A stretch of DNA of 64,000 bases from Williamsia deligens (GTDB taxonomy: Bacteria; Actinomycetota; Actinomycetes; Mycobacteriales; Mycobacteriaceae): positions 1,775,137-1,839,136 of the forward strand of contig NZ_JAMTCI010000001.1 in NCBI RefSeq assembly GCF_024171765.1. The letters are read 5' to 3'. A program made the translations under genes and the position numbers. Each line of letters opens with the position of its first letter. Positions within the stretch are counted from its first letter, which is position 1. This document shows positions 1 to 64,000 of this stretch, piece by piece. The notes under the pieces are model-generated. The model was not told where the DNA came from and did no database searches. It saw only the letters and a list, made by a program, of their open reading frames with translations.

Positions 1-766
1 CGGCGACCAGGGCCGGGACGCTGCCGGAGCGCAGGCCGTGCAGGATCGTGACCAGCATCGGCGCGCCGACCATGATCAGGACCGCCGCGTACGGCTCGGG
101 GCCCGCGTAGTAGATGGTGAGCGCGGCCGTGGCGAGGGTGACGGCGATGGCGCGGTCGGTGCGGATCATCCGCGACCACAGCGCGAGCGCGATGGTCGCC
201 GCGACCGCGAGGGTGATGATCGACCAGGGCTTGAAGGCCGCCCACGCCGGTTCGGAGACCGCGTTCGCGTACCGCCCGCCGAGCCAGAACCATCCGGCCG
301 GGTAGTACGGCGCGAGGCCGCGATAGGTCATGTCGGCGAGGCCGTGCGTGTCGGTCAGACGCGTCAGGTACTCGGTGCGGAACTGCTGGTCCACCGAGAT
401 GCCGAACAGGTAGAGCCGGGTGGCGCCGAGCGGCATCGCGAGCGTGACCGTCGTGAACCCCGAGATGCCCACCCACCCGAGCAGGTGCACCAGCAGCGGC
501 GACCGCGACATCCGGTACAGCACAGCGGCGATCACCAGGATCGCGATGGCGACGGCCTGCCCGGCCGTCGTCAGGGCGCCGGTGACGTTGGAGGAGTTGA
601 ACGCCGGCCACTCGACCCGACCGATGACGAACAGTCCGACGGAGGCGACCACCGCCGCGGTGACCACGGCGCCGATCAGGAGCCCGACGGCGCGCAGATG
701 AACGGTCCGCGGGCGCGCCGGCCCGCCGGGGACGGCGATCGGGCGACGGGTGTCCGCGACGGTCAT
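1..766 (-). CDS. aftA: AftA, galactan 5-O-arabinofuranosyltransferase (N-terminal part)
   Basis: Only the first 255 codons are in the window; the gene runs off the left edge. AftA is a GT-C membrane glycosyltransferase that adds the first arabinofuranose from decaprenylphosphoryl-arabinose to the galactan of the cell wall. Seen here: a short basic N-terminus, hydrophobic segments near residues 26-50, 66-85 and 92-116, and then the extracytoplasmic loop GISVDQQFRTEYLTR (122-136), with the acidic residue typical of the family, followed by PYYPAGWFWLGGR (153-165). The ATG lies 8 bp beyond the dprE2 stop, so dprE1-dprE2-aftA look like one operon that makes the donor sugar and then uses it. Confidence 0.93.
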   Translation of the reverse strand, partial: MTVADTRRPIAVPGGPARPRTVHLRAVGLLIGAVVTAAVVASVGLFVIGRVEWPAFNSSNVTGALTTAGQAVAIAILVIAAVLYRMSRSPLLVHLLGWVGISGFTTVTLAMPLGATRLYLFGISVDQQFRTEYLTRLTDTHGLADMTYRGLAPYYPAGWFWLGGRYANAVSEPAWAAFKPWSIITLAVAATIALALWSRMIRTDRAIAVTLATAALTIYYAGPEPYAAVLIMVGAPMLVTILHGLRSGSVPALVA

Positions 767-774
767 CGCGCGGA

Positions 775-1536
775 TCAGATGGGGAGGCGGCGGAAGACCG
801 GGCGCGGGATGTGCCGCAGCACCATCATGATGAACCGGAACGGCGGCGGGGCCCAGACGATCTCCTTGCCCGCGTCTGCGGCACGGACGGCGAGCTGGGC
901 GACGTCCTCCTTGTTCACCGTGAGTGGCGCCTCCTCGACGTGCGCCGACAGTCGCGTGCGGACCTGGCCGGGCCGGATCACCAGGACGCGGACACCGAAC
1001 TCGCGCAACGCCTCACCGAGGCCGAGGAAGAACCCGTCGAGTCCGGCCTTGGTGGAGCCGTAGACGAAGTTCGACCGGCGGACACGCTCACCCGCGACGG
1101 AGCTCATGGCGATGATCTGACCGTGGCGCTGCTCGCGCATCTTCTCCCCGACGAGCACGCCGACGGACACCGCTGCGGTGTAGTTGATCTGCGCGGTGAA
1201 GACGGCCTTGCGCTGGTCCTGCCACAGCTCCTCGTCGACACCCTGGACGCCGAACGCCACGATCGCGACGTCGATGTCGCGCTCGGAGAACGCGTCGTCG
1301 ATCACGGCGGCGTGGGTCTCGGGCGCCAACGCGTCGAAGTCGATGCGGCGCACGGACGCGGCGCCGGCTGCCTTCATGGTCTCGATGGCGGCGTCGCCGG
1401 CCGGGTCACCGGGGACCGTGGCGAGCACGACGTGCATCGGTCCCTTCGAGAGGTACTCGGCGCAGATGGCCAGGCCGATCTCCGACGAGCCGCCGAGGAG
1501 CAGCAGCGATTGCGGGACGCCGACGGCGTTGATCAT
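775..1536 (-). CDS. dprE2: DprE2, decaprenylphospho-2-keto-ribose reductase
   Basis: 253 aa, the family length. It is the NADH-dependent SDR that reduces the 2-keto intermediate released by DprE1 to decaprenylphosphoryl-arabinose, the only arabinose donor for the wall. Seen: the nucleotide-binding stretch [13 protein letters not shown] near the N-terminus, [20 protein letters not shown], the catalytic YGSTKAG motif and the conserved end [12 protein letters not shown]. The chosen start, MINAVGVP, aligns with known DprE2 N-termini. It sits 32 bp after the dprE1 stop and directly before aftA. Confidence 0.95.
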
Positions 1537-1568
1537 GGAGCTCTCTTCCGTGGGGGTTCTGGTGCGCG

Positions 1569-3014
1569 TCAGGCGAGTTCGAGGCGGCGGGCCATGTCGG
1601 ACATGAAGACGCCGTTCGGGTCGATGCGGCGGCGCACGGCGATCCACTCGTCGATGCGGGGGTACATGGAATGGAACGACTCGGCGCTGGTGCGGGAGTC
1701 CTTCGCGGTGTAGAGCCGCCCGCCCATCGCCATCACGCGGCGGTCGAGGTCGTCGAGAAACGCTGCGAGACCGGCCTTCACGGGGAAGTCGAGGCAGACG
1801 TTCCATCCCTTGAACGGGAACGACAGCGGCGCCTGGTTGCCCTCGCCGAACAGCTTGATCACGTTGAGGAAGCTGACGTGGCCGGAGGCCTGCACGAACT
1901 CGATGGTGCGGGTGAACTCGGCCTCGTTCCCGGTGGGCACGATGAACTGGTACTGGCAGAAGCCACCGCCGCGTCCGTAGGCGTTGTTCCAGTCCCCGAA
2001 CACGTCGAGCATGTGATAGAAGCCCGCGAGGTTCTTGACCTTGCCCTCGCTGGGCGGTCCGATGCGGTAGTAGGCCTCGCCGACGAGGGAGAAGCTGGCC
2101 TTGTTCGCCAGGCCGCGCGGGAAGATGTCCGGGAAACGCACCAACGGCTTGTTGTTGAACAACAACGGATCCGCCGCCAGCTTCGGTGGCAGCTCGTCGA
2201 CGCGGGCTAGGTTGCCCCGCGAGAACGTGCCGCGACCGAGCTTGGGTGGCGCGCTGATCGAGTCGAACCAGCCCGACGCGTACTCGTAGCCGTCCTCGAA
2301 GCCGTCGGCGAGGTGCAGGTCGATGGTCTCCTGCAGTGAGTTCGTCCGTGCGGTGTCGGCGATGAAGTAGGCGCTCTCCGTCCGCTTCATCTGCACCTTG
2401 GCGCGCAGGATGATGCCGGTGAGCCCGATGCCGGCGACGGTGGCCCAGAAGACGGAGCCGTCGGGGTCGTCGGACGTACCCGAGGGCGTCAGCGTGAGGA
2501 TGCGGCCGTCGGCGACGAGCAGCGTCATCTCGACGACGTGGTTGCCGAAGCTGCCCTGGCTGTGGTGGTTCTTGCCGTGGATGTCGTGGGCGATCGCGCC
2601 GCCGATGGTCACCTGACGGGTGCCGGGGAGCACGGGGACCCACAGGCCGAACGGCAGCGCGACCTGCATGAGCGCGTCGAGGCTGACGCCGGCGTCGACG
2701 TCGACGATGCCGGTCTCGGCGTCGATGGAGTGGATGCGGCGGATGCGCGTCATGTCGACCGTGAGGCCGCCGGAGTTCTGGCCGGACTCGTTGTACGACC
2801 GGCCCAGACCGCGGGCGATGACGCCTCTGCGCAGGTAGGACGGCTTGTCGGCCTGGTCGTCGGCGACGCGGGCGACCGCCTTCGCGACGACCTCGACGTC
2901 CGGGGTCGACAGGACGTCTCCGAGGATCGGCGTGGTGCGACTCCAGCCCACGAGTCGGCGGGACTCGACGGGGAGGTCGTCGCCGGCGGCGGGGGTCGCG
3001 TTCATGGTGGACAT
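1569..3014 (-). CDS. dprE1: DprE1, decaprenylphospho-ribose 2-epimerase (FAD oxidase subunit)
   Basis: 481 aa. It oxidises the 2'-hydroxyl of decaprenylphosphoryl-ribose, the first half of the epimerisation completed by DprE2. It is a VAO-type flavoprotein: the PP-loop region contains [19 protein letters not shown] and the C-terminal substrate domain contains [13 protein letters not shown]. The cysteine in that last motif is the residue equivalent to Cys387 of M. tuberculosis DprE1, the covalent target of benzothiazinones, so the enzyme should be sensitive (inference). The ATG at 3014 encodes [11 protein letters not shown] and lies 8 nt after a TAGGCT box, suggesting a leaderless mRNA. Longer upstream reading is discarded because it leaves the conserved region. 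Confidence 0.95.
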
Positions 3015-3022
3015 CGCCGCAC

Positions 3023-3028
3023 AGCCTA
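3023..3028 (-). promoter_or_regulatory. -10 box of leaderless dprE1 transcript
   Basis: TAGGCT on the minus strand, 8 nt before the dprE1 ATG. TANNNT boxes 6-8 nt ahead of a start codon are typical of leaderless mRNAs in actinobacteria. No clear -35 was seen. Confidence 0.5.
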
Positions 3029-3119
3029 ACGCCTCGCTCGGCCCCGACCGTTCGTGCTGCGTGGTCTGCCTGCGGCTACGCGTTGTGATCTGACACGCGG
3101 TCGTGTGAGAATCACGCGC

Positions 3120-3920
3120 ATGGCCTCGAAGAAGAGCGTGTTCATCACCGGCGCCGCGGCGGGTATCGGCCGCAAAGCCGCCCTCTCGTTCGCCCGCAAG
3201 GGCTACACGGTCGGCGGGTTCGACATCGACGAGGTCGGCCTCAAATCGCTCAAGGACGAGATCGAGGACCTGGGCACCACCGCGGTCGTCGGCCACCTCG
3301 ACGTCACCGACGCCGACGAGTTCGCCGAGCGTCTGAAGGAGTTCACCGACACCACCGGCGGTCGCCTCGACGTGATGCTGAACAACGCGGGCATCCTCAT
3401 CGCCGGGAAGTTCGAGGAGATCAAGGTGTCGACCCTCCACAAGGAGATCGACATCAACTGCAAGGGCGTCGTCAACGGCCTGCACGCCGCGTTCCCGTAC
3501 CTCAAGGCGACGAAGAACTCGGTGGCCATCAACCTGGCGTCGGCGTCGGCGATCTACGGTCAGGCCGAGCTCGCGAACTACAGCTCGACCAAGCACTTCG
3601 TACGGTCCATCACCGAGGCGCTCGACATCGAGTGGGGCGAGCACGACATCCGCGTCGTCGCGATCTGGCCGCTCTACGTGCAGACCGCGATGACCGCGAA
3701 CATCAAGACCGGCACCACCGACCGTCTCGGCATCAAGCTCGGGCCGCAGGACGTCGCGGACCGCATCCTCGAGGCGGCCGAGCCGGGCCTGTTCAGCAAG
3801 GTGATCCACCAGGTGCACTACACGGTGGGGACGCAGACACGCATCCTGCAGGCCGGGTCGCGGTTCTCGCCGATCTACCTCACCCGCCTGGTGAACAAGT
3901 CCCTCGCCGGTGGCCACTGA
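3120..3920 (+). CDS. SDR-family oxidoreductase
   Basis: 266 aa classical short-chain dehydrogenase. Seen: dinucleotide motif TGAAAGIG near residues 10-17, NNAG, the catalytic serine in [11 protein letters not shown] and the active-site pair in YSSTKHF. The C-terminal tail beyond residue 200 carries no motif I recognise. Substrate unknown. The gene is divergent from dprE1 (105 bp between starts) and overlaps the next gene by 11 bp, so the two are probably co-transcribed. The ATG at 3120 was chosen because the Rossmann strand begins a few residues later. Confidence 0.85.
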
Positions 3921-4356
3921 GTCGACCGGCAGCACCGCGCCGATCGTCGTCAGCGCCGCGATCATCCGCGACGCGACCGGACGGATCCTGCTCGTCCGCA
4001 AACGGGGCACCACCCGGTTCATGATGCCGGGCGGCAAGCCGGAACCCGGCGAGTCGCCGCTGGACACGGTGGTCCGTGAGGTCGCCGAGGAGGTCGGGAT
4101 CGACCTCGACCCGGCCACGGTGGAGTCCTGGGGTCGGATCAAGGCGGTGGCCGCCAACGAGGCGGACACCGTGCTGCTGGCCGATGTCTTCGACTGCGGG
4201 ACGGTCGACGGCGACGGGTCGCACATCACGGTCGCGGCGGAGATCGCCGAACTCCGCTGGCACGACGTGACCGACGACGACCGCGACGATCTCGCGCCGC
4301 TCTTCGTCGACGATGTCCTCCCGATCCTCCGTCGTCAGGCCCCCGACACCCCCTGA
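3910..4356 (+). CDS. Nudix hydrolase
   Basis: 148 aa with a GTG start inside the end of the preceding SDR gene. The Nudix box is complete: [20 protein letters not shown] followed by EVGI, with all the glutamates that bind the metal. Family members hydrolyse nucleoside diphosphates linked to another moiety, including oxidised nucleotides; nothing here sets the substrate. It is followed at once by the first 21-bp repeat array. Confidence 0.85.
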
Positions 4357-4363
4357 CCCGGAC

Positions 4364-4468
4364 CCATCTGTTGGGCGGCAGGAACCGTCTGTTGGGCACC
4401 CGGAACCGTCTGTTGGGCACCCGGACCCGTCTGTGGGGCAGTAGGAACCGTCCATTGGGCGGCAGAAG
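4364..4468 (+). repeat. 21-bp intergenic repeat array A (5 direct units)
   Basis: Five head-to-tail units of exactly 21 bp, starting at 4364, 4385, 4406, 4427 and 4448. The commonest unit begins CCGTCTGTTGGGCACC and ends CGGAA. The CCGTC..TTGGGC core is held while the 7 nt after it vary. The array begins 7 bp after the Nudix stop codon. The same period and core recur at 5687-5809 and 14130-14294. Confidence 0.9.
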
Positions 4469-4810
4469 ACACTCGGCGACAATTGTGGTCGGGGTATACG
4501 GGCAGAGAAGTCGGTCTGCGGGTCGTTCTCGTCCCGCATCCCTCACTCCTCGAGGTCGGGCTCGGTCCGGTTGCACGCCGTGTGCCCACACGTCCACAAC
4601 GCCTACACAGACGTCGAGATGTTCGCGAGTACATCTCGATGAGCACCCGACGGTGTCGACGTCGGGTGCTCCTATGCCCCTCCATGCCCTGCAGGCTAGG
4701 CATCAATCCGGGCGGATTGCCCTGCGAAAACCGACTACGTCGTTCTATCGTGCGAGAACAGCGGCGCCGGCGAAAGTCGTGCCACCGCAACCGAAGGAGT
4801 GGCGCAGCGG
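4469..4810. other. Gene-free region between repeat array A and the DUF4190 gene
   Basis: With array A this makes a 454-bp stretch without a supported gene. It holds two adjacent perfect inverted repeats (4616-4637 and 4641-4671) and the leader of the following gene, including a strong AAGGAG at 4794-4799. I found no convincing ORF or tRNA in it. Confidence 0.5.
4616..4671 (+). terminator. Tandem perfect hairpins (possible terminator or structured RNA)
   Basis: Hairpin 1: GAGATGT (4616-4622) pairs with ACATCTC (4631-4637). Hairpin 2: GAGCACCCGAC (4641-4651) pairs with GTCGGGTGCTC (4661-4671) around a 9-nt loop. There is no U-run after either, so termination is only one reading; a small structured RNA or a regulatory leader is possible. 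Confidence 0.45.
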
Positions 4811-5530
4811 ATGTCGACCAACGACTCGGAGACTACGGCGCTCACCAAAACGCCCGCTTCCTCCCTACCCGACCCGATCAACGTCTACGCCGTGATCTCG
4901 CTGGTGGCAGCACTACTTGGCCTGTTCCCGGTCGCAATCGTGTTCGGAATACTGGCGTTCACCCGCCCAGTTGGTCGCGGCATCGCGATCGCCGGCCTCG
5001 TCCTGGGGATCCTCGAGCTCGCGGCGTTGCTGTTGGCGTTCTTCGGTGTGGCGAGCGCCTTCAACGACGACTCCGACTCCAGTGCCGCGCAGACGGTCAC
5101 CAGCAGCGTGTTCGAGCCGTTCATTCCGACCGGTGAGGCGGCATCAACGACCACGTCGCCAGCCCCGTCGCCCACGGAGACCGCTCTCCCGCCCACTACG
5201 ACCGCGCTGACGCAGGCAACACCAACAGCCGTGATCGGCGACTTCTGCACCGATCACGACGCTCAGGCAACAACTGCCGACGGAAGCACCGCCTATTGCT
5301 CCAGGCGCGCTGGTACCGACGCCTACCTGTGGGCTTCTAGTCCGGGACTCATTCCCAACCCCGATCTGCCGCAACAGTCCACGCCACCCGTCGGTGGAAC
5401 CGATGCACCCGTGATCGGATCACCCTGCTCCACCTCAGAGCTCGGGCAGATCCGAGCGTCGGCGTCAGGACAGCGCGTCAGATGCGGTTACACCGGGGAG
5501 GACTCAGTGCTGTGGCTCGCGCTCGACTGA
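4811..5530 (+). CDS. DUF4190-domain membrane protein with two Cys-pair modules
   Basis: 239 aa. Two hydrophobic segments (about residues 22-45 and 50-80) around TRPVGRGIAIAGLVLGILEL match the DUF4190 pattern, followed by a Thr/Pro/Ser-rich linker. The C-terminal half holds two related modules of about 38 residues, each opening with VIG..C and closing with a second Cys and a LW pair: one from VIGDFC, the other from VIGSPC. They look like a tandem duplication and probably sit outside the cell. ATG 4811 follows AAGGAG by 11 nt; the GTG at 4799 overlaps that ribosome-binding site. Codon choice is less GC-biased than in the neighbours. Function unknown. Confidence 0.75.
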   Translation: MSTNDSETTALTKTPASSLPDPINVYAVISLVAALLGLFPVAIVFGILAFTRPVGRGIAIAGLVLGILELAALLLAFFGVASAFNDDSDSSAAQTVTSSVFEPFIPTGEAASTTTSPAPSPTETALPPTTTALTQATPTAVIGDFCTDHDAQATTADGSTAYCSRRAGTDAYLWASSPGLIPNPDLPQQSTPPVGGTDAPVIGSPCSTSELGQIRASASGQRVRCGYTGEDSVLWLALD

Positions 5531-5686
5531 CCCCATTCATCTGTAGATAGAGCCCAGAATCGGCGGCACGGCCACCGGAGACTGACAGAACCAGGTTGCT
5601 ACAGGTACCCCACTTCGCCCACTACGGGTTCGCGAACAGGTTCGTCGACTCGCGCAGCGAGACGCCGACCCCGGTGTCATAGGGAG

Positions 5687-5809
5687 CCATCAGTTGGGCA
5701 GTTGGGCTGCAACAGCATCTCCGACCGCCCAACGAACGGTTCCTCGTGCCCAACGAACGGCGCCAAACGCCCAACGAACGGTTTCTGGTGCCCAACGAAC
5801 GGGATTACT
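5687..5809 (-). repeat. 21-bp repeat array B (4 inverted units plus one forward partial copy)
   Basis: Four contiguous 21-bp units at 5726, 5747, 5768 and 5789, each containing GCCCAACGAACGG, the reverse complement of CCGTTCGTTGGGC. A partial copy in the opposite direction, CCATCAGTTGGGCA, lies at 5687-5700. The last unit runs over the stop codon of the oxidoreductase at 5805. The array lies between two convergent genes. Confidence 0.9.
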
Positions 5810-7319
5810 GCAGCGCCCAGCGGGCCGAGTTGTGTCCGGGGATCCCGCTGACGCCGCCACCGCGCCGGGCCCCCGCTCCGGCGATGCTCAGGCGCGGATG
5901 ACGGGTCTCGACCCCCCACGTGCCGACCTCGTCGTCGCTCTCCGCCCACGGCCACTGCAGCGACCGGTGGAAGATGTGTCCGCCGGGCAACGCGGGTGAC
6001 ACCTCGAGGTCCAGGGGTGTCCGCACCTCGATGCATGGCTGCCCGTTCGCGTCCCGGGCGATGACATCCGTGATCGGTTCCGCGAGAACCGAGTCCAGCG
6101 ACCTCAGTGTCGCGGCCACCGCCCGCTCGCGGGAGTCGTCGGCACCGAACACACCGGGTGGCATGTGCAGCCCGAAGAGGGTGAGCGTCTGCATCCCGTC
6201 GGTGCCCGGACCGAGGATGCTGCGGTCGGACAGTGTGTGACAGTAGATCTCGCACGGCGGGACGTCCGGTACCTGCCCGCGGCTCGCCTGTTCCCACGCC
6301 GTGTGCAGCTGATCGAATCCCTCGTTCACGTGCAGTGTCCCGGAGAACGCCGCGACGGGGTCGACCCGCGGGTCGCGCAGTGCGGGCAGCCGGGTCAGCA
6401 TGAGGTTTACCTTGAGCTGGGCGCCCTGCGGATTCGTCTCGGTGTCAACAGGTTCCGACAGCACCGTGTTGAGAACGGCAGGTGCGCATGCGGCGTGCAG
6501 ACTGGAGGCCCGAGCCGCCCCGCCGCGCCACTCGACGGTCCCGTCGGCGGGGTCGACGGCGACGACCTCTGCGCTGGTGAGGATCTCGGCACCCGCGTCC
6601 AGCGCGGCCCGCGCGAGCGCCTCGGTCACCGCGCCCATGCCCCCGACGGGGACGTCCCAGTCGCCGGTGCCGTTGCCGATGAGGTGGTAGAGCAGGCAGA
6701 TGTTCTGGCGCAGTGAGGCGTCGTCGAGGTCGGCGAACGTCCCGATGAGTGAGTCGGTCGCGATGATGCCGCGGACGGTGTCGTCGCGGAACTCCCGTCG
6801 CAGCCACTCGCCCAGGGGGCGGTCGACAAGATCGGGCCACACGTCCCCGACCAGCCCCCGCGCGGTGTCCGTCGACGGCAGCGGGCGGGTCATCGTCGGG
6901 AACAGTCGCTGCGCCACCTCCGACATCGCACCGTAGAACCGTTGCCACGCATCGAAATCGTCGTCGGACCCGGTCGCCGACCGGAAGGATGCGCGAGTAG
7001 CGGCGTCGTCCTGTGCGTCGACGAGGATGCCGCGGCCCGGATCGCCGGGCACCGGTGTGTACGACGAGTAGCGGCGGCGCACCAGGCGCAGGTCGAGATC
7101 GAGGTCGGCGATGACGTGCTGCGGCAGCAGCGACACCAGATACGAGTACCGCGACAGTCTCGCCGCGACGCCGGGGAACACCGGCGCGGAGATGGCCGCG
7201 CCACCGACGTGATCGGACCGCTCGAGCACCAGCACCCGACGTCCGGCCCGCGCGAGATACGCGGCCGCGGTGAGCCCGTTGTGGCCGGCGCCGATCACGA
7301 TGTCGTCGTAGGTGCGCAC
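5805..7319 (-). CDS. FAD-dependent oxidoreductase, phytoene-desaturase/PYROXD2-like
   Basis: 504 aa. It opens with the dinucleotide-binding sequence VIGAGHNGLTAAAYLARAG, has the ARDANG / PALPGGHIFH region, and closes with the flavin-binding tail GVSGIPGHNSARWAL. This is the architecture of the phytoene desaturase/carotenoid isomerase-like family; no carotenoid genes are nearby, so the substrate is open. The GTG at 7319 starts just before the Rossmann strand. Its start is only 24 bp from that of the divergent acuI-like gene, so the two promoters must overlap coding sequence. Confidence 0.8.
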   Translation of the reverse strand: MRTYDDIVIGAGHNGLTAAAYLARAGRRVLVLERSDHVGGAAISAPVFPGVAARLSRYSYLVSLLPQHVIADLDLDLRLVRRRYSSYTPVPGDPGRGILVDAQDDAATRASFRSATGSDDDFDAWQRFYGAMSEVAQRLFPTMTRPLPSTDTARGLVGDVWPDLVDRPLGEWLRREFRDDTVRGIIATDSLIGTFADLDDASLRQNICLLYHLIGNGTGDWDVPVGGMGAVTEALARAALDAGAEILTSAEVVAVDPADGTVEWRGGAARASSLHAACAPAVLNTVLSEPVDTETNPQGAQLKVNLMLTRLPALRDPRVDPVAAFSGTLHVNEGFDQLHTAWEQASRGQVPDVPPCEIYCHTLSDRSILGPGTDGMQTLTLFGLHMPPGVFGADDSRERAVAATLRSLDSVLAEPITDVIARDANGQPCIEVRTPLDLEVSPALPGGHIFHRSLQWPWAESDDEVGTWGVETRHPRLSIAGAGARRGGGVSGIPGHNSARWALQ

Positions 7320-7330
7320 GCCCCACACGC

Positions 7331-7336
7331 TAGCGT
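7331..7336 (+). promoter_or_regulatory. -10 box of the leaderless acuI-like gene
   Basis: TAGCGT, 7 nt before GTG 7344. It sits inside the 24-bp gap between two divergent start codons. Confidence 0.5.
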
Positions 7337-7343
7337 CGATCGG

Positions 7344-8345
7344 GTGAGCACCTACTCCGCCCGCGTGGCCCGCGAATCCGACGGCGACATCACCCTGCAC
7401 ACCGAGACCGTCGACGACGACTTCCTGCCCGAGGGCGGGGTCCGCATCGACGTGACCCATTCGTCGGTGAACTACAAGGACGCCCTCGCGATCACGCCGA
7501 AGGGTGGTGTGGTGCGGAACTACCCGATCGTCCCCGGCATCGATCTCGCCGGCACCGTCGCCTCCAGCGACGACCCGGGCTTCGCGCCCGGCGACCCGGT
7601 GCTGCTGCACGGCTACGAGACCGGGGTCTCCCGCCACGGTGGGTACGCCGAGCGCGCCGCCGGCCCCGCGGACCAGATCGTCGCCCTGGGGGACGGACTC
7701 ACCCCTGCGCAGGCCGCGACGATCGGTACGGCCGGGTTCACCGCCGCGATGAGTGTGGCCGCCCTCGTCGACCGCGGACTACGCCCCGGCGACGGCAAGG
7801 TCCTCGTCACCGGCGCGACCGGCGGTGTCGGGATCGTCGCGGTCGACCTGCTGGCCGGGCTCGGTTACGAGGTCGTCGCCTCGACCGGAAAGTCCCACGC
7901 CCACGACCTGCTCACCGAGCTGGGCGCCGCCGAGATCATCGGCCGGGTGCCCGAGGATCCGGACGCGAAGATCAAGCCGCTGGGCAGCGAGACCTGGGCC
8001 GCCGCGGTCGACTGTGTCGGCGGACCGACGCTCGCCTGGGTGCTCTCGACCATCCGGTACGGCGGCGCGGTCGCGGCCAGCGGCCTGACGGGTGGGGCCG
8101 GCCTCCCGACGACGGTGATGCCCTTCATCCTGCGGGGTGTCGCGCTCCTCGGGATCGACTCGGTGCAGGCCCCGATCGATGCCCGCCGTGCGCTGTGGGC
8201 CCGTCTCGCCGACGACCTGCGACCGCCCCACCTCGACCGCATCACCACCGAGGTGGCCGTCGGCGAGGTCGATCAGGCACTCGCCGAGATCAAGCGCGGC
8301 GAGCGCATCGGCCGCACGCTGGTGCGTGTCGCCGGCGGGTTCTGA
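7344..8345 (+). CDS. MDR-family acrylyl-CoA reductase-like protein (AcuI/YhdH)
   Basis: 333 aa. Zinc-free medium-chain reductase: SSVNYKDALAITPKGGVVR and YPIVPGIDLAGTV are hallmark YhdH/AcuI sequences, and VLVTGATGGVGIVAVDLLAG binds NADPH. Known members reduce acrylyl-CoA to propionyl-CoA, which detoxifies a reactive intermediate; that specificity is inferred from family only. Leaderless GTG start. It ends 3 bp from the stop of the convergent alcohol dehydrogenase. Confidence 0.85.
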   Translation: MSTYSARVARESDGDITLHTETVDDDFLPEGGVRIDVTHSSVNYKDALAITPKGGVVRNYPIVPGIDLAGTVASSDDPGFAPGDPVLLHGYETGVSRHGGYAERAAGPADQIVALGDGLTPAQAATIGTAGFTAAMSVAALVDRGLRPGDGKVLVTGATGGVGIVAVDLLAGLGYEVVASTGKSHAHDLLTELGAAEIIGRVPEDPDAKIKPLGSETWAAAVDCVGGPTLAWVLSTIRYGGAVAASGLTGGAGLPTTVMPFILRGVALLGIDSVQAPIDARRALWARLADDLRPPHLDRITTEVAVGEVDQALAEIKRGERIGRTLVRVAGGF

Positions 8346-8348
8346 CCT

Positions 8349-9404
8349 CTACGCCGACGGGCTGACCAGGATCTTCACCGCGGTGTCGTTGTGGTCGATG
8401 AGGGTGTGGAGTCCCTCGTCGACGAGATCGTCGAGCGCGATCCGACCGGTGATGAACGGCGCGAGGTCGACGGTCCCGTCCTGCACCAGCGCGATCGCGG
8501 CGGCGTGGTCGCGGACGTAGGCGATGGTGCCGCGCAGGTCGATCTCCTTGAGCACCAGCTTCTGCATGTCGACCGTGGCTGGTGCTCCCCAGATCGACAC
8601 GTTCACCACGACGCCGGCCGGGCGGACGGCGTCGAGGACGTCGTCGAGCACCTGGTTGACCCCGGCGCACTCGAAGCCGAGGTCGGCACCGAGGCCGTCG
8701 GTGAGATCCCGGACCCGGTCCCCGATCGTCCCGTCGCGGGGGTTGAGCACGTGGTCGGCGACGCCCTGCGCGCGCTCGATGCGTGCCGCGCTCACCTCGG
8801 AGACGATGACGGTGACACCGAGACCGCGCAGCACCGCAGCGACCAGCAGGCCGATCGGACCCGACCCGCCGATGACGGCGGTCTGACCGGCCCGGGCGCC
8901 GCTGCGCTCGACGGCGTGATGCGCGACCGACAGGGGTTCGATGAGCGCGGCCTGGTCGAGCGGCATGTCGCCGACGGGATGCACCCAGCGCCGCGGGACG
9001 ACGACCTTCTCGCTGAGCCCGCCACCACCGCCGGCGAGTCCGATGAACCCCATCCGCGTGCAGAGGTGGTAGTTGCCCTCCTGGCAGGGCCGGCACTCGT
9101 CGCAGACCACATACGGCTCGACGACGACGCCGTCACCGACGGCGAGGTCGTCGACACCGTCACCGACGGCGCTGACGGTGCCGGAGAACTCGTGGCCCAT
9201 CGTCACCGGCGCGTCCTCGCCGGTGAGGGGATGGGGGTGGCCGGGGGCGGGGGTGAAGATCGGGCCCTCGAGGTACTCGTGGAGATCGGTGCCGCAGATG
9301 CCGCACCACGCGACGTCGATCGCGACGGTGCCGGCCCGCAGCTCGGGCTCGGCGACGTCCTCGATGCGGATGTCCCTGCGGCCGTGGAATCGCGCTGCCC
9401 TCAT
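8349..9404 (-). CDS. Zinc-dependent alcohol dehydrogenase, 2,3-butanediol dehydrogenase type
   Basis: 351 aa. The catalytic zinc site is seen in CGICGTDLHEYLEG and GHEFSGTV, and the structural zinc lobe in CDECRPCQEGNYHLC. The cofactor domain has AVIGGSGPIGLL. The arrangement matches (R,R)-butanediol/sorbitol dehydrogenases. The ATG is preceded by GGAGGA at 5-nt spacing. It faces the acuI-like gene tail to tail and stands alone as a transcript. Confidence 0.85.
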   Translation of the reverse strand: MRAARFHGRRDIRIEDVAEPELRAGTVAIDVAWCGICGTDLHEYLEGPIFTPAPGHPHPLTGEDAPVTMGHEFSGTVSAVGDGVDDLAVGDGVVVEPYVVCDECRPCQEGNYHLCTRMGFIGLAGGGGGLSEKVVVPRRWVHPVGDMPLDQAALIEPLSVAHHAVERSGARAGQTAVIGGSGPIGLLVAAVLRGLGVTVIVSEVSAARIERAQGVADHVLNPRDGTIGDRVRDLTDGLGADLGFECAGVNQVLDDVLDAVRPAGVVVNVSIWGAPATVDMQKLVLKEIDLRGTIAYVRDHAAAIALVQDGTVDLAPFITGRIALDDLVDEGLHTLIDHNDTAVKILVSPSA

Positions 9405-9518
9405 GATGTCCTCCTGCGGTGGGTGTGCCGGGACGGTAGGCGTGCCGCGCGAGGGGGCGACAGCGTTGCAGACCGTTGCAGCCGTCACAGGTGGGCGTTT
9501 CGACGGCGACAGGCTGGC

Positions 9519-9524
9519 TACCCT
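9519..9524 (+). promoter_or_regulatory. -10 box of leaderless selO
   Basis: TACCCT, 7 nt before the ATG at 9532. Confidence 0.5.
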
Positions 9525-9531
9525 GGACAAG

Positions 9532-11076
9532 ATGAGCGCCCCCGCCGCGATCCGTGGCCTCGTCGACCTCGACACCAGCTTCGTCCGTGATCTCGACGGC
9601 ATGTACGTCCCATGGTCGGGTGACGTCGTCCCCGACCCGCAGATCGTGGTCCTCAACGAGGAGCTCGCGCGTCAGCTCGGACTCGACCCCGATCGTCTCC
9701 GCAGCGCGGACGGTGCCGCCGTCCTCGCGGGCTCCGTCCCTCCCGCGGACACCACCACGGTCGCGATGGCCTACTCGGGCCACCAGTTCGGCAACTTCTC
9801 CCCGCTCCTCGGTGACGGTCGCGCGTTGCTGCTCGGCGAACTCGTCGACGCCGACGGGGTCCGGCGCGACCTGCACCTGAAGGGGTCCGGTCGCACACCC
9901 TTCGCCCGCGGCGGTGACGGCAAGGCGGTACTGGGCCCGATGTTGCGGGAGTACCTCGTCGCCGAGGCGATGCACGCCCTCGGCATCCCGACGACGCGCT
10001 CGCTGGCGGTGACGGCGACGGGCGAGTCGGTGCAGCGCGAGGGACCCGAGCCCGGCGCGGTCCTCGCGCGGGTCGCGTCGAGTCATCTGCGGGTGGGCAG
10101 CTTCGAGTTCGCGGTGCGACGGGGGCCGCTCGTCGTCGAGCTGACCCGCTACGCGATCGCCCGGCACCATCCGGACCTGCTGGAGATCGACGACGAACCC
10201 GATCGGGTGATCGCCTTCTTCGAGCGCGTGCTCGCGGCGCAGGCGTCGTTGGTCGCGCGGTACATGGCCGTCGGGTTCATCCATGGCGTCCTGAACACCG
10301 ACAACACGACGATCTCGGGCGAGAGCATCGACTACGGACCGTGCGCGTTCCTCGACGCCCACGACCCCGCCACGGTGTTCAGCTCCATCGACACCATCGG
10401 TCGCTATGCGTTCGGCAACCAGCCGACGGTGATCGGGTGGAACCTCGCACGGTTCGCCGAGACCCTGATCCCCCTCGTCGGCGCGCGTGAGGACGGAGAG
10501 GTCGACGCCGACGCGGCGATCTCCCGGCTGACGGAGTCGCTGTCGACCTATGCCGCGCGCTACGAGCACGAACTGGCGGCCGTCATGGCGCGCAAGGTCG
10601 GGTTGCGTCCGGCGGCCGATCCATCACCGCTCCGCGACGACGAGTCGGCCCTCCTGACCGATCTGGAGACGCTCATGCGGGTGCACCGTGTCGACCACAC
10701 GGGCTTCTTCCGCGCGCTGTCGGTCGACCTGTGGGCGCACGCCCGCGGACACGTCGACGACGACACCCCGTCGGAGACGATCGCGCTCGCCCCCGGCGAC
10801 GACACGCAGGCGTGGCTGGACCGGTGGTTCGCGGTGCTCGGCGATCGCGCGACGACGACCACCGCGGATGCGATGGACACGGTCAACCCGATCGTCGTAC
10901 CCCGTAATCACCTGGTCGACGAGGCGCTACGCGCCGGTGAGGCCGGCGACATGGGCCCGTTCCACGCGTTGTTCGCCGCGGTCACCCACCCGTTCGACAC
11001 GCCGTCGGACCCACGATTCGCCCTGCCCGCACCGGATGGTTTCGGCGACGGGTTCCGGACGTTCTGCGGCACCTGA
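9532..11076 (+). CDS. selO: SelO-family protein adenylyltransferase
   Basis: 514 aa pseudokinase-fold enzyme that transfers AMP from ATP to protein side chains and is tied to redox stress responses in the family. Seen: AYSGHQFGNFSPLLGDGRA, LKGSGRTPFARGGDGKAVL in the nucleotide-binding region, the catalytic-loop equivalent GFIHGVLNTDNTTISGESID with metal-binding D/N, and the YGPCAFLD motif. Length fits the family. The true start is the ATG at 9532; a longer upstream reading has no family similarity. It lacks the usual C-terminal selenocysteine or cysteine motif of longer SelO proteins. Confidence 0.9.
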   Translation: MSAPAAIRGLVDLDTSFVRDLDGMYVPWSGDVVPDPQIVVLNEELARQLGLDPDRLRSADGAAVLAGSVPPADTTTVAMAYSGHQFGNFSPLLGDGRALLLGELVDADGVRRDLHLKGSGRTPFARGGDGKAVLGPMLREYLVAEAMHALGIPTTRSLAVTATGESVQREGPEPGAVLARVASSHLRVGSFEFAVRRGPLVVELTRYAIARHHPDLLEIDDEPDRVIAFFERVLAAQASLVARYMAVGFIHGVLNTDNTTISGESIDYGPCAFLDAHDPATVFSSIDTIGRYAFGNQPTVIGWNLARFAETLIPLVGAREDGEVDADAAISRLTESLSTYAARYEHELAAVMARKVGLRPAADPSPLRDDESALLTDLETLMRVHRVDHTGFFRALSVDLWAHARGHVDDDTPSETIALAPGDDTQAWLDRWFAVLGDRATTTTADAMDTVNPIVVPRNHLVDEALRAGEAGDMGPFHALFAAVTHPFDTPSDPRFALPAPDGFGDGFRTFCGT

Positions 11077-11155
11077 GCAACCGTCCCGGCGGATCAGCCC
11101 GTGCCCCGTCCGAGCGCTCGGTAGGGTCTGCGTCTGTGACCACCCCACCCCGGTC

Positions 11156-11161
11156 TACCGT
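11156..11161 (+). promoter_or_regulatory. -10 box of the leaderless TetR gene
   Basis: TACCGT, 6 nt ahead of the ATG at 11168. A second candidate, TAGGGT, lies near 11122. Confidence 0.4.
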
Positions 11162-11167
11162 GGACCG

Positions 11168-11827
11168 ATGACCGACGACCTGCGTGCGACCGTCACGGAG
11201 CCGTGGCGGGACTACGAACGGTCGGAGTTGTCGGCGCCGTTGGCGGCGGCCCTGGCCGCGTTCGAGGAACAGGGGTACCACGGCACGTCGGTGCGCGAGA
11301 TCGCCGGCCGCGCGGGACTGTCGGTGCCGGGCCTCTATCACCACTACCCGTCGAAGCAGTCCCTGCTGCAGGGTCTGCTCGAGATGACAATGAACGACCT
11401 CGCCTGGCGCACCGAGGCGGCACTCGCCGCGGCGTCCGATGATCCGGTCGACCGGTACGACGCCGTCGTCGAGGTGCTGCTGCAGTTCCACATCCACCGC
11501 CGCGCACAGGCATTCATCGGATCGTCGGAGATCCGCAGTCTGGAGCCGGACTATCGACCGGTGTACACGCAGAAGCGTCGCAAGCTGCAGGGCATCGTCG
11601 ACGACCTCATCCGGGACGGCGTCCGCGCCGGCGTGTTCGTCACCGGGGACCCCGCCGACACCGGGCGCGCGATCACGACGATGTGCGTCGGCGTGTCCAC
11701 CTGGTACAAGCCCGAGGGTCGGCTGTCCGCGGACGAGATCGTCGCGCGCTTCGGGCACATCGCCCGCGCCGCGGTCGGTCACGTCGGCGACACCTCGACC
11801 GGCAGCTCCAGCACCACCAGCGTCTGA
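11168..11827 (+). CDS. TetR-family regulator
   Basis: 219 aa. An N-terminal helix-turn-helix is seen in GYHGTSVREIAGRAGLSVPG followed by LYHHYPSKQSLLQGL, the recognition-helix end typical of TetR proteins controlling acyl-CoA metabolism. The C-terminal half is helical with no further motif. It lies 42 bp upstream of an acyl-CoA dehydrogenase and a phosphotransferase in the same direction, so it probably controls that operon in response to an acyl-CoA (inference). Confidence 0.85.
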   Translation: MTDDLRATVTEPWRDYERSELSAPLAAALAAFEEQGYHGTSVREIAGRAGLSVPGLYHHYPSKQSLLQGLLEMTMNDLAWRTEAALAAASDDPVDRYDAVVEVLLQFHIHRRAQAFIGSSEIRSLEPDYRPVYTQKRRKLQGIVDDLIRDGVRAGVFVTGDPADTGRAITTMCVGVSTWYKPEGRLSADEIVARFGHIARAAVGHVGDTSTGSSSTTSV

Positions 11828-11869
11828 TCCACCCGCACCGCCGAACCGCAACGAAGAGGTCGCACCGTC

Positions 11870-13084
11870 ATGGCAGTAGAGCTCCGCTACGACCCGCAGG
11901 TCGTCGAGACCATCACCGCCACCGAGGCGTTCATCGCCGACGTGGTTCTCCCGCTGGAGGACGAGTTCGCCGGGGACTTCGAGAAGGCCGGTGGCGAGCA
12001 CCTGCGCAAGGAGTTGCAGGAGAAGGCCAAGGCGGCGAAGGTGTTCGCGCCGCATGCTCCCGTCGAGTACGGCGGTCTCGGGCTGAACATGTCCGATCGC
12101 GCACCGGTGTTCGAGGCCGGCGGCCGGTCGGTGTTCGGCCCGATCGCCCTGAACATCGGGGCGCCGGACGAGGGCAACGTCCACATGCTGTCCCACATCG
12201 CCTCGCCCGCGCAGAAGGAGCAGTTCCTCGCGCCGCTCGCCGCCGGTGACGTGCGGTCGGCGTTCGCGATGACCGAGCCCGCACCGGGTGCCGGCTCGGA
12301 TCCGTCGGCGCTGACGACCGCGGCGACGCGGGTCCCCGGCGGATGGTCGATCAGTGGACACAAGTGGTTCATCACCGGTGCCGACGGCGCGGGGTTCTTC
12401 ATCATCATGGCCCGCACCTCGGGATCGCCCGGGGAGAGCGGCGGCGCGACGATGTTCCTCGCACCCGCTCCGGACGAGGGCATCGAGATCGTGCGCCACA
12501 TGGTCACCACCGACCGCGCCGGGCTCGGCGGGCACTGTGAGATCAAGTTCCACGACCTGTTCGTGCCCGACGAGAACGTCCTCGGCGAGGTCGACGAGGG
12601 ATTCCGGTACGCGCAGGTGCGATTGGGCCCCGCCCGCATGACGCACGTGATGCGGTGGCTCGGTGTCGCCGTGCGTGCCCACGAGGTCGCCGTCGACTAC
12701 GTCGCGGGCCGGCGGGCCTTCGGTGGTCGCCTCGGCGATCTCGGCATGATCCAGCAGATGGTGGCCGACAACGAGATCGACCTCGCCGCGTCGCGGGCCC
12801 TGCTGGTCAAGGCCTGCCACGAGCTGGACCTCGGCCATCACGCCAGCAACGAGACGTCGATCGCGAAGACGTTTGCCGCGGAGGCGTATTCGCGGGTCGT
12901 GGACCGCGCCATCCAGATGTGCGGCGGTTCCGGCGTCACCGACGACCTGCCGCTCGCGCGGCTCCAGGCCGAACTGCGTCCCTTCCGCATCTACGACGGC
13001 GCCTCCGAGGTGCACCGCTGGGCCATCGCCAAGCGTGCGGTCGGTCGTGCCGCCAAGAAGCAGCAGGCACGGGACGCACGATGA
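11870..13084 (+). CDS. Acyl-CoA dehydrogenase
   Basis: 404 aa flavoprotein of fatty-acid oxidation. Seen: AFAMTEPAPGAGSDPS at the FAD/substrate face, GWSISGHKWFITGADGAG, and the C-terminal QMCGGSGVTDDLPLARL and RIYDGASEVHRWAIAKR blocks, which match the ACAD10/11-like group. It overlaps the next gene by ATGA. ACAD11-type dehydrogenases cooperate with an attached or adjacent phosphotransferase to break down 4-hydroxy acyl-CoAs; the pairing here suggests the same chemistry (inference). Confidence 0.88.
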   Translation: MAVELRYDPQVVETITATEAFIADVVLPLEDEFAGDFEKAGGEHLRKELQEKAKAAKVFAPHAPVEYGGLGLNMSDRAPVFEAGGRSVFGPIALNIGAPDEGNVHMLSHIASPAQKEQFLAPLAAGDVRSAFAMTEPAPGAGSDPSALTTAATRVPGGWSISGHKWFITGADGAGFFIIMARTSGSPGESGGATMFLAPAPDEGIEIVRHMVTTDRAGLGGHCEIKFHDLFVPDENVLGEVDEGFRYAQVRLGPARMTHVMRWLGVAVRAHEVAVDYVAGRRAFGGRLGDLGMIQQMVADNEIDLAASRALLVKACHELDLGHHASNETSIAKTFAAEAYSRVVDRAIQMCGGSGVTDDLPLARLQAELRPFRIYDGASEVHRWAIAKRAVGRAAKKQQARDAR

Positions 13085-14103
13085 CCGCGTCTGGGTCGCT
13101 GCCGGGCATGGATCCGGTTGCGCTGCGCCGGTTCCTGGTGGAGTCGGGTGTGGAGGTCGCCGGTGAACTCGACGTCCACCTGATCTCGGGTGGACGGTCG
13201 AACCTCACGTTCGGGGTCACCGACGGGACCACGAAGTGGGTGGTGCGTCGTCCGCCGACGTCGGGGTTGACCCCGTCGGCGCATGACATGAACCGGGAGT
13301 GGACGGTCACCTCTGCGTTGCAGGGCAGCGCTGTTCCCGTCGCTCCCACCGTCGCGTTCGACGCCGAGGGTTCGGTGCTGGGTGCGCCGTGCACGGTCGT
13401 CGGGTTCGTGGAGGGCACGGTGATCCGCAGTGCGTCGGAGCTCGATGCGCTCGACGACGCCGCCGTGGACCGCAATGTCGATGCGTTGATCCGCACCCTG
13501 GCCGATCTGCACGCGGTCGACCACGAGGCGGTCGGACTCGGCGAGTTCGGTCGCCCGGAGGGGTTCGTCGCGCGTCAGGTCAAGACGTGGACGCGACAGT
13601 GGGGCCTGGTGAAGACCCGCGAGCTGCCGGACGTCGAAAAGCTGGCCGGCTTGTTGGCGGAGAACATCCCGACGGATTCCGCGAACGCGATCGTGCACGG
13701 GGACTTCCGAGTCGACAACACGATCCTCGATGCCACCGACCCGGGCGTCGTCCGCGCGGTGGTCGACTGGGAGATGTCGACGCTGGGTGACCCCATCACC
13801 GACGTGGCGTTGATGTGTGTGTACCGCCAGCCCATCTTCGACCGGGTACTGGGGCTGTCGGCGGCGTGGACCAGTGACCGCTATCCCGGGACCGACGATC
13901 TCGCGCAGCGGTACGCGGTCGCCGCCGGGGTCGAGATGGCGCACTGGGACTTCTACCTCGCCCTGGCGAACTTCAAGTTGGGTGTGATCGGCGAGGGCAT
14001 CGCCTACCGCGCCCTGCAGGGCTCGTCGTCGGGTGAGGGCGCCGAGAAGGCCGCCGAGGCGACCCAGGAGTTCATGGCCGAGGGCCTGCGCGCTCTGAGC
14101 TGA
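13081..14103 (+). CDS. Phosphotransferase (APH/choline-kinase fold), ACAD11 kinase-domain type
   Basis: 340 aa. Aminoglycoside-phosphotransferase fold with the catalytic Brenner motif HGDFRVDNTI and the metal site VVDWEMSTLGDPITDVA. It overlaps the acyl-CoA dehydrogenase by 4 bp. In eukaryotic ACAD10/11 this kinase domain is fused to the dehydrogenase and phosphorylates 4-hydroxyacyl-CoA; in actinobacteria the two are often neighbouring genes. An antibiotic-resistance role is unlikely in this context. Confidence 0.85.
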   Translation: MTASGSLPGMDPVALRRFLVESGVEVAGELDVHLISGGRSNLTFGVTDGTTKWVVRRPPTSGLTPSAHDMNREWTVTSALQGSAVPVAPTVAFDAEGSVLGAPCTVVGFVEGTVIRSASELDALDDAAVDRNVDALIRTLADLHAVDHEAVGLGEFGRPEGFVARQVKTWTRQWGLVKTRELPDVEKLAGLLAENIPTDSANAIVHGDFRVDNTILDATDPGVVRAVVDWEMSTLGDPITDVALMCVYRQPIFDRVLGLSAAWTSDRYPGTDDLAQRYAVAAGVEMAHWDFYLALANFKLGVIGEGIAYRALQGSSSGEGAEKAAEATQEFMAEGLRALS

Positions 14104-14129
14104 CCCCGCCGCCCCGCAGCCCCGCCACC

Positions 14130-14294
14130 CGTCGAGTGGGCGGTTGGAGACGTCGATTGGGCGGTTGGAGACGCCGACTGGGCGGTTGGAGACGTCGACT
14201 GGGCGGTTGAGACCCCGCAGCCATCGTCTACCGCCCACTCGACGTTCCCTGGCGCCCACTCGACGTCGTTAACCGCCCACTCGACGGGTCCTGG
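14130..14294. repeat. 21-bp repeat array C (4 forward then 3 inverted units)
   Basis: Forward units at 14130, 14151, 14172 and 14193, typically CGTCGANTGGGCGGTTGGAGA. After a 17-bp spacer come inverted units at 14232, 14253 and 14274, each containing CCGCCCACTCGACG or a close form. The two halves are complementary over CGTCGAGTGGGCGG, so a long hairpin or cruciform is possible. It fills the gap between convergent genes. Confidence 0.92.
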
Positions 14295-14321
14295 TGACCA
14301 ACAGGTAGGGGTGGGGGTGGG

Positions 14322-14939
14322 TCAGCGGATGACGCGGTAGCGGAGATGCACGGTGTGCGGGGGTGCTTCGAGGACGCGTGTCAGCTCGAGGGTCGGGGCG
14401 CCCGGGGCAAAGCCGTCGAAGAGGCGTTCCCCTCCGCCGAGGATCTCGCCGCTCACCTGCAGGTCGATCTCGTCGACGAGGCCGGCCGCGATGGCCTGTC
14501 GGGCACAGGATGCCCCGCCTGCGATCGAGATCGACTTCCCGCCGGCTGCGTCCACCGCCTGTCGGTACGCGGACTCGATGCCGTCGGTGACGAAGTGGAA
14601 GGTGGTGCCACCGTCCATCTCGATCGGGTCGTGCGCGTGGTGCGTGAGGACGAACACGGGGCAGTGGTACGGCGGTTCGTCACCCCACCACCCACGCCAG
14701 TCGGAGTCACCCCATTCGCCGCGGATCGGCCCGAACATGTTGCGGCCCATGATGGTCGCGCCCATGTCGTCCATCATGTCCGACATCACCTGGCGGTTGA
14801 CCGGGTGTTCCGCGTCGGGCCCGATGTGCCAGCGGTGCAGCGCCGGCCCGCCGATTCCCAGTGGGTTGTCGGCGCTCTGGTCGGGGCCGGCGACGTAGCC
14901 GTCGGCCGAGATCGACATCGAGAGATTGGTCCTGCTCAT
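14322..14939 (-). CDS. Dihydrofolate reductase/RibD C-terminal family protein
   Basis: 205 aa. Reductase fold seen in NLSMSISADGYVAGPDQS at the N-terminus, MGRNMFGPIRGEW, and SISIAGGASCARQAIAAGLV near residue 140. These small reductases resemble the RibD reductase domain and are rarely true folate enzymes; the substrate is unknown. Its start is 60 bp from the stop of the thioesterase upstream, so it may be the last gene of the operon coming from 16738. Confidence 0.78.
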   Translation of the reverse strand: MSRTNLSMSISADGYVAGPDQSADNPLGIGGPALHRWHIGPDAEHPVNRQVMSDMMDDMGATIMGRNMFGPIRGEWGDSDWRGWWGDEPPYHCPVFVLTHHAHDPIEMDGGTTFHFVTDGIESAYRQAVDAAGGKSISIAGGASCARQAIAAGLVDEIDLQVSGEILGGGERLFDGFAPGAPTLELTRVLEAPPHTVHLRYRVIR

Positions 14940-14999
14940 GTGCTCGCTCCTGCTGCAGTCACGGGTGTCGACGGGGTAGACCGGTCCCGGCGGGAGAAC

Positions 15000-15482
15000 T
15001 CATCGCCCGACGGCCTTCTCGCCGCGCAGCGTCAGCACCGTGCTGGTCGCCGTGGCGACGATCTTGCCGTCATCGCGCGTGATCTCGCAGGCGTAGTGCT
15101 GCACCGTCGACCCCACGTGCGTCGGGTACGCCCGGGCGGTGAGGGTCCCGGCGAACATCGGACGCAGGAACGTCGTGTGCAGATCGATGCTGGTGAACGA
15201 CTCGCCCCTGCTGACGGTGGTGGATCGCGCGGTGCCGATGGCCGCGTCGGCCAGCTCCCCGATGAACCCGCCGTGCACCGTGCCCTGCTGATTGCTGTGC
15301 AGGGCTGGGTCGGTGACGACGCGCAGTGTGGCCGTCCCGTGATCCACCGCGACGACCTCGAACCCCAGCAACCGCGAGATGGCCGTCGGATAGTTCAGGA
15401 ACGTGCGGTCGTCCGGGGACAACGTGCCCGCGACATGGCGTCGCAGGTAGTCGAGTACCGACAGCTCGTCGTCGGAGCTCAT
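15000..15482 (-). CDS. PaaI-type hotdog-fold thioesterase
   Basis: 160 aa. Signature QQGTVHGGFIGELADAAIG carries the HGG turn and catalytic acid of PaaI-like acyl-CoA thioesterases; SIDLHTTFLRPMFAGTLTARA is the second conserved strand. It probably hydrolyses an acyl- or aryl-CoA. Its ATG overlaps the end of the phosphatase gene by 4 bp. Confidence 0.85.
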   Translation of the reverse strand: MSSDDELSVLDYLRRHVAGTLSPDDRTFLNYPTAISRLLGFEVVAVDHGTATLRVVTDPALHSNQQGTVHGGFIGELADAAIGTARSTTVSRGESFTSIDLHTTFLRPMFAGTLTARAYPTHVGSTVQHYACEITRDDGKIVATATSTVLTLRGEKAVGR

Positions 15483-16198
15483 CGGAACGTCATCACGTCG
15501 CGGTCGGCGGCGAGGTCGAGGTGGGCGTGGTCGTTGACGCACATCACCGACACCCCGGACCGTCCGACGATCATCTTGGTGATCGACGTGTTGACCATGG
15601 TGCGGGCGACCGTCAGCCACCGCTCGTCGTCGAGCCCCCACAGCGTCGCGAGTACCGCGGAGATGGTCCCGGCCGAGGACACCGCGATAACCGTCCGTCC
15701 CGGACCCGCGTGCGCGGTGAGCTGTTTGAGCGAGCGATCGGCGCGGGCGCGGTACTCCCGGTAGGACTCGGTCCCCGCCGAGGACCCCGCGACCCAGCCG
15801 CGGAGGTCGTCGTCGAGTCGAGCCTGAAACCGGGCTCCCTGAGCACCGGTGCCGTCGACACCTGTGCCGCCGACTCCTGTGCCGTCGACCCCTGTGCCGT
15901 CGACACCGCCGGCGGTGATCGCCCCCAGGTCGTACTCGTCCCACCCGGCGTCGACGTCGGGATCCGGGTGCTCGGCGACACCGTCGAGGATGTGCCGCAG
16001 CGTCTGTTGCTGGCGCGCGAGTGACCCGGACACCGCGTGGTCGAGGCGGTCGACACGGGCGCCGAGCGCCACACCGGCGCGACGCGCCTGCTCGACCCCG
16101 ACGGCCGTCAGGCCGCCCGCCTCGGACTGTGCCTCGGCGAGCGACCCGTACGCCTGCGCGTGGGCCTGACCATGACGGACGAGGTAGACGACTCCCAT
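15479..16198 (-). CDS. Histidine phosphatase-family protein with a pentapeptide repeat
   Basis: 239 aa. The phospho-acceptor motif VRHGQAHAQAYG starts at residue 7 and TVIAVSSAGTIS supplies the second half of the site. In most relatives the second motif has a histidine (SHG); here it reads SSAG, so activity could be reduced. Residues near 98-117 form four GVDGT-like repeats in what should be a surface loop. The gene lies 24 bp after the LecA-like gene and overlaps the thioesterase. Substrate unknown. Confidence 0.78.
   Translation of the reverse strand: MGVVYLVRHGQAHAQAYGSLAEAQSEAGGLTAVGVEQARRAGVALGARVDRLDHAVSGSLARQQQTLRHILDGVAEHPDPDVDAGWDEYDLGAITAGGVDGTGVDGTGVGGTGVDGTGAQGARFQARLDDDLRGWVAGSSAGTESYREYRARADRSLKQLTAHAGPGRTVIAVSSAGTISAVLATLWGLDDERWLTVARTMVNTSITKMIVGRSGVSVMCVNDHAHLDLAADRDVMTFR
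15849..15908. repeat. In-frame 15-bp tandem repeat in the phosphatase gene
   Basis: Four 15-bp units at 15849, 15864, 15879 and 15894 on the pattern GTGCCGTCGACACCT. Read on the minus strand they encode the pentapeptide GVDGT or GVGGT. Copy number may vary between strains. Confidence 0.88.
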
Positions 16199-16222
16199 GC
16201 GCCCATCATGGTCGAGCGGTGG

Positions 16223-16738
16223 TCAGCCGATGCAGACCAGCCCGGGGCACGTCCGTGTGTAGGTGATCGCGACGCGGTACCGGCCCGAGTTGTTGACGTA
16301 CCCATTGAACGCGTCGTTGATCGCGAGCTTGAGGCGACCGGGCCCGGTGGCCGTCGACGGACCGGCGCCGAGCAGAGTCGAGGGCTGATCGCCGACCTTG
16401 CCGATCAGCGCGAGATACGGCGCGTTCAGCAGAGGGCACCCCACGATCGCGTTGGTGCAGGTGTAGACCGATCCGTTCGGGCCCGCGCTGGGGTAGCCGG
16501 GATCGAACTTCGCGGTGCCCGATGCGCTGACCGTTGCGCTCGCCCCGGCGGGCAGCGTGATCCCGGTGTCGAAGTAGTTGCCGTTCGCGCCGGCGGTCTT
16601 CGCGTTGAGATAGAAGACCTTGGTCACGGTGGCAGCGCCGGCGGAACCGACGCCGACGACCGAGAGACCGAGCACCGCGGTGAGAGCCGCCACGGCGAGC
16701 ACCGTTGCTCGCAGCACCCGGGTGAACACTGACTGCAT
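16223..16738 (-). CDS. Secreted LecA (PA-IL)-like protein
   Basis: 171 aa. Sec signal peptide: basic start, hydrophobic core to about residue 32, then GSAGAATV with a likely cut after AGA. The mature part has the order of motifs seen in the galactophilic lectin LecA: TLPAGASATVSASGTAKFDP, a GPNGS turn, YLALIGKVGDQPS, then LKLAINDAFNGYVNNSGRY. The family binds a sugar through calcium held by the Asn/Asp of the last segment. Four cysteines could form disulfides. RBS AAAGGAA precedes the ATG. Carbohydrate target unknown. Confidence 0.7.
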   Translation of the reverse strand: MQSVFTRVLRATVLAVAALTAVLGLSVVGVGSAGAATVTKVFYLNAKTAGANGNYFDTGITLPAGASATVSASGTAKFDPGYPSAGPNGSVYTCTNAIVGCPLLNAPYLALIGKVGDQPSTLLGAGPSTATGPGRLKLAINDAFNGYVNNSGRYRVAITYTRTCPGLVCIG

Positions 16739-16833
16739 GATGATTCCTTTCGAGAGGTCTGCAGAACGCTAGACCCGTGTTCGAGGTTTGCGATCGGACT
16801 TCGCCAAAGGTGCATCGAACGAGGGACGTGCGC

Positions 16834-18348
16834 TCACGGTGCGACGATCGGCGCGGGAGCGACGGCGTCACGGTCGTGCCGCGACGTCCGCGTCCACAGC
16901 ACGACGGCCGCGGTGAGGAGCAGCAGCACGGCCGCACAGGTCGAGGCGACATGTATGCCGTCGACGTACGCGGTGCGGGCGGAGTCGAGGACCGCTCGTC
17001 CGGCGTCACCGCCGAGGCGGCCTGCTGACGCGACAGCGCCGGCGAGCCCGTCGACCGCAGGCCCGGTCACACCCGGGACCGAGGTGTCGACGGTCGCGCG
17101 GTAGACGGCAGTGAGGACGCTGCCCAGGACAGTGATGCCGATCCCGCCGCCGAGTTCACTGGTCGTCTCGAGCATCCCCGCGACGGCACCCGCGCGGTCG
17201 GAGGGCGCGACACCGACCACGTGGTCGGCGACGACGGTCGCCGCGGCGACGAGCCCGCCGGCGATCAGAGGGCTCGCGGCGAGCATCACCCACAGCGAGG
17301 AGACACCGCCGCCCCAGGTCGTCACGAAGCCGGCCGCCGCCACGACGAGTCCGCCGGCCATCACCACGGGCCGGCCGAATCGCGCCGCGAGGCCGGGCGA
17401 CGCCGGCGCGACCATGGCGACGACGACGGTGGGCGCCAGGCTCCACAGGGCAGCCGCGAGTGGCGAGTACCCGAGCACCGACTGCAGGTACTGCGTGACG
17501 AGGACGGCGTTGCCGACCACCCCGAACATCGCCATGAGGTTGACGGCGATCGCCGCGGCGAACTGTCGGTCGGAGAACAGCCGCAGCTCCATCAGCGGGT
17601 GGGGGAGGACGAGCTGGCGCTGCACGAACACCGCACCGAGCGCGAGACCCGCGGTCAGCACCGCGAGTGCGGTGGGTGTGAGGCCGTCGGTACCGAGTGC
17701 CTTGACGGCGCCGACGGTCGGCAGGACCGCGCCGAGCGCGAGGGCTGCGCTGAGAAGGTCGATGCGCCGGGTGCGATCGCCCGTGCCGCCGGGCAGCAGG
17801 AGGGGCGCGGCCACGAGAAGGGCGACCATCACGGGCACGTTCACGAGGAACACCGAGCCCCACCAGAAGTGCTCCAGCAAAATCCCGCTCACAATCGGCC
17901 CGACGGCGACCCCGCCCGCCATCACCGCAGACCAGGCACCGATCGCCGTGGCGCGAGAGGCGTCGTCGGTGAAGAGATGGCGGATGAGGGCGAGCGTCGA
18001 CGGCATCAGTGTCGCGCCTGCGATCGCGAGGATCGCGCGGGCACCGATGAGCATCTCCGCGCTCGTCGAGAACGCCGCGAGCAGCGATGCGCCACAGAAG
18101 AGCGTCGCGCCGATCACCAGGAGCCGTCGGTGACCGACGCGGTCGGCGACGGCGCCCATCGTGAGCAGCAGACCGGCCAGCACGAGCCCGTAGACGTCGA
18201 AGATCCACAGCTGCTGGGCAGGGGAGGGCCGCAGGTCGGCGGCGATGTCCGGGACGGCGAAGAAGAGCACCGACACGTCCATCGAGACGATCAGCATCGG
18301 CAGGCACAGGGCCATGAGTCCCCACCAGGGGGAACGGGTGGTTCTCAT
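16834..18348 (-). CDS. MFS transporter, DHA2 (14-TM) drug exporter type
   Basis: 504 aa, almost entirely hydrophobic with about 14 membrane spans, as in QacA/EmrB proteins. Seen: the acidic residue in span 1 (VSMDVSVLFFAVPDIAADL), the motif-A loop MGAVADRVGHRRLL and motif C GGVAVGPIVSGIL, which mark proton-driven exporters. It is divergent from a TetR gene across a 96-bp region with inverted repeats, the usual layout for an inducible efflux pump. Substrate unknown. Confidence 0.87.
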   Translation of the reverse strand: MRTTRSPWWGLMALCLPMLIVSMDVSVLFFAVPDIAADLRPSPAQQLWIFDVYGLVLAGLLLTMGAVADRVGHRRLLVIGATLFCGASLLAAFSTSAEMLIGARAILAIAGATLMPSTLALIRHLFTDDASRATAIGAWSAVMAGGVAVGPIVSGILLEHFWWGSVFLVNVPVMVALLVAAPLLLPGGTGDRTRRIDLLSAALALGAVLPTVGAVKALGTDGLTPTALAVLTAGLALGAVFVQRQLVLPHPLMELRLFSDRQFAAAIAVNLMAMFGVVGNAVLVTQYLQSVLGYSPLAAALWSLAPTVVVAMVAPASPGLAARFGRPVVMAGGLVVAAAGFVTTWGGGVSSLWVMLAASPLIAGGLVAAATVVADHVVGVAPSDRAGAVAGMLETTSELGGGIGITVLGSVLTAVYRATVDTSVPGVTGPAVDGLAGAVASAGRLGGDAGRAVLDSARTAYVDGIHVASTCAAVLLLLTAAVVLWTRTSRHDRDAVAPAPIVAP

Positions 18349-18360
18349 CGCAGATCCTCA

Positions 18361-18438
18361 CTGTGTACGGTGTGCACTGTTTATGCAATACACAGACTAG
18401 GTACGTTTCTGCGTACGGCGCAAGCAGTTTGTTACGGT
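18361..18438. promoter_or_regulatory. Divergent MFS/TetR control region with inverted repeats
   Basis: Arms CTGTGTA (18361-18367) and TACACAG (18389-18395) form one inverted repeat. GTACG (18401-18405) and CGTAC (18412-18416) form another with 6-nt spacer. A TACGGT box (18433-18438) lies 6 nt before the TetR GTG start. The repeats are candidate binding sites for the adjacent TetR. Confidence 0.5.
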
Positions 18439-18444
18439 GGCCCC

Positions 18445-19203
18445 GTGAGCAGCGACGACGCGGTGATGCCCCGCTACCTCGACCTGCTGTGGGAACGATC
18501 GACGGGTGTCCGGCGCGGTCCGAAGCCGGGCGTCGGGATCCGTGACATCGGCGCGGCGGGCGTGCGACTGGCCGATCAGGGTGGGCCCGACGCGATCTCG
18601 ATGAAGGCGGTCGCGCAGGAGCTCGGCATGACGACGATGTCGCTCTATCGCTACGTCGACAGCAAGGACGAGCTGCTGGCGGTGGTGCTCGACTCGGGCT
18701 ACGGGCCGTGTCCGGACGACCTCACGTCCGGGAACCCCTGGCGCGATCGGGTCGAGTCGTGGACACGGGCGGTGGCTGCAGGGCTGGCCGCGCGGCCGTG
18801 GATCGTCGAGATCCCCCTCACCGCACCGCCGGCGACACCGAATGTCCTCGGGTGGACCGACGCGGGTGTCGCGGCCTTCGCGGGCACCGGCCTGCCCGCC
18901 CGCGCCGTCCTGAGTTCACTGCTCGTGCTCGACGGCTTCGTCCGCAACCACGTGCGCCAGGCCGCTCAACTCGGAGCGCTGCGCGCCGACGGGACGCGCG
19001 CGCCCGACGACCGCTCGTACGAGAGGGGCATCCTCACCCTCGTCGGGGACACCGGTCGCCTCCCGGCTCTGAGCGCCGCCGCCACCGAGATCGCCGCCGG
19101 TGACGCGTCGACCTTCTACGACGACGAGCTCACCTACGGGTTGACCGTGCTCCTGGACGGCCTCGAACGCCGCGTCGAGGCCGTCGCCGACACTCCGCTG
19201 TGA
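18445..19203 (+). CDS. TetR-family regulator of the divergent MFS pump
   Basis: 252 aa. After a 30-residue N-terminal extension (RRGPKPGVG) the HTH reads AISMKAVAQELGMTTMSLYR, followed by YVDSKDELLAVVLD. The long C-terminal domain is of the TetR_C type seen with tetracycline and actinorhodin exporters. The leaderless GTG start and divergent layout point to repression of the MFS gene and itself. Confidence 0.85.
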   Translation: MSSDDAVMPRYLDLLWERSTGVRRGPKPGVGIRDIGAAGVRLADQGGPDAISMKAVAQELGMTTMSLYRYVDSKDELLAVVLDSGYGPCPDDLTSGNPWRDRVESWTRAVAAGLAARPWIVEIPLTAPPATPNVLGWTDAGVAAFAGTGLPARAVLSSLLVLDGFVRNHVRQAAQLGALRADGTRAPDDRSYERGILTLVGDTGRLPALSAAATEIAAGDASTFYDDELTYGLTVLLDGLERRVEAVADTPL

Positions 19204-19308
19204 GCGAAACGCCGGTGTCGCGGGCGGCGGGGCCGGCGTCGACGCCACTACCGTGTGGGACAGGTCCCTTCTCGTGAGGGGTGCGCGCGCGAGCGAAGGA
19301 GGTAGGCG

Positions 19309-19641
19309 ATGACCGATCTGCACGTGGTTCCCGCGGACGAGGTCCCTGCTGCGCCTGCCGCCGCCCCTCTGCTGCGGGAACTGCTCGGAGCGACCTTGCG
19401 CAGCGCCCGCCAACGCCAGCAACGCACCCTGAAGGACGTCGCCGATCGCGCAGGTGTCTCGATGACCTACCTGTCCGAGGTCGAGCGCGGACAGAAGGAG
19501 GCGTCGTCCGAGGTGGTCGGTGCGGTGACCCGCGCCCTCGGTGGCGACCTCGTCGACCTGCTGTCGGAGATGACCAGTGCGGTCGCGCGACCGGCACCTG
19601 CCGCCCCGGCACGCACCACCGCGATCCGCGCGGTCGCCTGA
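19309..19641 (+). CDS. ClgR-like XRE-family regulator
   Basis: 110 aa. One HTH: LRSARQRQQRTLKDVADRAG and then VSMTYLSEVERGQKEASSEV, which is the ClgR signature (YLSEVERG.KEASSE). ClgR activates Clp protease genes and is itself degraded by Clp through its C-terminus; this protein also ends in small hydrophobic residues (IRAVA). RBS GGAGG before the ATG. The genuine clgR usually follows pgsA-cinA, which are not here, so this may be a second copy. Confidence 0.78.
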   Translation: MTDLHVVPADEVPAAPAAAPLLRELLGATLRSARQRQQRTLKDVADRAGVSMTYLSEVERGQKEASSEVVGAVTRALGGDLVDLLSEMTSAVARPAPAAPARTTAIRAVA

Positions 19642-19683
19642 CCCGACACCTCCGGGTGAGCCCACACCCCGGGTCCAACACCG

Positions 19684-20337
19684 TCAGGTGTCGCGCCCCG
19701 CGTCGTGGACTATCAGTGCGATCTGCACACGGTTCGTGAGCTGCAGCTTCTCCAGGATGTGCGAGATGTGGCTCTTCACCGTCGCGACGGTCACGAACAA
19801 CTCCCGGGCGATGTCCGCGTTCGACAGGCCCTGGGCGACGGCGGTCGCGACCCGGAGTTCGCCCGCGGTGAGCACCGCGAGCTGATCGGCCGCGGCCCTG
19901 TCGTCGCGTGCGGGACCGGTGATCCGGTCGATCAGGCGCCGTGTCACCGTCGGCGACAGGATCGGGTCCCCGGCGACGACGGCCCGGATCGCGGCGATCA
20001 CATCGCCCGGCGGGGTGTCCTTCACCAGGAACCCCGACGCACCCGCCCGTAGTGCGCGGACCACCAGATCGTCGGCGTCGAAGGTCGTCAGGACGATGAC
20101 GTGGGGTGGGTCGGGGAGCTCGCGGACGGCCGCCGTCGCGTCGATGCCCGACACGACCGGCATCCGGATGTCCATGAGCACCACATCGGCCCGCGTCTCA
20201 CGCACCAGGTCGGCCACGCCGGCGCCGTCGGCGGCCTCACCGACGATCTCGAGGTCGGCCTCACCGCTGAGCATGGTCCGCAGACCGGCGCGGACGAGCC
20301 ATTCGTCGTCGACGAGCAGCAGTCGGATCGGGCTCAC
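19684..20337 (-). CDS. NarL/LuxR-type response regulator
   Basis: 217 aa. Receiver domain with phospho-acceptor Asp in DVVLMDIRMPVVSGID, conserved Thr in VIVLTTFD and Lys in GFLVKDTPP; C-terminal LuxR HTH in GLSNADIARELFVTVATVKS. GTG start overlapping the kinase stop (GTGA). Partner of the kinase directly upstream. The regulon cannot be read from this window. Confidence 0.9.
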   Translation of the reverse strand: MSPIRLLLVDDEWLVRAGLRTMLSGEADLEIVGEAADGAGVADLVRETRADVVLMDIRMPVVSGIDATAAVRELPDPPHVIVLTTFDADDLVVRALRAGASGFLVKDTPPGDVIAAIRAVVAGDPILSPTVTRRLIDRITGPARDDRAAADQLAVLTAGELRVATAVAQGLSNADIARELFVTVATVKSHISHILEKLQLTNRVQIALIVHDAGRDT

Positions 20338-21593
20338 GCGATCGCCCCGGACTGCCACGGCAGTCGCGCCTCGAGGACGAAGCGGTGCTCGACGACGCCG
20401 TGGTGCAGCGACCCTCCGGCGAGGGTGACCCGCTCCTCGAGTCCGGTCAGTCCCGTACCGGTCCCGGGGATGCCCCGGTGCTCGGGGGAGCGGCTCAGCG
20501 GCTGGCTGACGGTCACCTGCAGTCCGCGACCCGGACCGCCGACGATGTCGACCGCCACCGGCACCGCACCCGCATGCTTGCGCGCGTTGGTCAGCCCCTC
20601 CTGGACGACGCGGAACGCCGCGCGCCCCACGACGCCGGGGATGCGGGTCGGGTCATCGACGTCGACGTGGGGTGTGATCCGCGATCCGGCGGCACGGCAC
20701 TCGTCGAAGAGGCGCTCGACGTCGGCGACGGAGTCGGGACGGACGGCGAGGTCGTCGCTGTCGTCACGGAGCATCCCGATCACGTCACGCAGGTCCTCGA
20801 GCATCTGGTGCACGCCGCCACGGATGACGCCGGCGGCGCGCGCGATGTCCTCGGGTGGGGCGTCCGGTCGGTACTCCAGGGCGCCCGCATGCACCGACAG
20901 CAGGCTCATCCGGTGCGCGAGCACGTCGTGCATCTCGCGGGCGAGACGCTCGCGTTCCGCGGCGCGCGCCGCCGCCAACCGCTCCCGCTGTTCCGACTCG
21001 GCGCGGCGGGCCCTCTCGGCGAGGGAGATCAACAGCTGTCGGCGGCTGCGTACCGAGGTGCCCCACCCGATGGCCCCGCCGGTGAGCAGGATGCTGAACG
21101 CGAGGGTGACCCAGAAGGCGGTGCCCGTGGCACCGGCGACCAGCACCAGGTTCAGCTGTGCCGCGATGACGCCGAGTACGCCGACGGGGATCGCATGCCT
21201 CAGCGGTCGGTGTACTGCCAACGAGAACGTGCTCAGGTAGGCGGCACCGGCGACCGCCGTGAACGGGATGCAGATCAGGTTGGTGACGACCGCGATGGGT
21301 ACCGGCCACCGCCGCCGCCAGGCGAGTGCGGTGCACGCCCCGGCGCCGATGACGAGATCCGGCCACAGCGACAGCGTGCTGCCGCCGATCTGCGGGACGG
21401 CGGCCAGGACACCGATCCCGATGGCCAGCGCGATGACCAGGACGTCGACCAGGATGTCCCGCCGGGTGCGACGACCCCGCAGCGGACGGGGGTCGTCGTC
21501 GAGTTCTGCGCTCACCGCGCCCGGCAGCCACGGCCGGCGGACGGGGTCCGGCTCGGGCGCGGGGACACTCGGATAGGGCAGCGGGAGACTCAT
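20334..21593 (-). CDS. Membrane sensor histidine kinase (HisKA_3 type)
   Basis: About 419 aa from MSLPLPYP; an ATG 21 bp upstream (21614) is an equal alternative. Four to six hydrophobic segments between residues 45 and 185, with no sizeable extracellular sensor, then the phospho-acceptor box REMHDVLAHRMSLLSVHAGA and the ATP-binding N-box VVQEGLTNARKHAGA. The overall form is that of DesK-like kinases that sense membrane state. It is co-transcribed with the response regulator. Confidence 0.87.
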   Translation of the reverse strand: MSLPLPYPSVPAPEPDPVRRPWLPGAVSAELDDDPRPLRGRRTRRDILVDVLVIALAIGIGVLAAVPQIGGSTLSLWPDLVIGAGACTALAWRRRWPVPIAVVTNLICIPFTAVAGAAYLSTFSLAVHRPLRHAIPVGVLGVIAAQLNLVLVAGATGTAFWVTLAFSILLTGGAIGWGTSVRSRRQLLISLAERARRAESEQRERLAAARAAERERLAREMHDVLAHRMSLLSVHAGALEYRPDAPPEDIARAAGVIRGGVHQMLEDLRDVIGMLRDDSDDLAVRPDSVADVERLFDECRAAGSRITPHVDVDDPTRIPGVVGRAAFRVVQEGLTNARKHAGAVPVAVDIVGGPGRGLQVTVSQPLSRSPEHRGIPGTGTGLTGLEERVTLAGGSLHHGVVEHRFVLEARLPWQSGAIA

Positions 21594-21714
21594 GTCGCGC
21601 TCATCCTGGCCCATCGCGGTGCGGGACCGCACCCGTCGAAAGTGGGAACCACGATGACTTCTCGCGCGGGGTCGGGTCTGTAGGGGTGACACACCCCGAT
21701 CGAAGGAGCCCACG

Positions 21715-22125
21715 ATGTCCCGCATGCTGTTCGTCAACCTCCCCGTCGCCGACGTCGCCGCGTCGCGCGCGTTCTTCACCGGTCTCGGATTCGACGTCAA
21801 CGAGACCTTCTCCGAAGAGACCACGGTCAGCGTCGTCCTCAGCGACCAGGCGACGGTGATGATGCTGCAGACCGAGCGGTTCTCCTCGTTCCTCACGATG
21901 GGCGGCATCGCCGACACCTCGACAGGGCGGGAGGCGTTGTTCGCGATCTCCGCGGACAGTCGTGAGGACGCGGATGCCCTCGCCGACGCCGCCCTCGCCG
22001 CCGGTGGATCGCACTGGGACGACCCGACGGATCACGGGTTCATGTACGGCCGCAGCTTCCGTGACCTCGACGGTCACGCATGGGAGGTCGTCTGGATGGA
22101 CCCGTCGCAGATGCCCGGCGCGTGA
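21715..22125 (+). CDS. VOC-superfamily (glyoxalase-like) protein
   Basis: 136 aa. A single vicinal-oxygen-chelate module pair: MLFVNLPVADVAASRAFFTG at the start and the metal-binding Glu region GRSFRDLDGHAWEVVWMDPS at the end. RBS AAGGAG before ATG. It converges on the sigG-like gene with 4 bp between stops. SigG of M. tuberculosis has been linked to VOC/glyoxalase genes, so the neighbourhood may be functional; that link is inference. Confidence 0.83.
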   Translation: MSRMLFVNLPVADVAASRAFFTGLGFDVNETFSEETTVSVVLSDQATVMMLQTERFSSFLTMGGIADTSTGREALFAISADSREDADALADAALAAGGSHWDDPTDHGFMYGRSFRDLDGHAWEVVWMDPSQMPGA

Positions 22126-22129
22126 TCCC

Positions 22130-23152
22130 TCAGGCCTGCGCGTCCGTGGCCGGAGGACGCGCAGGCAGGCCGAAGCGCGCGAAGAGCGCTTCGGTGTCGT
22201 CGTCGAAGAAGGCGATCGCGTGGTCGACGGTGCGGCCGTCGGCCGAGAGCTGGAGCACCTGCAGCTGGAACGGCAGGTGCTCGCCGGAGTCCTTGTCCAG
22301 CATGTAGAGCCCGAACGCCGGCTGGTCGTTGGCGACGGTGGGCAGAAGGATCTGGTCGCCGGCCTTCTCCGCCGGGCAGTTCTTGCGGATGAGGGTCCCG
22401 ATGGCCTCGCCGCCCTGGTACCAGCCGGTGAAGGGCGGCATCTCCCAGATGGACTTGGCCGTGAACATCGCGACGATCGCGTCCACGTCATAGTCCTGGA
22501 ACGCCGCCACGTAGCGGGCGAGCGTCTCGCGCTGGGCGGCGTCGTCGGGCTCGCGGGTCGAATCGCGTTCGGGCGATGCCTCTTTCACCTGCGCTCGCGC
22601 GCGTTGGAGCAGGCTGTTCACGGTGGCGACGGTGAGGTCAAGGGTCTCGGCGACCTCCGCCGCCCGCCAGCGCAGGACGTCGCGCAGGATCAACACCGCA
22701 CGCTGGCGTTCGGGGAGGTGCTGCAGCGCAGCGATGAAGGCGAGGCGGATCGACTCTCGCGAATCGACCACGGCCGCAGGGTCGGCCGTCTCCGCCGGTG
22801 CCACCGCGTCGTCACCGGCCCACGGCTCGAGCCAGGGGACCTCCTTGTCGACGACGAGGGTGTCGGTGGGGTCGTCGGCATCGCCCCCGAGTCCGGACGG
22901 AAGCGGTCGCTTCTTCTTGCTCTCCAGCGCGGTGAGGCAGGTGTTGGTCGCGATCTTGTGCAGCCAGGTCCGCACCGACGCCCGCTGGTCGTACCCGGCG
23001 TACCCGCGCCAGGCGCGGATGTAGGTCTCCTGCACCAGGTCCTCGGCGTCGTGGTGGCTGCCCATCATGCGATAGCAGTGCGCCATGATCTCGCGCCGGA
23101 ACGGCTCCGTGATCTCCAGGAACTCCGCGTCGGTCGAGATCGAGGTCGTCAT
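22130..23152 (-). CDS. sigG: ECF sigma factor of the SigG type with C-terminal SnoaL-like domain
   Basis: 340 aa. Region 2: AHCYRMMGSHHDAEDLVQET and YIRAWRGYAGYD; region 4: LQHLPERQRAVLILRDVLRW and AAEVAETLDLTVATVNSLLQ. After residue 200 comes an NTF2/SnoaL-like domain (YVAAFQDYDVDAIVAMFTAK) that regulates SigG/SigJ-class ECF factors in place of an anti-sigma factor. Symbol given by domain layout; a close paralog cannot be excluded. No anti-sigma gene is adjacent. Confidence 0.8.
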   Translation of the reverse strand: MTTSISTDAEFLEITEPFRREIMAHCYRMMGSHHDAEDLVQETYIRAWRGYAGYDQRASVRTWLHKIATNTCLTALESKKKRPLPSGLGGDADDPTDTLVVDKEVPWLEPWAGDDAVAPAETADPAAVVDSRESIRLAFIAALQHLPERQRAVLILRDVLRWRAAEVAETLDLTVATVNSLLQRARAQVKEASPERDSTREPDDAAQRETLARYVAAFQDYDVDAIVAMFTAKSIWEMPPFTGWYQGGEAIGTLIRKNCPAEKAGDQILLPTVANDQPAFGLYMLDKDSGEHLPFQLQVLQLSADGRTVDHAIAFFDDDTEALFARFGLPARPPATDAQA

Positions 23153-23228
23153 GGATGACGAGGGTAGAACAGCACTCGGACAAACGGCAGGGTTCGCGGC
23201 CGTTCCGATGAACGCCCGGCGAGGGTCC

Positions 23229-23861
23229 TCAGGCGTCGACGCGGCCCGTGAGGGTCCAGTGTCCGACCCGGGCGAGGTCCCCAGGGTCGACGGTCGCGCC
23301 CGCGGCGCGGTCAGCCAGCACCGCGGCGGTGGTCAGGGACACAACCGCCTCGTCCCGGATCAGGTCCGGGTCGTCGGCGGAGGTACGAAGAGTGTCGACG
23401 GCGTCCCCGGCGGCCCTGAGGGTCGACTCCGCCGCCGCGACGGCGACCGTGGCCTCACCGATCCGCCGTCGGAGGGCGTCGTCGACGGGTCGGCCACCGT
23501 CGCGTCGCCGGTCGCGGACAGTGCCGGTCGACGAGTACAGCGTCGCCGCGGCGACCCCGGTCTGCACCGCGACGGACAGGAGGCGTTCGACGAGGTCATG
23601 GCCGACCGCGGTGTCGCCGCGCAGCAGGGACTCACGCACCTGACGGGCGATGTCGAGATGCGAGACGGCAAGGATCCGCACGACCTCGGCCGCGGTCGAC
23701 GGCGCCACACCGCCGTCGGCGGGGGCCAGGGAGAGGTCGAGCAGGCCCGAATCCCGCAGCCGCGCCGACACACCCGGGCCCCGACAGCCACCGAGGACGC
23801 GTGCAGCGTCCACGGCGTCGTCGGTGGTCGCGACCCGGGTGATCGACGTGGCGATGCTCAT
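23229..23861 (-). CDS. Shortened SfnB/DszC-like acyl-CoA dehydrogenase homolog
   Basis: 210 aa, about half the normal family length. Residues 20-75 resemble the SfnB N-terminal helical domain (LRDSGLLDLSLAPADGG and STAAEVVRILAVSHLDIARQ). Residues 135-210 look like the C-terminal helical bundle (VAVAAAESTLRAAGDAVDTL). The central beta-domain that binds flavin is missing, and the joint falls near residue 100. The reading frame is intact with normal codon use, so this seems a stable condensed protein, not a fresh pseudogene. It starts 4 bp after the sfnG stop, so it belongs to the organosulfur operon. Enzyme activity is doubtful; a partner or flavin-supply role is possible. Confidence 0.65.
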   Translation of the reverse strand: MSIATSITRVATTDDAVDAARVLGGCRGPGVSARLRDSGLLDLSLAPADGGVAPSTAAEVVRILAVSHLDIARQVRESLLRGDTAVGHDLVERLLSVAVQTGVAAATLYSSTGTVRDRRRDGGRPVDDALRRRIGEATVAVAAAESTLRAAGDAVDTLRTSADDPDLIRDEAVVSLTTAAVLADRAAGATVDPGDLARVGHWTLTGRVDA

Positions 23862-23865
23862 GGCG

Positions 23866-24972
23866 TCAGACCGAGACCTTCTCGGAGGCCTCGAGCTCGC
23901 GGACGAGAGGCATGACCTTCTCGCCGAAGTACTCGATCTCCTCCTGGAAGTGCAGGAAGCCACCGAGGATGAGGTCCACGCCGAGCTTCTTGTAGGCGAC
24001 AATCCGCTCGGCGATCTGCTCCGGCGTACCGATCAGCTGCGTCTTGAAGCCGTCGTTGTACTGGACCAGGTCCTCGAACTTCGAGTCGGCCCACATGCCC
24101 TTGCCGTCGGAGGTGGACTTGCCGGCCTGCTGCACCGAGTCCTTGAACCCCTCCACCGCAGGCTTGTTGGCCTTCTCGATGATCTCGCGCAGGGTGTCCC
24201 GCGCCTCCTTCTCGGTGTCGCGGGCGATGATGAACCCGTTCAGGCCGAACTTGGTCTCGCGGTTGTTGGCCTGGGCGACCTCCCGCAGATCCTGGATCTG
24301 CTCGGTGACGCCGTCGAAGTCCTTGCCGTTGGAGAAGTACCAGTCGGCGAACCGGCCGCCGTTGCGACGTGCGGCCGAGGAGTTGCCACCCTGGAACAGC
24401 TCGGGATTCGGACGCTCAGGGGTGTTGAGCGGCTTGGGCTTCAGCGTGAAGTCGCGGATGCGGTAGAAATCGCCTGCGAACTCGACGTTGTCCTCGGTCC
24501 AGATCTTGCGGATCACCTCGAGGAACTCGGCGCTGCGGCGGTAGCGCTCGTCGTGCTCGAGCCACGGCTCACCGAGTGCCTTGAACTCGCCCGCGAACCA
24601 TCCGGACACCACGTTGATCGCGAAACGTCCGTTGGACAGGTGGTCCGCGGTCGCGCCGAACTTGGCGAGCACGGCGGGGTGCCACAGGCCGGGGTGGATG
24701 GCGGCGATGACCTTGAGCTTCTCGGTCGCCAGGAGCAGCGCGAGCGAGAACGAGGTCGACTCGTGCTGGAACTCCGCGCCGTAGGAGGCCATGTACCGCA
24801 CCTGCGACAGGGCGTACTCGAAGCCGACGCGCTCGGCGGTCTGCGCGAGCTTCTTGTTGTACTCGAACTCCCAGTTGGTCCGCTGCTCGATGTCGCTGGT
24901 GACCAGGCCGCCGCTCACGTTGGGGACCCAGTAGGCGAACTTCACCTCGTCTGCGATGTTCTCGGTGCTCAT
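23866..24972 (-). CDS. sfnG: SfnG, FMNH2-dependent dimethylsulfone monooxygenase
   Basis: 368 aa luciferase-like monooxygenase. It matches SfnG along its length: KFAYWVPNVSGGLVTSDIEQ, YALSQVRYMASYGAEFQHES, NVVSGWFAGEFKALGEPWLE and HDERYRRSAEF. SfnG oxidises dimethylsulfone to methanesulfinate, which feeds sulfonate monooxygenases and yields sulfite for cysteine synthesis. It lies 31 bp downstream of the ssuD-like gene. No flavin reductase gene is in this cluster, so FMNH2 must come from elsewhere. Confidence 0.9.
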   Translation of the reverse strand: MSTENIADEVKFAYWVPNVSGGLVTSDIEQRTNWEFEYNKKLAQTAERVGFEYALSQVRYMASYGAEFQHESTSFSLALLLATEKLKVIAAIHPGLWHPAVLAKFGATADHLSNGRFAINVVSGWFAGEFKALGEPWLEHDERYRRSAEFLEVIRKIWTEDNVEFAGDFYRIRDFTLKPKPLNTPERPNPELFQGGNSSAARRNGGRFADWYFSNGKDFDGVTEQIQDLREVAQANNRETKFGLNGFIIARDTEKEARDTLREIIEKANKPAVEGFKDSVQQAGKSTSDGKGMWADSKFEDLVQYNDGFKTQLIGTPEQIAERIVAYKKLGVDLILGGFLHFQEEIEYFGEKVMPLVRELEASEKVSV

Positions 24973-25003
24973 GTGTGTCTCTTTCTTGTCGGAACCCGGT
25001 GCG

Positions 25004-26215
25004 TCAGGACGCGCCGGAGGGTTCGAGGGAGGAGAGGAACGCGGTGCCCGTCCGCCCGGTGTCGGGGGTGAGCTCGTCGTCGAGAAGACCCCGGCGTGCG
25101 AGTGCGGGTCGCACACCCTCGCCGACGTGGTAGGCCTCCTCCAGGTGGGGGTAACCCGACAGGATGAAGTGATCGAGGCCGAGCGCAGCGTACTCGGCGA
25201 TCCTGTCGGCGACCTCGTCGTAGGAACCGACGAGCGCGGTGCCCGCGCCACCCCGCACCAGGCCGACTCCGGACCACAGGTTCGGGTAGATCTCCAGGGA
25301 TCGGGCGCCGTCCGCCGACGCGAAATCCGCTCCGCCCTGGTGCAGCTCGCGCATCCGCTGCTGGCCCTCGGACTCCGATCGCGCCAGCGACGCCTGCGCC
25401 GCGGCGACCGTCGCGGGATCCAGTGCGGCCAGCAGTCGGTCGGCCTCGGCCCACGCGAGAGCGGACGTCTCCCGGGCGATCACGTGCAGGCGGATACCGA
25501 AGGTGGGTGTGCGTCCCAGCGGTGCGGCGAGGCCGCGGATCCAGTCGATCTTCGCCGCCACGTCGGCCGGGGGCTCACCCCACGTGAGGTAGGTGTCGGC
25601 GTGAGCCGCGGCCACCGCCCCCGCCGCCGCGGAGGATCCCCCGAAGAAGATCGGCGGTGCCGGATCGGGCCGGCGCGGGATGGCCGCGTTCTCGACGCGG
25701 ATGTGGTTGCCGTTCAGTGTGATCGGGTCCGACGACGTCCAGAGGTGGTCGAGCACGGTGAGGAACTCGCCGGTGCGCTCGTACCGGGCGTCCTTGGTGA
25801 GGAAGTCGCCGTAGGCGCGTTGCTCCGAACTCTCACCGCCGGTGACGACGTTGAGCAGCAGTCGCCCCTTCGACTGCCACTGCAGAGTTGCCGCCATCTG
25901 CGCGGTGAGGGTGGGGCTGACGAGTCCGGGTCGCGCGGCGACGAGGAACTTCAGCGACTCGGTGGCGTCCACGAGGAGTGAGGCGGTCAGCCATGCGTCC
26001 TCGCACCACTGGCCTGTCGGGATCAACACCGAGGTGAAGCCGTTGACCTCGGCGGCCCCGGCGAGCTGCTTGAGGTAGCGCAGATCGGCGGGCCGGTCGC
26101 CGCGCATGCCGCTGCCGTGCCCACCCGCGATGAGGTCACGCGAGTCGCCGTAGGTCGGCAGGAACCAGTGCAACGCCACGGCCACGGCGGGACTCCTCGT
26201 CAGGTGAGCGGTCAC
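25004..26215 (-). CDS. ssuD: SsuD-type FMNH2-dependent alkanesulfonate monooxygenase
   Basis: 403 aa with GTG start. Luciferase-like TIM barrel: ALHWFLPTYGDSRDLIAGGH, TSVLIPTGQWCEDAWLTASL, LLNVVTGGESSEQRAYGDFL and FFGGSSAAAGAVAAAHADTY. SsuD releases sulfite from alkanesulfonates. First gene of the operon ssuD-sfnG-sfnB-like, divergent from a ROK regulator. Sulfur starvation is the expected inducer. A closely related sulfonate specificity (MsuD) is possible. Confidence 0.87.
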   Translation of the reverse strand: MTAHLTRSPAVAVALHWFLPTYGDSRDLIAGGHGSGMRGDRPADLRYLKQLAGAAEVNGFTSVLIPTGQWCEDAWLTASLLVDATESLKFLVAARPGLVSPTLTAQMAATLQWQSKGRLLLNVVTGGESSEQRAYGDFLTKDARYERTGEFLTVLDHLWTSSDPITLNGNHIRVENAAIPRRPDPAPPIFFGGSSAAAGAVAAAHADTYLTWGEPPADVAAKIDWIRGLAAPLGRTPTFGIRLHVIARETSALAWAEADRLLAALDPATVAAAQASLARSESEGQQRMRELHQGGADFASADGARSLEIYPNLWSGVGLVRGGAGTALVGSYDEVADRIAEYAALGLDHFILSGYPHLEEAYHVGEGVRPALARRGLLDDELTPDTGRTGTAFLSSLEPSGAS

Positions 26216-26310
26216 GGATCGCCGTCCAGTGTTGCGCGGGCGGTCTCGGCGACGTCGACTTAAACGCGCCGTGAGCGAAACCCCACCGCTGTGACCTGCG
26301 ACGTCCCGGG

Positions 26311-26340
26311 TTGGAGGACGCGGTGGGGGCTTGCTAGATT
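26311..26340 (+). promoter_or_regulatory. Promoter of the leaderless leader ORF
   Basis: TTGGAG (26311-26316) and TAGATT (26335-26340) with an 18-bp spacer; the leader ATG follows 6 nt after the -10 box. Confidence 0.6.
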
Positions 26341-26346
26341 CGCCCC

Positions 26347-26448
26347 ATGCCGAGCTCGACGTCGCACATCCCGGAGGTCACCTACGTGATCACCGCGCTG
26401 GGCTGCCGTCTGCCGTTCGCTCGCCTTCTCTGTCGCACGAATCTCTGA
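26347..26448 (+). CDS. Leaderless 33-aa leader peptide upstream of the ROK regulator
   Basis: ATG at 26347 sits 6 nt downstream of a good promoter, so the mRNA should start with or close to the ORF. The peptide begins MPSSTSHIPEVTY and ends CRLPFARLLCRTNL. It has two cysteine codons in its last third. The stop is 105 bp before the ROK ATG. Short leaderless ORFs with cysteine codons in front of sulfur genes act as attenuators in mycobacteria; the same role is proposed here because the locus is devoted to sulfonate and sulfone use. I see no homologous protein domain. Confidence 0.55.
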   Translation: MPSSTSHIPEVTYVITALGCRLPFARLLCRTNL

Positions 26449-26553
26449 ACCCGCCCCGGTCGTCCGCGTCCCCGCGTGACACCGGTTGTCAGACATTCGC
26501 CTCCATATCCGCGCACGTGGCGCCCGATATGGCACATTCGACAGGACATCTCC

Positions 26554-27864
26554 ATGACCGCCTCGCTCGACCACGTCTCCGCTCGAACCCGCCGGCCCGT
26601 CGGCCCCCGTCCTCTCTATGCCGGGGCACGCACCCGCACGGGGTCGCGCCCACTGGCCATCGGTGCGGCCACCGGCCCGCTGACGACGAGGACACCAGTC
26701 ATCCACATCGCGACCCCCCAGCTGCAGCTGTCGACGAAGCCGTCGGCCGTCGTGTTGCGCATCGCGCGGCTGCAGGGGCCGATCTTCCGCGACGCCGCCG
26801 CCACGCAGTCGGGGCTGTCGATCTCGACGGTCAACCGCCAGGTCAGCGCCCTTCTCAAGGCGGGGATCGTCCGTGAGCGCGCCGACCTCGCTCCGGCGGG
26901 AGCCATCGGGCGCCCGCGCCTGCCGTTCGAGGTGAACACGACCGACTTCCTCACCGTCGGCATCCACATCGGTCTGAAGGTCACCTCGATCACCACCCAC
27001 GACCTGCAGCACCGCGTGGTGGGCGCCATCCAGATCCCGACCCCGGCCGGGGACTCCGCCGAGCAGACGCTCACCGCGATCGGTCTGTCCGCGCGCCGCT
27101 TCGCGTCCCGGTGGCCGTCGCAGCGGGTGCTGTGGACGGGCGTCGCGATCGGTGGACGCGTCGCCGAGGGTGGTCTCGTCGACCACCCGCGCCTCGGGTG
27201 GACGGCTGCGCCGGTCGGGCCCGTCCTGTCGCAGACCATCGGACTGCCGGTGTCGGTCGCGTCCCACGTCGAGGCGATGGCGGCCGCGGAGCTGCTGGTG
27301 AACCCCGAGGACGGGCCGGGCAGCTTCCTGTACTTCTACGCACGGGAGATGGTCGGCATCGCGTTCACCGTCGACGGCACCGTCTACACGCCCACCGCGG
27401 GTCCCCCGGTGATCGGCCACTTCCCGATCGGCGCGACCCAGCTGCTCGATCCGAAGAGAACCGGTCAGCTCGAGCCCGCGGTCAGCGACACCGGGATCGT
27501 CGACGCCGCCCGCGCGGCGGGCCTGTCCGTCGAGCAGATCGAGGACGTCCACACGGCGGCGGCCGCCGGCGACGACACCGCCTCGGCGATCCTCCTGGAG
27601 CGCGCGGAGGTTCTCGGGCGCACGGTGTCGCTCATCGCCGACATCTTCAACCCCGACCACGTCATCCTCGGTGGGCAGGCGTTCACCGACACCCCGTCGA
27701 CGCTGCCGGCGGTCGCCCGGTCCGTGCGGTCGACCCCGGCCGCCGCGAACCGCGACGTCCGGGTGAGCCGCGCGGGTGCGTCGGTGCAGCAGCAGGCGGC
27801 CGGCGCGGTGTCGCTCGACGCCGTCTACAGCGATCCGCTGGCGGCCCTCGCCCTCACGGCCTGA
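26554..27864 (+). CDS. ROK-family regulator, SsuR/CysR type
   Basis: 436 aa. After a basic, low-complexity N-terminal 60 residues comes a winged HTH (RDAAATQSGLSISTVNRQVS, ALLKAGIVRERAD) and a ROK domain from about residue 130. The ATP-binding DxGxT sequence and the CxCGxxGC zinc motif of ROK kinases are absent, so it is a sensor, not a kinase. In Corynebacterium glutamicum the ROK proteins SsuR and CysR activate sulfonate and sulfate assimilation genes; the divergent ssuD-sfnG operon supports the same role. RBS AGGA is 8 nt before ATG 26554. Confidence 0.83.
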   Translation: MTASLDHVSARTRRPVGPRPLYAGARTRTGSRPLAIGAATGPLTTRTPVIHIATPQLQLSTKPSAVVLRIARLQGPIFRDAAATQSGLSISTVNRQVSALLKAGIVRERADLAPAGAIGRPRLPFEVNTTDFLTVGIHIGLKVTSITTHDLQHRVVGAIQIPTPAGDSAEQTLTAIGLSARRFASRWPSQRVLWTGVAIGGRVAEGGLVDHPRLGWTAAPVGPVLSQTIGLPVSVASHVEAMAAAELLVNPEDGPGSFLYFYAREMVGIAFTVDGTVYTPTAGPPVIGHFPIGATQLLDPKRTGQLEPAVSDTGIVDAARAAGLSVEQIEDVHTAAAAGDDTASAILLERAEVLGRTVSLIADIFNPDHVILGGQAFTDTPSTLPAVARSVRSTPAAANRDVRVSRAGASVQQQAAGAVSLDAVYSDPLAALALTA

Positions 27865-27875
27865 CGGGCAGGACT

Positions 27876-27893
27876 CGACGCGGGTCCGCGTCG
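27876..27893. terminator. Bidirectional hairpin between convergent genes
   Basis: CGACGCGG (27876-27883) and CCGCGTCG (27886-27893) form a perfect 8-bp stem with a 2-nt loop, between the ROK stop and the ABC permease stop. There is no U-run. Confidence 0.4.
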
Positions 27894-27895
27894 GA

Positions 27896-28744
27896 TCAGT
27901 CCGACGTGCGCCTGTTGTAGGCGCGCAGCGCGAACGGGGCGATGACGAGGGTCAGTCCCAGCGCCCACAGCACCGTCGCGATCTCGGGGTGGTGCAGCGG
28001 CAGTGCGGCGCCGGGCGCGGCGTCGGGTCCGTTGCCCCACAGCACCCGCAGCGACTGGACCAGCGACGAGATCGGGTTCCACTCGGCGATCACGCGCAGC
28101 CAGGTCGGCATCGGCCCCGTGGGCACGAACGTGTTGGCCACGAACGTGATCGGGAACAGGATCGTGAACATCACCCCGTTGACGGCCTCCACCGACCGCA
28201 TCAGCGAGCCGACGAAGATGCCCCACCAGATCATCGCGAAACCGAACACCAGGATGAGCGCGAACGCGAGGATGGCCTCGCCGACGTTGCCGCGGATGCG
28301 CCACCCGATCAGCAGGCCGGTGATCGCCATGACGGCGATGCCGATCGACGAGTGCAGCAGGCCGGCGATGCTCCGGCCGATGAGGACCGACGACCGGTTG
28401 ATGGGCAGTGACCGGAAGCGGTCGATGATGCCCTTCTCCAGGTCGCTGCAGATGCCCGTGGCGACGATGAACGCGGAGAACACGATGGTCTGTCCCATGA
28501 TCCCGGGGAGCAGGAACTCCTTGTAGTCGACGCCACCGGTCTGGGTGATCGACGCGCCGAACACGTAGGCGAACAGCACGACGAACATGATCGGCTGCAC
28601 CGTCACGTCGGCGAGCATCTCGGGCATGCGCTTGGTGTGGATCAGGTTGCGCTTGACCATGATCCACGACTGCTGCAGCAACGTGGTCCGATGGATCTCG
28701 GGCGCGATCGGCGACATCGTCGCCTGGGGTGCCGTGGTGGTCAT
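27896..28744 (-). CDS. ABC-2 type permease, DrrB-like
   Basis: 282 aa. Six predicted membrane spans and the ABC-2 signature near the C-terminus of the core (FVGSLMRSVEAVNGVMFTIL, FPITFVANTFVPTGPMPTWL). The N-terminal arm QQSWIMVKRNLIHTKRMPEM is typical of DrrB-like exporters of daunorubicin, PDIM or small lipids. Its ATG overlaps the ATPase stop, so both make one transporter. Confidence 0.87.
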   Translation of the reverse strand: MTTTAPQATMSPIAPEIHRTTLLQQSWIMVKRNLIHTKRMPEMLADVTVQPIMFVVLFAYVFGASITQTGGVDYKEFLLPGIMGQTIVFSAFIVATGICSDLEKGIIDRFRSLPINRSSVLIGRSIAGLLHSSIGIAVMAITGLLIGWRIRGNVGEAILAFALILVFGFAMIWWGIFVGSLMRSVEAVNGVMFTILFPITFVANTFVPTGPMPTWLRVIAEWNPISSLVQSLRVLWGNGPDAAPGAALPLHHPEIATVLWALGLTLVIAPFALRAYNRRTSD

Positions 28745-29736
28745 GCCGGGGTCTCCTGCTGCTCGTCATGGGTGGATTCGGCGCGGTGACCGGTGAGGGA
28801 CAGGAACACGTCGTCGAGGCTGGGTCGCGAGAGGCCGATGTCGTCGACGGCGATGCCGCTGTCGGTGAACCAGCCGATGACGCGGGTCATCTCGGCGAGA
28901 CCGTCCGCGGGGGCGGTGAGCCGACGTGCGCCGGTGTCGACGAAGACCTCGCCGCCGGTCTTGCGCAGCAACGCTTCTGCGGCGGGGATGTCTGCCGCAT
29001 GGGACACCGTGAGGACGAGACTCGCCTTGCCCGCCTGTTCCTTGAGCTGCAGCGGCGACCCCTGGGCGATGACCTTGCCCTTGTTGATGACGACGATGTC
29101 GTCGGCGAGCTGGTCGGCCTCCTCGAGGTACTGCGTGGTGAGCAGCAGGGTGGTGCCCTGGGCGACGAGACCGCGAAGGACATCCCACAGCTCCGATCGA
29201 CTGCGGGGATCCAGGCCGGTGGTCGGCTCGTCGAGGAAGAGCACGGGCGGCGCGGTGAGGAGGCTGACCGCGAGGTCGATCCGGCGGCGCATACCGCCTG
29301 AGTACGACTTCACCGGTCGGTCCGCGGCGTCGGTGAGGGAGAACTGCTCGAGCAGACGGTCGGAGATGGAGCGCAGTTCGCGACGACGGATGCCGTACAG
29401 CCCGCCGATCATCGCGAGGTTCTCGCGTCCGGTGAGCAGCTCGTCGACGGTGGCCGCCTGCCCCGTCAGGCCCATGGTGCGGCGGACCGCGTCGGGCTCG
29501 GTGACGACGTCGTGGCCGGCGATGCGGGCGGTGCCCGCGGTCGGCGCGGTGAGCGTCGTCATCATCCGGACGGTGGTGGTCTTGCCGGCACCGTTGGGAC
29601 CGAGGAGTCCGAGCACGCTGCCGCGGGGGACCGAGAAGCTGACGTCGTCAACGGCGACCGCGTCACCGAATTTCTTCACCAGGCCGACGGCCTCGATGGC
29701 CGGGGTGTCGGATGTGGACGGGGCAGGGGTCGACAT
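28741..29736 (-). CDS. ABC transporter ATPase, DrrA-like
   Basis: 331 aa. Walker A GLLGPNGAGKTTTVRMM, signature YSGGMRRRIDLA, Walker B PPVLFLDEPTTGLDP and switch-region TQYLEEADQLADDIVV. The C-terminal 90 residues resemble the regulatory domain of DrrA. ATG 29736 was preferred to an ATG 63 bp upstream because it lies 7 nt after a TACCCT box with an operator-like palindrome behind it. Confidence 0.88.
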   Translation of the reverse strand: MSTPAPSTSDTPAIEAVGLVKKFGDAVAVDDVSFSVPRGSVLGLLGPNGAGKTTTVRMMTTLTAPTAGTARIAGHDVVTEPDAVRRTMGLTGQAATVDELLTGRENLAMIGGLYGIRRRELRSISDRLLEQFSLTDAADRPVKSYSGGMRRRIDLAVSLLTAPPVLFLDEPTTGLDPRSRSELWDVLRGLVAQGTTLLLTTQYLEEADQLADDIVVINKGKVIAQGSPLQLKEQAGKASLVLTVSHAADIPAAEALLRKTGGEVFVDTGARRLTAPADGLAEMTRVIGWFTDSGIAVDDIGLSRPSLDDVFLSLTGHRAESTHDEQQETPA

Positions 29737-29743
29737 GGCGGTC

Positions 29744-29765
29744 AGGGTATGTCCGGACTCGGACA
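29744..29765 (-). promoter_or_regulatory. Promoter and palindromic operator of the drrAB-like operon
   Basis: TACCCT (minus strand, 29744-29749) lies 7 nt before ATG 29736. Directly behind it TGTCCG (29750-29755) and CGGACA (29760-29765) form a perfect inverted repeat with a 4-nt spacer, placed to block RNA polymerase. Confidence 0.55.
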
Positions 29766-29834
29766 AATCGCCATCGGTTTTCGCCGGGGGTGCGGTCATC
29801 AGGGTGCCTCTCGGACGGGGTGGATCCTCGATGG

Positions 29835-29860
29835 GTTCTGACCGTCCTCACCGTCAGAAC
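29835..29860. terminator. 8-bp perfect inverted repeat
   Basis: GTTCTGAC (29835-29842) and GTCAGAAC (29853-29860) with a 10-nt loop, between the 94-codon ORF and the ABC promoter. It may end the upstream minus-strand transcript or be a regulator site. Confidence 0.35.
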
Positions 29861-29904
29861 TCATCGGTGCAGTCGTCCGGTGACGGCGAACTCCGTCGGT
29901 CCGG

Positions 29905-30189
29905 TCAGCGGTCGAGGTAGAACTGCGCGATCTCGGTGCCGACGGCGGCGACGTCACCGGCGACCGATGCGTCCACCCCGTCCCGGTCCGCGAGCGCCGC
30001 GGACAGGGCGCCACCGCGAAGCCCCTCCTCGCGGATCAACGCCCACGCCCGCTCCATCAGTCGCACCGATGTCGGGTGGTCGAGATCGGGCCGGGTGGAG
30101 CGCAGCGCGGTGGCCGCCCAGTCGGCGTCGAAGGTGCCACGAGGGGGACCGAACACACGCTCACCCGACGAATAGCTCTGCGGCTCCAC
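29905..30189 (-). CDS. Hypothetical protein, 94 aa
   Basis: A GTG-started ORF 24 bp downstream of the epimerase in the same direction. The protein is acidic, soluble and balanced in composition (FDADWAATALRSTRPDLDHP, ALSAALADRDGVDASVAGDV), unlike the Arg-rich shadows common in this DNA, which supports a real gene. No family recognised. It could be co-transcribed with the epimerase gene. Confidence 0.5.
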   Translation of the reverse strand: MEPQSYSSGERVFGPPRGTFDADWAATALRSTRPDLDHPTSVRLMERAWALIREEGLRGGALSAALADRDGVDASVAGDVAAVGTEIAQFYLDR

Positions 30190-30213
30190 CTCGTCGACGG
30201 TACTGCGTGGGGC

Positions 30214-31089
30214 TCAGATCAGCTCGAGATCCTCCAGCAGGCCCGGGTGGGTCGGTGTCCACCCGAGCATCTCGCGGGTCCGGGCGGACGACGCGGGCTG
30301 GTCGAGCGCGAACACCGGGCCCAGTGCCCCGAACGTGTCGTCGGGAACCGGCTCGACCGGTACGCCGAGACGCCTCCCGATCACCTCGGCGATGTCGCGG
30401 ACGGCGTCGCCCTCGTCGGCCACGGCGTGCCAGACCGTCCCGGCCGGTGCGTTCTCCAGCGCGAGGCGGAACAGGGCAGCCGCGTCGGCCGCATGGACCG
30501 CCGGCCACCGTTGCGTGCCGTCGCCGGGGATCCCCGACACCCCACTGCTGCGGGCCATCTCGGTGAGGATGCCCGCGAATCCGCCCTGCCCGTCGGCGTG
30601 CACGGTCCTGGGCAGGCGGATCGCGCTGGTGCGGACGCCGGCCTCGGCCAGTGCGAGAGCCGCGGTCACCGTGCGCGCCCTCCCGGCGACCGGGCCGTCG
30701 AGAGGCAGGGGGTCGTCCTCGGTGGACGGCCGCCCTGTTGCCGCGGGGGTGCCGGAGACGACCGCGAACGGTCGGTCGGTCCCACGGAGTTCGTCCCCGA
30801 TCGCGGCGACCGCGACCGACTCCTGTTCGGAGGCACGGCCGAAACCGTCTGCGGTGATCGCCGAGTGGTCGAACGCGAGGTGGATCACCGCATCGCAGGA
30901 GCGGACGCCCTCCCGCAGGACGTCCAGGTCCGACAGGCCGCCTCGCAGCGATGCCGCGCCTGTCGCCGCGGCAGCCGCGGCAGACGCGTCCGATCGGGCC
31001 AGCGTCAGGACGGAGTGCCCGTGCGTCGTCAACTCCCGCACGACGGCGGTGCCGATGAGACCTGTTCCGCCGGTGACGAACACGCGCAT
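30214..31089 (-). CDS. NAD-dependent epimerase/dehydratase (extended SDR)
   Basis: 291 aa. N-terminal VFVTGGTGLIGTAVVRELTT binds NAD(P); DAVIHLAFDHS is the next conserved strand. The usual YxxxK is not obvious (the region reads GRARTVTAALALAEAG), which is common in atypical SDRs of the NAD(P)H-binding type. RBS AGGAGA 5 nt before ATG. It is divergent from a TetR gene over a region with two palindromic sites and is probably its target. Substrate unknown. Confidence 0.82.
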   Translation of the reverse strand: MRVFVTGGTGLIGTAVVRELTTHGHSVLTLARSDASAAAAAATGAASLRGGLSDLDVLREGVRSCDAVIHLAFDHSAITADGFGRASEQESVAVAAIGDELRGTDRPFAVVSGTPAATGRPSTEDDPLPLDGPVAGRARTVTAALALAEAGVRTSAIRLPRTVHADGQGGFAGILTEMARSSGVSGIPGDGTQRWPAVHAADAAALFRLALENAPAGTVWHAVADEGDAVRDIAEVIGRRLGVPVEPVPDDTFGALGPVFALDQPASSARTREMLGWTPTHPGLLEDLELI

Positions 31090-31116
31090 GAGATTCTCCT
31101 GTCTCGCCGCCTCGAA

Positions 31117-31177
31117 GTGATGCGACATCTGTCCCGTCACCGTACACGTGATGCGACAGGTGTCGCATCACTACACT
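31117..31177. promoter_or_regulatory. Double TetR operator and leaderless promoter
   Basis: Site 1 (31148-31171) is a perfect palindrome with 11-bp arms, GTGATGCGACA and TGTCGCATCAC, around GG. Site 2 (31117-31140) has the same left arm, spacer TC and right arm TGTCCCGTCAC, two mismatches. The centres are 31 bp apart. TACACT (31172-31177) directly follows site 1 and is 7 nt before the TetR ATG. Confidence 0.75.
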
Positions 31178-31184
31178 CGTGCGG

Positions 31185-31760
31185 ATGGCGAGGTGGGAAC
31201 CGAACGCGCGGGAGCGGTTGATCGTGGCGGCCGTGGACCTGTTCACCGAGCAGGGGTACGACGAGACGACCGTGGCCCAGATCGCCGATCGCGCCGGGGT
31301 CACCCGCAGCACCTTCTTCCGTCATTTCCCCGACAAACGCGAGGTCCTCGTCGCCGGCCAGGAGACGCTGAGCCGCCTGCTGGCGGAGGGGATCGCGGAA
31401 GCGGACGACGGGGCCACGCCGCTCGACGCTGTCGCCGCAGGCCTGCGGCGTGCGTCCCAGGAGATGGGTGCCGCGAACCGGGAACTGGGCCCGCGGTTGC
31501 AGGCCGCGGTGGCCGCGAGCGCCGAACTGCAGGAGCGGGACGCGATGAAGAGCGTCGGCATGGCCGCCGCGATGCAGGCGGCGCTGACGGCGCGGGGGAT
31601 CGCCGAGCCCGCAGCCCATCTCGCCGCGGAACTCGGTGTCCTGGCCTTCAAGATGGGCTTCGCGCGGTGGATCGACGGTTCCGATGACGACAGCGATCTC
31701 GCTCATCACGCCGTGACCGTGCTCCAGGAGTTACGCGTCACAGCGGCGACGCTCGGCTGA
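31185..31760 (+). CDS. TetR-family regulator of the divergent epimerase gene
   Basis: 191 aa. HTH: YDETTVAQIADRAGVTRSTF and FRHFPDKREVLVAG. ATG 31185 fits a leaderless mRNA exactly 7 nt after TACACT; a GTG 6 bp earlier would lie almost on the -10 box. The perfect palindrome just upstream should be its own operator, so it most likely represses both itself and the epimerase gene. Confidence 0.87.
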   Translation: MARWEPNARERLIVAAVDLFTEQGYDETTVAQIADRAGVTRSTFFRHFPDKREVLVAGQETLSRLLAEGIAEADDGATPLDAVAAGLRRASQEMGAANRELGPRLQAAVAASAELQERDAMKSVGMAAAMQAALTARGIAEPAAHLAAELGVLAFKMGFARWIDGSDDDSDLAHHAVTVLQELRVTAATLG

Positions 31761-31845
31761 GCCGGGATGTGCGCAACCGCCTGTGGCGACAGGCTCGGTG
31801 CGCGACGATGATCACCGACGATTGTCCGTACGACTCGGAGGTGTC

Positions 31846-33855
31846 ATGTCCACCTACATCGTGACCGGCGCGACGGGGTTCCTCGGCCGCCGCGTGGTCG
31901 CCCGACTGCTGGAGCGGGAACCGGAGGCGCAGATCCACGCGCTGGTCCGGGCGTCCTCGGTGCCGCGGATCGAGCGCATGGCCGCCGGGTGGATCGGTGG
32001 CGACCGCGTCACCCCGTTGGTCGGCGACCTCACCCAGCCGGAGCTCGGACTCGGCGACGACGCGCCCGCGGCCGACCATCTCGTGCACCTCGGCGCCGTC
32101 TACGACATGACGGCGAGCGCGGCGGAGTCCGAGGCGGCCAACGTGGCCGGGACGAGTGCCGTGATCGACCTCGCCCAGCGCCTCGGCGCGACGCTGCATC
32201 ACGTGTCGTCTGTCGCTGTGGCCGGTGACCACCGCGGACCGTTCACCGAGAACGACTTCGACCTCGGTCAGGGTCTGCCCTCGCCGTACCACGAGACCAA
32301 GTTCATGGCCGAGAAGATGGTGCGCGAGAGCGCAGGCCTGAAGTTCCGGATCTATCGCCCCGCCATCGTCGTCGGTGACTCCGAGACCGGCGAGATGGAC
32401 AAGATCGACGGGCCCTACTACTTCTTCACCGCGCTGCGGCTCCTGAGCAGGCTGCCGCATCTGCTCCCCACGCTCGTGCCCGACATCGGTGACACGAACA
32501 TCGTCCCGGTCGACTACGTCGCGTCGGCGATGGTGGAGCTCGTCCACGGGTCGTCGGATCTCGACGGGCGCGCCTTCCACCTGGTGAACCCCCGCCCCCA
32601 GTCGGCCCACGAGGTGTTCGGTGCGCTGGCCCGCGCGGCCGGGGCGCCCACCGTCGTCGGGGCGATCCCGGAGACGATCTCGACCCGCGCGCTCGCGGCG
32701 ACCGAGCTGCCCGGGATCAAGATCGCCCGCGATCTCCTGCTGGACCAGATCGGTATCCCGCCGGTGATCCTCGAGCACATGTCGTTCCCGTCGGTGTTCT
32801 CCGCGGAGGCGACGCAGCGTGAGCTCGCCGGGACGGGGCTGTCGGTGCCGGAGTTCTCCGAGTACGCCGACGTCCTGTGGGAGTACTGGCTGCACCACCT
32901 CGACCCGAACCGCGCGCGTCGTCCGAGCCCGGAGGGTGAGCTCGCCGGACGGCGGGTGATGATCACCGGCGGGTCGTCGGGCATCGGACTGGCCACCGCC
33001 CACAAGGCCGCGCGACGCGGCGCCCGCGTCATCCTCGTCGCCCGCGGGGTCGAGGACCTCGAGGCCGCCGTGGAGGAGATCCGTTCCGCGGGTGGGGATG
33101 CCCACGGTTACCCCTGTGACATCACCGACGACGAGTCGGTCGACATCACGGTCAAGCGTGTCCTCGACGAGCACGACCACGTCGACTTCCTGGTGAACAA
33201 CGCCGGGCGGTCGATCCGGCGCGGGGTGGTGCACTCCACCGAGCGCATGCACGACTTCGAACGCACCATGAGCGTCAACTACTTCGGCGCCGTGCGGTTG
33301 GTGCTCGCGCTCCTGCCGAGCATGCGGGAGCGCCGGTTCGGGCACATCGTCAACGTCTCGTCGATCGGTGTGCAGACCAAGGTCCCGCGGTTCTCGGCCT
33401 ACGTCGCGAGCAAGGCGGCGCTCGACGCCTTCAGCGACGTCATCTCGTCCGAGCTGCACGACGACGGGATCACCTTCACCTCGATCAAGATGCCGCTCGT
33501 GCGGACACCGATGATCGCCCCGACGACGATCTACCAGTCCCTGCCGACGTCGTCGCCGGACGACGCCGCGGACATGGTCATCCGGGCGTTGGAGAAGCGG
33601 CCGGTGCGGATCGAGACCCCGGTCGGCACGATCGCCGAGTTCACCGGGATGTTCGCGCCGCGGTTCAAGAACCTCCTGCTGCATCAGGCGTATCGACTGT
33701 TCCCCGAGTCGGCGGCCGCGAAGGGCGAGAAGCCCGCGGAGAGTTCGTCGTCGACGAAGGACAGGCGGTCGCGGCCGCCGGTCCCGGTGCCGAACGCGTC
33801 GCTGCCGGACTCGGCGAAGCGGATCGCGCGGTTGATCCCCGGCGTCTACTGGTGA
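31846..33855 (+). CDS. Two-domain fatty acyl-CoA reductase (AcrA1-like)
   Basis: 669 aa. N-terminal half is a reductase of the male-sterility/NAD-binding-4 type (YIVTGATGFLGRRVVARLL, SPYHETKFMAEKMVRESAGL). The second half, from about residue 365, is a classical SDR (RRVMITGGSSGIGLATAHKA, FLVNNAGRSI, FSAYVASKAALDAF). The same fusion occurs in AcrA1 (Rv3391) of M. tuberculosis, which makes fatty alcohols or aldehydes for waxes and envelope lipids. RBS GGAGG before ATG 31846. Its 3' end overlaps the convergent surE by 10 bp. Confidence 0.87.
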   Translation: MSTYIVTGATGFLGRRVVARLLEREPEAQIHALVRASSVPRIERMAAGWIGGDRVTPLVGDLTQPELGLGDDAPAADHLVHLGAVYDMTASAAESEAANVAGTSAVIDLAQRLGATLHHVSSVAVAGDHRGPFTENDFDLGQGLPSPYHETKFMAEKMVRESAGLKFRIYRPAIVVGDSETGEMDKIDGPYYFFTALRLLSRLPHLLPTLVPDIGDTNIVPVDYVASAMVELVHGSSDLDGRAFHLVNPRPQSAHEVFGALARAAGAPTVVGAIPETISTRALAATELPGIKIARDLLLDQIGIPPVILEHMSFPSVFSAEATQRELAGTGLSVPEFSEYADVLWEYWLHHLDPNRARRPSPEGELAGRRVMITGGSSGIGLATAHKAARRGARVILVARGVEDLEAAVEEIRSAGGDAHGYPCDITDDESVDITVKRVLDEHDHVDFLVNNAGRSIRRGVVHSTERMHDFERTMSVNYFGAVRLVLALLPSMRERRFGHIVNVSSIGVQTKVPRFSAYVASKAALDAFSDVISSELHDDGITFTSIKMPLVRTPMIAPTTIYQSLPTSSPDDAADMVIRALEKRPVRIETPVGTIAEFTGMFAPRFKNLLLHQAYRLFPESAAAKGEKPAESSSSTKDRRSRPPVPVPNASLPDSAKRIARLIPGVYW

Positions 33856-34643
33856 TCTGAGAGGGTCGCGGTCAGCTCGGCCGCGATCTCGGCGAGGTGG
33901 TCGGCCACGTCGGGGGTGCCGACCACCGGCACCACCGACAGGCTGATCCGACCCGCGCGCAGCACGGCCGTGTCGGTGCCGGGTTCCGGGTCGGGTCCGG
34001 GCTCGAACGCGAGCTGGAACTCGGTCCCCTCACCGGTGTAGCCCATGCGCCCCATCGGCAGGTGGTCCGGACGTGTTGCCGACGCGGTCAGGGGTCGCGG
34101 GGCGTCGGCGTTCGGGATGTTCACGTTGAGCACGGAACCCGTGGGCACCAGCTCCGCCGGAGTGCGATCGGCGAGGAGAGCCGTCACGGCACGGACCGTG
34201 TCGTCGAACAGGTCCGGCGTCGGGCTCAGGTCCCACGCCATGTGGGTAGAGACCGCCACCGCAGGGATGCCGAACCCGGTCGCGCAGACCGCGGCGCCGA
34301 CGGTGCCGGAGAAGTGCACGGCCTGACCGGCGTTCGCGCCGGCGTTGGCCCCGGAGACCACGACGTCGGGCCGGGTGCCGCGCACGGTGTCGAAGACGTG
34401 GGTGAGTCCGAAGATGACCGAGTCCGCCGGCGAACCCTCGACGGCCCAGGCGCCGTCGTCACCCTCGGGTCGGGTCACGGTGAGTTTCCCCGACGACGAG
34501 ATCCGGGCGCTGGCGCCGCTCTGGTTCGTCGCGGGCGCGACCACGACGACGTCGTGACCGGCCGAGCGGAGGCCGGCGGCGAGCGCACCGATGCCGGGCG
34601 CCTCCCAGCCGTCGTCGTTGGTCAGCAGGATGCGCAGGCTCAT
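33846..34643 (-). CDS. surE: SurE, 5'/3'-nucleotidase
   Basis: 265 aa. The metal site is intact: RILLTNDDGWEAPGIGALAA with the paired Asp residues, APATNQSGASARI, and the VVSGANAGANAG loop. SurE dephosphorylates nucleoside monophosphates and is found with stress-survival genes. It stands alone on the minus strand and its 3' end overlaps the acyl-CoA reductase gene by 10 bp, so transcripts are antisense to each other there. Confidence 0.92.
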   Translation of the reverse strand: MSLRILLTNDDGWEAPGIGALAAGLRSAGHDVVVVAPATNQSGASARISSSGKLTVTRPEGDDGAWAVEGSPADSVIFGLTHVFDTVRGTRPDVVVSGANAGANAGQAVHFSGTVGAAVCATGFGIPAVAVSTHMAWDLSPTPDLFDDTVRAVTALLADRTPAELVPTGSVLNVNIPNADAPRPLTASATRPDHLPMGRMGYTGEGTEFQLAFEPGPDPEPGTDTAVLRAGRISLSVVPVVGTPDVADHLAEIAAELTATLSDHQ

Positions 34644-34704
34644 GGGCTCGACGCTATCGGCCGGTGCGGGCGTCCGTCGTCGTCGGGGCGGGCACGATGG
34701 GGGA

Positions 34705-35532
34705 GTGCCTGAAGGTGACAGCGTCTACGTGGCGGCCCGCAAACTCGACGTGCTCGTCGGTCGGACGGTGACGCGTGGCGAGCTGCGCGTCCCCGCGCAC
34801 GCGACGGCCGACCTCTCCGACCACACCGTCGTCGGGCTCGACACCCACGGCAAACACCTGCTGACCAGGTTCTCCGACGACCTCACGCTGCACACCCACA
34901 TGCTCATGACGGGCAGTTGGACCGTGTCCCGACAGGGGAAGTGGCTCCCGCGGGACATGATGCTCGACGTCCGGGTGCTGCTGCGGACCGCGGGACCGGA
35001 CGGTCGTGACGGCCCGGCCGCCTACGGCGTGACGATGCCCGTCGTCGAACTCATCCGGACCGCCGACGAACACACCGTCATCGGACACCTGGGTCCGGAC
35101 CCGCTGCGCGCCGACTGGGATGTCGACGAGGCCGTGCGTCGGATGACCGCCGAGCCCGACCGTGCGGTGGCGGCGGTGATCCTCGACCAGCGATGCGTCG
35201 CGGGGTTCGGCAACCTGTGGAGCAACGAACTGTGTTTCCTGCGGGGACTCAACCCCTGGACCCCGATCGGCGACGTCGACGTCCCCGCGCTGCTGCGCCT
35301 GGGACGAAAGGCACTGCGGCACTCCGCGACCGTGCCCGGCGCCTACCAGGTGACCACCGGCAACTCCCGCCGCGGCGAGAGTCACTGGGTGGCGGGCCGC
35401 AAGGACAAGCCCTGTCTGCGGTGTGGCACGCCGATCCGTGTCGTCGCCGAGATGCCGAACGATCCCGAACGTCGTCGGACCTGGTGGTGCCCGCACTGCC
35501 AGCCGGGGCCCGACGGGCCGCCGCAGAGCTGA
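34705..35532 (+). CDS. Fpg/Nei-family DNA glycosylase (endonuclease VIII-like)
   Basis: 275 aa. The GTG start gives the catalytic Pro2-Glu3 pair (PEGDSVYVAARKL) after methionine removal. The conserved lysine is in GLDTHGKHLLTRF, the H2TH motif in CVAGFGNLWSNELCFLRGLN, and the zinc finger in CLRCGTPI ... RTWWCPHCQ. It excises oxidised bases and cleaves the abasic site. Start fixed by the need for proline at position 2. The sequence after the N-terminus (GDSV) is nearer Nei than Fpg. Confidence 0.9.
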   Translation: MPEGDSVYVAARKLDVLVGRTVTRGELRVPAHATADLSDHTVVGLDTHGKHLLTRFSDDLTLHTHMLMTGSWTVSRQGKWLPRDMMLDVRVLLRTAGPDGRDGPAAYGVTMPVVELIRTADEHTVIGHLGPDPLRADWDVDEAVRRMTAEPDRAVAAVILDQRCVAGFGNLWSNELCFLRGLNPWTPIGDVDVPALLRLGRKALRHSATVPGAYQVTTGNSRRGESHWVAGRKDKPCLRCGTPIRVVAEMPNDPERRRTWWCPHCQPGPDGPPQS

Positions 35533-35548
35533 CCGTGCCGCCACCGGC

Positions 35549-36418
35549 TCACAGCAGCTGCACCGAATGGCGAAGTGCGTGACGGGCTTCCGGTAACCAG
35601 CGGGCGCCGACGAAGCAATGGAACGCGTCGGGATAGAGATGGAGGTGGGCGGGTGACCCCGCCCTGCGGGCCGCCTCGACGAAGTCCTTCGCGTCCGGCG
35701 CCAGGATGTCGCGGCCTCCCTGGTAGACGTGCGTCTCGGGCAGGCCCGACAGATCCCCGTGCAACGGACTGACCGCGGGGTCGGTCGGCAGGGCCGGGGC
35801 GGACCACGACCGGCCCGCGCACGCCAAACCCTCCCGGGAGAGGACCGGATCGCGACACTCGATGTCGCGCATCAGGGGATTGCTCACGCCGAGGTCCAGC
35901 CACGGCGAGTACAACAGCAGCGCGCGGGGCGACGGCAGACCGGCGGCCGCGGTCCGCTGGGCCAGGTTCAGGGCGAGCGTCGCACCGGCCGAGTCCCCGG
36001 CGACGACGACCGGTTCACCCCGGCCCACGATGTCTGCGTAGAGGTCGACGATCCGGGGGATCACGGTGGTCGCCGAGCCCTCCGGGAGCAGGGGGTACGA
36101 CGGTACGACGGCGGCACTGACGTCGCCGGACAGCAGTCTCTCCACGATCGACCAGTGGGCGGCCTGGATCGGCGACACGAACGCGCCGCCGTGCAGGTAC
36201 AGCAGGATCGGGCCCCGTGTGCGCACGCGGGGCACAAGCGCCGTCGCGGCGAGTGGCGAGTCCTCGCATCGTCGGACGGTGACGCGTCGGCGCGCGGCCC
36301 GGGTGACCGGGGCGTCCTGGCGGGGAGCGGAGGTGAGCTCGGTCAGCGTCTCCTGCGACCGCAGCGACTTCCCGCCCAGGAGCATGGCGCTGCCGACCAC
36401 CCGAGCGATCATCGACAT
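35549..36418 (-). CDS. Alpha/beta hydrolase, hormone-sensitive-lipase family
   Basis: 289 aa. Oxyanion motif LLYLHGGAFVSP, nucleophile elbow VVAGDSAGATLAL, acid in GGRDILAPDAKD and histidine in YPDAFHCFVGA: a complete HSL-type esterase. It begins 50 bp after the alkB stop and is probably the last gene of the FemAB-like/AlkB/hydrolase unit, where it could open an ester or lactone. No signal peptide seen. Confidence 0.85.
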   Translation of the reverse strand: MSMIARVVGSAMLLGGKSLRSQETLTELTSAPRQDAPVTRAARRRVTVRRCEDSPLAATALVPRVRTRGPILLYLHGGAFVSPIQAAHWSIVERLLSGDVSAAVVPSYPLLPEGSATTVIPRIVDLYADIVGRGEPVVVAGDSAGATLALNLAQRTAAAGLPSPRALLLYSPWLDLGVSNPLMRDIECRDPVLSREGLACAGRSWSAPALPTDPAVSPLHGDLSGLPETHVYQGGRDILAPDAKDFVEAARRAGSPAHLHLYPDAFHCFVGARWLPEARHALRHSVQLL

Positions 36419-36468
36419 GGGCGGCGGCTACCCCCGGCCCGGCTGTCGGTCGCCGGCCTGCGTGGTCG

Positions 36469-37683
36469 TCATCGACCACCGTGTGCGCGCAGGAGCTGCG
36501 CACCGTGTCGGCCCGGGGTCACGTTCGCACGTCTGATGTCGCCGTCGTAGTGGCGCAGGACGATCGGGTCCATGATCCGGAAGAACAGGGGCGGCACCGC
36601 GGCGAGCAGGATCATCGTCGGGTAGCCCGCGGGGAGTTGTGGAGCGCCCCTGCAGCTGCGCAGCGTCTGGTAGCGCCGTCGGGGGTTGGCGTGGTGATCG
36701 CTGTGTCGCTGCACGTGGAACAGCACGATGTTCGTGACGAGCCGGTCGCTGTTCCAACTGTGCTCGGGCGCGCAGCGCTCCAGCCGCCCGTCGGGTGTGG
36801 TCGCGCGCAGCAGTCCGTAGTGCTCGACGTAGTTCACCGACTCGAGGACCACGATGCCGACACACGCCTGCAGCAGCAGCATCGGGAGCACCGACACCCC
36901 GAACGCCGCGACCAGGACGCCGAACAACACCACGGTCATCAGCCACGCGTTCAGCACATGGTTGGTGGGGTGCCACCACCGCCGGCCGTGGCGCGCCAGT
37001 CGGGTGGCCTCGAGGGCGAGCGCGGACCGCACCGCTCCGATGATCGTGCGCGGGAGGAAGCTGTACAGGGTCTCGCCCATCCGGCTGCTGGCGGGGTCGC
37101 CCGGCGTGGCGACGCGGACGTGGTGACCCCGGTTGTGCTCGACGAAGAAGTGGCCGTACATCGTCTGCGCCAGAGCGATCTTCGCGAGATGCCGCTCCAG
37201 CTTCTCGTACCGGTGGCCGAGTTCGTGGGCGGTGTTGATCCCGATACCCCCCACGATCCCGACACCGACCGCGAGACCGATCTTGTCGGGCAGCGTCAAC
37301 GTGCCGTGCGACCACAGGTAGCACGCGATGACGAGGCTCACCAGCTGTAGCGGGAGGAACAAGAACGTGCACCAGCGGTAGAAGCGCACGTCCTGGAGGT
37401 CCGAGAGGTCGTCGTCGGTGGTCTCGACGAAGCGATCACCCACCAGCACGTCGAGCACGGGGACCACGACGAACACGAGCATCGGCCCCGTCCACCAGAA
37501 GACGGCCAGCCCCGTGTGGAGGACCAGCTGCGACGGGAGGAGTGCCGAGAGCGGTACCAGGGTCGCGATGGGCCACAGCCACGATCGACGACCCTGCGGG
37601 AGGCGGGGTCCGTCCGCCTGTGCGGAGCCGTGACGACCCCCGCGTCGACCCGCCGGTACCACCGCATGGTGGTCAGTGCGCAT
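36469..37683 (-). CDS. alkB: AlkB-type membrane alkane 1-monooxygenase
   Basis: 404 aa, six membrane spans. All di-iron histidine boxes are present: NTAHELGHRYEKLERH, VEHNRGHHVRVATPGDPASS and VQRHSDHHANPRRRYQTLRS, plus the NYVEHYGLLR signature. It hydroxylates terminal methyl groups of alkanes or fatty chains. Unusually, no rubredoxin or rubredoxin reductase gene follows. Its start lies inside the 3' end of the FemAB-like gene (11-bp overlap), implying translational coupling. RBS GAGGA precedes ATG 37683. Confidence 0.9.
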   Translation of the reverse strand: MRTDHHAVVPAGRRGGRHGSAQADGPRLPQGRRSWLWPIATLVPLSALLPSQLVLHTGLAVFWWTGPMLVFVVVPVLDVLVGDRFVETTDDDLSDLQDVRFYRWCTFLFLPLQLVSLVIACYLWSHGTLTLPDKIGLAVGVGIVGGIGINTAHELGHRYEKLERHLAKIALAQTMYGHFFVEHNRGHHVRVATPGDPASSRMGETLYSFLPRTIIGAVRSALALEATRLARHGRRWWHPTNHVLNAWLMTVVLFGVLVAAFGVSVLPMLLLQACVGIVVLESVNYVEHYGLLRATTPDGRLERCAPEHSWNSDRLVTNIVLFHVQRHSDHHANPRRRYQTLRSCRGAPQLPAGYPTMILLAAVPPLFFRIMDPIVLRHYDGDIRRANVTPGRHGAQLLRAHGGR

Positions 37684-38857
37684 GTGGTCCTCGCCTGGCG
37701 AGCCAGACGTGGTCCGGGTTGGGACGCACGGGTTGCCTCCGGAACCTGTTCGCGACGGCGGACTGGTTCGCACGCGTCACGGTCCGTTCCACCCAGCACA
37801 GCAGGGACGCGCGCGCCGGGTCCACCGGGATCTGATACGCGCCGAGGTAGTCGACGACGTCGGTCGCGAAGGCGGATTTGAACTGGCCGACCCCGTGCCG
37901 TGGATGGTCCGGGTCGTGCATGGTCTGCGAGGACGGGGTCCCGTCGAGGTCGTACCGTTCGCACCCCATCTCCCGCGCCCACCGCATGATCTCCCACTGC
38001 AGTGCGTAGGCGGCGCGGCTGCTGCCGAGACCGCACACGGTCGGATCGTCATCTCGTTCCCGGACGGACCCGGCGCCGAGGTAGAGCGCCTCGCGTCCGA
38101 ACGTCGCGACGAACGCGCCCACCACGACGGCGCCGTGGTGGTGAGCGAAGAAGAGTTGTCCGTCGCCGGTCGCCGCGTAGCGCCGGAAGACGGCCACCGA
38201 CGTCGCCCGATCCGGGATGGCGAACCGTCCGCCGCTCGTCGCGGAGAGCAGGTCGAACAGCAGCTCACAGTTCCCGACCGTCGCCTCGGCCCGGGTGACG
38301 GTCACGCCCTCCCGCAGCGCGCGGCGGATGGACTTGCGGGCGCGCTTCTTGAACCTCGCCATCACGTCGGACTCCGAGCCGGTCAGGTCGACGATGACCG
38401 TGTGGTCCTCCAGCCAGGCGGGCACCCTGACGAGGCCTGCGCGACGCAGACGCTCCGCGTCGGCGGGGTCGAAACGCAGCTGAGGACGGACACGGACGGC
38501 GATCTGTCCGTGTTCGGCGGCGAACCGGCGGAGCGCGTCGAACGCATCGAGGAGTTCGGTCACCGTCGTGACCGGGGGGCCGAACACCACCCAGAACGAC
38601 CCCAGCGGCGGGCGATCGACGGCGAAACCGGTGACCGCCTGCCCGTCCACGATCAGGCGGATCGGTGTGACCCCGGCCTGCATGACCATCGTGTCGATGT
38701 TCGCCGAACTCCGGTAGACGGTCCCGGCATCGGGGTTCTCGAGGATGAGCGAGTCCCAGCGGGCGACCTCGTCCGGGGTGGCGAATCGGACGCGCGGTGG
38801 CCGGCGGTCCGCGTCGGGTAGCTGGTTGTCGGATGGTCGGCGCAGCGTCAGGCTCAT
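37673..38857 (-). CDS. FemAB-like (GNAT-fold) aminoacyl/acyl transferase
   Basis: 394 aa. FemAB/BioF2 pattern: FKKRARKSIRRALREGVTVT at about residue 165, the central strand LYLGAGSVRERDDD, then YALQWEIMRWAREMGCERYD and LDGTP, with GVGQFKSAFATDVVDYLGAY near the end. Known relatives use aminoacyl-tRNA to extend peptidoglycan bridges, but many actinobacterial members have unknown acceptors. ATG 38857 was chosen because GGAG lies 6 nt before it. The overlap with alkB ties the two functions together. An AT-rich region with a palindrome lies upstream. Confidence 0.78.
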   Translation of the reverse strand: MSLTLRRPSDNQLPDADRRPPRVRFATPDEVARWDSLILENPDAGTVYRSSANIDTMVMQAGVTPIRLIVDGQAVTGFAVDRPPLGSFWVVFGPPVTTVTELLDAFDALRRFAAEHGQIAVRVRPQLRFDPADAERLRRAGLVRVPAWLEDHTVIVDLTGSESDVMARFKKRARKSIRRALREGVTVTRAEATVGNCELLFDLLSATSGGRFAIPDRATSVAVFRRYAATGDGQLFFAHHHGAVVVGAFVATFGREALYLGAGSVRERDDDPTVCGLGSSRAAYALQWEIMRWAREMGCERYDLDGTPSSQTMHDPDHPRHGVGQFKSAFATDVVDYLGAYQIPVDPARASLLCWVERTVTRANQSAVANRFRRQPVRPNPDHVWLARRGPHAH

Positions 38858-38939
38858 GGACATCTCCAAAGCTCGGTGTCTTTGGCTTTGTTCGTCTATC
38901 TGCCGTCAACCCTACGTTGTTACATTATTCAGAATATCG

Positions 38940-38958
38940 GAATTGTTTGTCACAATTC
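38940..38958. promoter_or_regulatory. Palindrome in an AT-rich patch upstream of the FemAB-like operon
   Basis: GAATTGTTTGTCACAATTC has perfect 7-bp arms and a 5-nt spacer. It lies in about 60 bp (38900-38958) that is far richer in A and T than the window average, between the enoyl-CoA hydratase stop and the FemAB-like start; a promoter and regulator site are likely. Confidence 0.5.
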
Positions 38959-38979
38959 GGCGTGCGGGGCCGGCATCTG

Positions 38980-39786
38980 TCAGTCGGTGAAGGCGGCCGG
39001 CCGCTTCTGCTTCCGGGCCTTCACGGCCTCCTGGAAATTGCCGGTGAGCAGGCGGATGAACAGCTGCCCGATGCCCTCGGCGTGCATGTGCGAGGTGAGC
39101 GACGACGCGTCGAGCCCTGCCCACAGGGTTCGTTTGGTCAGCTCGATCCCGGGTCGACTCCACCCGGCGATCGTCTGCCCGTACCGGACCGCCTCCGCGA
39201 CGACGTCCGCCTCGTCGACGACCGTCGACACGAGCCCGATGCGATCGGCCTCGGCGGCGTCGACATCCCGCCCGGTCAGCATGATCTCGAACGCCCGCGA
39301 CGAGCCGATCGCGCGGGGGAGCAGATAGCTCAGTCCGAGCTCGGATGCGCTGAGCCCGTTGTTGATCCCGGCGGCGCGGAAGTACGCGCCGGTGGCGGCG
39401 ACGCGGATGTCGCAGGCCAGGGCCAGGCAGAGTCCTCCGCCGATCGCCGCACCGTTGACCGCCGCGATCACCGGCTGGTGCATCCCCCGCAGGGTCGTGA
39501 TCAGGTCGTCGAGGAGCTCCATCATCCGCAGCGCGATGGTGGGTGTCGTGAGCCCGTCGATGTGCGGTACGTCGGGCACGTCTCCGCTCTGATCGGCACC
39601 GGAACAGAACCCGTCACCGGCGCCGGTGAGGACGACGGCACGGACGGTGGTGTCGTCGCTGAGTGCGCGCAGTGTGTCGCGCAGCGGGATCATCACCTCG
39701 AAGGCCATCGAGTTCATCCGCTCGGGCCGGTTCAGGGTCACGACCGCGACGTCCGGGACGGGCCGGTCGATGAGCACGAAGTCCAT
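38980..39786 (-). CDS. Enoyl-CoA hydratase/isomerase family protein
   Basis: 268 aa crotonase. Oxyanion-hole segments GAGDGFCSGADQ and NGAAIGGGLCLALACDIRVA, and the catalytic Glu in GLSASELGLSYLLPRAIG. It hydrates or isomerises enoyl-CoAs in beta-oxidation. ATG 39786 is preceded by a KstR-like palindrome, so a sterol or long side-chain substrate is plausible. RBS not evident. Confidence 0.87.
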   Translation of the reverse strand: MDFVLIDRPVPDVAVVTLNRPERMNSMAFEVMIPLRDTLRALSDDTTVRAVVLTGAGDGFCSGADQSGDVPDVPHIDGLTTPTIALRMMELLDDLITTLRGMHQPVIAAVNGAAIGGGLCLALACDIRVAATGAYFRAAGINNGLSASELGLSYLLPRAIGSSRAFEIMLTGRDVDAAEADRIGLVSTVVDEADVVAEAVRYGQTIAGWSRPGIELTKRTLWAGLDASSLTSHMHAEGIGQLFIRLLTGNFQEAVKARKQKRPAAFTD

Positions 39787-39793
39787 GCCCAAT

Positions 39794-39807
39794 GAGAACA
39801 CGTTCTC
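39794..39807. promoter_or_regulatory. KstR-type operator upstream of the enoyl-CoA hydratase gene
   Basis: GAGAACACGTTCTC, 6-bp arms around AC, fits the mycobacterial KstR pattern (AAC-NN-GTT core). It lies 7 bp upstream of the ATG, over the expected core promoter. Confidence 0.6.
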
Positions 39808-39889
39808 GTTTTGTCAGGGCGCCGTCGGTGCGAGGTGTGCCGCGCAGCCGCATCTGCGGCTCTGTGGAGCGTTCGCATCCGCGCGTGCG

Positions 39890-39895
39890 TATTGT
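39890..39895 (+). promoter_or_regulatory. -10 box of the leaderless mod operon
   Basis: TATTGT, 6 nt before GTG 39902. Confidence 0.5.
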
Positions 39896-39901
39896 CGGCT
39901 C

Positions 39902-40324
39902 GTGAGCGAGATACGTGTCCGGCGGGCCGCCGACCTGCTGGGTGTCAGCGACGACACCGTCCGCCGGTGGATCACCGCCGGCGAACTGACGGCGTCGACG
40001 GACGCGGCGGGACGGACCGTCGTCGACGGCGCAGCGTTGGCCGCGTTGGCGACCCGCCGTGCGCCCGATCCCGTCGCCGACGACATAGCGGTCGAGCGGT
40101 CCGCCCGGAACCGGTTCGTCGGCCTGGTCACCGACGTCCGGTCGGATCCGGTGATGTCCCAGGTGACGATGCAGTGCGGGCCGTTCGAGGTGACGTCGTT
40201 GATGAGCACCGACGCGGTCCGCGATCTCCGGCTCGAGCCCGGCGCCGTCGCGACCGCGGTCGTCAAGGCCACCACCGTCATCGTCGAACGCCCCGACACC
40301 TCCCACGAGAAGGACATCCCATGA
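39902..40324 (+). CDS. HTH-TOBE molybdate-binding regulator (MopI/ModE-like)
   Basis: 140 aa. N-terminal MerR/excisionase-type HTH (VRRAADLLGVSDDTVRRWIT) joined to a C-terminal TOBE/Mop domain from about residue 70 (SARNRFVGLVTDVRSDPVMS, TAVVKATTVIVER). TOBE domains bind molybdate or tungstate. It overlaps modA by ATGA and heads the operon, so it probably senses molybdate for modABC. It is simpler than the E. coli ModE (one Mop module, different HTH). Confidence 0.83.
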   Translation: MSEIRVRRAADLLGVSDDTVRRWITAGELTASTDAAGRTVVDGAALAALATRRAPDPVADDIAVERSARNRFVGLVTDVRSDPVMSQVTMQCGPFEVTSLMSTDAVRDLRLEPGAVATAVVKATTVIVERPDTSHEKDIP

Positions 40325-41103
40325 CGCGCCCTCGGTTACGGGCTGCCGCCCTCGTCGTGGCCGTCGCCGCTCTCGCCACGGCCTGCTCGTCCGGCGGCGG
40401 GACCGCGTCGGATCCGTCCGGGGCGACGAATGCGCGGGTGACCCTCAGCGTGTTCGCCGCCGCGTCGCTGAAGAAGGGCTTCACCGAGATCGCGCAGGAC
40501 TTCGAGAAGTCCCACCCGAACGTCACCGTGAGAACCACCTTCGACGGGTCCTCGGCACTGGTCACCCAGATCAAGCAGGGCGCCACCGCCGACGTCATCG
40601 CGACCGCCGACCAGAAGACGATGACGTCGCTGGGTGCTGAGGCGCTCGACCCGAGGACCTTCACCCGCAACGTGTTGACCATCATCACCGCGCCGGGGAA
40701 CCCGAAGGGCATCACCTCGGTCCGCGACCTCGCCCGGTCCGGGGTCACGACGGTCCTCTGCGCACCGCAGGTCCCGTGCGGCACCGCCGCGGCGACCGTC
40801 GAGCGCAACGTCGGAGTCGCCATCCGACCGGCCAGCGAGGAGACGTCGGTGTCGGGCGTGGTGACCAAGGTGACGAGCGGTCAGGCCGACGCCGGTCTCG
40901 TCTACACCTCCGATGCGGAAGCCGCCGGGTCGAAGGTCGCGGTGGTGAGCGATCCCGTCTTCGCCGCGGTGGTCAACGAGTACCCGATCGCGACGGTGAA
41001 GGGCACCGAGCACAGCACCGAGGCGCAGCAGTTCGTCGACCTCGTCACCGGCAGCACGGGCCAGCAGGTGTTGCGCGAGTTGGGGTTCGGCGCCGGACGG
41101 TGA
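40321..41103 (+). CDS. modA: ModA, molybdate-binding lipoprotein
   Basis: 260 aa. Lipoprotein signal with lipobox LATACSSGGG, then the ModA fold: VTLSVFAAASLKKGFTEIAQ, FDGSSALVTQIKQGATADVI and YTSDAEAAGSKVAVV. The Ser and Ala in the AAASL and SSAL loops line the oxyanion pocket. It delivers molybdate to ModBC. ATGA overlap with the regulator and GTGA overlap with modB show a tight operon. Confidence 0.93.
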   Translation: MTRPRLRAAALVVAVAALATACSSGGGTASDPSGATNARVTLSVFAAASLKKGFTEIAQDFEKSHPNVTVRTTFDGSSALVTQIKQGATADVIATADQKTMTSLGAEALDPRTFTRNVLTIITAPGNPKGITSVRDLARSGVTTVLCAPQVPCGTAAATVERNVGVAIRPASEETSVSGVVTKVTSGQADAGLVYTSDAEAAGSKVAVVSDPVFAAVVNEYPIATVKGTEHSTEAQQFVDLVTGSTGQQVLRELGFGAGR

Positions 41104-41894
41104 GGCCTGTTCGCGGTGTACCCGTCTGGCTGTACCTGCCTGCGGTGGTGGGGCTGGCGCTCGTCGTCATCCCGCCGATCGCGCTCACGCAGCGTCTGCC
41201 GTGGCGGGACTTCTGGTCGTCGATCACCTCCGAGTCGTCGGTGCAGGCGCTGGAACTGAGTCTGAGGACCGCCGCGATCAGCACCGTGCTGTGCGTGATC
41301 ATCGGGGTGCCGATGGCGGTGGTGTTCGCCCGGTCCGACGGCGTCGTCCTGCGGGTCGTCCGCGCGCTGGTGTTGCTGCCGTTGGTGTTACCGCCTGTCG
41401 TCGGGGGGATCGCGCTGCTCTACGCCTTCGGTCGTCGCGGCCTCATCGGTGAGCATCTGACGGTGATCGGCATCGACATCGCCTTCTCGGCGACCGCGGT
41501 GGTGCTCGCGCAGACCTTCGTGGCGCTGCCGTTCCTGGTCATCAGTGTCGAAGGGGCGCTGCGTGTCTCGGGGTCGTCGTACGAGCAGGTGGCCGCCACC
41601 CTCGGCGCCGGCCCGACCCGCACGCTGTTGCGGGTGACCATCCCGCTGGTCGCCCCGGCACTCCTCAGCGGCCTGGTGCTGGCGTTCGCGCGGGCGATGG
41701 GGGAGTTCGGTGCGACGATCACGTTCGCGGGCAATGCCCCCGGTGTCACGCAGACCGCCCCGCTCAAGATCTACGTCGACGAGATCAACGACCCACAGCA
41801 GGCCCTGCCCCTGTCGTTCGTGCTCATCGTCGTCGCCCTGGTCGTGGTGATCGCTGTGCACCTTCGACGCCCCGGCGCACAGGCGGCCCTGTGA
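41100..41894 (+). CDS. modB: ModB, molybdate ABC permease
   Basis: 264 aa, GTG start. Five to six membrane spans and the cytoplasmic EAA loop YEQVAATLGAGPTRTLLRVT that contacts ModC; FARAMGEFGATITFAGN is a ModB/CysT signature. Coupled by 4-bp overlaps to modA and modC. Confidence 0.93.
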   Translation: MRPVRGVPVWLYLPAVVGLALVVIPPIALTQRLPWRDFWSSITSESSVQALELSLRTAAISTVLCVIIGVPMAVVFARSDGVVLRVVRALVLLPLVLPPVVGGIALLYAFGRRGLIGEHLTVIGIDIAFSATAVVLAQTFVALPFLVISVEGALRVSGSSYEQVAATLGAGPTRTLLRVTIPLVAPALLSGLVLAFARAMGEFGATITFAGNAPGVTQTAPLKIYVDEINDPQQALPLSFVLIVVALVVVIAVHLRRPGAQAAL

Positions 41895-42961
41895 CCGGCC
41901 TGCACATCCAGGCCACCTCCCGGGCCCCTGATCTCGACGTCGACATCACCGTCCCCGACGGGTCCACGGTGGCGGTCCTCGGCCGCAACGGCGCGGGCAA
42001 GAGCAGTCTGCTCCACCTCGTCGCCGGTCTGCTGCGACCGGCGTCGGGCGAGATCAGCATGGGTGGGCGGCTTCTCGTCGGCGACGACACCTTCGTCGCC
42101 CCGCACTGTCGGTCGGTCGCGCTCCTCGGGCAGCGGCCGCGCCTGTTCCCGCACATGACCGTCGCCCGCAACATCGCGTTCGCCCCCGCCGCGGCCCGGG
42201 TGGGGCGCAGCGAGATCCGGCGTCGCGTCGAGCACTGGGCCGACGCGGTCGCCGTCACCGACCTCCTCGATCGCAGACCCCACCAGCTGTCCGGCGGTCA
42301 GGCGCAGCGCGTCGCCGTCGCCCGGGCGCTCGCGGCCGACCCCGCGGTGCTCCTCCTCGACGAACCGTTCTCTGCCCTCGACGTCGACGTGGCGGCACGC
42401 CTGCGGACGCTCGTCGGGCATGTTCTGGCCGATCGTGCGCGCATCGCGCTCGTGGTGACGCACGACCTCGTCGACGCGGTCACGCTCGCCGACACCGCCG
42501 TCGTCCTCGACGACGGACGGATCACGGCACAGGGACCGGTCCGCGACGTCCTCGCGCGTCCGACAGACGATTTCGCGGCCCGTCTCGCCGGACTGAACCT
42601 CGTCGCCGGTCGATGGGACGGTGAGGCCGTGACGGCCGGCGACGTCCGCGTGGTCGGTGAGCTCACCGGCGAGACCCGTCCCGCGGTGGGGCGGGCGGTC
42701 ACCGCGGTCTTCGACCCGTCTGCGGTCGCCGTCTACACCGAGCCCCCGGCACACGGCAGTCCGCGCACCCTCGTCGAGGCCCGGGTCACGGAGATCGCGC
42801 CGGTGGGCTCGCGCGCTGCGGTCCGGTGCGTCGCCGGCGCCACGCAGATCGCGGCCGAGGTCACCTGGGCGGCCGTGGCGGATCTGACCCTCGCGGCGGG
42901 TGTCCCCGTGTGGCTCACGGTGAAAGCCGGTGAGGTGCAGGTGTACCCGACGGTGACCTGA
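41891..42961 (+). CDS. modC: ModC, molybdate ABC ATPase with TOBE domain
   Basis: 356 aa, GTG start. Walker A VLGRNGAGKSSLLHL, signature QLSGGQAQRVAVA, Walker B AVLLLDEPFSALDVDV, H-loop VTHDLVDAVTLAD. After residue 290 a single TOBE module (LVEARVTEIAPVGSRAAVRC) may bind molybdate and inhibit uptake. Last gene of the mod operon. Confidence 0.93.
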   Translation: MTGLHIQATSRAPDLDVDITVPDGSTVAVLGRNGAGKSSLLHLVAGLLRPASGEISMGGRLLVGDDTFVAPHCRSVALLGQRPRLFPHMTVARNIAFAPAAARVGRSEIRRRVEHWADAVAVTDLLDRRPHQLSGGQAQRVAVARALAADPAVLLLDEPFSALDVDVAARLRTLVGHVLADRARIALVVTHDLVDAVTLADTAVVLDDGRITAQGPVRDVLARPTDDFAARLAGLNLVAGRWDGEAVTAGDVRVVGELTGETRPAVGRAVTAVFDPSAVAVYTEPPAHGSPRTLVEARVTEIAPVGSRAAVRCVAGATQIAAEVTWAAVADLTLAAGVPVWLTVKAGEVQVYPTVT

Positions 42962-42980
42962 TCACGCGGTCGGGGTGCGA

Positions 42981-43550
42981 TCAGCCGGCGTGGACGACGT
43001 CGAAGACCTGCTTCTGGATCCCGTTGCCGTATGCCTCGTGCTCGACGAGGCGCAGGTGCGTGGTGTCCTTGTCGGCCTGGCTGAACAGACGTCTGCCGGC
43101 GCCGAGGAGGACCGGGAACACCAGCAGGTGGTAGCGGTCGACGAGTCCGGCGTCGGCGAGCGCGGCGCCGAGGGTCGCGCTGCCCTGCACCAGGATCGGG
43201 CCGCCCTCGGTCTCCTTGAGCGCCGCGACGTCGCCGACGGAACGCAGGATCGTCGCCGGCCAGCGCTCGTCGTCGGAGTCCAGTGTCGTCGAGACGACGT
43301 AGCGGGGGAGGGTGTTCATGTGGGCGAACTCCTCCATCGTCGGCCACACCGGGGCGAACGCCTCGTACGACGTGCGTCCGAACAGCAGTGCGCCGCTCTC
43401 GAGTTGTTCACGCCCCTTGATCTCGTAGGCGGCGGGGTCGAACTCGATGCCCTGGAACGTCCAGCCCGAGTTGCGATAGCCGGGTTCCCCTCCGGGAGCC
43501 TCCATGACCCCGTCGAGGGAGACGAACGCGGTGACGATCAACTGACGCAT
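42981..43550 (-). CDS. Dihydrofolate reductase/RibD C-terminal family protein
   Basis: 189 aa. QLIVTAFVSLDGVMEAPGGE opens the reductase fold; ALLFGRTSYEAFAPVW and GPILVQGSATLGAALADAGL are the other family blocks. Related to YwjB/YyaP proteins of unknown substrate and a distant paralog of the gene at 14322. Start MRQLIV follows AGGAGG by 7 nt. It converges on modC. Confidence 0.83.
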   Translation of the reverse strand: MRQLIVTAFVSLDGVMEAPGGEPGYRNSGWTFQGIEFDPAAYEIKGREQLESGALLFGRTSYEAFAPVWPTMEEFAHMNTLPRYVVSTTLDSDDERWPATILRSVGDVAALKETEGGPILVQGSATLGAALADAGLVDRYHLLVFPVLLGAGRRLFSQADKDTTHLRLVEHEAYGNGIQKQVFDVVHAG

Positions 43551-43610
43551 GAGAGGTCCTCCTGGGGCGTGGTGGTGGTCACCGGGACTGACCATGCGTG
43601 GCGCCGGAAC

Positions 43611-44573
43611 TCATCGCGGCGCGTCGGCGTCGGCGTGATCGCGGTTGTACTCGATGACGCGGGCCTTGAGATGCCGGTACCCGCGCACGCTGAGGGAACC
43701 GATCGACTTGAAGTAGAACCGGTCGTCCTCGACGACGTCGGCGAGCGCGGCGTCGCACAGCGAGGTCCCGGGCCGCGCGGACCCGGTCAGGCGGGCGGCG
43801 ATGTTCACCGGTTCGCCGAACACGTCACCGAAGCGGGTGAGGACCCGCCCGTAGGCCAGACCCACCCGCAGCGGCGGGATGTCGTCGAGTTCGGAGACGG
43901 TGTGGAGCTCCATGGCGATCTCCACCGCCGAGGCGGCGTCGTCGACGGCGAACATCACGGCGTCGCCGAGGGTCTTGATCACCTGGCCGCCGTGCTCGGT
44001 GACGATCTCGCTCGCCTTCACCTCGAACGTCTCGAGCAGGGTGTTGAGCTCCTCCATACCGATCTTCCGCGACAGGCTGGTGTACCCGACGATGTCGCAG
44101 AACCCGATCGTGAGGTCGTGCCGTTCGTCGCCGGTCGCGCCACGGTCGGCCGAGAGGTTGCGCAACGCGGAGGCGAGATGGCGCCGCCAGATCAGGGTCT
44201 GCACCCGACCCATCGCCGTCGCCATCTGCGGCATGCTGATGCCGTTGTCGGGGTCGTTCGCGAGCTCGTAGAGCCGGTAGGCCTGCCAGTCCGCGAGACG
44301 GGACATGGTCTGACCGATCGAGCGGGCGGCGGCGACCGTGGTGCCCTCGGGCGCGGACGAATAGGCCGCGATCACCGTGCCCATGGCGGCGAGGTCGTCC
44401 TCGGTGAAGATCGCCTCGTCGCGGTCGTCGTGGGCGAAACCGAAGGCCCGCCACAGCTCGTGGGCGAACTCGGCGTCCACGCCGAGTTCGGCGACGGCCT
44501 GGTCGCGACTGAACACCGGCGGTCCGCCGAGCAGCGCATCCTCGATCTCGGAGAACGAATCGCCCACGCTCAC
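43611..44573 (-). CDS. Class III adenylyl cyclase with Rv1264-like regulatory domain
   Basis: 320 aa. Residues 15-140 resemble the adenylate-cyclase regulatory domain of Rv1264/Rv2212 (SRDQAVAELGVDAEFAHELW, RAFGFAHDDRDEAIFTEDD, IGQTMSRLADWQAYRLYEL); in M. tuberculosis this domain responds to pH and has been found bound to a fatty acid. The catalytic domain is complete: metal Asp in IGFCDIVGYTSL and LGDAVMFAVDD, substrate Lys in VIKTLGDA, Asp in FGDVFGEPVN, transition-state Asn and Arg in VNIAARL. It should make cAMP. GTG start overlapping the stop of the tandem-TetR gene. Confidence 0.87.
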   Translation of the reverse strand: MSVGDSFSEIEDALLGGPPVFSRDQAVAELGVDAEFAHELWRAFGFAHDDRDEAIFTEDDLAAMGTVIAAYSSAPEGTTVAAARSIGQTMSRLADWQAYRLYELANDPDNGISMPQMATAMGRVQTLIWRRHLASALRNLSADRGATGDERHDLTIGFCDIVGYTSLSRKIGMEELNTLLETFEVKASEIVTEHGGQVIKTLGDAVMFAVDDAASAVEIAMELHTVSELDDIPPLRVGLAYGRVLTRFGDVFGEPVNIAARLTGSARPGTSLCDAALADVVEDDRFYFKSIGSLSVRGYRHLKARVIEYNRDHADADAPR

Positions 44574-45751
44574 AGTCCCAGAACACCTCTCATCAGGCAC
44601 GCCAGCTGTGCCGGCAGCTCCGGTCGCATCCGTCCGCGTCGCATGCGCACCGCGTCGTTGGCGATGCTCAGTGCCGCGTGGACGGTCACCGCCGCCTCCG
44701 CGACGGGCAGCCCGGGTTCGACCTCGGTCACCAACGCGATCCAGCGTCGCACGTAGTGGTGCTGTGCGGCGAGCAGATCGTGCGCATCGGTCTCCCTCAG
44801 GGCCGGGCCGTTGTTGAAGGCCACGGACAGGTCGGGTGTGCGGCTGAGCACCGTCACATACGACTCGACCAGTGCGCCGAGGAACTCGGCCGGCCCGGTG
44901 GTCGCGGCGCGTGCGGCCATCGCACCCGCCTCGAGGCGGGCGGCGGAGCGGCGGCCGATGTCGGTGAGGATCGCGACCTTGCTCGGGAAGTGCTTGTAGA
45001 CGCTCGGGCCGGTGATCCCCACGGCCTCGCCGATGTCGTCGACGCCGGTGTCGCCGAACCCGCGCTTCTCGAAGAGCGCGGATGCGGCATCGAGGATCTG
45101 GTCGCGTCGACTCTCCGCCGGAGCGTCCGGCAGGTCGACCCGGACGAGCGCCGGTGCGGAGTCCGGTGAGGCGGCCACCGTCCGTCCGACCAACTCGACC
45201 AACCGTGCGTGCGCCCGGCCGACGGGGATCCGGGTGCTGTGCGCCGAGGTCGACCCCACGATCGAGAGCACGGCCCAGGCGATGAGCCGCGACGACCGCG
45301 GGTCGAGGTCACGGTCGCCGGTGAGGGCGTCGGCCCACCGGTCGAGGATCGCCCCGGTCCGCCGTCGGACCTGGATGTTCTGCTCCTCGGAGAGGAAGCT
45401 CGCGTTCCACCGCCACAGGATCGCGGCGTCCGGTCGGTGCAGGCCCATCCGGCACGCGGCGTCGATGAGGGCGTCGCGACGCAACGCGGGATCGTCCGGG
45501 GTGTGGTCGGTGAGTGCGCCGTCGGTACATGCCTGCAGATCGTCGATCCGAGCCATCACCGTCTCGGCGAGGAGCGTCTGCTTGTCGGCGAAGTGCCGGT
45601 AGACCCCGGGGCCCGTGACCCCGGCCGCGCGGGCGACGTCGGCGACCGAGACCCGTGCGTATCCGCGCTCGGCGAACAACGTCGCCGCGGCGTCCAACAG
45701 GGCGCGACGGCGGTCCGGATGTCGGCGCGACCGAGCGGGGGCGGCAGTCAT
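44570..45751 (-). CDS. Tandem TetR regulator (two complete TetR units in one protein)
   Basis: 393 aa, about twice the usual length. HTH 1: YARVSVADVARAAGVTGPGV then YRHFADKQTLLAETVM (residues 30-65). HTH 2: FGDTGVDDIGEAVGITGPSV then YKHFPSKVAILTDIG (residues 232-267). Each is followed by its own helical ligand domain, so one chain could fold as a pseudo-dimer. It is divergent from fadA-fadB (123 bp between starts) and overlaps the downstream cyclase gene, so it probably controls beta-oxidation in response to an acyl-CoA (inference). Confidence 0.88.
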   Translation of the reverse strand: MTAAPARSRRHPDRRRALLDAAATLFAERGYARVSVADVARAAGVTGPGVYRHFADKQTLLAETVMARIDDLQACTDGALTDHTPDDPALRRDALIDAACRMGLHRPDAAILWRWNASFLSEEQNIQVRRRTGAILDRWADALTGDRDLDPRSSRLIAWAVLSIVGSTSAHSTRIPVGRAHARLVELVGRTVAASPDSAPALVRVDLPDAPAESRRDQILDAASALFEKRGFGDTGVDDIGEAVGITGPSVYKHFPSKVAILTDIGRRSAARLEAGAMAARAATTGPAEFLGALVESYVTVLSRTPDLSVAFNNGPALRETDAHDLLAAQHHYVRRWIALVTEVEPGLPVAEAAVTVHAALSIANDAVRMRRGRMRPELPAQLACLMRGVLGL

Positions 45752-45874
45752 GGTGAACCGAGACTAGCGCACGGCGAACAATGAGCGAACGTTGTGACCG
45801 GCGGCTATGGCGGTATATGTTATCGAGCGTTAGCCTTGCGGCAACCGATGTACGAAGGTGAGAGGACACTGTCC

Positions 45875-47083
45875 ATGAGTGACGCATTCATCTACGAGGC
45901 GATCCGTACGCCCCGTGGCAAGCAGCGCGGTGGTTCGCTGCACGGAACCAAGCCCGTCGACCTGGTCGCCGGCCTGATCACCGAGCTCCGCACCCGATTC
46001 CCCGACATCGACCCCGCCGACATCGACGATGTCGTGCTCGGCGTCGTGTCGCCCGTCGGTGAGCAGGGCGCAGTGATCTCGCGGACCGCGGCACTGGTCG
46101 CCGGTCTGCCCGACACGGTCCCCGGTACCCAGATCAACCGGTTCTGCGCCTCCGGCCTGGAGGCCAGCAACCTGGCCGCCCAGAAGGTGGCGTCGGGCTG
46201 GGACGACCTGGTGATCGCCGGTGGTGTCGAGTCGATGTCGCGCGTGCCGATGGGCTCCGACGGCGGCGCGATGTTCCAGGACCCGGCCACCGCCTACGAC
46301 CTGTACATCGCCCCGCAGGGCATCGGCGCCGACCTGATCGCCACCCTCGAGGGCTTCAGCCGCGACGACGTCGACTCCTACGCCGTCGAGTCGCAGAACC
46401 GCGCCGAGGCCGCATGGTCGGCCGGCTACTTCGCCAAGTCCGTCGTGCCGGTGAAGGACATGAACGGTGTCCTCATCCTGGACCACGACGAGCACCGCCG
46501 TCCCGGCACCACGGTCGAGCAGCTCGGCAAGCTCAAGCCCGCGTTCGCGGGTCTGGCCGACATGGCCGGCTTCGACGAGGTCGCGAAGCAGAAATACCGC
46601 AGTGTCGAGAAGGTCAACCACGTCCACACCGGCGGCAACAGCTCCGGCATCGTCGACGGCGCGGCCCTGGTCCTCATCGGTTCGGAGGAGGCGGGCAAGA
46701 AGGCCGGCCTGACCCCGCGTGCGCGCATCGTCGCCACCGCCCAGACCGGCTCGGACCCCACGATCATGCTGACCGGTCCCACCCCGGCCACCGAGCTGGT
46801 GCTGAAGAAGGCCGGCCTGACCGTCGACGACATCGACGTGTTCGAGCTGAACGAGGCCTTCGCGTCGGTTGTCCTGAAGTGGATGAAGGACCTGAAGATC
46901 CCGCACGAGAAGACCAACGTCAACGGCGGCGCGATCGCCATGGGCCACCCGCTCGGCGCGACCGGCGCGATGATCCTCGGCACCGTCGTCGACGAGCTCG
47001 AGCGCTCCGGCGGCCGCTACGGCCTCATCACCCTCTGTATCGGTGGCGGCATGGGCGTCGCGACCATCATCGAGCGCGTCTGA
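45875..47083 (+). CDS. fadA: FadA, acetyl-CoA acyltransferase (3-ketoacyl-CoA thiolase)
   Basis: 402 aa. Catalytic Cys91 in [25 protein letters not shown], the histidine in [16 protein letters not shown], and the second cysteine in [13 protein letters not shown]. It cleaves 3-ketoacyl-CoA with CoA, as beta-subunit of the trifunctional complex with FadB. The orthologous pair in M. tuberculosis is Rv0859-Rv0860. RBS GAGAGGA upstream of ATG 45875; an ATG 27 bp earlier lacks one. Confidence 0.94.
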
Positions 47084-47116
47084 CGCACGGCCTGACACAG
47101 GAGAATTCGAGAACAC

Positions 47117-49291
47117 ATGAGTGACAACATGATCGCGTGGGACAAGGACGCCGACGGCGTCGTCGTGCTCACGATGGACGACCCCAACCAGGGCGCCAAC
47201 ACCATGAACGACCTGTTCATGAGCTCGCTCGAGGCCACGGTCGACCGCCTCGAGGCCGAGAAGGACGACATCACCGGTGTCGTGCTCACCTCGGCGAAGA
47301 AGACCTTCTTCGCCGGTGGCGACCTCAAGGACATGACCAGCGGACGCGGTGATCGCGACAAGGTCGAGATCGCGACCGAGATCACCAACCGCACCAACGC
47401 GATGAAGAAGAACCTCCGCCGTCTGGAGACCTTCGGCAAGCCGGTCGTCTCGGCCATCAACGGTGCCGCGCTCGGCGGCGGTCTCGAGCTGACGCTCGCG
47501 ACCCAGCATCGCATCGCGGCCGACGTCCGCGGCGCCTCGATCGGCCTGCCCGAGGTCACCCTCGGCCTGCTGCCCGGCGGTGGCGGCGTCGCTCGTACGG
47601 TGCGTCTGCTCGGCATCCAGAACGCGCTGATGAACGTCCTGCTGCAGGGCCCGCGCATGAAGCCGGAGAAGGCCAAGGAGACCGGCCTGATCCACGAGGT
47701 CGTCGGCAGCGTGGAGGAGCTCCTGCCCGCCGCGAAGAAGTGGCTGTCGGAGAACCCCGAGGCCGTGCAGCCGTGGGACGAGAAGGGCTTCAAGATCCCC
47801 GGTGGCTCGCCGTCGAGCCCATCGGTCGCGCAGTTCCTCCCGGCGATGCCGGCGATCCTGCGTCGCCAGCTCAAGGGTGCCCCGATGCCCGCGCCGCGGG
47901 CGATCCTCGCCGCCGCCGTCGAGGGCGCGATGGTCGACATCGACACCGCCACGCAGATCGAGACGCGCTACTTCGTGTCGCTGGTGACCGGTCAGGTCGC
48001 GCAGAACATGATCAAGGCGTTCTTCTTCGACCTCAACCACATCAACGGTGGCGGTTCGCGTCCCGAGGGCTACGACAAGTGGTCGGCCACGAAGGTCGGC
48101 GTCATCGGCGCCGGCATGATGGGCGCGGCCATCGCGTACGTCTCGGCGAAGGCCGGGATCGACGTGGTGCTCAAGGACATCGACCTCGATGCGGCCAAGC
48201 GCGGCAAGGCCTACTCCGAGAAGCTGGAGGAGAAGGCGCTCTCGCGGGGCAAGACCACGCAGGAGAAGTCCGACGCGCTGCTCGCGCGCATCCACCCGAC
48301 CGTCGACCCGCAGGACTTCGCCGGTGTCGACCTCGTGATCGAGGCCGCGTTCGAGTCGGTCGAGGTCAAGCACAAGGTGTTCCAGGAGATCGAGGACATC
48401 GTCTCCCCGGAGGCCGTGCTGGGCTCGAACACCTCGACGCTGCCCATCACCTCGCTCGCCGAGGGTGTGAAGCGGGCCGACGACTTCATCGGCATCCATT
48501 TCTTCTCCCCGGTCGACAAGATGCCGCTGGTGGAGATCATCCGCGGTGCGAAGACCTCGGATGCGGTGCTGGCCAAGGTCATCGACTACACGCTCGCGAT
48601 CAAGAAGACCCCGATCGTCGTCAACGACAGCCGTGGCTTCTTCACCTCGCGCGTCATCGGCACGTTCATCAACGAGGCCATCGCGGCCGTCGGTGAGGGC
48701 GTGGAGCCGGCGTTCATCGAGCAGGCCGGTCAGCAGGCGGGGTACCCCGCGGCCCCGCTGCAGCTCTCGGACGAGCTCAAGCTCGGCCTGATGCAGAAGA
48801 TCCGCAACGAGACCGCCGCCGCCGCGAAGGCCGAGGGCAAGGACTACCCGGAGCACGGGTCGTTCGCCGTCGTCGACTGGCTGCTCGAGCAGGGCCGTGA
48901 CGGCAAGACCGCCGGCAAGGGCTTCTACGAGTACGACGAGAACGGCAAGCGCACCGGCCTGTGGAACGGTCTGCGCGAGCAGTACAAGTCGGGGAGCAAG
49001 GAGATCCCGTTCCAGGACATGGTGGAGCGCATGCTCTTCGCCGAGGCCCTGGAGACGGTGAAGTGCTTCGACGAGGGCGTCATCACCTCGATCCCCGACG
49101 CCAACATCGGCTCCATCTTCGGGATCGGCTTCCCGGCGTGGACCGGTGGCGTCGTGCAGTACATCAACCAGTACGAGGGCGGCCTGCGGGGCTTCGTCGA
49201 CCGGGCGAACGACCTGGCGTCGAAGTACGGCAAGCACTTCGAGCCGCCGCAGTCGCTGGTCGACAAGGCCGCCAAGGGTGAGAAGTACTGA
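47117..49291 (+). CDS. fadB: FadB, 3-hydroxyacyl-CoA dehydrogenase/enoyl-CoA hydratase
   Basis: 724 aa. N-terminal crotonase part (TFFAGGDLKDMTSG, NGAALGGGLELTLATQHRIA, GLPEVTLGLLPGGGGVART with the catalytic Glu) and NAD-binding dehydrogenase part from about residue 315 (KVGVIGAGMMGAAIAYVSAK, GSNTSTLPITSLA, IGIHFFSPVDKMPLVEII). It carries out two consecutive steps of beta-oxidation and forms a complex with FadA, 33 bp upstream. A strong terminator follows. Confidence 0.94.
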   Translation: MSDNMIAWDKDADGVVVLTMDDPNQGANTMNDLFMSSLEATVDRLEAEKDDITGVVLTSAKKTFFAGGDLKDMTSGRGDRDKVEIATEITNRTNAMKKNLRRLETFGKPVVSAINGAALGGGLELTLATQHRIAADVRGASIGLPEVTLGLLPGGGGVARTVRLLGIQNALMNVLLQGPRMKPEKAKETGLIHEVVGSVEELLPAAKKWLSENPEAVQPWDEKGFKIPGGSPSSPSVAQFLPAMPAILRRQLKGAPMPAPRAILAAAVEGAMVDIDTATQIETRYFVSLVTGQVAQNMIKAFFFDLNHINGGGSRPEGYDKWSATKVGVIGAGMMGAAIAYVSAKAGIDVVLKDIDLDAAKRGKAYSEKLEEKALSRGKTTQEKSDALLARIHPTVDPQDFAGVDLVIEAAFESVEVKHKVFQEIEDIVSPEAVLGSNTSTLPITSLAEGVKRADDFIGIHFFSPVDKMPLVEIIRGAKTSDAVLAKVIDYTLAIKKTPIVVNDSRGFFTSRVIGTFINEAIAAVGEGVEPAFIEQAGQQAGYPAAPLQLSDELKLGLMQKIRNETAAAAKAEGKDYPEHGSFAVVDWLLEQGRDGKTAGKGFYEYDENGKRTGLWNGLREQYKSGSKEIPFQDMVERMLFAEALETVKCFDEGVITSIPDANIGSIFGIGFPAWTGGVVQYINQYEGGLRGFVDRANDLASKYGKHFEPPQSLVDKAAKGEKY

Positions 49292-49315
49292 TCTGATCTG
49301 CTGATCCGATCGCAG

Positions 49316-49357
49316 AGCGGCCCGGTTCCCCGAGAGGGGGCCGGGCCGCTTTCCTTT
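49316..49357 (+). terminator. Intrinsic terminator after fadAB
   Basis: Stem AGCGGCCCGG (49316-49325) pairs with CCGGGCCGCT (49341-49350), a perfect 10-bp stem with 15-nt loop, followed by TTCCTTT. Confidence 0.8.
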
Positions 49358-49387
49358 CGGGTCGGGGATGGGTGGACACTGTCATCC

Positions 49388-50914
49388 ATGGATGGCACCT
49401 TCAGCGCCCCGGACCACGAGATCGTCATCGTCGGGGGAGGGTTCTCCGGCATCGGCGCGTCGATCCTGCTCGACCGGGCCGGGTTCTCCGACCAGCTGGT
49501 CGTCGAGGACGGCGACGGCCTCGGCGGTGCGTGGCACTGGAACACCTACCCGGGCGTCGGCGTGGACATCCCGTCGTTCAGCTACCAGTTCTCGTTCGAC
49601 CAGCGGGCCGACTGGTCGCGCATCTACGCGCCCGGCCGGGAACTGAAGGCCTATGCCGAGGACTGCGCCCGCCGGTTCGGGGTGACCGCCCGGACACGCC
49701 TGAACACCCGCATCGTCGACGCGGAGTTCGACGAGACCTCCGACATCTGGCGGCTGCGCACCGGCGACGGGGACACGATCTCGGCGCGGTACGTGGTGGG
49801 TGCGACGGGGGTGTTGACCCAGCCGAAGCGCCCGGACATCGACGGTCTCGACGACTTCGCCGGCGACATCCTGCACACCGCCCGGTGGGACCACGATCTC
49901 GACCTGCGGGGGCGTCGCGTCGCGGTGATCGGTACGGGAGCGTCTGCGGTGCAGGCGATCCCGGAGATCGCGCAGGTGGCCGAGCATCTCACCGTGTTCC
50001 AGCGGACCCCGATCTGGTGCATGCCGAAGCCGGACGCCGCGATCCCGGGGGTGGTGCGGACCGCGTTGGGGCGGATCCCCGGCGCGCGACGCCTGGCGCG
50101 GACGCTGTCGCAGGCGTTCGTCGAGGTGAATTTCCCTCTGCCCGCGCACTTCAACGGCGTGGTGCCGATCGCGACCGCGGGGGAGAAGCTGGCCCGGGCG
50201 TACCTGCGGCGCACCGTGACCGACCCGATCACCCGGGAGAAGCTGACGCCGCGGTACGCGATGGGCTGCAAGCGCCCGAGCTTCTCCAATGCGTACCTGC
50301 CGACCTTCAACCGCGACGACGTCACCCTGGAGACGACCGGCATCGCGGCCGTCGAACCGACCGGTGTCCGCACGGCGGACGGGACTCTCCACGAGTGCGA
50401 CGTGCTGGTGCTCGCGACCGGGTTCAAGGTCTTCGAGAAGGGCAACATGCCGCCGTTCGGTGTCCGCGGCGTCGGCGGCCGCGATCTCGACTCCTGGTGG
50501 TCGGAGCACCGTCTGCAGGCGTTCCACGGTGTGAGCGTCCCGGGGTTCCCCAACTTCTTCACCATCCTCGGGCCCTACGCCTACAACGGGTCGTCGTACT
50601 TCACCCTCATCGAGACCCAGAGTCGCCACATCGCCCGGTGCCTGACGCGCGCACGGTCGGCGGGTGCGTCACGCGTCGAGGTCACCGAACAGGCCAACGC
50701 CGACTACCTCGCGGAGATGTTGGGGCGTCGCGACAACCAGGTGTTCTTCCAGGGCGGGTGCGGGTCGGCGAACAGCTACTACTTCGACGACCACGGCGAT
50801 GTCCCGTTCCGGGCGTCGACGACGCTGGAGACCATCTGGAGCAGCCGCCGGTTCGATCTCGACGCCTACGAGTTCACCCGCGTGAGCGACCGTCGGACAC
50901 CGGCCATCGGCTGA
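49388..50914 (+). CDS. Flavin monooxygenase, Baeyer-Villiger type
   Basis: 508 aa. Two Rossmann motifs (IVIVGGGFSGIGASILLDRA and VAVIGTGASAVQAIPEI) flank the fingerprint FAGDILHTARWD, which fits the Baeyer-Villiger pattern FxGxxxHxxxW. DGLGGAWHWNTYPGVGVDIP is the other family block. It inserts oxygen next to a ketone with NADPH; cyclic ketones or sterol-derived ketones are plausible because an HsaD-like hydrolase follows. ATG 49388 is 7 nt from a GACACT box. Confidence 0.87.
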   Translation: MDGTFSAPDHEIVIVGGGFSGIGASILLDRAGFSDQLVVEDGDGLGGAWHWNTYPGVGVDIPSFSYQFSFDQRADWSRIYAPGRELKAYAEDCARRFGVTARTRLNTRIVDAEFDETSDIWRLRTGDGDTISARYVVGATGVLTQPKRPDIDGLDDFAGDILHTARWDHDLDLRGRRVAVIGTGASAVQAIPEIAQVAEHLTVFQRTPIWCMPKPDAAIPGVVRTALGRIPGARRLARTLSQAFVEVNFPLPAHFNGVVPIATAGEKLARAYLRRTVTDPITREKLTPRYAMGCKRPSFSNAYLPTFNRDDVTLETTGIAAVEPTGVRTADGTLHECDVLVLATGFKVFEKGNMPPFGVRGVGGRDLDSWWSEHRLQAFHGVSVPGFPNFFTILGPYAYNGSSYFTLIETQSRHIARCLTRARSAGASRVEVTEQANADYLAEMLGRRDNQVFFQGGCGSANSYYFDDHGDVPFRASTTLETIWSSRRFDLDAYEFTRVSDRRTPAIG

Positions 50915-51019
50915 CCGGCGGCGGGGTTCGAAAATCTGGACATGCTGTTCAATATTGGTCGATTAGTCCGGGGTCGTCCGGCGGTCGGCGCACCGCCGCC
51001 CGGGTCCACCCCGGCGAAC

Positions 51020-51038
51020 CTAGAACACGTTCTAGTCT
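51020..51038 (+). promoter_or_regulatory. KstR-type operator overlapping a leaderless promoter
   Basis: CTAGAACACGTTCTAG (51020-51035) is a palindrome with 7-bp arms around AC and matches the KstR consensus better than any other site here. TAGTCT (51033-51038) overlaps its right end and is 6 nt before GTG 51045. Confidence 0.75.
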
Positions 51039-51044
51039 GTCGGG

Positions 51045-51902
51045 GTGGACGTCACCTACGAGAACACCCGTCGCGAGCTCACCACCGACAACGGCGTGCT
51101 GCGGTACCACGAGGCCGGCGACGCCGACGCGCCCCCGCTGATCCTGTTGCACGGGTCCGGACCGGGAGTGACGGGGTGGCGCAACTATCGCGGCAATCTC
51201 GGCGTCTTCGCCGAGCACTTCCACACCTACGTCCTGGAGTTCCCCGGCTTCGGCGTGAGCGACCCATGGGGCGGCATGCCGGTCCTCGACGCGGGTAAGT
51301 CGGTCAACGCGTTCATGAAGGGTCTCGGCATCCCGTCGGCGGCGATGATCGGCAACTCGATGGGCGGCGTCGTCGCCGTGAATCTCGCCATCCGCAAACC
51401 CGAGCTGGTGAGCAAGCTGGTCACCATCGGCGGGGTGGGGGCCAACCTGTTCAGCCCGCAGCCGACGGAGGGTCTGCAGCTGCTCCAGGAGTTCGCCGAC
51501 GACCCCGATCGCGACCGCTTGATCCGCTGGCTCCGGTCGATGGTCTACGACAAGTCCCTCGTCACCGAGGAGCTCGTCGAGGAGCGGTGGGAGGCCGCGA
51601 CGCATCCCGATGCCCGCAGGACCGGCGAGACGATGTACGGCTCCGCCGCCTTCGCGATGCAACAGGAGTTCCTGGCGGCGTCCGACGCACCGCCCTACTG
51701 GGCGACGATGCACAAGGTCGCCTGCCCGACGCTGCTCACCTGGGGACGTGACGACCGTGTCAGCCCGCCCGACATGGCGCTGGTCCCGATGCGTCTCATC
51801 CCCGACGCGCAGCTGCACGTGTTCCCGCGGTGCGGGCACTGGGTGATGATCGAGGCCAAGGAGGCCTTCGAGGCGACCGTCCTGGCGTTCCTGCGGGACT
51901 GA
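51045..51902 (+). CDS. Alpha/beta hydrolase, HsaD/BphD-like C-C bond hydrolase family
   Basis: 285 aa, leaderless GTG start. Oxyanion LLHGSGPGVTGWRNY, nucleophile elbow MIGNSMGGVVAVNLAI, acid in LTWGRDDRVSPPDMALVPM and histidine in CGHWVMIEAKEAF. LVTIGGVGANLFSPQPTEGL and MVYDKSLVTEELVEERWE align with HsaD, which cleaves the opened A/B rings of cholesterol. The KstR-like operator over its promoter supports a sterol-degradation role, though HsaC/HsaA genes are not beside it and this may be a paralog acting on another ring-opened product. Confidence 0.85.
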   Translation: MDVTYENTRRELTTDNGVLRYHEAGDADAPPLILLHGSGPGVTGWRNYRGNLGVFAEHFHTYVLEFPGFGVSDPWGGMPVLDAGKSVNAFMKGLGIPSAAMIGNSMGGVVAVNLAIRKPELVSKLVTIGGVGANLFSPQPTEGLQLLQEFADDPDRDRLIRWLRSMVYDKSLVTEELVEERWEAATHPDARRTGETMYGSAAFAMQQEFLAASDAPPYWATMHKVACPTLLTWGRDDRVSPPDMALVPMRLIPDAQLHVFPRCGHWVMIEAKEAFEATVLAFLRD

Positions 51903-51926
51903 CCCCGACCGGGTGGCCCGGAACCG

Positions 51927-52679
51927 TCAGGACCCGGGGCCGGCCTCGACGACCTGCAGCGCCACGTCGGAGAGTTTCGTGTTCGAGTCCTGCGACAGCC
52001 GGGCGAGGAGCTGGAACGCGTCGTCGGCGGACAGCGAGTACCGCTCCATCAACATGCCCTTGGCCTGACCGATGATGTCCCGGTTGGTCAGCGCCGACCG
52101 GATCTGCTCCTTCTCGCGCACCGAGGAGAAGGCGATGGCCGCATGCGCCGCGAACAGACTGCCGATGGACTGCGACTCGTCGTCGAACGCGTCTACCCGG
52201 GTGCTGTGCAGGTTGAGCGCGCCGAAGTTGTCGCCCTCGACGTACAGGCAGAAACACACCATCGACCGGATGCCGAGGTCGGCGGCACCCGCGCAGAAGC
52301 GGGGCCACCGCTCCTCGGTGCGGGTGTCGTCGATGACGACGGTGTCCGCCTGGAGGGCGGACGTGACGCACGGTCCCTCCCGCAGCTCGGCCTGGAGGCG
52401 ATCGGACGCCGCGGCGAGATCGCCGATCAGGACGGGACTGGTGATCGAGGACTTCTTCTCCACCAGCGTGATGCTGGCGTACTCGGCGTGCGGGATGGAC
52501 TCGACGGCGGCCGCACTGATGGCCCGGAGAACGGATTCCGTGTCCCGGCTCTCCGACTTCAGCCGCCGCGCGAGCTCGGCCATCGTCGTCGACAGCGTCG
52601 TCAGCGACATCACCGGCTCGTCACCGTGGTCGAGCACGTCGGATCCGCCGTGGTCGGCGTCCGAGGGTGCTGTCGTCAT
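51927..52679 (-). CDS. GAF-ANTAR domain protein
   Basis: 250 aa. GAF domain from about residue 40 to 180 (SIPHAEYASITLVEKKSSIT, GDNFGALNLHSTRVDAFDDE) and a C-terminal ANTAR domain (IRSALTNRDIIGQAKGMLME followed by RYSLSADDAFQLL) that binds two-hairpin RNA and prevents termination. It is a one-protein signal-to-RNA antiterminator. Start MTTAPSD at 52679; an ATG or GTG further up is possible. No obvious target hairpins seen next to it. Confidence 0.87.
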   Translation of the reverse strand: MTTAPSDADHGGSDVLDHGDEPVMSLTTLSTTMAELARRLKSESRDTESVLRAISAAAVESIPHAEYASITLVEKKSSITSPVLIGDLAAASDRLQAELREGPCVTSALQADTVVIDDTRTEERWPRFCAGAADLGIRSMVCFCLYVEGDNFGALNLHSTRVDAFDDESQSIGSLFAAHAAIAFSSVREKEQIRSALTNRDIIGQAKGMLMERYSLSADDAFQLLARLSQDSNTKLSDVALQVVEAGPGS

Positions 52680-52877
52680 CGTCTCGCCCCGGAATGGGCG
52701 AAACGATCGGTCGTGTACACAGGCAGGTCTCTCACCCGGGGTTTCCTTCACCGCTCGACTACGGGAGCCGTTCGCGGCTCACCAGCGCCGGCCCTGGTTC
52801 TCGACGCCGGTGACGGGATTCTAGCGAGGAGATACCGCACGCGCGGTGGGAGACAGCGAAACCGGGGGACCTGCTGC

Positions 52878-53135
52878 TCAGGCGGTCTGCGCGCGGTAAC
52901 CGTGGTAGCCGAGGTGGGCGCCATAGGCGAGCAGTCCCGCCACGCCGAGCCGCCGGGTGGCCGGCACCAACAGAGCGATCCCGAGACCGGTCTCCACGGC
53001 GCCGTGACGCATGATCCACGCCCGTGTGTCCTCGGGGAACGCCGCGGCGGTCAGCGCCTCGAACGCCTCGGGCTTGATCCAGTGCAGCGGTCCGACAGCG
53101 GCGAGAGACGCCCCGACGATCGTGAGTGCGGCCAT
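52878..53135 (-). CDS. Small DoxX-like membrane protein
   Basis: 85 aa with two to three hydrophobic spans (LTIVGASLAAVGPLHWIKPE, VETGLGIALLVPATRRLGVA, GLLAYGAHLGYHGYRA). HWIKPEAFEALTAAAFPEDT is typical of short DoxX-like proteins. Role unknown. It lies 64 bp downstream of the peptidase stop in the same direction. Confidence 0.65.
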   Translation of the reverse strand: MAALTIVGASLAAVGPLHWIKPEAFEALTAAAFPEDTRAWIMRHGAVETGLGIALLVPATRRLGVAGLLAYGAHLGYHGYRAQTA

Positions 53136-53199
53136 GTCATCCACCTCGCATCCGGTCCCGCGCCGAGGTGCGCGAGATCGGACCCACCGTAGCCGGGGG

Positions 53200-55185
53200 T
53201 CACCAGATGCGGACGCGCTGCTCCGGCTCGAGGTACAGGGCGTCGCCGGCGGCGACGTCGAACGCGTCGTAGAACGCGTCGATGTTGCGGATGACGCCGT
53301 TGCACCGGAACTCCGGCGGGGAGTGCGGGTCGATCGACAGGCGCCGGATCGCCTCGGCGTCGCGGGTCTTCGTCCGCCACACCTGCGCCCATCCGAAGAA
53401 CACGCGCTGCAGACCGGTGAGTCCGTCGACCACCGGCGGATCCGTGCCCTCGGTCGCGATGCGGTACGCGGCCAGCGAGATCGACAGGCCGCCGAGGTCG
53501 CCGATGTTCTCACCGATCGTGAACTCACCGTTGACCGTGTGCGAGGGGTCGAGGCCCGTCGGGGTGAAGGTGTCGTACTGCTCGATGAGGGCGCGGGTGC
53601 GCTTGCCGAACTCGGTGCGGTCGTCGTCGGTCCACCAGTCGACGAGGTTGCCGTCGCCGTCGTATTTGGCGCCCTGGTCGTCGAAGCCATGGCCGATCTC
53701 GTGACCGATGACCGCGCCGATACCGCCGTAGTTGGCGGCGTCGTCGGCGTCGGGGTCGAAGAACGGGGGCTGCAGGATCGCGGCCGGGAAGACGATCTCG
53801 TTCATCCCCGGGTTGTAGTAGGCGTTCACCGTCTGCGGCGTCATGAACCACTCGTCGTGGTCGACCGGTCCGCCGATCTTCGCCAGTTCGCGGTCCTGCT
53901 CGAACGCCGACGCCCGGGCCACGTTGCCGATGAGGTCGTCGGGCGCGATCTCCAGGCCGGAGTAGTCGCGCCACCGGGCGGGGTAGCCGATCTTGGGGGT
54001 GAACTTGTCGAGCTTGGCCAGCGCCTTCTCGCGGGTCGCCGGGCTCATCCACTCGAGGTCGCTGATGTTGCGGCGGTACGCCTCCACCAGGTTCGCGATG
54101 AGCTCGTCCATCCGTGCCTTCGCCGCCGGCGGGAAGTGCCGCTCGGTGTAGATGCGGCCGACGGCGAAGCCGACCGCCGCCTCCACGAGTCCGACGCCGC
54201 GCTTCCACCGCTCACGGATCTCGGGTGTGCCCGAGAGGGCGCGGCCGTAGAACGCGAAGTTCTCGTCGACGATGTCCGAGGTGAGATAGGGCGCGCTCGA
54301 GTGCAGCAGCCGCCACTGCAGCCAGGCGACCCACTCGTCGAGCGGGCGGTCGCGCACCAGCGCGCCGAGACCCTCGACGAAGGACGGCTGCCCGACGACG
54401 ACCTCGGCGAGGACGGCGCTGTCGGTGACGCCGAGCCCCCGCGACCACGCGGCGATGTCGAAGGCGCCTGCGGACGACACGAGGTCGTCGTGGGCGACGA
54501 GGTTGTAGGTGAGGTCGGCGTCGCGCCGACGGACGACGTCCCAGTGGTGGGAGGCGATCGCCGTCTCGAGATCCACCACGGTCGCGGCGCGTGCGGCGGC
54601 GTCGTCGAACCCGGCGAGGGTGAGCATGCGCTCGATGTGCGCGACGTACCCGCTGCGGGTCTCGGCGTGCTTGTCCTCGCGGTAGTACGACTCGTCCGGG
54701 AGGCCGATGCCCGACTGGCCGAGGTGGACGAGGTAGCGGTCGGACTGCTTGGAGTCGGTGTCGACGTAGAAGCCGACCGCACCGCCGACGCCGCGGCGCT
54801 GCAGTTCCCCGATCACCTCGGCGAGCTCCTCGACCGAGGAGATGCCGGCGATGCGGTCGAGGTCGGAGCGGATCGGGTCCAGACCGAGCGACTCGATGCG
54901 GTCGGTGTCCATGAAGGAGGTGTAGAGGTCGCCGATGCGCTGGGCGTCGGAGCCGCGTTCGGCGTCGGACCCGGCGCACTCGACGACGATGTCGCGGACG
55001 TTCTCCTCCGCGCGGTCGCGCAGGGCGAGGAACGATCCGTCGATCGGCCGGTCGGAGGGGATCTCGTGTTCGGCCAGCCAGCGGCCGTTCACGTGCGCAT
55101 ACAGGTCGTCCTGGGCGCGGATGTCGTCGTCGACCCAGGACAGGTCGATGCCGGAGGGACGGTCGGTGTCGGTGGGTGCGCTCAC
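53200..55185 (-). CDS. zmp1: M13 (neprilysin) zinc metallopeptidase, Zmp1-like
   Basis: 661 aa from GTG 55185 (AGGA 8 nt before it); ATG 55194 would add three residues. The sequence follows M. tuberculosis Zmp1 closely: QDDLYAHVNGRWLAEHEIPS, AYYNPGMNEIVFPAAILQPP, zinc site VIGHEIGHGFDDQGAKYDGD, the third ligand in TIGENIGDLGGLS, and the conserved C-terminal Trp (RVRIW). It has no signal peptide visible, as in Zmp1, which nonetheless is found outside the cell. Confidence 0.93.
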   Translation of the reverse strand: MSAPTDTDRPSGIDLSWVDDDIRAQDDLYAHVNGRWLAEHEIPSDRPIDGSFLALRDRAEENVRDIVVECAGSDAERGSDAQRIGDLYTSFMDTDRIESLGLDPIRSDLDRIAGISSVEELAEVIGELQRRGVGGAVGFYVDTDSKQSDRYLVHLGQSGIGLPDESYYREDKHAETRSGYVAHIERMLTLAGFDDAAARAATVVDLETAIASHHWDVVRRRDADLTYNLVAHDDLVSSAGAFDIAAWSRGLGVTDSAVLAEVVVGQPSFVEGLGALVRDRPLDEWVAWLQWRLLHSSAPYLTSDIVDENFAFYGRALSGTPEIRERWKRGVGLVEAAVGFAVGRIYTERHFPPAAKARMDELIANLVEAYRRNISDLEWMSPATREKALAKLDKFTPKIGYPARWRDYSGLEIAPDDLIGNVARASAFEQDRELAKIGGPVDHDEWFMTPQTVNAYYNPGMNEIVFPAAILQPPFFDPDADDAANYGGIGAVIGHEIGHGFDDQGAKYDGDGNLVDWWTDDDRTEFGKRTRALIEQYDTFTPTGLDPSHTVNGEFTIGENIGDLGGLSISLAAYRIATEGTDPPVVDGLTGLQRVFFGWAQVWRTKTRDAEAIRRLSIDPHSPPEFRCNGVIRNIDAFYDAFDVAAGDALYLEPEQRVRIW

Positions 55186-55403
55186 CCCGCCCATCCTGGC
55201 ACCGCGACGCCGCGGCTGCACGGACCTCGCCGCCGGACTGCACGGGCGGGGTAGGGTGGTAGGGAAAGTCCCTGTGGGGCCGCCGATCTGGCGATGGGTG
55301 TACATCCAATCGTGATCGGATCGTGAGCGGATCGAAAACCCCAACGGTGTCATCTGTGACCTGCACCGGGTGGACTGGGCATCGTGACGAGTTCGGTGTC
55401 GTG

Positions 55404-57026
55404 ATGGCCTCCATCTCCCTGCGTACGCGTGTCGCCGTGGCCTCTGTGGTCAGTGGCGTCCTGGTCCTCGCGTCCTGCGGGGTGTTCTCCGACCAACAGG
55501 TGTCGGGGTCGCACCGCATGCTCGACGAGTTCGGCGCCGCCCTCGCGGCGCAGGATGCCGGTAGGGCGGCGGCACTCACGTCCGCACCGGGCCAGGCGGC
55601 CCCGCAGATCGCCTCGACCCTCTCGGGGATGCACGCCCAGTCGGTGAAGGTGAGCGTCACCCGCCCGGTCGAGTACTCCGACGGCACGGCCGACTACGGA
55701 CTCGACTACACCTGGGACCTCGGTTCCGGCCGCAGCTACACCACCCAGACGACGGGGACCGCGCGGAAGCTGTCGTCGGGGTGGCGCGTCCAGTGGGATC
55801 CGACGGTGCTCGCCCCGGGCCTGCAGACCGGTGGCGCGCTGCGCCTGGTCCGCACCGACGCGACCCCGGCACCCGCTGTCCTCGACACCGCCCGCAAGCC
55901 CTGGATGACCCCGCAGGGGCTCACCGCCGTCGTCATCGACCCGTCGGCCACCCGGGACCGCGCCGCGAGCGTCCGCCGACTGGCCGCCGTGATCGCGCCG
56001 ATCGCGCCCCTGATCACCGCTCCCGTCATCGAGCAGCGGATCGACGCGGCGGGCGGCAAGCCCACGACCGTCGTCTCCCTGCGCGACTCGGACATGGCGG
56101 TGCTCGCGGGCAACCCTGCCGCGGTGCCGGGGGTCACGGTCACCCGCAACGTCACGCTGCTCACCACGGACCGCCGGATCTCGTCGCCGCTGGCCGAGTC
56201 GACGGCCGCCTACTGGCAGGCTCTGCGCGACGCGACGTCGGGCTGGGCCGTGCAGCGGGTGGCGGCCGACGGCGGCATCACCCGACTCGCCGGCGAGCAG
56301 GGTCCGCCGGCGCCGAGCTTCTCCACCACGATCAACCCGCCGGTGCAGCTGACGGTCAACGCCTCCGTCGTCGACGTCGCGCAGCCCGCCACCATGCTCG
56401 TGCTCGACGCGCGGTCGGGCGCGATCCTGGCCGCGGCCGACAACGACGCGGCCGACGCCGCGGGTGCCGGCCTCGACGACCTCGTCACGCCGGGCTCCAC
56501 GCTCGACCCCGTCCTGGGCGCGATCGACGCGGCCGCGGGTGGCAACCGTAATGCGGCGGAGAAGTCGCTGCACTCGCTGGGTCTCGGGGTCGACTACACC
56601 GTCCCCGGCGTGACCGCGGCGAACACGGGCCGCGCGGGGATCTCCGCCGCCGGCCTCGACTCGGCACCGCAGGTGTCGGCGCTCTCGATGGGAGCGCTCG
56701 GCGTCGCCATCGCCCGGATGGCCGGGGTCGCCCCGTCGTTCGTGCGCGGGACCACCAGCACCGTGCGCGGTGGCGAGCTGGGTCCGGTCGACCCGACCGT
56801 CGGTGCGCGGATCGCCGCGGCCATGCGGAGCACCGCCACCACCGGCGACGCGAGTGACCTCACGGGGGCGTCGGACCTGCGCGCGCTCGTCGGTACCAAC
56901 GGTCCGCAGGGACCCGGCTGGTTCGTGGGGATCACCCGCGGGCAGGTCGTCGTCGTCCACTGCGCGGGTGAGAAGTCCGGGTCCGCCGCCCTCCAGGTCG
57001 TCCAGAAGTACCTGCGGCAGCGCTGA
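55404..57026 (+). CDS. PBP-like lipoprotein lacking transpeptidase catalytic motifs
   Basis: 540 aa. Lipoprotein signal (VVSGVLVLASCGVFSDQQ, lipid Cys near 24), then an NTF2/MecA_N-like domain (DEFGAALAAQDAGRAAALTS) and a transpeptidase-like domain. In active enzymes the nucleophile motif reads STFK; here it is PGSTLDPV near residue 365, with Lys replaced by Asp. SxN is replaced by NRN, and KTG is absent (LVGTNGPQGPGWFVG). The overall plan matches the PBP lipoprotein Rv2864c, but this copy should be inactive as a transpeptidase. GTG 55401 is an alternative start. Confidence 0.8.
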   Translation: MASISLRTRVAVASVVSGVLVLASCGVFSDQQVSGSHRMLDEFGAALAAQDAGRAAALTSAPGQAAPQIASTLSGMHAQSVKVSVTRPVEYSDGTADYGLDYTWDLGSGRSYTTQTTGTARKLSSGWRVQWDPTVLAPGLQTGGALRLVRTDATPAPAVLDTARKPWMTPQGLTAVVIDPSATRDRAASVRRLAAVIAPIAPLITAPVIEQRIDAAGGKPTTVVSLRDSDMAVLAGNPAAVPGVTVTRNVTLLTTDRRISSPLAESTAAYWQALRDATSGWAVQRVAADGGITRLAGEQGPPAPSFSTTINPPVQLTVNASVVDVAQPATMLVLDARSGAILAAADNDAADAAGAGLDDLVTPGSTLDPVLGAIDAAAGGNRNAAEKSLHSLGLGVDYTVPGVTAANTGRAGISAAGLDSAPQVSALSMGALGVAIARMAGVAPSFVRGTTSTVRGGELGPVDPTVGARIAAAMRSTATTGDASDLTGASDLRALVGTNGPQGPGWFVGITRGQVVVVHCAGEKSGSAALQVVQKYLRQR

Positions 57027-57063
57027 TCCTCCCCCCGCCGCCGCGTCGGCCGCGTCGGCCGGG

Positions 57064-58638
57064 TCAGCGGTCGTCCAGGTCGACGACGCGGGTGATGCCC
57101 AGGTCGGCGACGAACCGTGTGTCGTGACTGACCACGATGACCGCGCCGCGGAAGCCGGCGAGCGCCTGGGCGAGATGGTCGCGGGTGGCGATGTCGACGT
57201 TGTTGGTCGGCTCGTCGAGCACCAGCAGGTGGGGTGCGGGTGACGTGAGCAGCGCGACGGCGAGCGCGGCTCGCACGCGCTCCCCACCGGACAGCTCGCG
57301 CATAGGCCGGTCCGCCTCGCGCCCCCGGAACAGCAGTCGCGCCAACCCCGCACGGCGCTGCTCCGCGCTCCTGTCGGGGCTCACCGCGGACACCAGGTCG
57401 TAGGGACTCGCCTCCGGGTCCAGCCCGGACTGCGCCTGATGCACGACGCCTGTCGCGACCTCCGGGGGTGCGGCGAGCACCTGACGGAGCAGCGTCGTCT
57501 TCCCGGCGCCGTTGCGACCCCGGAGGTGGATGCGTTCGGGCCCGACGACCTCGAGGTCGACCGCTACATCGACGGGTCCGCGCGGGATGGTGAAGCGGCG
57601 TTGCGCGAGGACCACCTGTCCGGGGTGCACCGCGGTCTCGGGCAGGTCGATGCGTACGGCACGGTCGTCGCGGACGTCGTCGGCTGCGGACGTGGCCGCG
57701 GCGTGGGCCTCGTCCAGACGCCGTCGGTGACCCTCGGTGAGCTTCGCGGCGGACTCCTGGGCCGATCGTCTCCGCTGCTGCATGACGATCTTCGGTTCTC
57801 GCTTCTGCGCGGACATCTTCCGGCCGTACCGCTTGCGGTGCGCGATGACCGTCTGCGACTCGACCAGGTCGCGCCGCTGCCGGGCCTCGTCGTTGCGGGC
57901 GGTGGCCAGCACCTCGCGCGCCCGCTGCTGTTCGGCCGCGACGATCTCCTCGAAGTGTGTGTGATCGCCGGTGACGACGCGGATCCCACCGTCGCGGACC
58001 TCGGCGATCTGGTCGACCGTGTCCAGCAGATCCCGGTCGTGGCTGACCGTCACCACCTGTGCCGAGGAGCGGGCGATCGCCTCGACCAGCAGGTCTCGCG
58101 CGACGGGGTCGAGGTTGTTGGTCGGCTCGTCGAGGACGACGAGATCGGGCTCGGCGATCATCGCGCCGATCACCGCGACCAGCGTGGCCTCACCGCCGGA
58201 CAGGTGGTCGACGACGCGGTCCAGGTCGGACGGCACGGACACCAGGTGGTCGAGTCCGAGATGGCCGAACAGGGCGACCGCGCGGTCGTCGATGTCCCAG
58301 TTGCCCTCCAGGAGTTCGTGATCGGATGCCGACGCCGTGCCGTCCTCGATCCGCCGTGTCGCCGCGCGGATGTGTGCGACGCCGATGAGGCTGTCGATCG
58401 CGACCCCGGAACGGAGGGTGATGTCCTGCGAGACCAGCGCCACCGACCCGGGTCGGGTGATCGTGCCGCCGCTCGGAACGAGGTCACCGGTCAGGAGACG
58501 GACCAGGGTGGTCTTGCCGGCACCGTTTGCCCCGACCACGCCGACGTGGTGTCCCGACAGCGACACCGACACGTCGTCGAACACGACTGTGCCGTCCGCG
58601 AACCGGAAGTCCAGACCGGCCAGCGTCACCGAATGCAT
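57064..58638 (-). CDS. ABC-F family ATPase
   Basis: 524 aa, no membrane spans. Two ABC modules: Walker A VVGANGAGKTTLVRLL and LRGRNGAGKTTLLRQV, signatures HLSGGEATLVAVI and ELSGGERVRAALAV, Walker B LVVLDEPTNNLDP and LLVLDEPTNNVDI. The linker between them (QQRAREVLATARNDEARQRR) is long, basic and helical. ABC-F proteins act on the ribosome, relieving stalls or protecting against antibiotics; relatives in actinobacteria include macrolide/lincosamide resistance factors. Which one applies cannot be told. GTG 58641 is an equal start. Confidence 0.87.
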   Translation of the reverse strand: MHSVTLAGLDFRFADGTVVFDDVSVSLSGHHVGVVGANGAGKTTLVRLLTGDLVPSGGTITRPGSVALVSQDITLRSGVAIDSLIGVAHIRAATRRIEDGTASASDHELLEGNWDIDDRAVALFGHLGLDHLVSVPSDLDRVVDHLSGGEATLVAVIGAMIAEPDLVVLDEPTNNLDPVARDLLVEAIARSSAQVVTVSHDRDLLDTVDQIAEVRDGGIRVVTGDHTHFEEIVAAEQQRAREVLATARNDEARQRRDLVESQTVIAHRKRYGRKMSAQKREPKIVMQQRRRSAQESAAKLTEGHRRRLDEAHAAATSAADDVRDDRAVRIDLPETAVHPGQVVLAQRRFTIPRGPVDVAVDLEVVGPERIHLRGRNGAGKTTLLRQVLAAPPEVATGVVHQAQSGLDPEASPYDLVSAVSPDRSAEQRRAGLARLLFRGREADRPMRELSGGERVRAALAVALLTSPAPHLLVLDEPTNNVDIATRDHLAQALAGFRGAVIVVSHDTRFVADLGITRVVDLDDR

Positions 58639-58709
58639 CACGGACAGCGATGGTAGGCAGCACAGACGGTGGTGACGAACGATTTACGGCGCAGGGGCGG
58701 CCGGCGGAC

Positions 58710-59132
58710 TCAGGAGGACGAGCGGGAGCGTGCGAGACGCGCTGCGCTGCCGCGCAATCCACGCCATCCGAGCAGGAACAGACCCAGCACGATGGTCGCG
58801 ACGACGATGAAGCTCACGGCGATCCCCTGACCGAACTGATCGCGCAACACCATCCCGATCGCGACGGTGCACAGCCAGGTGATGATCCCGTCGGGGACGA
58901 CCCGCTCGGGACGGAAGTGGGGCACGCCTACCTGCTCGGTGTGCACGTGTGCCACGACGTACCCCACCGACCACCCGACGGCACCACCGGCGACGAACGG
59001 CCATGCGGTGGTGAGGATCCCGGTGACCGACAGGCCGTCGTCGTGGTTGAAGCGGCCGATGACCACGAACACGAGGATCGCGACGAGGTCGGCCACGACG
59101 GCGGCGGCGACGATCCGGCCCCGAGAGGTCAT
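58710..59132 (-). CDS. DUF3054 family membrane protein
   Basis: 140 aa with four spans. VAILVFVVIGRFNHDDGLSV then TTAWPFVAGGAVGWSVGYVV carries the R.NHD and PF..G...GW positions of DUF3054. Function unknown. Its ATG overlaps the stop of the gene upstream (ATGA). Confidence 0.8.
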   Translation of the reverse strand: MTSRGRIVAAAVVADLVAILVFVVIGRFNHDDGLSVTGILTTAWPFVAGGAVGWSVGYVVAHVHTEQVGVPHFRPERVVPDGIITWLCTVAIGMVLRDQFGQGIAVSFIVVATIVLGLFLLGWRGLRGSAARLARSRSSS

Positions 59133-60202
59133 GCGGTCTCCTCCTCGATCTCAGCGTCGGTGTCGGCGAGAGCCTGACGGAACATGACCGCGATGACCAC
59201 CCATCCGACGAGCGCGACCAACAGGTAACTGATCAGGCGGTAGACGAGGACGGCGGTCACGGCCTCGCCGGCACCCATCCCCGCCGAGGTGAGCGCGGGC
59301 ACCAGCACCGCGTCGACGACGCCGAGGCCGCCGGGGAGGAGGGGGAAGGCGGTTCCGACGGCCTTGCCGGCCGCGTACGCGACCGCGAGGCCGGCGATCC
59401 CGGGCTCACCCCCCACCGCGTAGCAGGCGAACGCGAGACAGGCGACGTCGGCGACCCAGTTGACGAGCGACCAGCCGAACGCGATCGAGGTGTCCTTGCC
59501 GGTGAGCTGCACCGCGCGGAGCTGGTCGACGATCTCGTGCCAGCGGGCCACACCGTGCTCGTGGTCCTTGTCGCGCATGTTGTTGAGGGCGTACAGCACC
59601 CGCGTCCCGACCGACTTCATGATCTCGGGGTGCGACGCGATGTACTGCGCGACGATGCCGAAGGCGAGGAAGCCGCCGACGGAGAAGATGACGGAGAACG
59701 GGCTGGTCTTCGCGCCCGCCAACAGGGCACCGCCGATGCCGAGCACGGCGAGCCCGACGCCCATCAGCAGTCCCGACATCACCACCTGCCAGGACGCCAC
59801 CACCGGCGACGCGCCCCACTTGCGGGTCTGGCGGTAGGTGAAGGCGGGGGCCAGGACGTTGCCGCCGGGCATGGTCTGGCTGACGGAGTTCGCGGCCAGC
59901 ACCACCGCGAGCGACCGCAGCTGGGACACCCGGACGCCTGCGGACCGGAGCAACGCCCGCTGGACCTGGGCGAAGCTGTCCATGGAGAACCCGGACGCGA
60001 CGATGCAGGCGACCACCCACCACCAGTGCAGGCTGCCCATGCTGCGCCACGCCTCGGTGAGCTTCGGCCAGACGAGGACCACCTCGACGGTGAGGACGAC
60101 GACGACCGCGGCGAGAGCCACCCATCGCACCCACCAGAACCGCCGACGCGTCGGTGCGGCGGGCGCGCCGTCGTCGGCGGCGTCGCCGGGCTGAGCCGTC
60201 AT
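59129..60202 (-). CDS. LPG-synthase-TM family (UPF0104) membrane protein
   Basis: 357 aa with about eight spans; SVSQTMPGGNVLAPAFTYRQ and AFPLLPGGLGVVDAVLVPAL are the two conserved PGG motifs of the family, related to flippase/synthase parts of MprF. The neighbourhood (zmp1, this gene, AI-2E gene) recalls the Rv0198c-Rv0205 region of M. tuberculosis. Substrate unknown, probably a lipid-linked compound. Co-transcribed with the DUF3054 gene. Confidence 0.82.
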   Translation of the reverse strand: MTAQPGDAADDGAPAAPTRRRFWWVRWVALAAVVVVLTVEVVLVWPKLTEAWRSMGSLHWWWVVACIVASGFSMDSFAQVQRALLRSAGVRVSQLRSLAVVLAANSVSQTMPGGNVLAPAFTYRQTRKWGASPVVASWQVVMSGLLMGVGLAVLGIGGALLAGAKTSPFSVIFSVGGFLAFGIVAQYIASHPEIMKSVGTRVLYALNNMRDKDHEHGVARWHEIVDQLRAVQLTGKDTSIAFGWSLVNWVADVACLAFACYAVGGEPGIAGLAVAYAAGKAVGTAFPLLPGGLGVVDAVLVPALTSAGMGAGEAVTAVLVYRLISYLLVALVGWVVIAVMFRQALADTDAEIEEETA

Positions 60203-60321
60203 GGGGGCCCAGCGTAGTCGCCGGGGTCGACGATCCGGGGTCACGACCTGCCCTCGGGCGCTACCCTCTCCCCCGACGGGACAGTCCATGGGGGGCGTTC
60301 CCGCGGGGGAGGGACCTTCTC

Positions 60322-61380
60322 GTGATCCGTCGTCACGTCGTGGGTGCGACCGCGTTCGCGGTGGCAGCGGCCCTGACCGTCGGTGTCGGCGGCGCGTCCG
60401 CGGACACCGCACCACCCAGCTCCGCCCCATCCGTCGCCGCACCGACCGGCGGGACGATCCTGGCGCTCGGGGGCAACAGCAACCCCGAGGGCCGGGACAT
60501 GGACACCGAGCTCTCGGGGTACATCTCGGGGAGGCCGGGCACCCAGTACGCCGGCCGCGCCTTCCGAATCGTCCAGTGGCCTGCGCAGACGCCGTTCACC
60601 GCGGGGTGGACCGGTCTCACGTACGACCAGTCGCAGCAGGCGGGCGTGGCCGCGCTGGAGACCGCCGTGGGCGGACCGCATGGTCCCGCCGGCCCGGTGC
60701 TCACGGTCGGCTACTCCGCGAGCGCCGGCGTGGTGATGAAGACCCTGCGCAAGTGGCAGCAGAGGCGGGACGCGGGCGGGACCGTGCCGTCGCCCGAGAG
60801 ACTCGGCGCGGTGGTGTTCGGCGACCCGAACCGGCCCAACGGCGGCGTGTTCGCCCGGTTCCCGGGTCTGTACGCGGCGCCGTTCGGCATGACGTTCGAC
60901 GGGGCCGCGCCCCGCACCGACTACCCGGTCACCGACATCAGCTGGGAGTACGACGGGGTCTCGGACTTCCCCCACGACCCGTCCAACAGCCTGGCCATGC
61001 TGAACGCGGCGTTCGGGTTCCTCGTCCACGGCAGCTACAAGGACGCCGATCCCACGAACACCGCGACCATCGCCTCCGACGTCACCGTCGGGAAGACCCG
61101 CTACATCACCATCCGCAACCGCTACATCCCGCTGCTGATGCCGCTGTACCTCGCGGGTGTGCCGACCCAGGTGCTCGACCGGATGGAGCCGTCCCTGCGC
61201 GCCCGCATCGAGCAGGCCTACGACCGGTCGGCGGGACCGGGCACGCCGACACCCGCCCGGATCGGCGCGGGCCAGTCGGCGCAGAAGATCATCGACCGGT
61301 ACGTCGCCGCGATCGCATCGAGCCGGACGACGTGGGACAGGGCACTCGCCCAGCACGCGGCGGCGGTCCCCGGGGGCTGA
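60322..61380 (+). CDS. Secreted PE-PPE-domain serine hydrolase
   Basis: 352 aa, GTG start. Signal peptide (VIRRHVVGATAFAVAAALTV, cut after ASA near 30). The mature part is an alpha/beta hydrolase of the PE-PPE type: GTILALGGNSNPEG, nucleophile elbow TVGYSASAGVVMKTLRKW, GDPNRPNGGVFARFPGLY and YDGVSDFPHDPSNSLA. Mycobacterial members act as acyltransferases or esterases that finish trehalose-based lipids outside the membrane. There is no C-terminal membrane anchor. Confidence 0.83.
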   Translation: MIRRHVVGATAFAVAAALTVGVGGASADTAPPSSAPSVAAPTGGTILALGGNSNPEGRDMDTELSGYISGRPGTQYAGRAFRIVQWPAQTPFTAGWTGLTYDQSQQAGVAALETAVGGPHGPAGPVLTVGYSASAGVVMKTLRKWQQRRDAGGTVPSPERLGAVVFGDPNRPNGGVFARFPGLYAAPFGMTFDGAAPRTDYPVTDISWEYDGVSDFPHDPSNSLAMLNAAFGFLVHGSYKDADPTNTATIASDVTVGKTRYITIRNRYIPLLMPLYLAGVPTQVLDRMEPSLRARIEQAYDRSAGPGTPTPARIGAGQSAQKIIDRYVAAIASSRTTWDRALAQHAAAVPGG

Positions 61381-61424
61381 CCGTCCGACACCGGCGGTCG
61401 CCGTCCGCGTGCCGTCGCCCGGGC

Positions 61425-61430
61425 TAGGGT
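61425..61430 (+). promoter_or_regulatory. -10 box of the leaderless AI-2E family gene
   Basis: TAGGGT, 6 nt before GTG 61437. Confidence 0.5.
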
Positions 61431-61436
61431 TGGCCG

Positions 61437-62690
61437 GTGAGTGACCGCAAGCCCGCCGTGGCCGACCGCGCCGACAGGTTGGCCGTGACCCCGCTGGTGC
61501 GCGCGACGTCCGAGTGGGCCTGGCGCCTGCTCATCATCGGTGTCCTGGTCTACGCGGTGATGTGGGTCGGTCATCGCTACGAGGCGGTGCTGGTCCCGGT
61601 CGCGCTGGGGATGCTGGGCACGGCGTTCCTCGTCCCCGTGGTCGACTGGCTCGACCGTCGCGGACTGCACCGCGGTGTGGCCGTCGCACTGACGCTCATC
61701 GTCGCGATCGGTGTGATCGCCGGCATCCTGACGTTCGTCGTCCAACAGTTCATCGACGGCCTGCCCGATCTCACCAACCAGGCGACCTCCACCATCGACT
61801 CGGTGAAGAGCTGGCTCGTGCACGGGCCCTTCGGGCTCGAGCAGAATCAGCTCGACCATGTCGGCAACGACTTCGTCGCGATGTTGCAGCGCAACCAGAG
61901 TGAGATCACCACCGGGGCGATCGCGACGGCCACCACGGTCACCGAGCTCGCGACCGGCGCCCTGCTGCTGCTGTTCCTGATGATCTTCTTCCTCTACGGC
62001 GGCGGGCAGATCTGGATGTTCGTCACCAAGCTGGTGCCGTCGTCCACCCGCGACCGCGTGCGTGTCGCCGGGCGTGCCGGCTTCGGCACCCTCGTCGGCT
62101 ACGTGCGGGCGACGGTCGCGGTGGCCGCCGTCGACGCGATCGGCATCGGTGTCGGGTTGGCCATCCTCCAGGTCCCCCTGGCGTTGCCACTGGCGTCGCT
62201 GGTGTTCATCGGTGCGTTCATCCCCATCGTCGGTGCACTGGTCACGGGTGCGCTCGCGGTCGTCGTGACCCTCGTGACCCAGGGCTGGATCGCGGCGGTG
62301 ATCGCGCTCGCGGTGGTGGTGGCGGTGATGCAGCTCGAGAGCCATGTGCTGCAGCCCTTCCTGCTCGGCCGCAGCGTGCGCGTCCATCCGGTCGGCGTGG
62401 TCCTGGGCATCGCGGGGGGCATCGTGACCGCGGGCATCATCGGCGGCCTGCTGGCCGTTCCGGTCATCGCGTTCCTGAACACCGCGATCCGATCCGTCCT
62501 CGGATCGGCACCTCCTCCGCCCGACGACACCTCGACGGTGTCCCCGGACGAGCCGCTGTGGGACAAGGCCGACCACCCCGGGATCGACGGGAGGCCGGAA
62601 CCGGCCGACGACACCGCGCCGGGTGACACCGCGCAGGACGCCACCGCGCGGGACGCCATCGGGGACGACGGGCGCGACCGGGGCGAGTGA
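61437..62690 (+). CDS. AI-2E family transporter-like membrane protein
   Basis: 417 aa, leaderless GTG start. Eight spans in the AI-2E (PerM/TqsA) layout, with the signature FIPIVGALVTGALAVVVTLV and QLESHVLQPFLLGRSVRVHP. The last 60 residues are acidic and disordered. Members export small molecules or ions; the name reflects one E. coli relative and not a known AI-2 role here. The M. tuberculosis equivalent is probably Rv0205. It shares one base (TGATG) with the next gene. Confidence 0.87.
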   Translation: MSDRKPAVADRADRLAVTPLVRATSEWAWRLLIIGVLVYAVMWVGHRYEAVLVPVALGMLGTAFLVPVVDWLDRRGLHRGVAVALTLIVAIGVIAGILTFVVQQFIDGLPDLTNQATSTIDSVKSWLVHGPFGLEQNQLDHVGNDFVAMLQRNQSEITTGAIATATTVTELATGALLLLFLMIFFLYGGGQIWMFVTKLVPSSTRDRVRVAGRAGFGTLVGYVRATVAVAAVDAIGIGVGLAILQVPLALPLASLVFIGAFIPIVGALVTGALAVVVTLVTQGWIAAVIALAVVVAVMQLESHVLQPFLLGRSVRVHPVGVVLGIAGGIVTAGIIGGLLAVPVIAFLNTAIRSVLGSAPPPPDDTSTVSPDEPLWDKADHPGIDGRPEPADDTAPGDTAQDATARDAIGDDGRDRGE

Positions 62691-63859
62691 TGTCCGCCGA
62701 GCGCACCGACGCCGACGATGCCGTCGGTCCGCTTTGGCGCGCCGGGCAGGTGTTCCGTGCGCTCACCGTCGTCTATGCACTCGGGTTCCAGATCGCCGTC
62801 GTCGACGAGCTCGAGCACCCCGCAGTGGGCGTGGCCGTCGCCGTCGCGGTCGTGGTGTGGTCGGTCGCCTGCGCCGTCGCCTACATCCGGGGATTCGGTC
62901 GGACCACCGCCTGGGTAGTGGTCGACGTCGTCGTGGTCTGCCTGCTCATGCTCAGCACCCTGGTCATCGCGTCGGGGCAGTGGCGGGCCGACCACCAGTC
63001 GGTGCCGACGACCCTGTGGGCGGCGAACGCCGTGATCTCCGCCGGGATCCAGACCGGTGCGATCGGCGGCGGTGTGGCCGCCCTCGCGGTCATCGTGTCG
63101 AGCACGGTGGCCAAGGGTTTCGTCATCGTCGACCTCACCCGGAACTCCGCCGTCGTCATCCTGCTCGCGCTCGGGGTGGTGATCGGTATGGGCTCGGTCG
63201 CGTTGCGGCGTGCGACCGTCCGGCTCGGCGAGGCGACGCGACTCGCCGCGGCGACCGCGGAACGCGACCGCCTGTCCCGCCACGTCCACGACGGTGTGCT
63301 GCAGGTGCTGGCGCTCATCGCCCGCCGCGGACGGGAGATCGGCGGTCCCACCGGCGATCTGGCCGAGCTGGCGGCCGAGCAGGAACGACTGCTGCGCGCG
63401 CTCCTCGGTGACACCGGCACGTCCCGCATGCCGACTGCGCACGGTACGACGCGTGACCTCGCCGCCGACCTGCGGGCACGGGCCGACGACCGGGTGACCG
63501 TCAGCGCGCCGGCGGCACCGATCACCCTGCCCGCCGACCATGTCGCCGAGATCGTCGGGGCGGTCGACAACGCCCTGGACAACGCGGCGCGGCACGCGGG
63601 CGCCGACGCACGGGTCTACGTGCTGCTCGAGGACCTGGCGGACACGGTCGTGGTGAGCGTGCGGGACGACGGCGTCGGCATGGCACCGGGGCGGCTGCCG
63701 GAGGCAGCTGCCCAGGGGCGCCTCGGCGTCCGACAGGCGATCGTCGGGCGCATCGAGGCTCTCGGTGGCAGCGCGCGCGTGGAGACGGCCCCGGGCGCCG
63801 GAACCGAATGGGAGTTCACCGTGCCGCGACGACCCGACAGCGTGAGGACGAGACGATGA
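62690..63859 (+). CDS. MacS-type sensor histidine kinase
   Basis: 389 aa. Five to six spans in the first 170 residues form the MacS-type sensor part, then the phospho-acceptor box RLSRHVHDGVLQVLALIARR and the ATP-binding sequence DNALDNAARHAGADARVYVL with VSVRDDGVGMAPGRL. Overlaps the AI-2E gene and the response regulator gene (ATGA). Signal unknown; the transcript links it to two membrane proteins. Confidence 0.87.
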   Translation: MSAERTDADDAVGPLWRAGQVFRALTVVYALGFQIAVVDELEHPAVGVAVAVAVVVWSVACAVAYIRGFGRTTAWVVVDVVVVCLLMLSTLVIASGQWRADHQSVPTTLWAANAVISAGIQTGAIGGGVAALAVIVSSTVAKGFVIVDLTRNSAVVILLALGVVIGMGSVALRRATVRLGEATRLAAATAERDRLSRHVHDGVLQVLALIARRGREIGGPTGDLAELAAEQERLLRALLGDTGTSRMPTAHGTTRDLAADLRARADDRVTVSAPAAPITLPADHVAEIVGAVDNALDNAARHAGADARVYVLLEDLADTVVVSVRDDGVGMAPGRLPEAAAQGRLGVRQAIVGRIEALGGSARVETAPGAGTEWEFTVPRRPDSVRTRR

Positions 63860-64000
63860 TCGACCAGGACCCGACACCGGCGACGCGGACCCGGGTGATG
63901 GTGGTCGACGACCACCCCATCTGGCGGGACGGCGTCGCCCGCGATCTCTCCGACGACGGGTTCGACGTCGTCGCCACCGCCGACAGCGTGCGGGCCGCCG
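63856..64000 (+). CDS. Response regulator (N-terminal part)
   Basis: Only 48 codons before the right edge. RVMVVDDHPIWRDGVARDLS shows the paired Asp residues of a NarL-type receiver. The ATG overlaps the kinase stop by 4 bp, so it is the cognate regulator of the MacS-type kinase. Confidence 0.85.
   Translation, partial: MIDQDPTPATRTRVMVVDDHPIWRDGVARDLSDDGFDVVATADSVRAA

Follow-up and report, generated by a model that had tools for sequence, protein, structure and literature searches.

Mirror arrays of 21-bp repeats and an AbiEi-like predicted nuclease in Williamsia deligens: a candidate enzyme-repeat system

Repeat arrays A, B and C in the window

The window, a stretch of 64,000 bp of the Williamsia deligens genome, harbors three arrays of a short tandem repeat, which we refer to as A, B and C. 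Array A (positions 4360 to 4464, plus strand) consists of five units with cores at 4365-4376, 4386-4397, 4407-4418, 4428-4439 (a TGTGGGGC variant) and 4449-4460, and a Nudix-like gene (3910 to 4356, plus strand) stops 3 bp before it. Array B (5727 to 5801, minus strand) contains four cores at 5727-5738, 5748-5759, 5769-5780 and 5790-5801 and is met by the 3' end of a phytoene-desaturase-like FAD gene (5805 to 7460, minus strand). An ORF of 243 aa (4799 to 5530, plus strand) is located between A and B; it was not called by our codon-usage gene script and matches DUF4190 weakly (20.7 bits vs a Pfam cut-off of 35). Array C is flanked by a phosphotransferase-like gene on the left (13108 to 14103, plus strand) and a dihydrofolate-reductase-like gene on the right (14322 to 14939, minus strand), these functional names, like those of the Nudix-like and the FAD gene, having been assigned by eye.

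Arrays B and C are mirror arrays. In C, a plus-strand half (14130 to 14204; cores at 14130-14141, 14151-14162, 14172-14183 and 14193-14204) faces a minus-strand half (14233 to 14286; cores at 14233-14244, 14254-14265 and 14275-14286) across a centre of 28 bp (14205 to 14232), of which the length class is conserved and the sequence little conserved. In B, the four minus-strand cores are preceded, 27 bp ahead of the first of them, by a lone plus-strand unit with the core CATCAGTTGGGC (5688 to 5699); this gap corresponds to the commonest spacing class described below, and the unit, being single, is outside the mirror-pair count. Judged by comparison with the relative G004, where A and B adjoin at a distance of 28 bp with no ORF between them, A and B are the left and right halves of one mirror pair.

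The exact 21-bp period that the original prediction had assigned to the three arrays was confirmed by TRF, which delimited A at 4360-4465 (5 copies), B at 5727-5802 and C at 14130-14213 and 14228-14286, all with period 21. The motif TGGGC-N16-TGGGC occurred 11 times in the window, while 100 shuffles gave 0.25 on average (maximum 2), and CGTNNNNTGGGC occurred 14 times, compared to 4.98 (maximum 10). The proposed core is thus a real motif, but one base too short, the true core being A or C followed by CGTNNNNTGGGC; a two-unit pattern with the three variable bases as initially described had zero matches across the window's genome.

Dispersal and mirror geometry of the arrays

The corrected two-unit pattern matched the window's genome (G000; 4.41 Mb, 9 contigs) 123 times (58 + 65), while the reversed pattern, which served as control, matched twice (1 + 1); with three units, there were 68 matches vs 0. 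All eight genomes analyzed from the GTDB genus contained the two-unit pattern (6 to 176 matches, control 0 to 2), and a stricter form (the CGTNNNNTGGGC pair) was present in 13 of 201 genomes of the family, belonging to 4 of 31 genera. The motif is hence not confined to the window, but occurs genome-wide, in all eight genus genomes and in these 13 family genomes. For further analysis, we took 33 regions around matches from the own genome, in which 53 arrays of at least two units and 183 units were scored; single-unit arrays were left out of this set and of the mirror-spacing count.

The usual form in the own genome is a plus array facing a minus array. To the 33 regions we added 23 from G004, G007 and G006 for the analysis of spacing, the two G006 regions yielding no pair. 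Among adjacent arrays separated by less than 150 bp, 30 were arranged plus/minus, four minus/plus and one minus/minus. The gap between the innermost cores of the 30 plus/minus pairs was 26-28 bp in 21 cases and 16-18 bp in six, the others measuring 58, 91 and 93 bp; after removal of a duplicate (L216, identical to L198), 29 distinct pairs remained, of which 20 fell at 26-28 bp, six at 16-18 bp and three at 58-93 bp. In the own genome alone, seven of 13 pairs were at 26-28 bp, five at 16-18 bp and one at 93 bp. The two gap classes are about one helical turn apart, and their concentration at a period of 10, 10.5 or 11 was matched by 0 of 5000 random draws from the same range, a comparison that treats the pairs as independent, although some may be orthologous sites and hence not independent. 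It had been proposed that a protein could bind every unit on the same face of the helix; indeed, the 21-bp spacing suits such a protein, and the 27- and 17-bp classes lend the putative protein further support.

The mirror centres are little conserved, with a mean identity of 0.36 (inner 17 bases of 15 centres) vs 0.30 in shuffled centres, which reached the observed value in 0 of 200 shuffles; L031 and L224 have most of the centre in common and may be orthologous. Given the slight resemblance among the 27-bp centres, their constant length may be due in part to common descent. In 32 of the 53 arrays, the core of the outermost unit follows ACC or CCC; before the core of inner units, ACC was found in 2 of 130 cases and CCC was outside the twelve commonest. 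The mirror elements therefore seem to have defined ends.

Based on gene calls made with our own codon-usage script, 31 of the 53 arrays are located in convergent gaps, 18 in tandem gaps, two in divergent gaps and two within a called ORF. The proposal that the arrays lie just after gene ends therefore applies to many, but not to all of them. For comparison, 5 of the 38 intergenic gaps in the window are convergent. A strict rule by which an array has the direction of its neighbouring gene was rejected, as 13 of the 18 tandem arrays agree with it and five disagree, and as some mirror pairs sit between non-convergent genes. An overlap of an array with a called ORF was seen in L052 and in L057; since a 21-bp unit preserves the reading frame, these could be in-frame insertions or false gene calls. 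We also observed a plus array beyond an RNase-H-like gene in G002, G003 and G005 (L211, L212, L213); in G002 and G003, it directly precedes the orthologue of the window gene at 7344-8345, a position at which it is absent in G001.

The sequence versions of the arrays, originally regarded as specific to their loci, turned out to be two genome-wide sub-families: 39 of the 53 arrays, including C, are nearer to type I (ACGTCGAGTGGGCGGTT...), and 14, including A and B, to type II (CCGTCTGTTGGGCGGCA... or CCGTTCG...), with a few near the border. The related idea that units are copied within a locus is only weakly reflected in identity, although whole-unit copy changes separate relatives, the arrays of two orthologous nuclease-locus pairs differing by gaps of 42 and 62 bp, or about two and three units; the identity difference is slight (within- vs between-array identity of 0.79 vs 0.75 for type I and 0.74 vs 0.72 for type II). 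The site orthologous to array C carries type II-like arrays in G004 and G007, which indicates that one site can change class. Between the orthologues of A and B, G007 has a sequence different from that of G000, with an ORF on the other strand. By eye, this ORF (L196 about 650-1400, G007:C1) appeared nitrilase-like. Because G000, G004 and G007 all have arrays at both A/B and C, most copies may be old and inherited. Site C is without an array in G001, G002, G003 and G006, in which the sequence beyond the gene differs and no insertion boundary is readable, and the stretch from G005 stopped short of the site; neither a clean empty site nor a target duplication was found at sites A/B and C in the relatives compared.

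Nuclease-like genes between mirror arrays

In four regions of the own genome, a gene is located between the array halves (L041, L045, which corresponds to A/B of the window, L053 and L061). The genes of L041 and L061 encode the same kind of protein, a predicted nuclease, and its ORF is the only one called between the arrays. The L041 gene, P0001 (C1:815582-816463), lies between type I mirror arrays, and P0003 (C3:19579-20445), 71% identical to P0001, between type II mirror arrays; by unit similarity, arrays A/B pair with P0003 and array C with P0001. A third nuclease of the same genome (L081) is located between mirror arrays of CGACCGTGC type, a motif with few dispersed copies (six two-unit matches, one at the gene and five at three other sites). 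Within L053 (G000:C1:2491300-2496500), an FAD-dependent oxidoreductase gene (P0002; 2025-3147 of the region) is positioned between type I mirror arrays in a nuclease-like arrangement.

The array-bracketed gene encodes a protein of about 295 aa, of which the N-terminal part is AbiEi-antitoxin-like and the C-terminal part resembles the homing endonuclease I-Bth0305I. At E ≤ 0.01, the 29 aligned members matched MTES_1575 (29 of 29), AbiEi_1 (18) and DUF559 (18), P0001 and P0003 scoring below Pfam's own cut-off, and no transposase family was among these matches. The PADLOC AbiEi profile likewise matched all 29 members, and E187, E191, D224, D237 and H242 are invariant across the 29 rows. An AlphaFold model of the L116 protein (39 sequences, mean pLDDT 89.5) was compared by Foldseek, which returned nothing below E 1e-3: the best match was the AbiEi antitoxin Rv2827c (E 1e-3) with a poor overlay (TM 0.39, rmsd 9.1), and the catalytic domain of I-Bth0305I (3r3p) ranked third (E 8e-3, TM 0.76 by target). 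Sequence matches to solved nucleases were weak (E 0.11 and 0.27). On the basis of these profile and fold matches, we regard the N-terminal part as AbiEi-like and a putative DNA-binding domain, and the C-terminal part as a predicted nuclease with a Vsr-like catalytic fold and conserved acidic and histidine residues. MTES_1575 is a Vsr-type nuclease by its description in PMC3710099, Rv2827c binds two sets of inverted repeats according to PMC7319586, and the EDxHD enzyme I-Bth0305I is described as forming a dimer on a target nearly 60 bp long (PMC3943268).

The nuclease was found at E ≤ 1e-30 in 83 of the 201 family genomes, including all 13 with the CGTNNNNTGGGC pair. We examined the flanks of nuclease loci by an orientation-aware test made without assuming a motif. 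Of 32 loci from genera g1, g9, g11 and g17 (at least 36% identity), 30 showed 27-396 inverted 12-mer matches between their flanks, compared to 0-19 direct ones, and in L074 and L098 an array was seen on a single side. The 20 further loci, which come from other genera or are distant paralogues in the same genomes, had 0-24 inverted matches, 0-38 direct matches and no 21-bp arrays on both flanks; among them, L106 and L108 lack arrays although they score as high as the array-bearing L107. In Williamsia soli (L132 / L098), a stop codon breaks the nuclease frame and both flanking arrays remain.

A contig scan confirmed 231 related loci, the best 80 of which were analyzed by a fixed two-sided array rule; many loci of the flank test coincide with these 80, so that the counts are not additive. 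The rule classified 36 of the best 80 as two-sided, three as partial and 41 as failing. All 36 Williamsia/Gordonia loci within this set have period-21/22 arrays on at least one side and 33 on both, with L123 and L142 (partial) and L120 (upstream array only) as exceptions. Three Nocardioidaceae loci have two-sided 22-bp arrays and one (L166) is partial; the remaining 40, mostly from Mycobacterium and Nocardia, fail, and the Mycobacterium, Nocardia and Rhodococcus homologues among the best 80 are without arrays. Two of the failing 40 deserve mention: L180, from an Actinomycetales MAG, has inverted GGTGATCATGAAATCCCGGTTCA copies around the gene at a spacing of about 44 bp, and L172 has inverted matches but no tandem units.

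In a tree of 81 rows (79 of the best 80 and two own-genome loci, with L132 excluded for its broken frame and the root set for drawing only), the Williamsia/Gordonia loci fall on one side of a branch with support 97/88, the Nocardioidaceae are placed elsewhere and 38 array-less loci form a third group. One of the records counted with the 36 Williamsia/Gordonia loci is labelled Kitasatospora but groups beside W. muralis. A wide-flank test for other periods flagged 5 of 63 loci, namely L085 and L091 (20 bp) and three Nocardioidaceae loci (22 bp). L085 and L091 are distant homologues in G004 and G000 that are bracketed by inverted 20-bp arrays of their own, about CCCGCTCCACTTCCAGGGTT, a type of which G000 contains one dispersed copy, G004 three and six other genomes none. 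A 19-bp array at L086 was detected by looser tests only.

We then asked how array motifs correspond to nucleases. The period-21 motif CGNCGACAG, read beside three Gordonia nucleases, was predicted before the search to be dispersed in those genomes. As predicted, it matched 19 times in G093, 77 times in G106 and 82 times in G151, compared to 0-1 matches in 11 other Gordonia genomes searched, and 0-2 in four genomes of other genera; among the matches listed, the bases after CGNCGACAG fit the flank of the own nuclease, with CGC in G106 and mostly CAA in G151. Similarly, CGNCGACCGTGC had 9-22 matches in six g11 genomes with a matching nuclease and one and none in two without. The exception is G120, with 38 two-unit CGNCGACCGTGC matches and a best homologue of only 127 bits that lacks arrays, perhaps due to a lost gene or an assembly gap. 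Across the 31 loci with period-21 arrays at both flanks, the upstream and downstream arrays of one gene were 0.75 alike, compared to 0.51 across different genes; the own downstream array was the best match to the upstream array in only 18 of the 31, with close orthologues among the competitors. Over these 31 loci, motif similarity tracked protein identity (Mantel rho 0.25, a value that none of 2000 permutations reached).

The flanking genes of the P0001 locus (L041) align on both sides in five Williamsia records (L116, L119, L121, L125 and L126) and on one side, among the lines listed, in L124. The motif of this locus is unchanged in L116 and different in the other aligned records (L067, L068, L075, L077 and L094 in the flank test). 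Given shared neighbours and differing motifs, the gene seems to have stayed at its inherited position as its motif changed.

A proposed nuclease-and-repeat system and its alternatives

The genomes tested thus carry, except for G120, gene-less arrays with the motif of their own nuclease, and the two-part protein is encoded in cis between mirror arrays of 21- or 22-bp units. Linkage, matched motifs, mirror polarity, quantised spacing and unit turnover were all observed. Repeat clusters and a bracketed, predicted nuclease that changed with them point to an unrecognised partnership of enzyme and repeat in actinobacteria. The arrays are probably the non-coding component, scattered over the genome, of a system of nuclease and repeats that resembles REPIN/RAYT, with a homing-type nuclease taking the place of the transposase, and we infer that the nuclease binds, cuts and spreads them. 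In such a system, the AbiEi-like N-terminal part would bind cooperatively to tandem units along a single DNA face, and two groups of the protein would face each other over the 17- or 27-bp centre, where their nuclease domains could dimerise in the style of FokI or I-Bth0305I. A cut or nick at the centre would be repaired from another array copy; this copying could homogenise units, convert the array type at a site and spread arrays, and repair at the centre might open it to genes. By analogy with homing genes, arrays with and without a gene resemble an occupied and an empty state of the same target. The full picture has, in our judgement, an even chance of being correct: an undescribed class of selfish or domesticated element, in which an AbiEi-fused homing-type nuclease would recognise its own mirror arrays as a dimer over a phased centre, spread and homogenise them by break repair, switch motif at a fixed locus and be able to carry genes in the centre.

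Among known systems, the arrays share most with REP/REPIN and RAYT (REPtrons), as described in PMC3116915 and PMC3733652: dispersed extragenic repeats form mirror pairs, an enzyme gene is flanked by repeats and one genome may hold several repeat-specific enzyme genes. In our case, too, extragenic mirror pairs belong to repeat classes matched to a cis-encoded enzyme, again except in G120. However, RAYT is a Y1 HUH tyrosine transposase, while the protein described here is AbiEi-like and EDxHD/Vsr-like; REP is an imperfect, folding palindrome of 20-40 bp, while the units here are tandem, 21-22 bp long and, in five that were folded, without a significant hairpin (z -1.3 to +1.4 vs shuffles); and the inner spacing here falls into two classes one helical turn apart. 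Since enzyme class and palindromic unit both fail, we set the arrays apart from REPIN/RAYT despite the similar working. In addition, there was no Rfam match above the gathering score over window positions 3800-15000, and, in agreement with the original prediction, we found no named family for the repeat, none of those tested fitting it. Among the open-access texts examined, none described a nuclease-array pairing of this kind.

The CGTC-tagged REPs of alpha-Proteobacteria also form extragenic mirror dimers, and no dedicated transposase is known for them (PMC3733652). According to the same source, they are palindromic, with a stem of 8-9 bp and an unpaired CGTC tag, and rarely grouped; the five units folded here show no such stem, and the resemblance in CGTC is probably chance. 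With the EDxHD homing endonuclease I-Bth0305I, the modelled protein has the fold of the catalytic domain and a multidomain architecture in common, and the nearly 60-bp target (PMC3943268) is comparable with the 41- or 51-bp span of core, centre and core. The nuclease gene lies inside a mirror array, which may or may not correspond to a homing gene in its split target. In contrast to EDxHD homing endonucleases, no intron was noticed at the loci, an AbiEi-like part is fused to the nuclease and the putative target, a repeat array, occurs at dozens of sites. The resemblance to AbiEi antitoxins such as Rv2827c lies in the PADLOC profile, the best Foldseek match and the binding of inverted repeats by AbiEi proteins (PMC7319586). 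An AbiE type IV toxin-antitoxin system has an adjacent gene for the AbiEii nucleotidyltransferase toxin; inside the bracketed elements of L041 and L061, no second gene was called, and the nuclease is fused. Tn7-type transposon ends contain several protein sites of about 22 bp in mirror orientation. They resemble our arrays in the mirror-oriented repetition of units of similar length; unlike at Tn7-type ends, no transposition gene was called between the halves here, and there are dozens of gene-less copies.

Alternatively, the nuclease could have been domesticated by the host, with the arrays as its landing sites on the chromosome, for instance to deal with torsion or collisions between convergent genes or as a mark of self-DNA, their spread being incidental and old. 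The prevalence of convergent gaps (31 of 53 arrays vs 5 of 38 window gaps) and the conserved surroundings of the P0001 locus, which shares both flanks with five other Williamsia records and one flank with a sixth, would fit such a function, as would the outcome of a vector search, in which there was no phage match, none was confirmed in viral contigs and plasmid matches were only distant. Convergent gaps may, however, simply tolerate insertions, a motif that turns over while its locus stays put and copy changes by whole units suggest conflict-like dynamics, and the array type at site C differs between species, so that we consider landing sites unlikely.

It is considerably less probable still that the arrays act as transcription terminators or as hairpins at mRNA 3' ends, their facing halves forming one long stem. 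Array C does fold as RNA at -123 kcal/mol (z -9.4), yet any inverted array folds, and the five single units folded are no better than shuffles. The position of many arrays in convergent gaps and the 13 of 18 tandem arrays that point away from the upstream gene would agree with a terminator. On the other hand, arrays exist in divergent gaps, and this function leaves the nuclease linkage and the one-turn step in spacing unexplained. An intrinsic terminator, i.e. a GC hairpin followed by a T run, was sought and rejected: none of the three window arrays has a terminator-like site, and the two found within 4300-5850 fall inside the ORF.

We find it just as hard to believe that the dispersed arrays are an operator set and the AbiEi-like protein only a transcription factor, with the nuclease domain serving something else. 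Arrays are indeed located upstream of the nuclease gene, and binding of AbiEi antitoxins to inverted repeats within their own promoters is reported in PMC7319586; but a mirror array lies downstream of the gene as well, and only two of the 53 own-genome arrays are in divergent gaps. Finally, ordinary minisatellites generated by replication slippage without any protein would account for unit numbers that differ between relatives, but hardly for the recurrence of one motif at dozens of unlinked sites, its mirror polarity, the quantised gaps between inner cores or the linkage to a nuclease, and we reject plain slippage, as dispersed nuclease-matched motifs and the flank survey of the best 80 loci contradict it.

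If the proposed nuclease-and-repeat system is real, it would, with its related 19-, 20- and 22-bp sub-families, extend broadly across actinobacteria as a counterpart to REPIN/RAYT. No other bacterial pairing of an enzyme with a scattered population of short repeats is as well known as REPIN/RAYT, and an unrelated second one that relies on a homing-type nuclease would indicate that partnerships of this kind have evolved repeatedly. Naturally matched nucleases and presumed binding sites, available in many motif versions, could reveal how DNA recognition changes and would offer a simple target design of a dimer across a spacer, and the arrays could serve as a test bed for why repeat populations persist in small genomes.

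Apart from the arrays, the window contains a separate 15-bp tandem repeat, CACCTGTGCCGTCGA, at 15844-15907 (4.3 copies according to TRF), which is located within a called coding frame.
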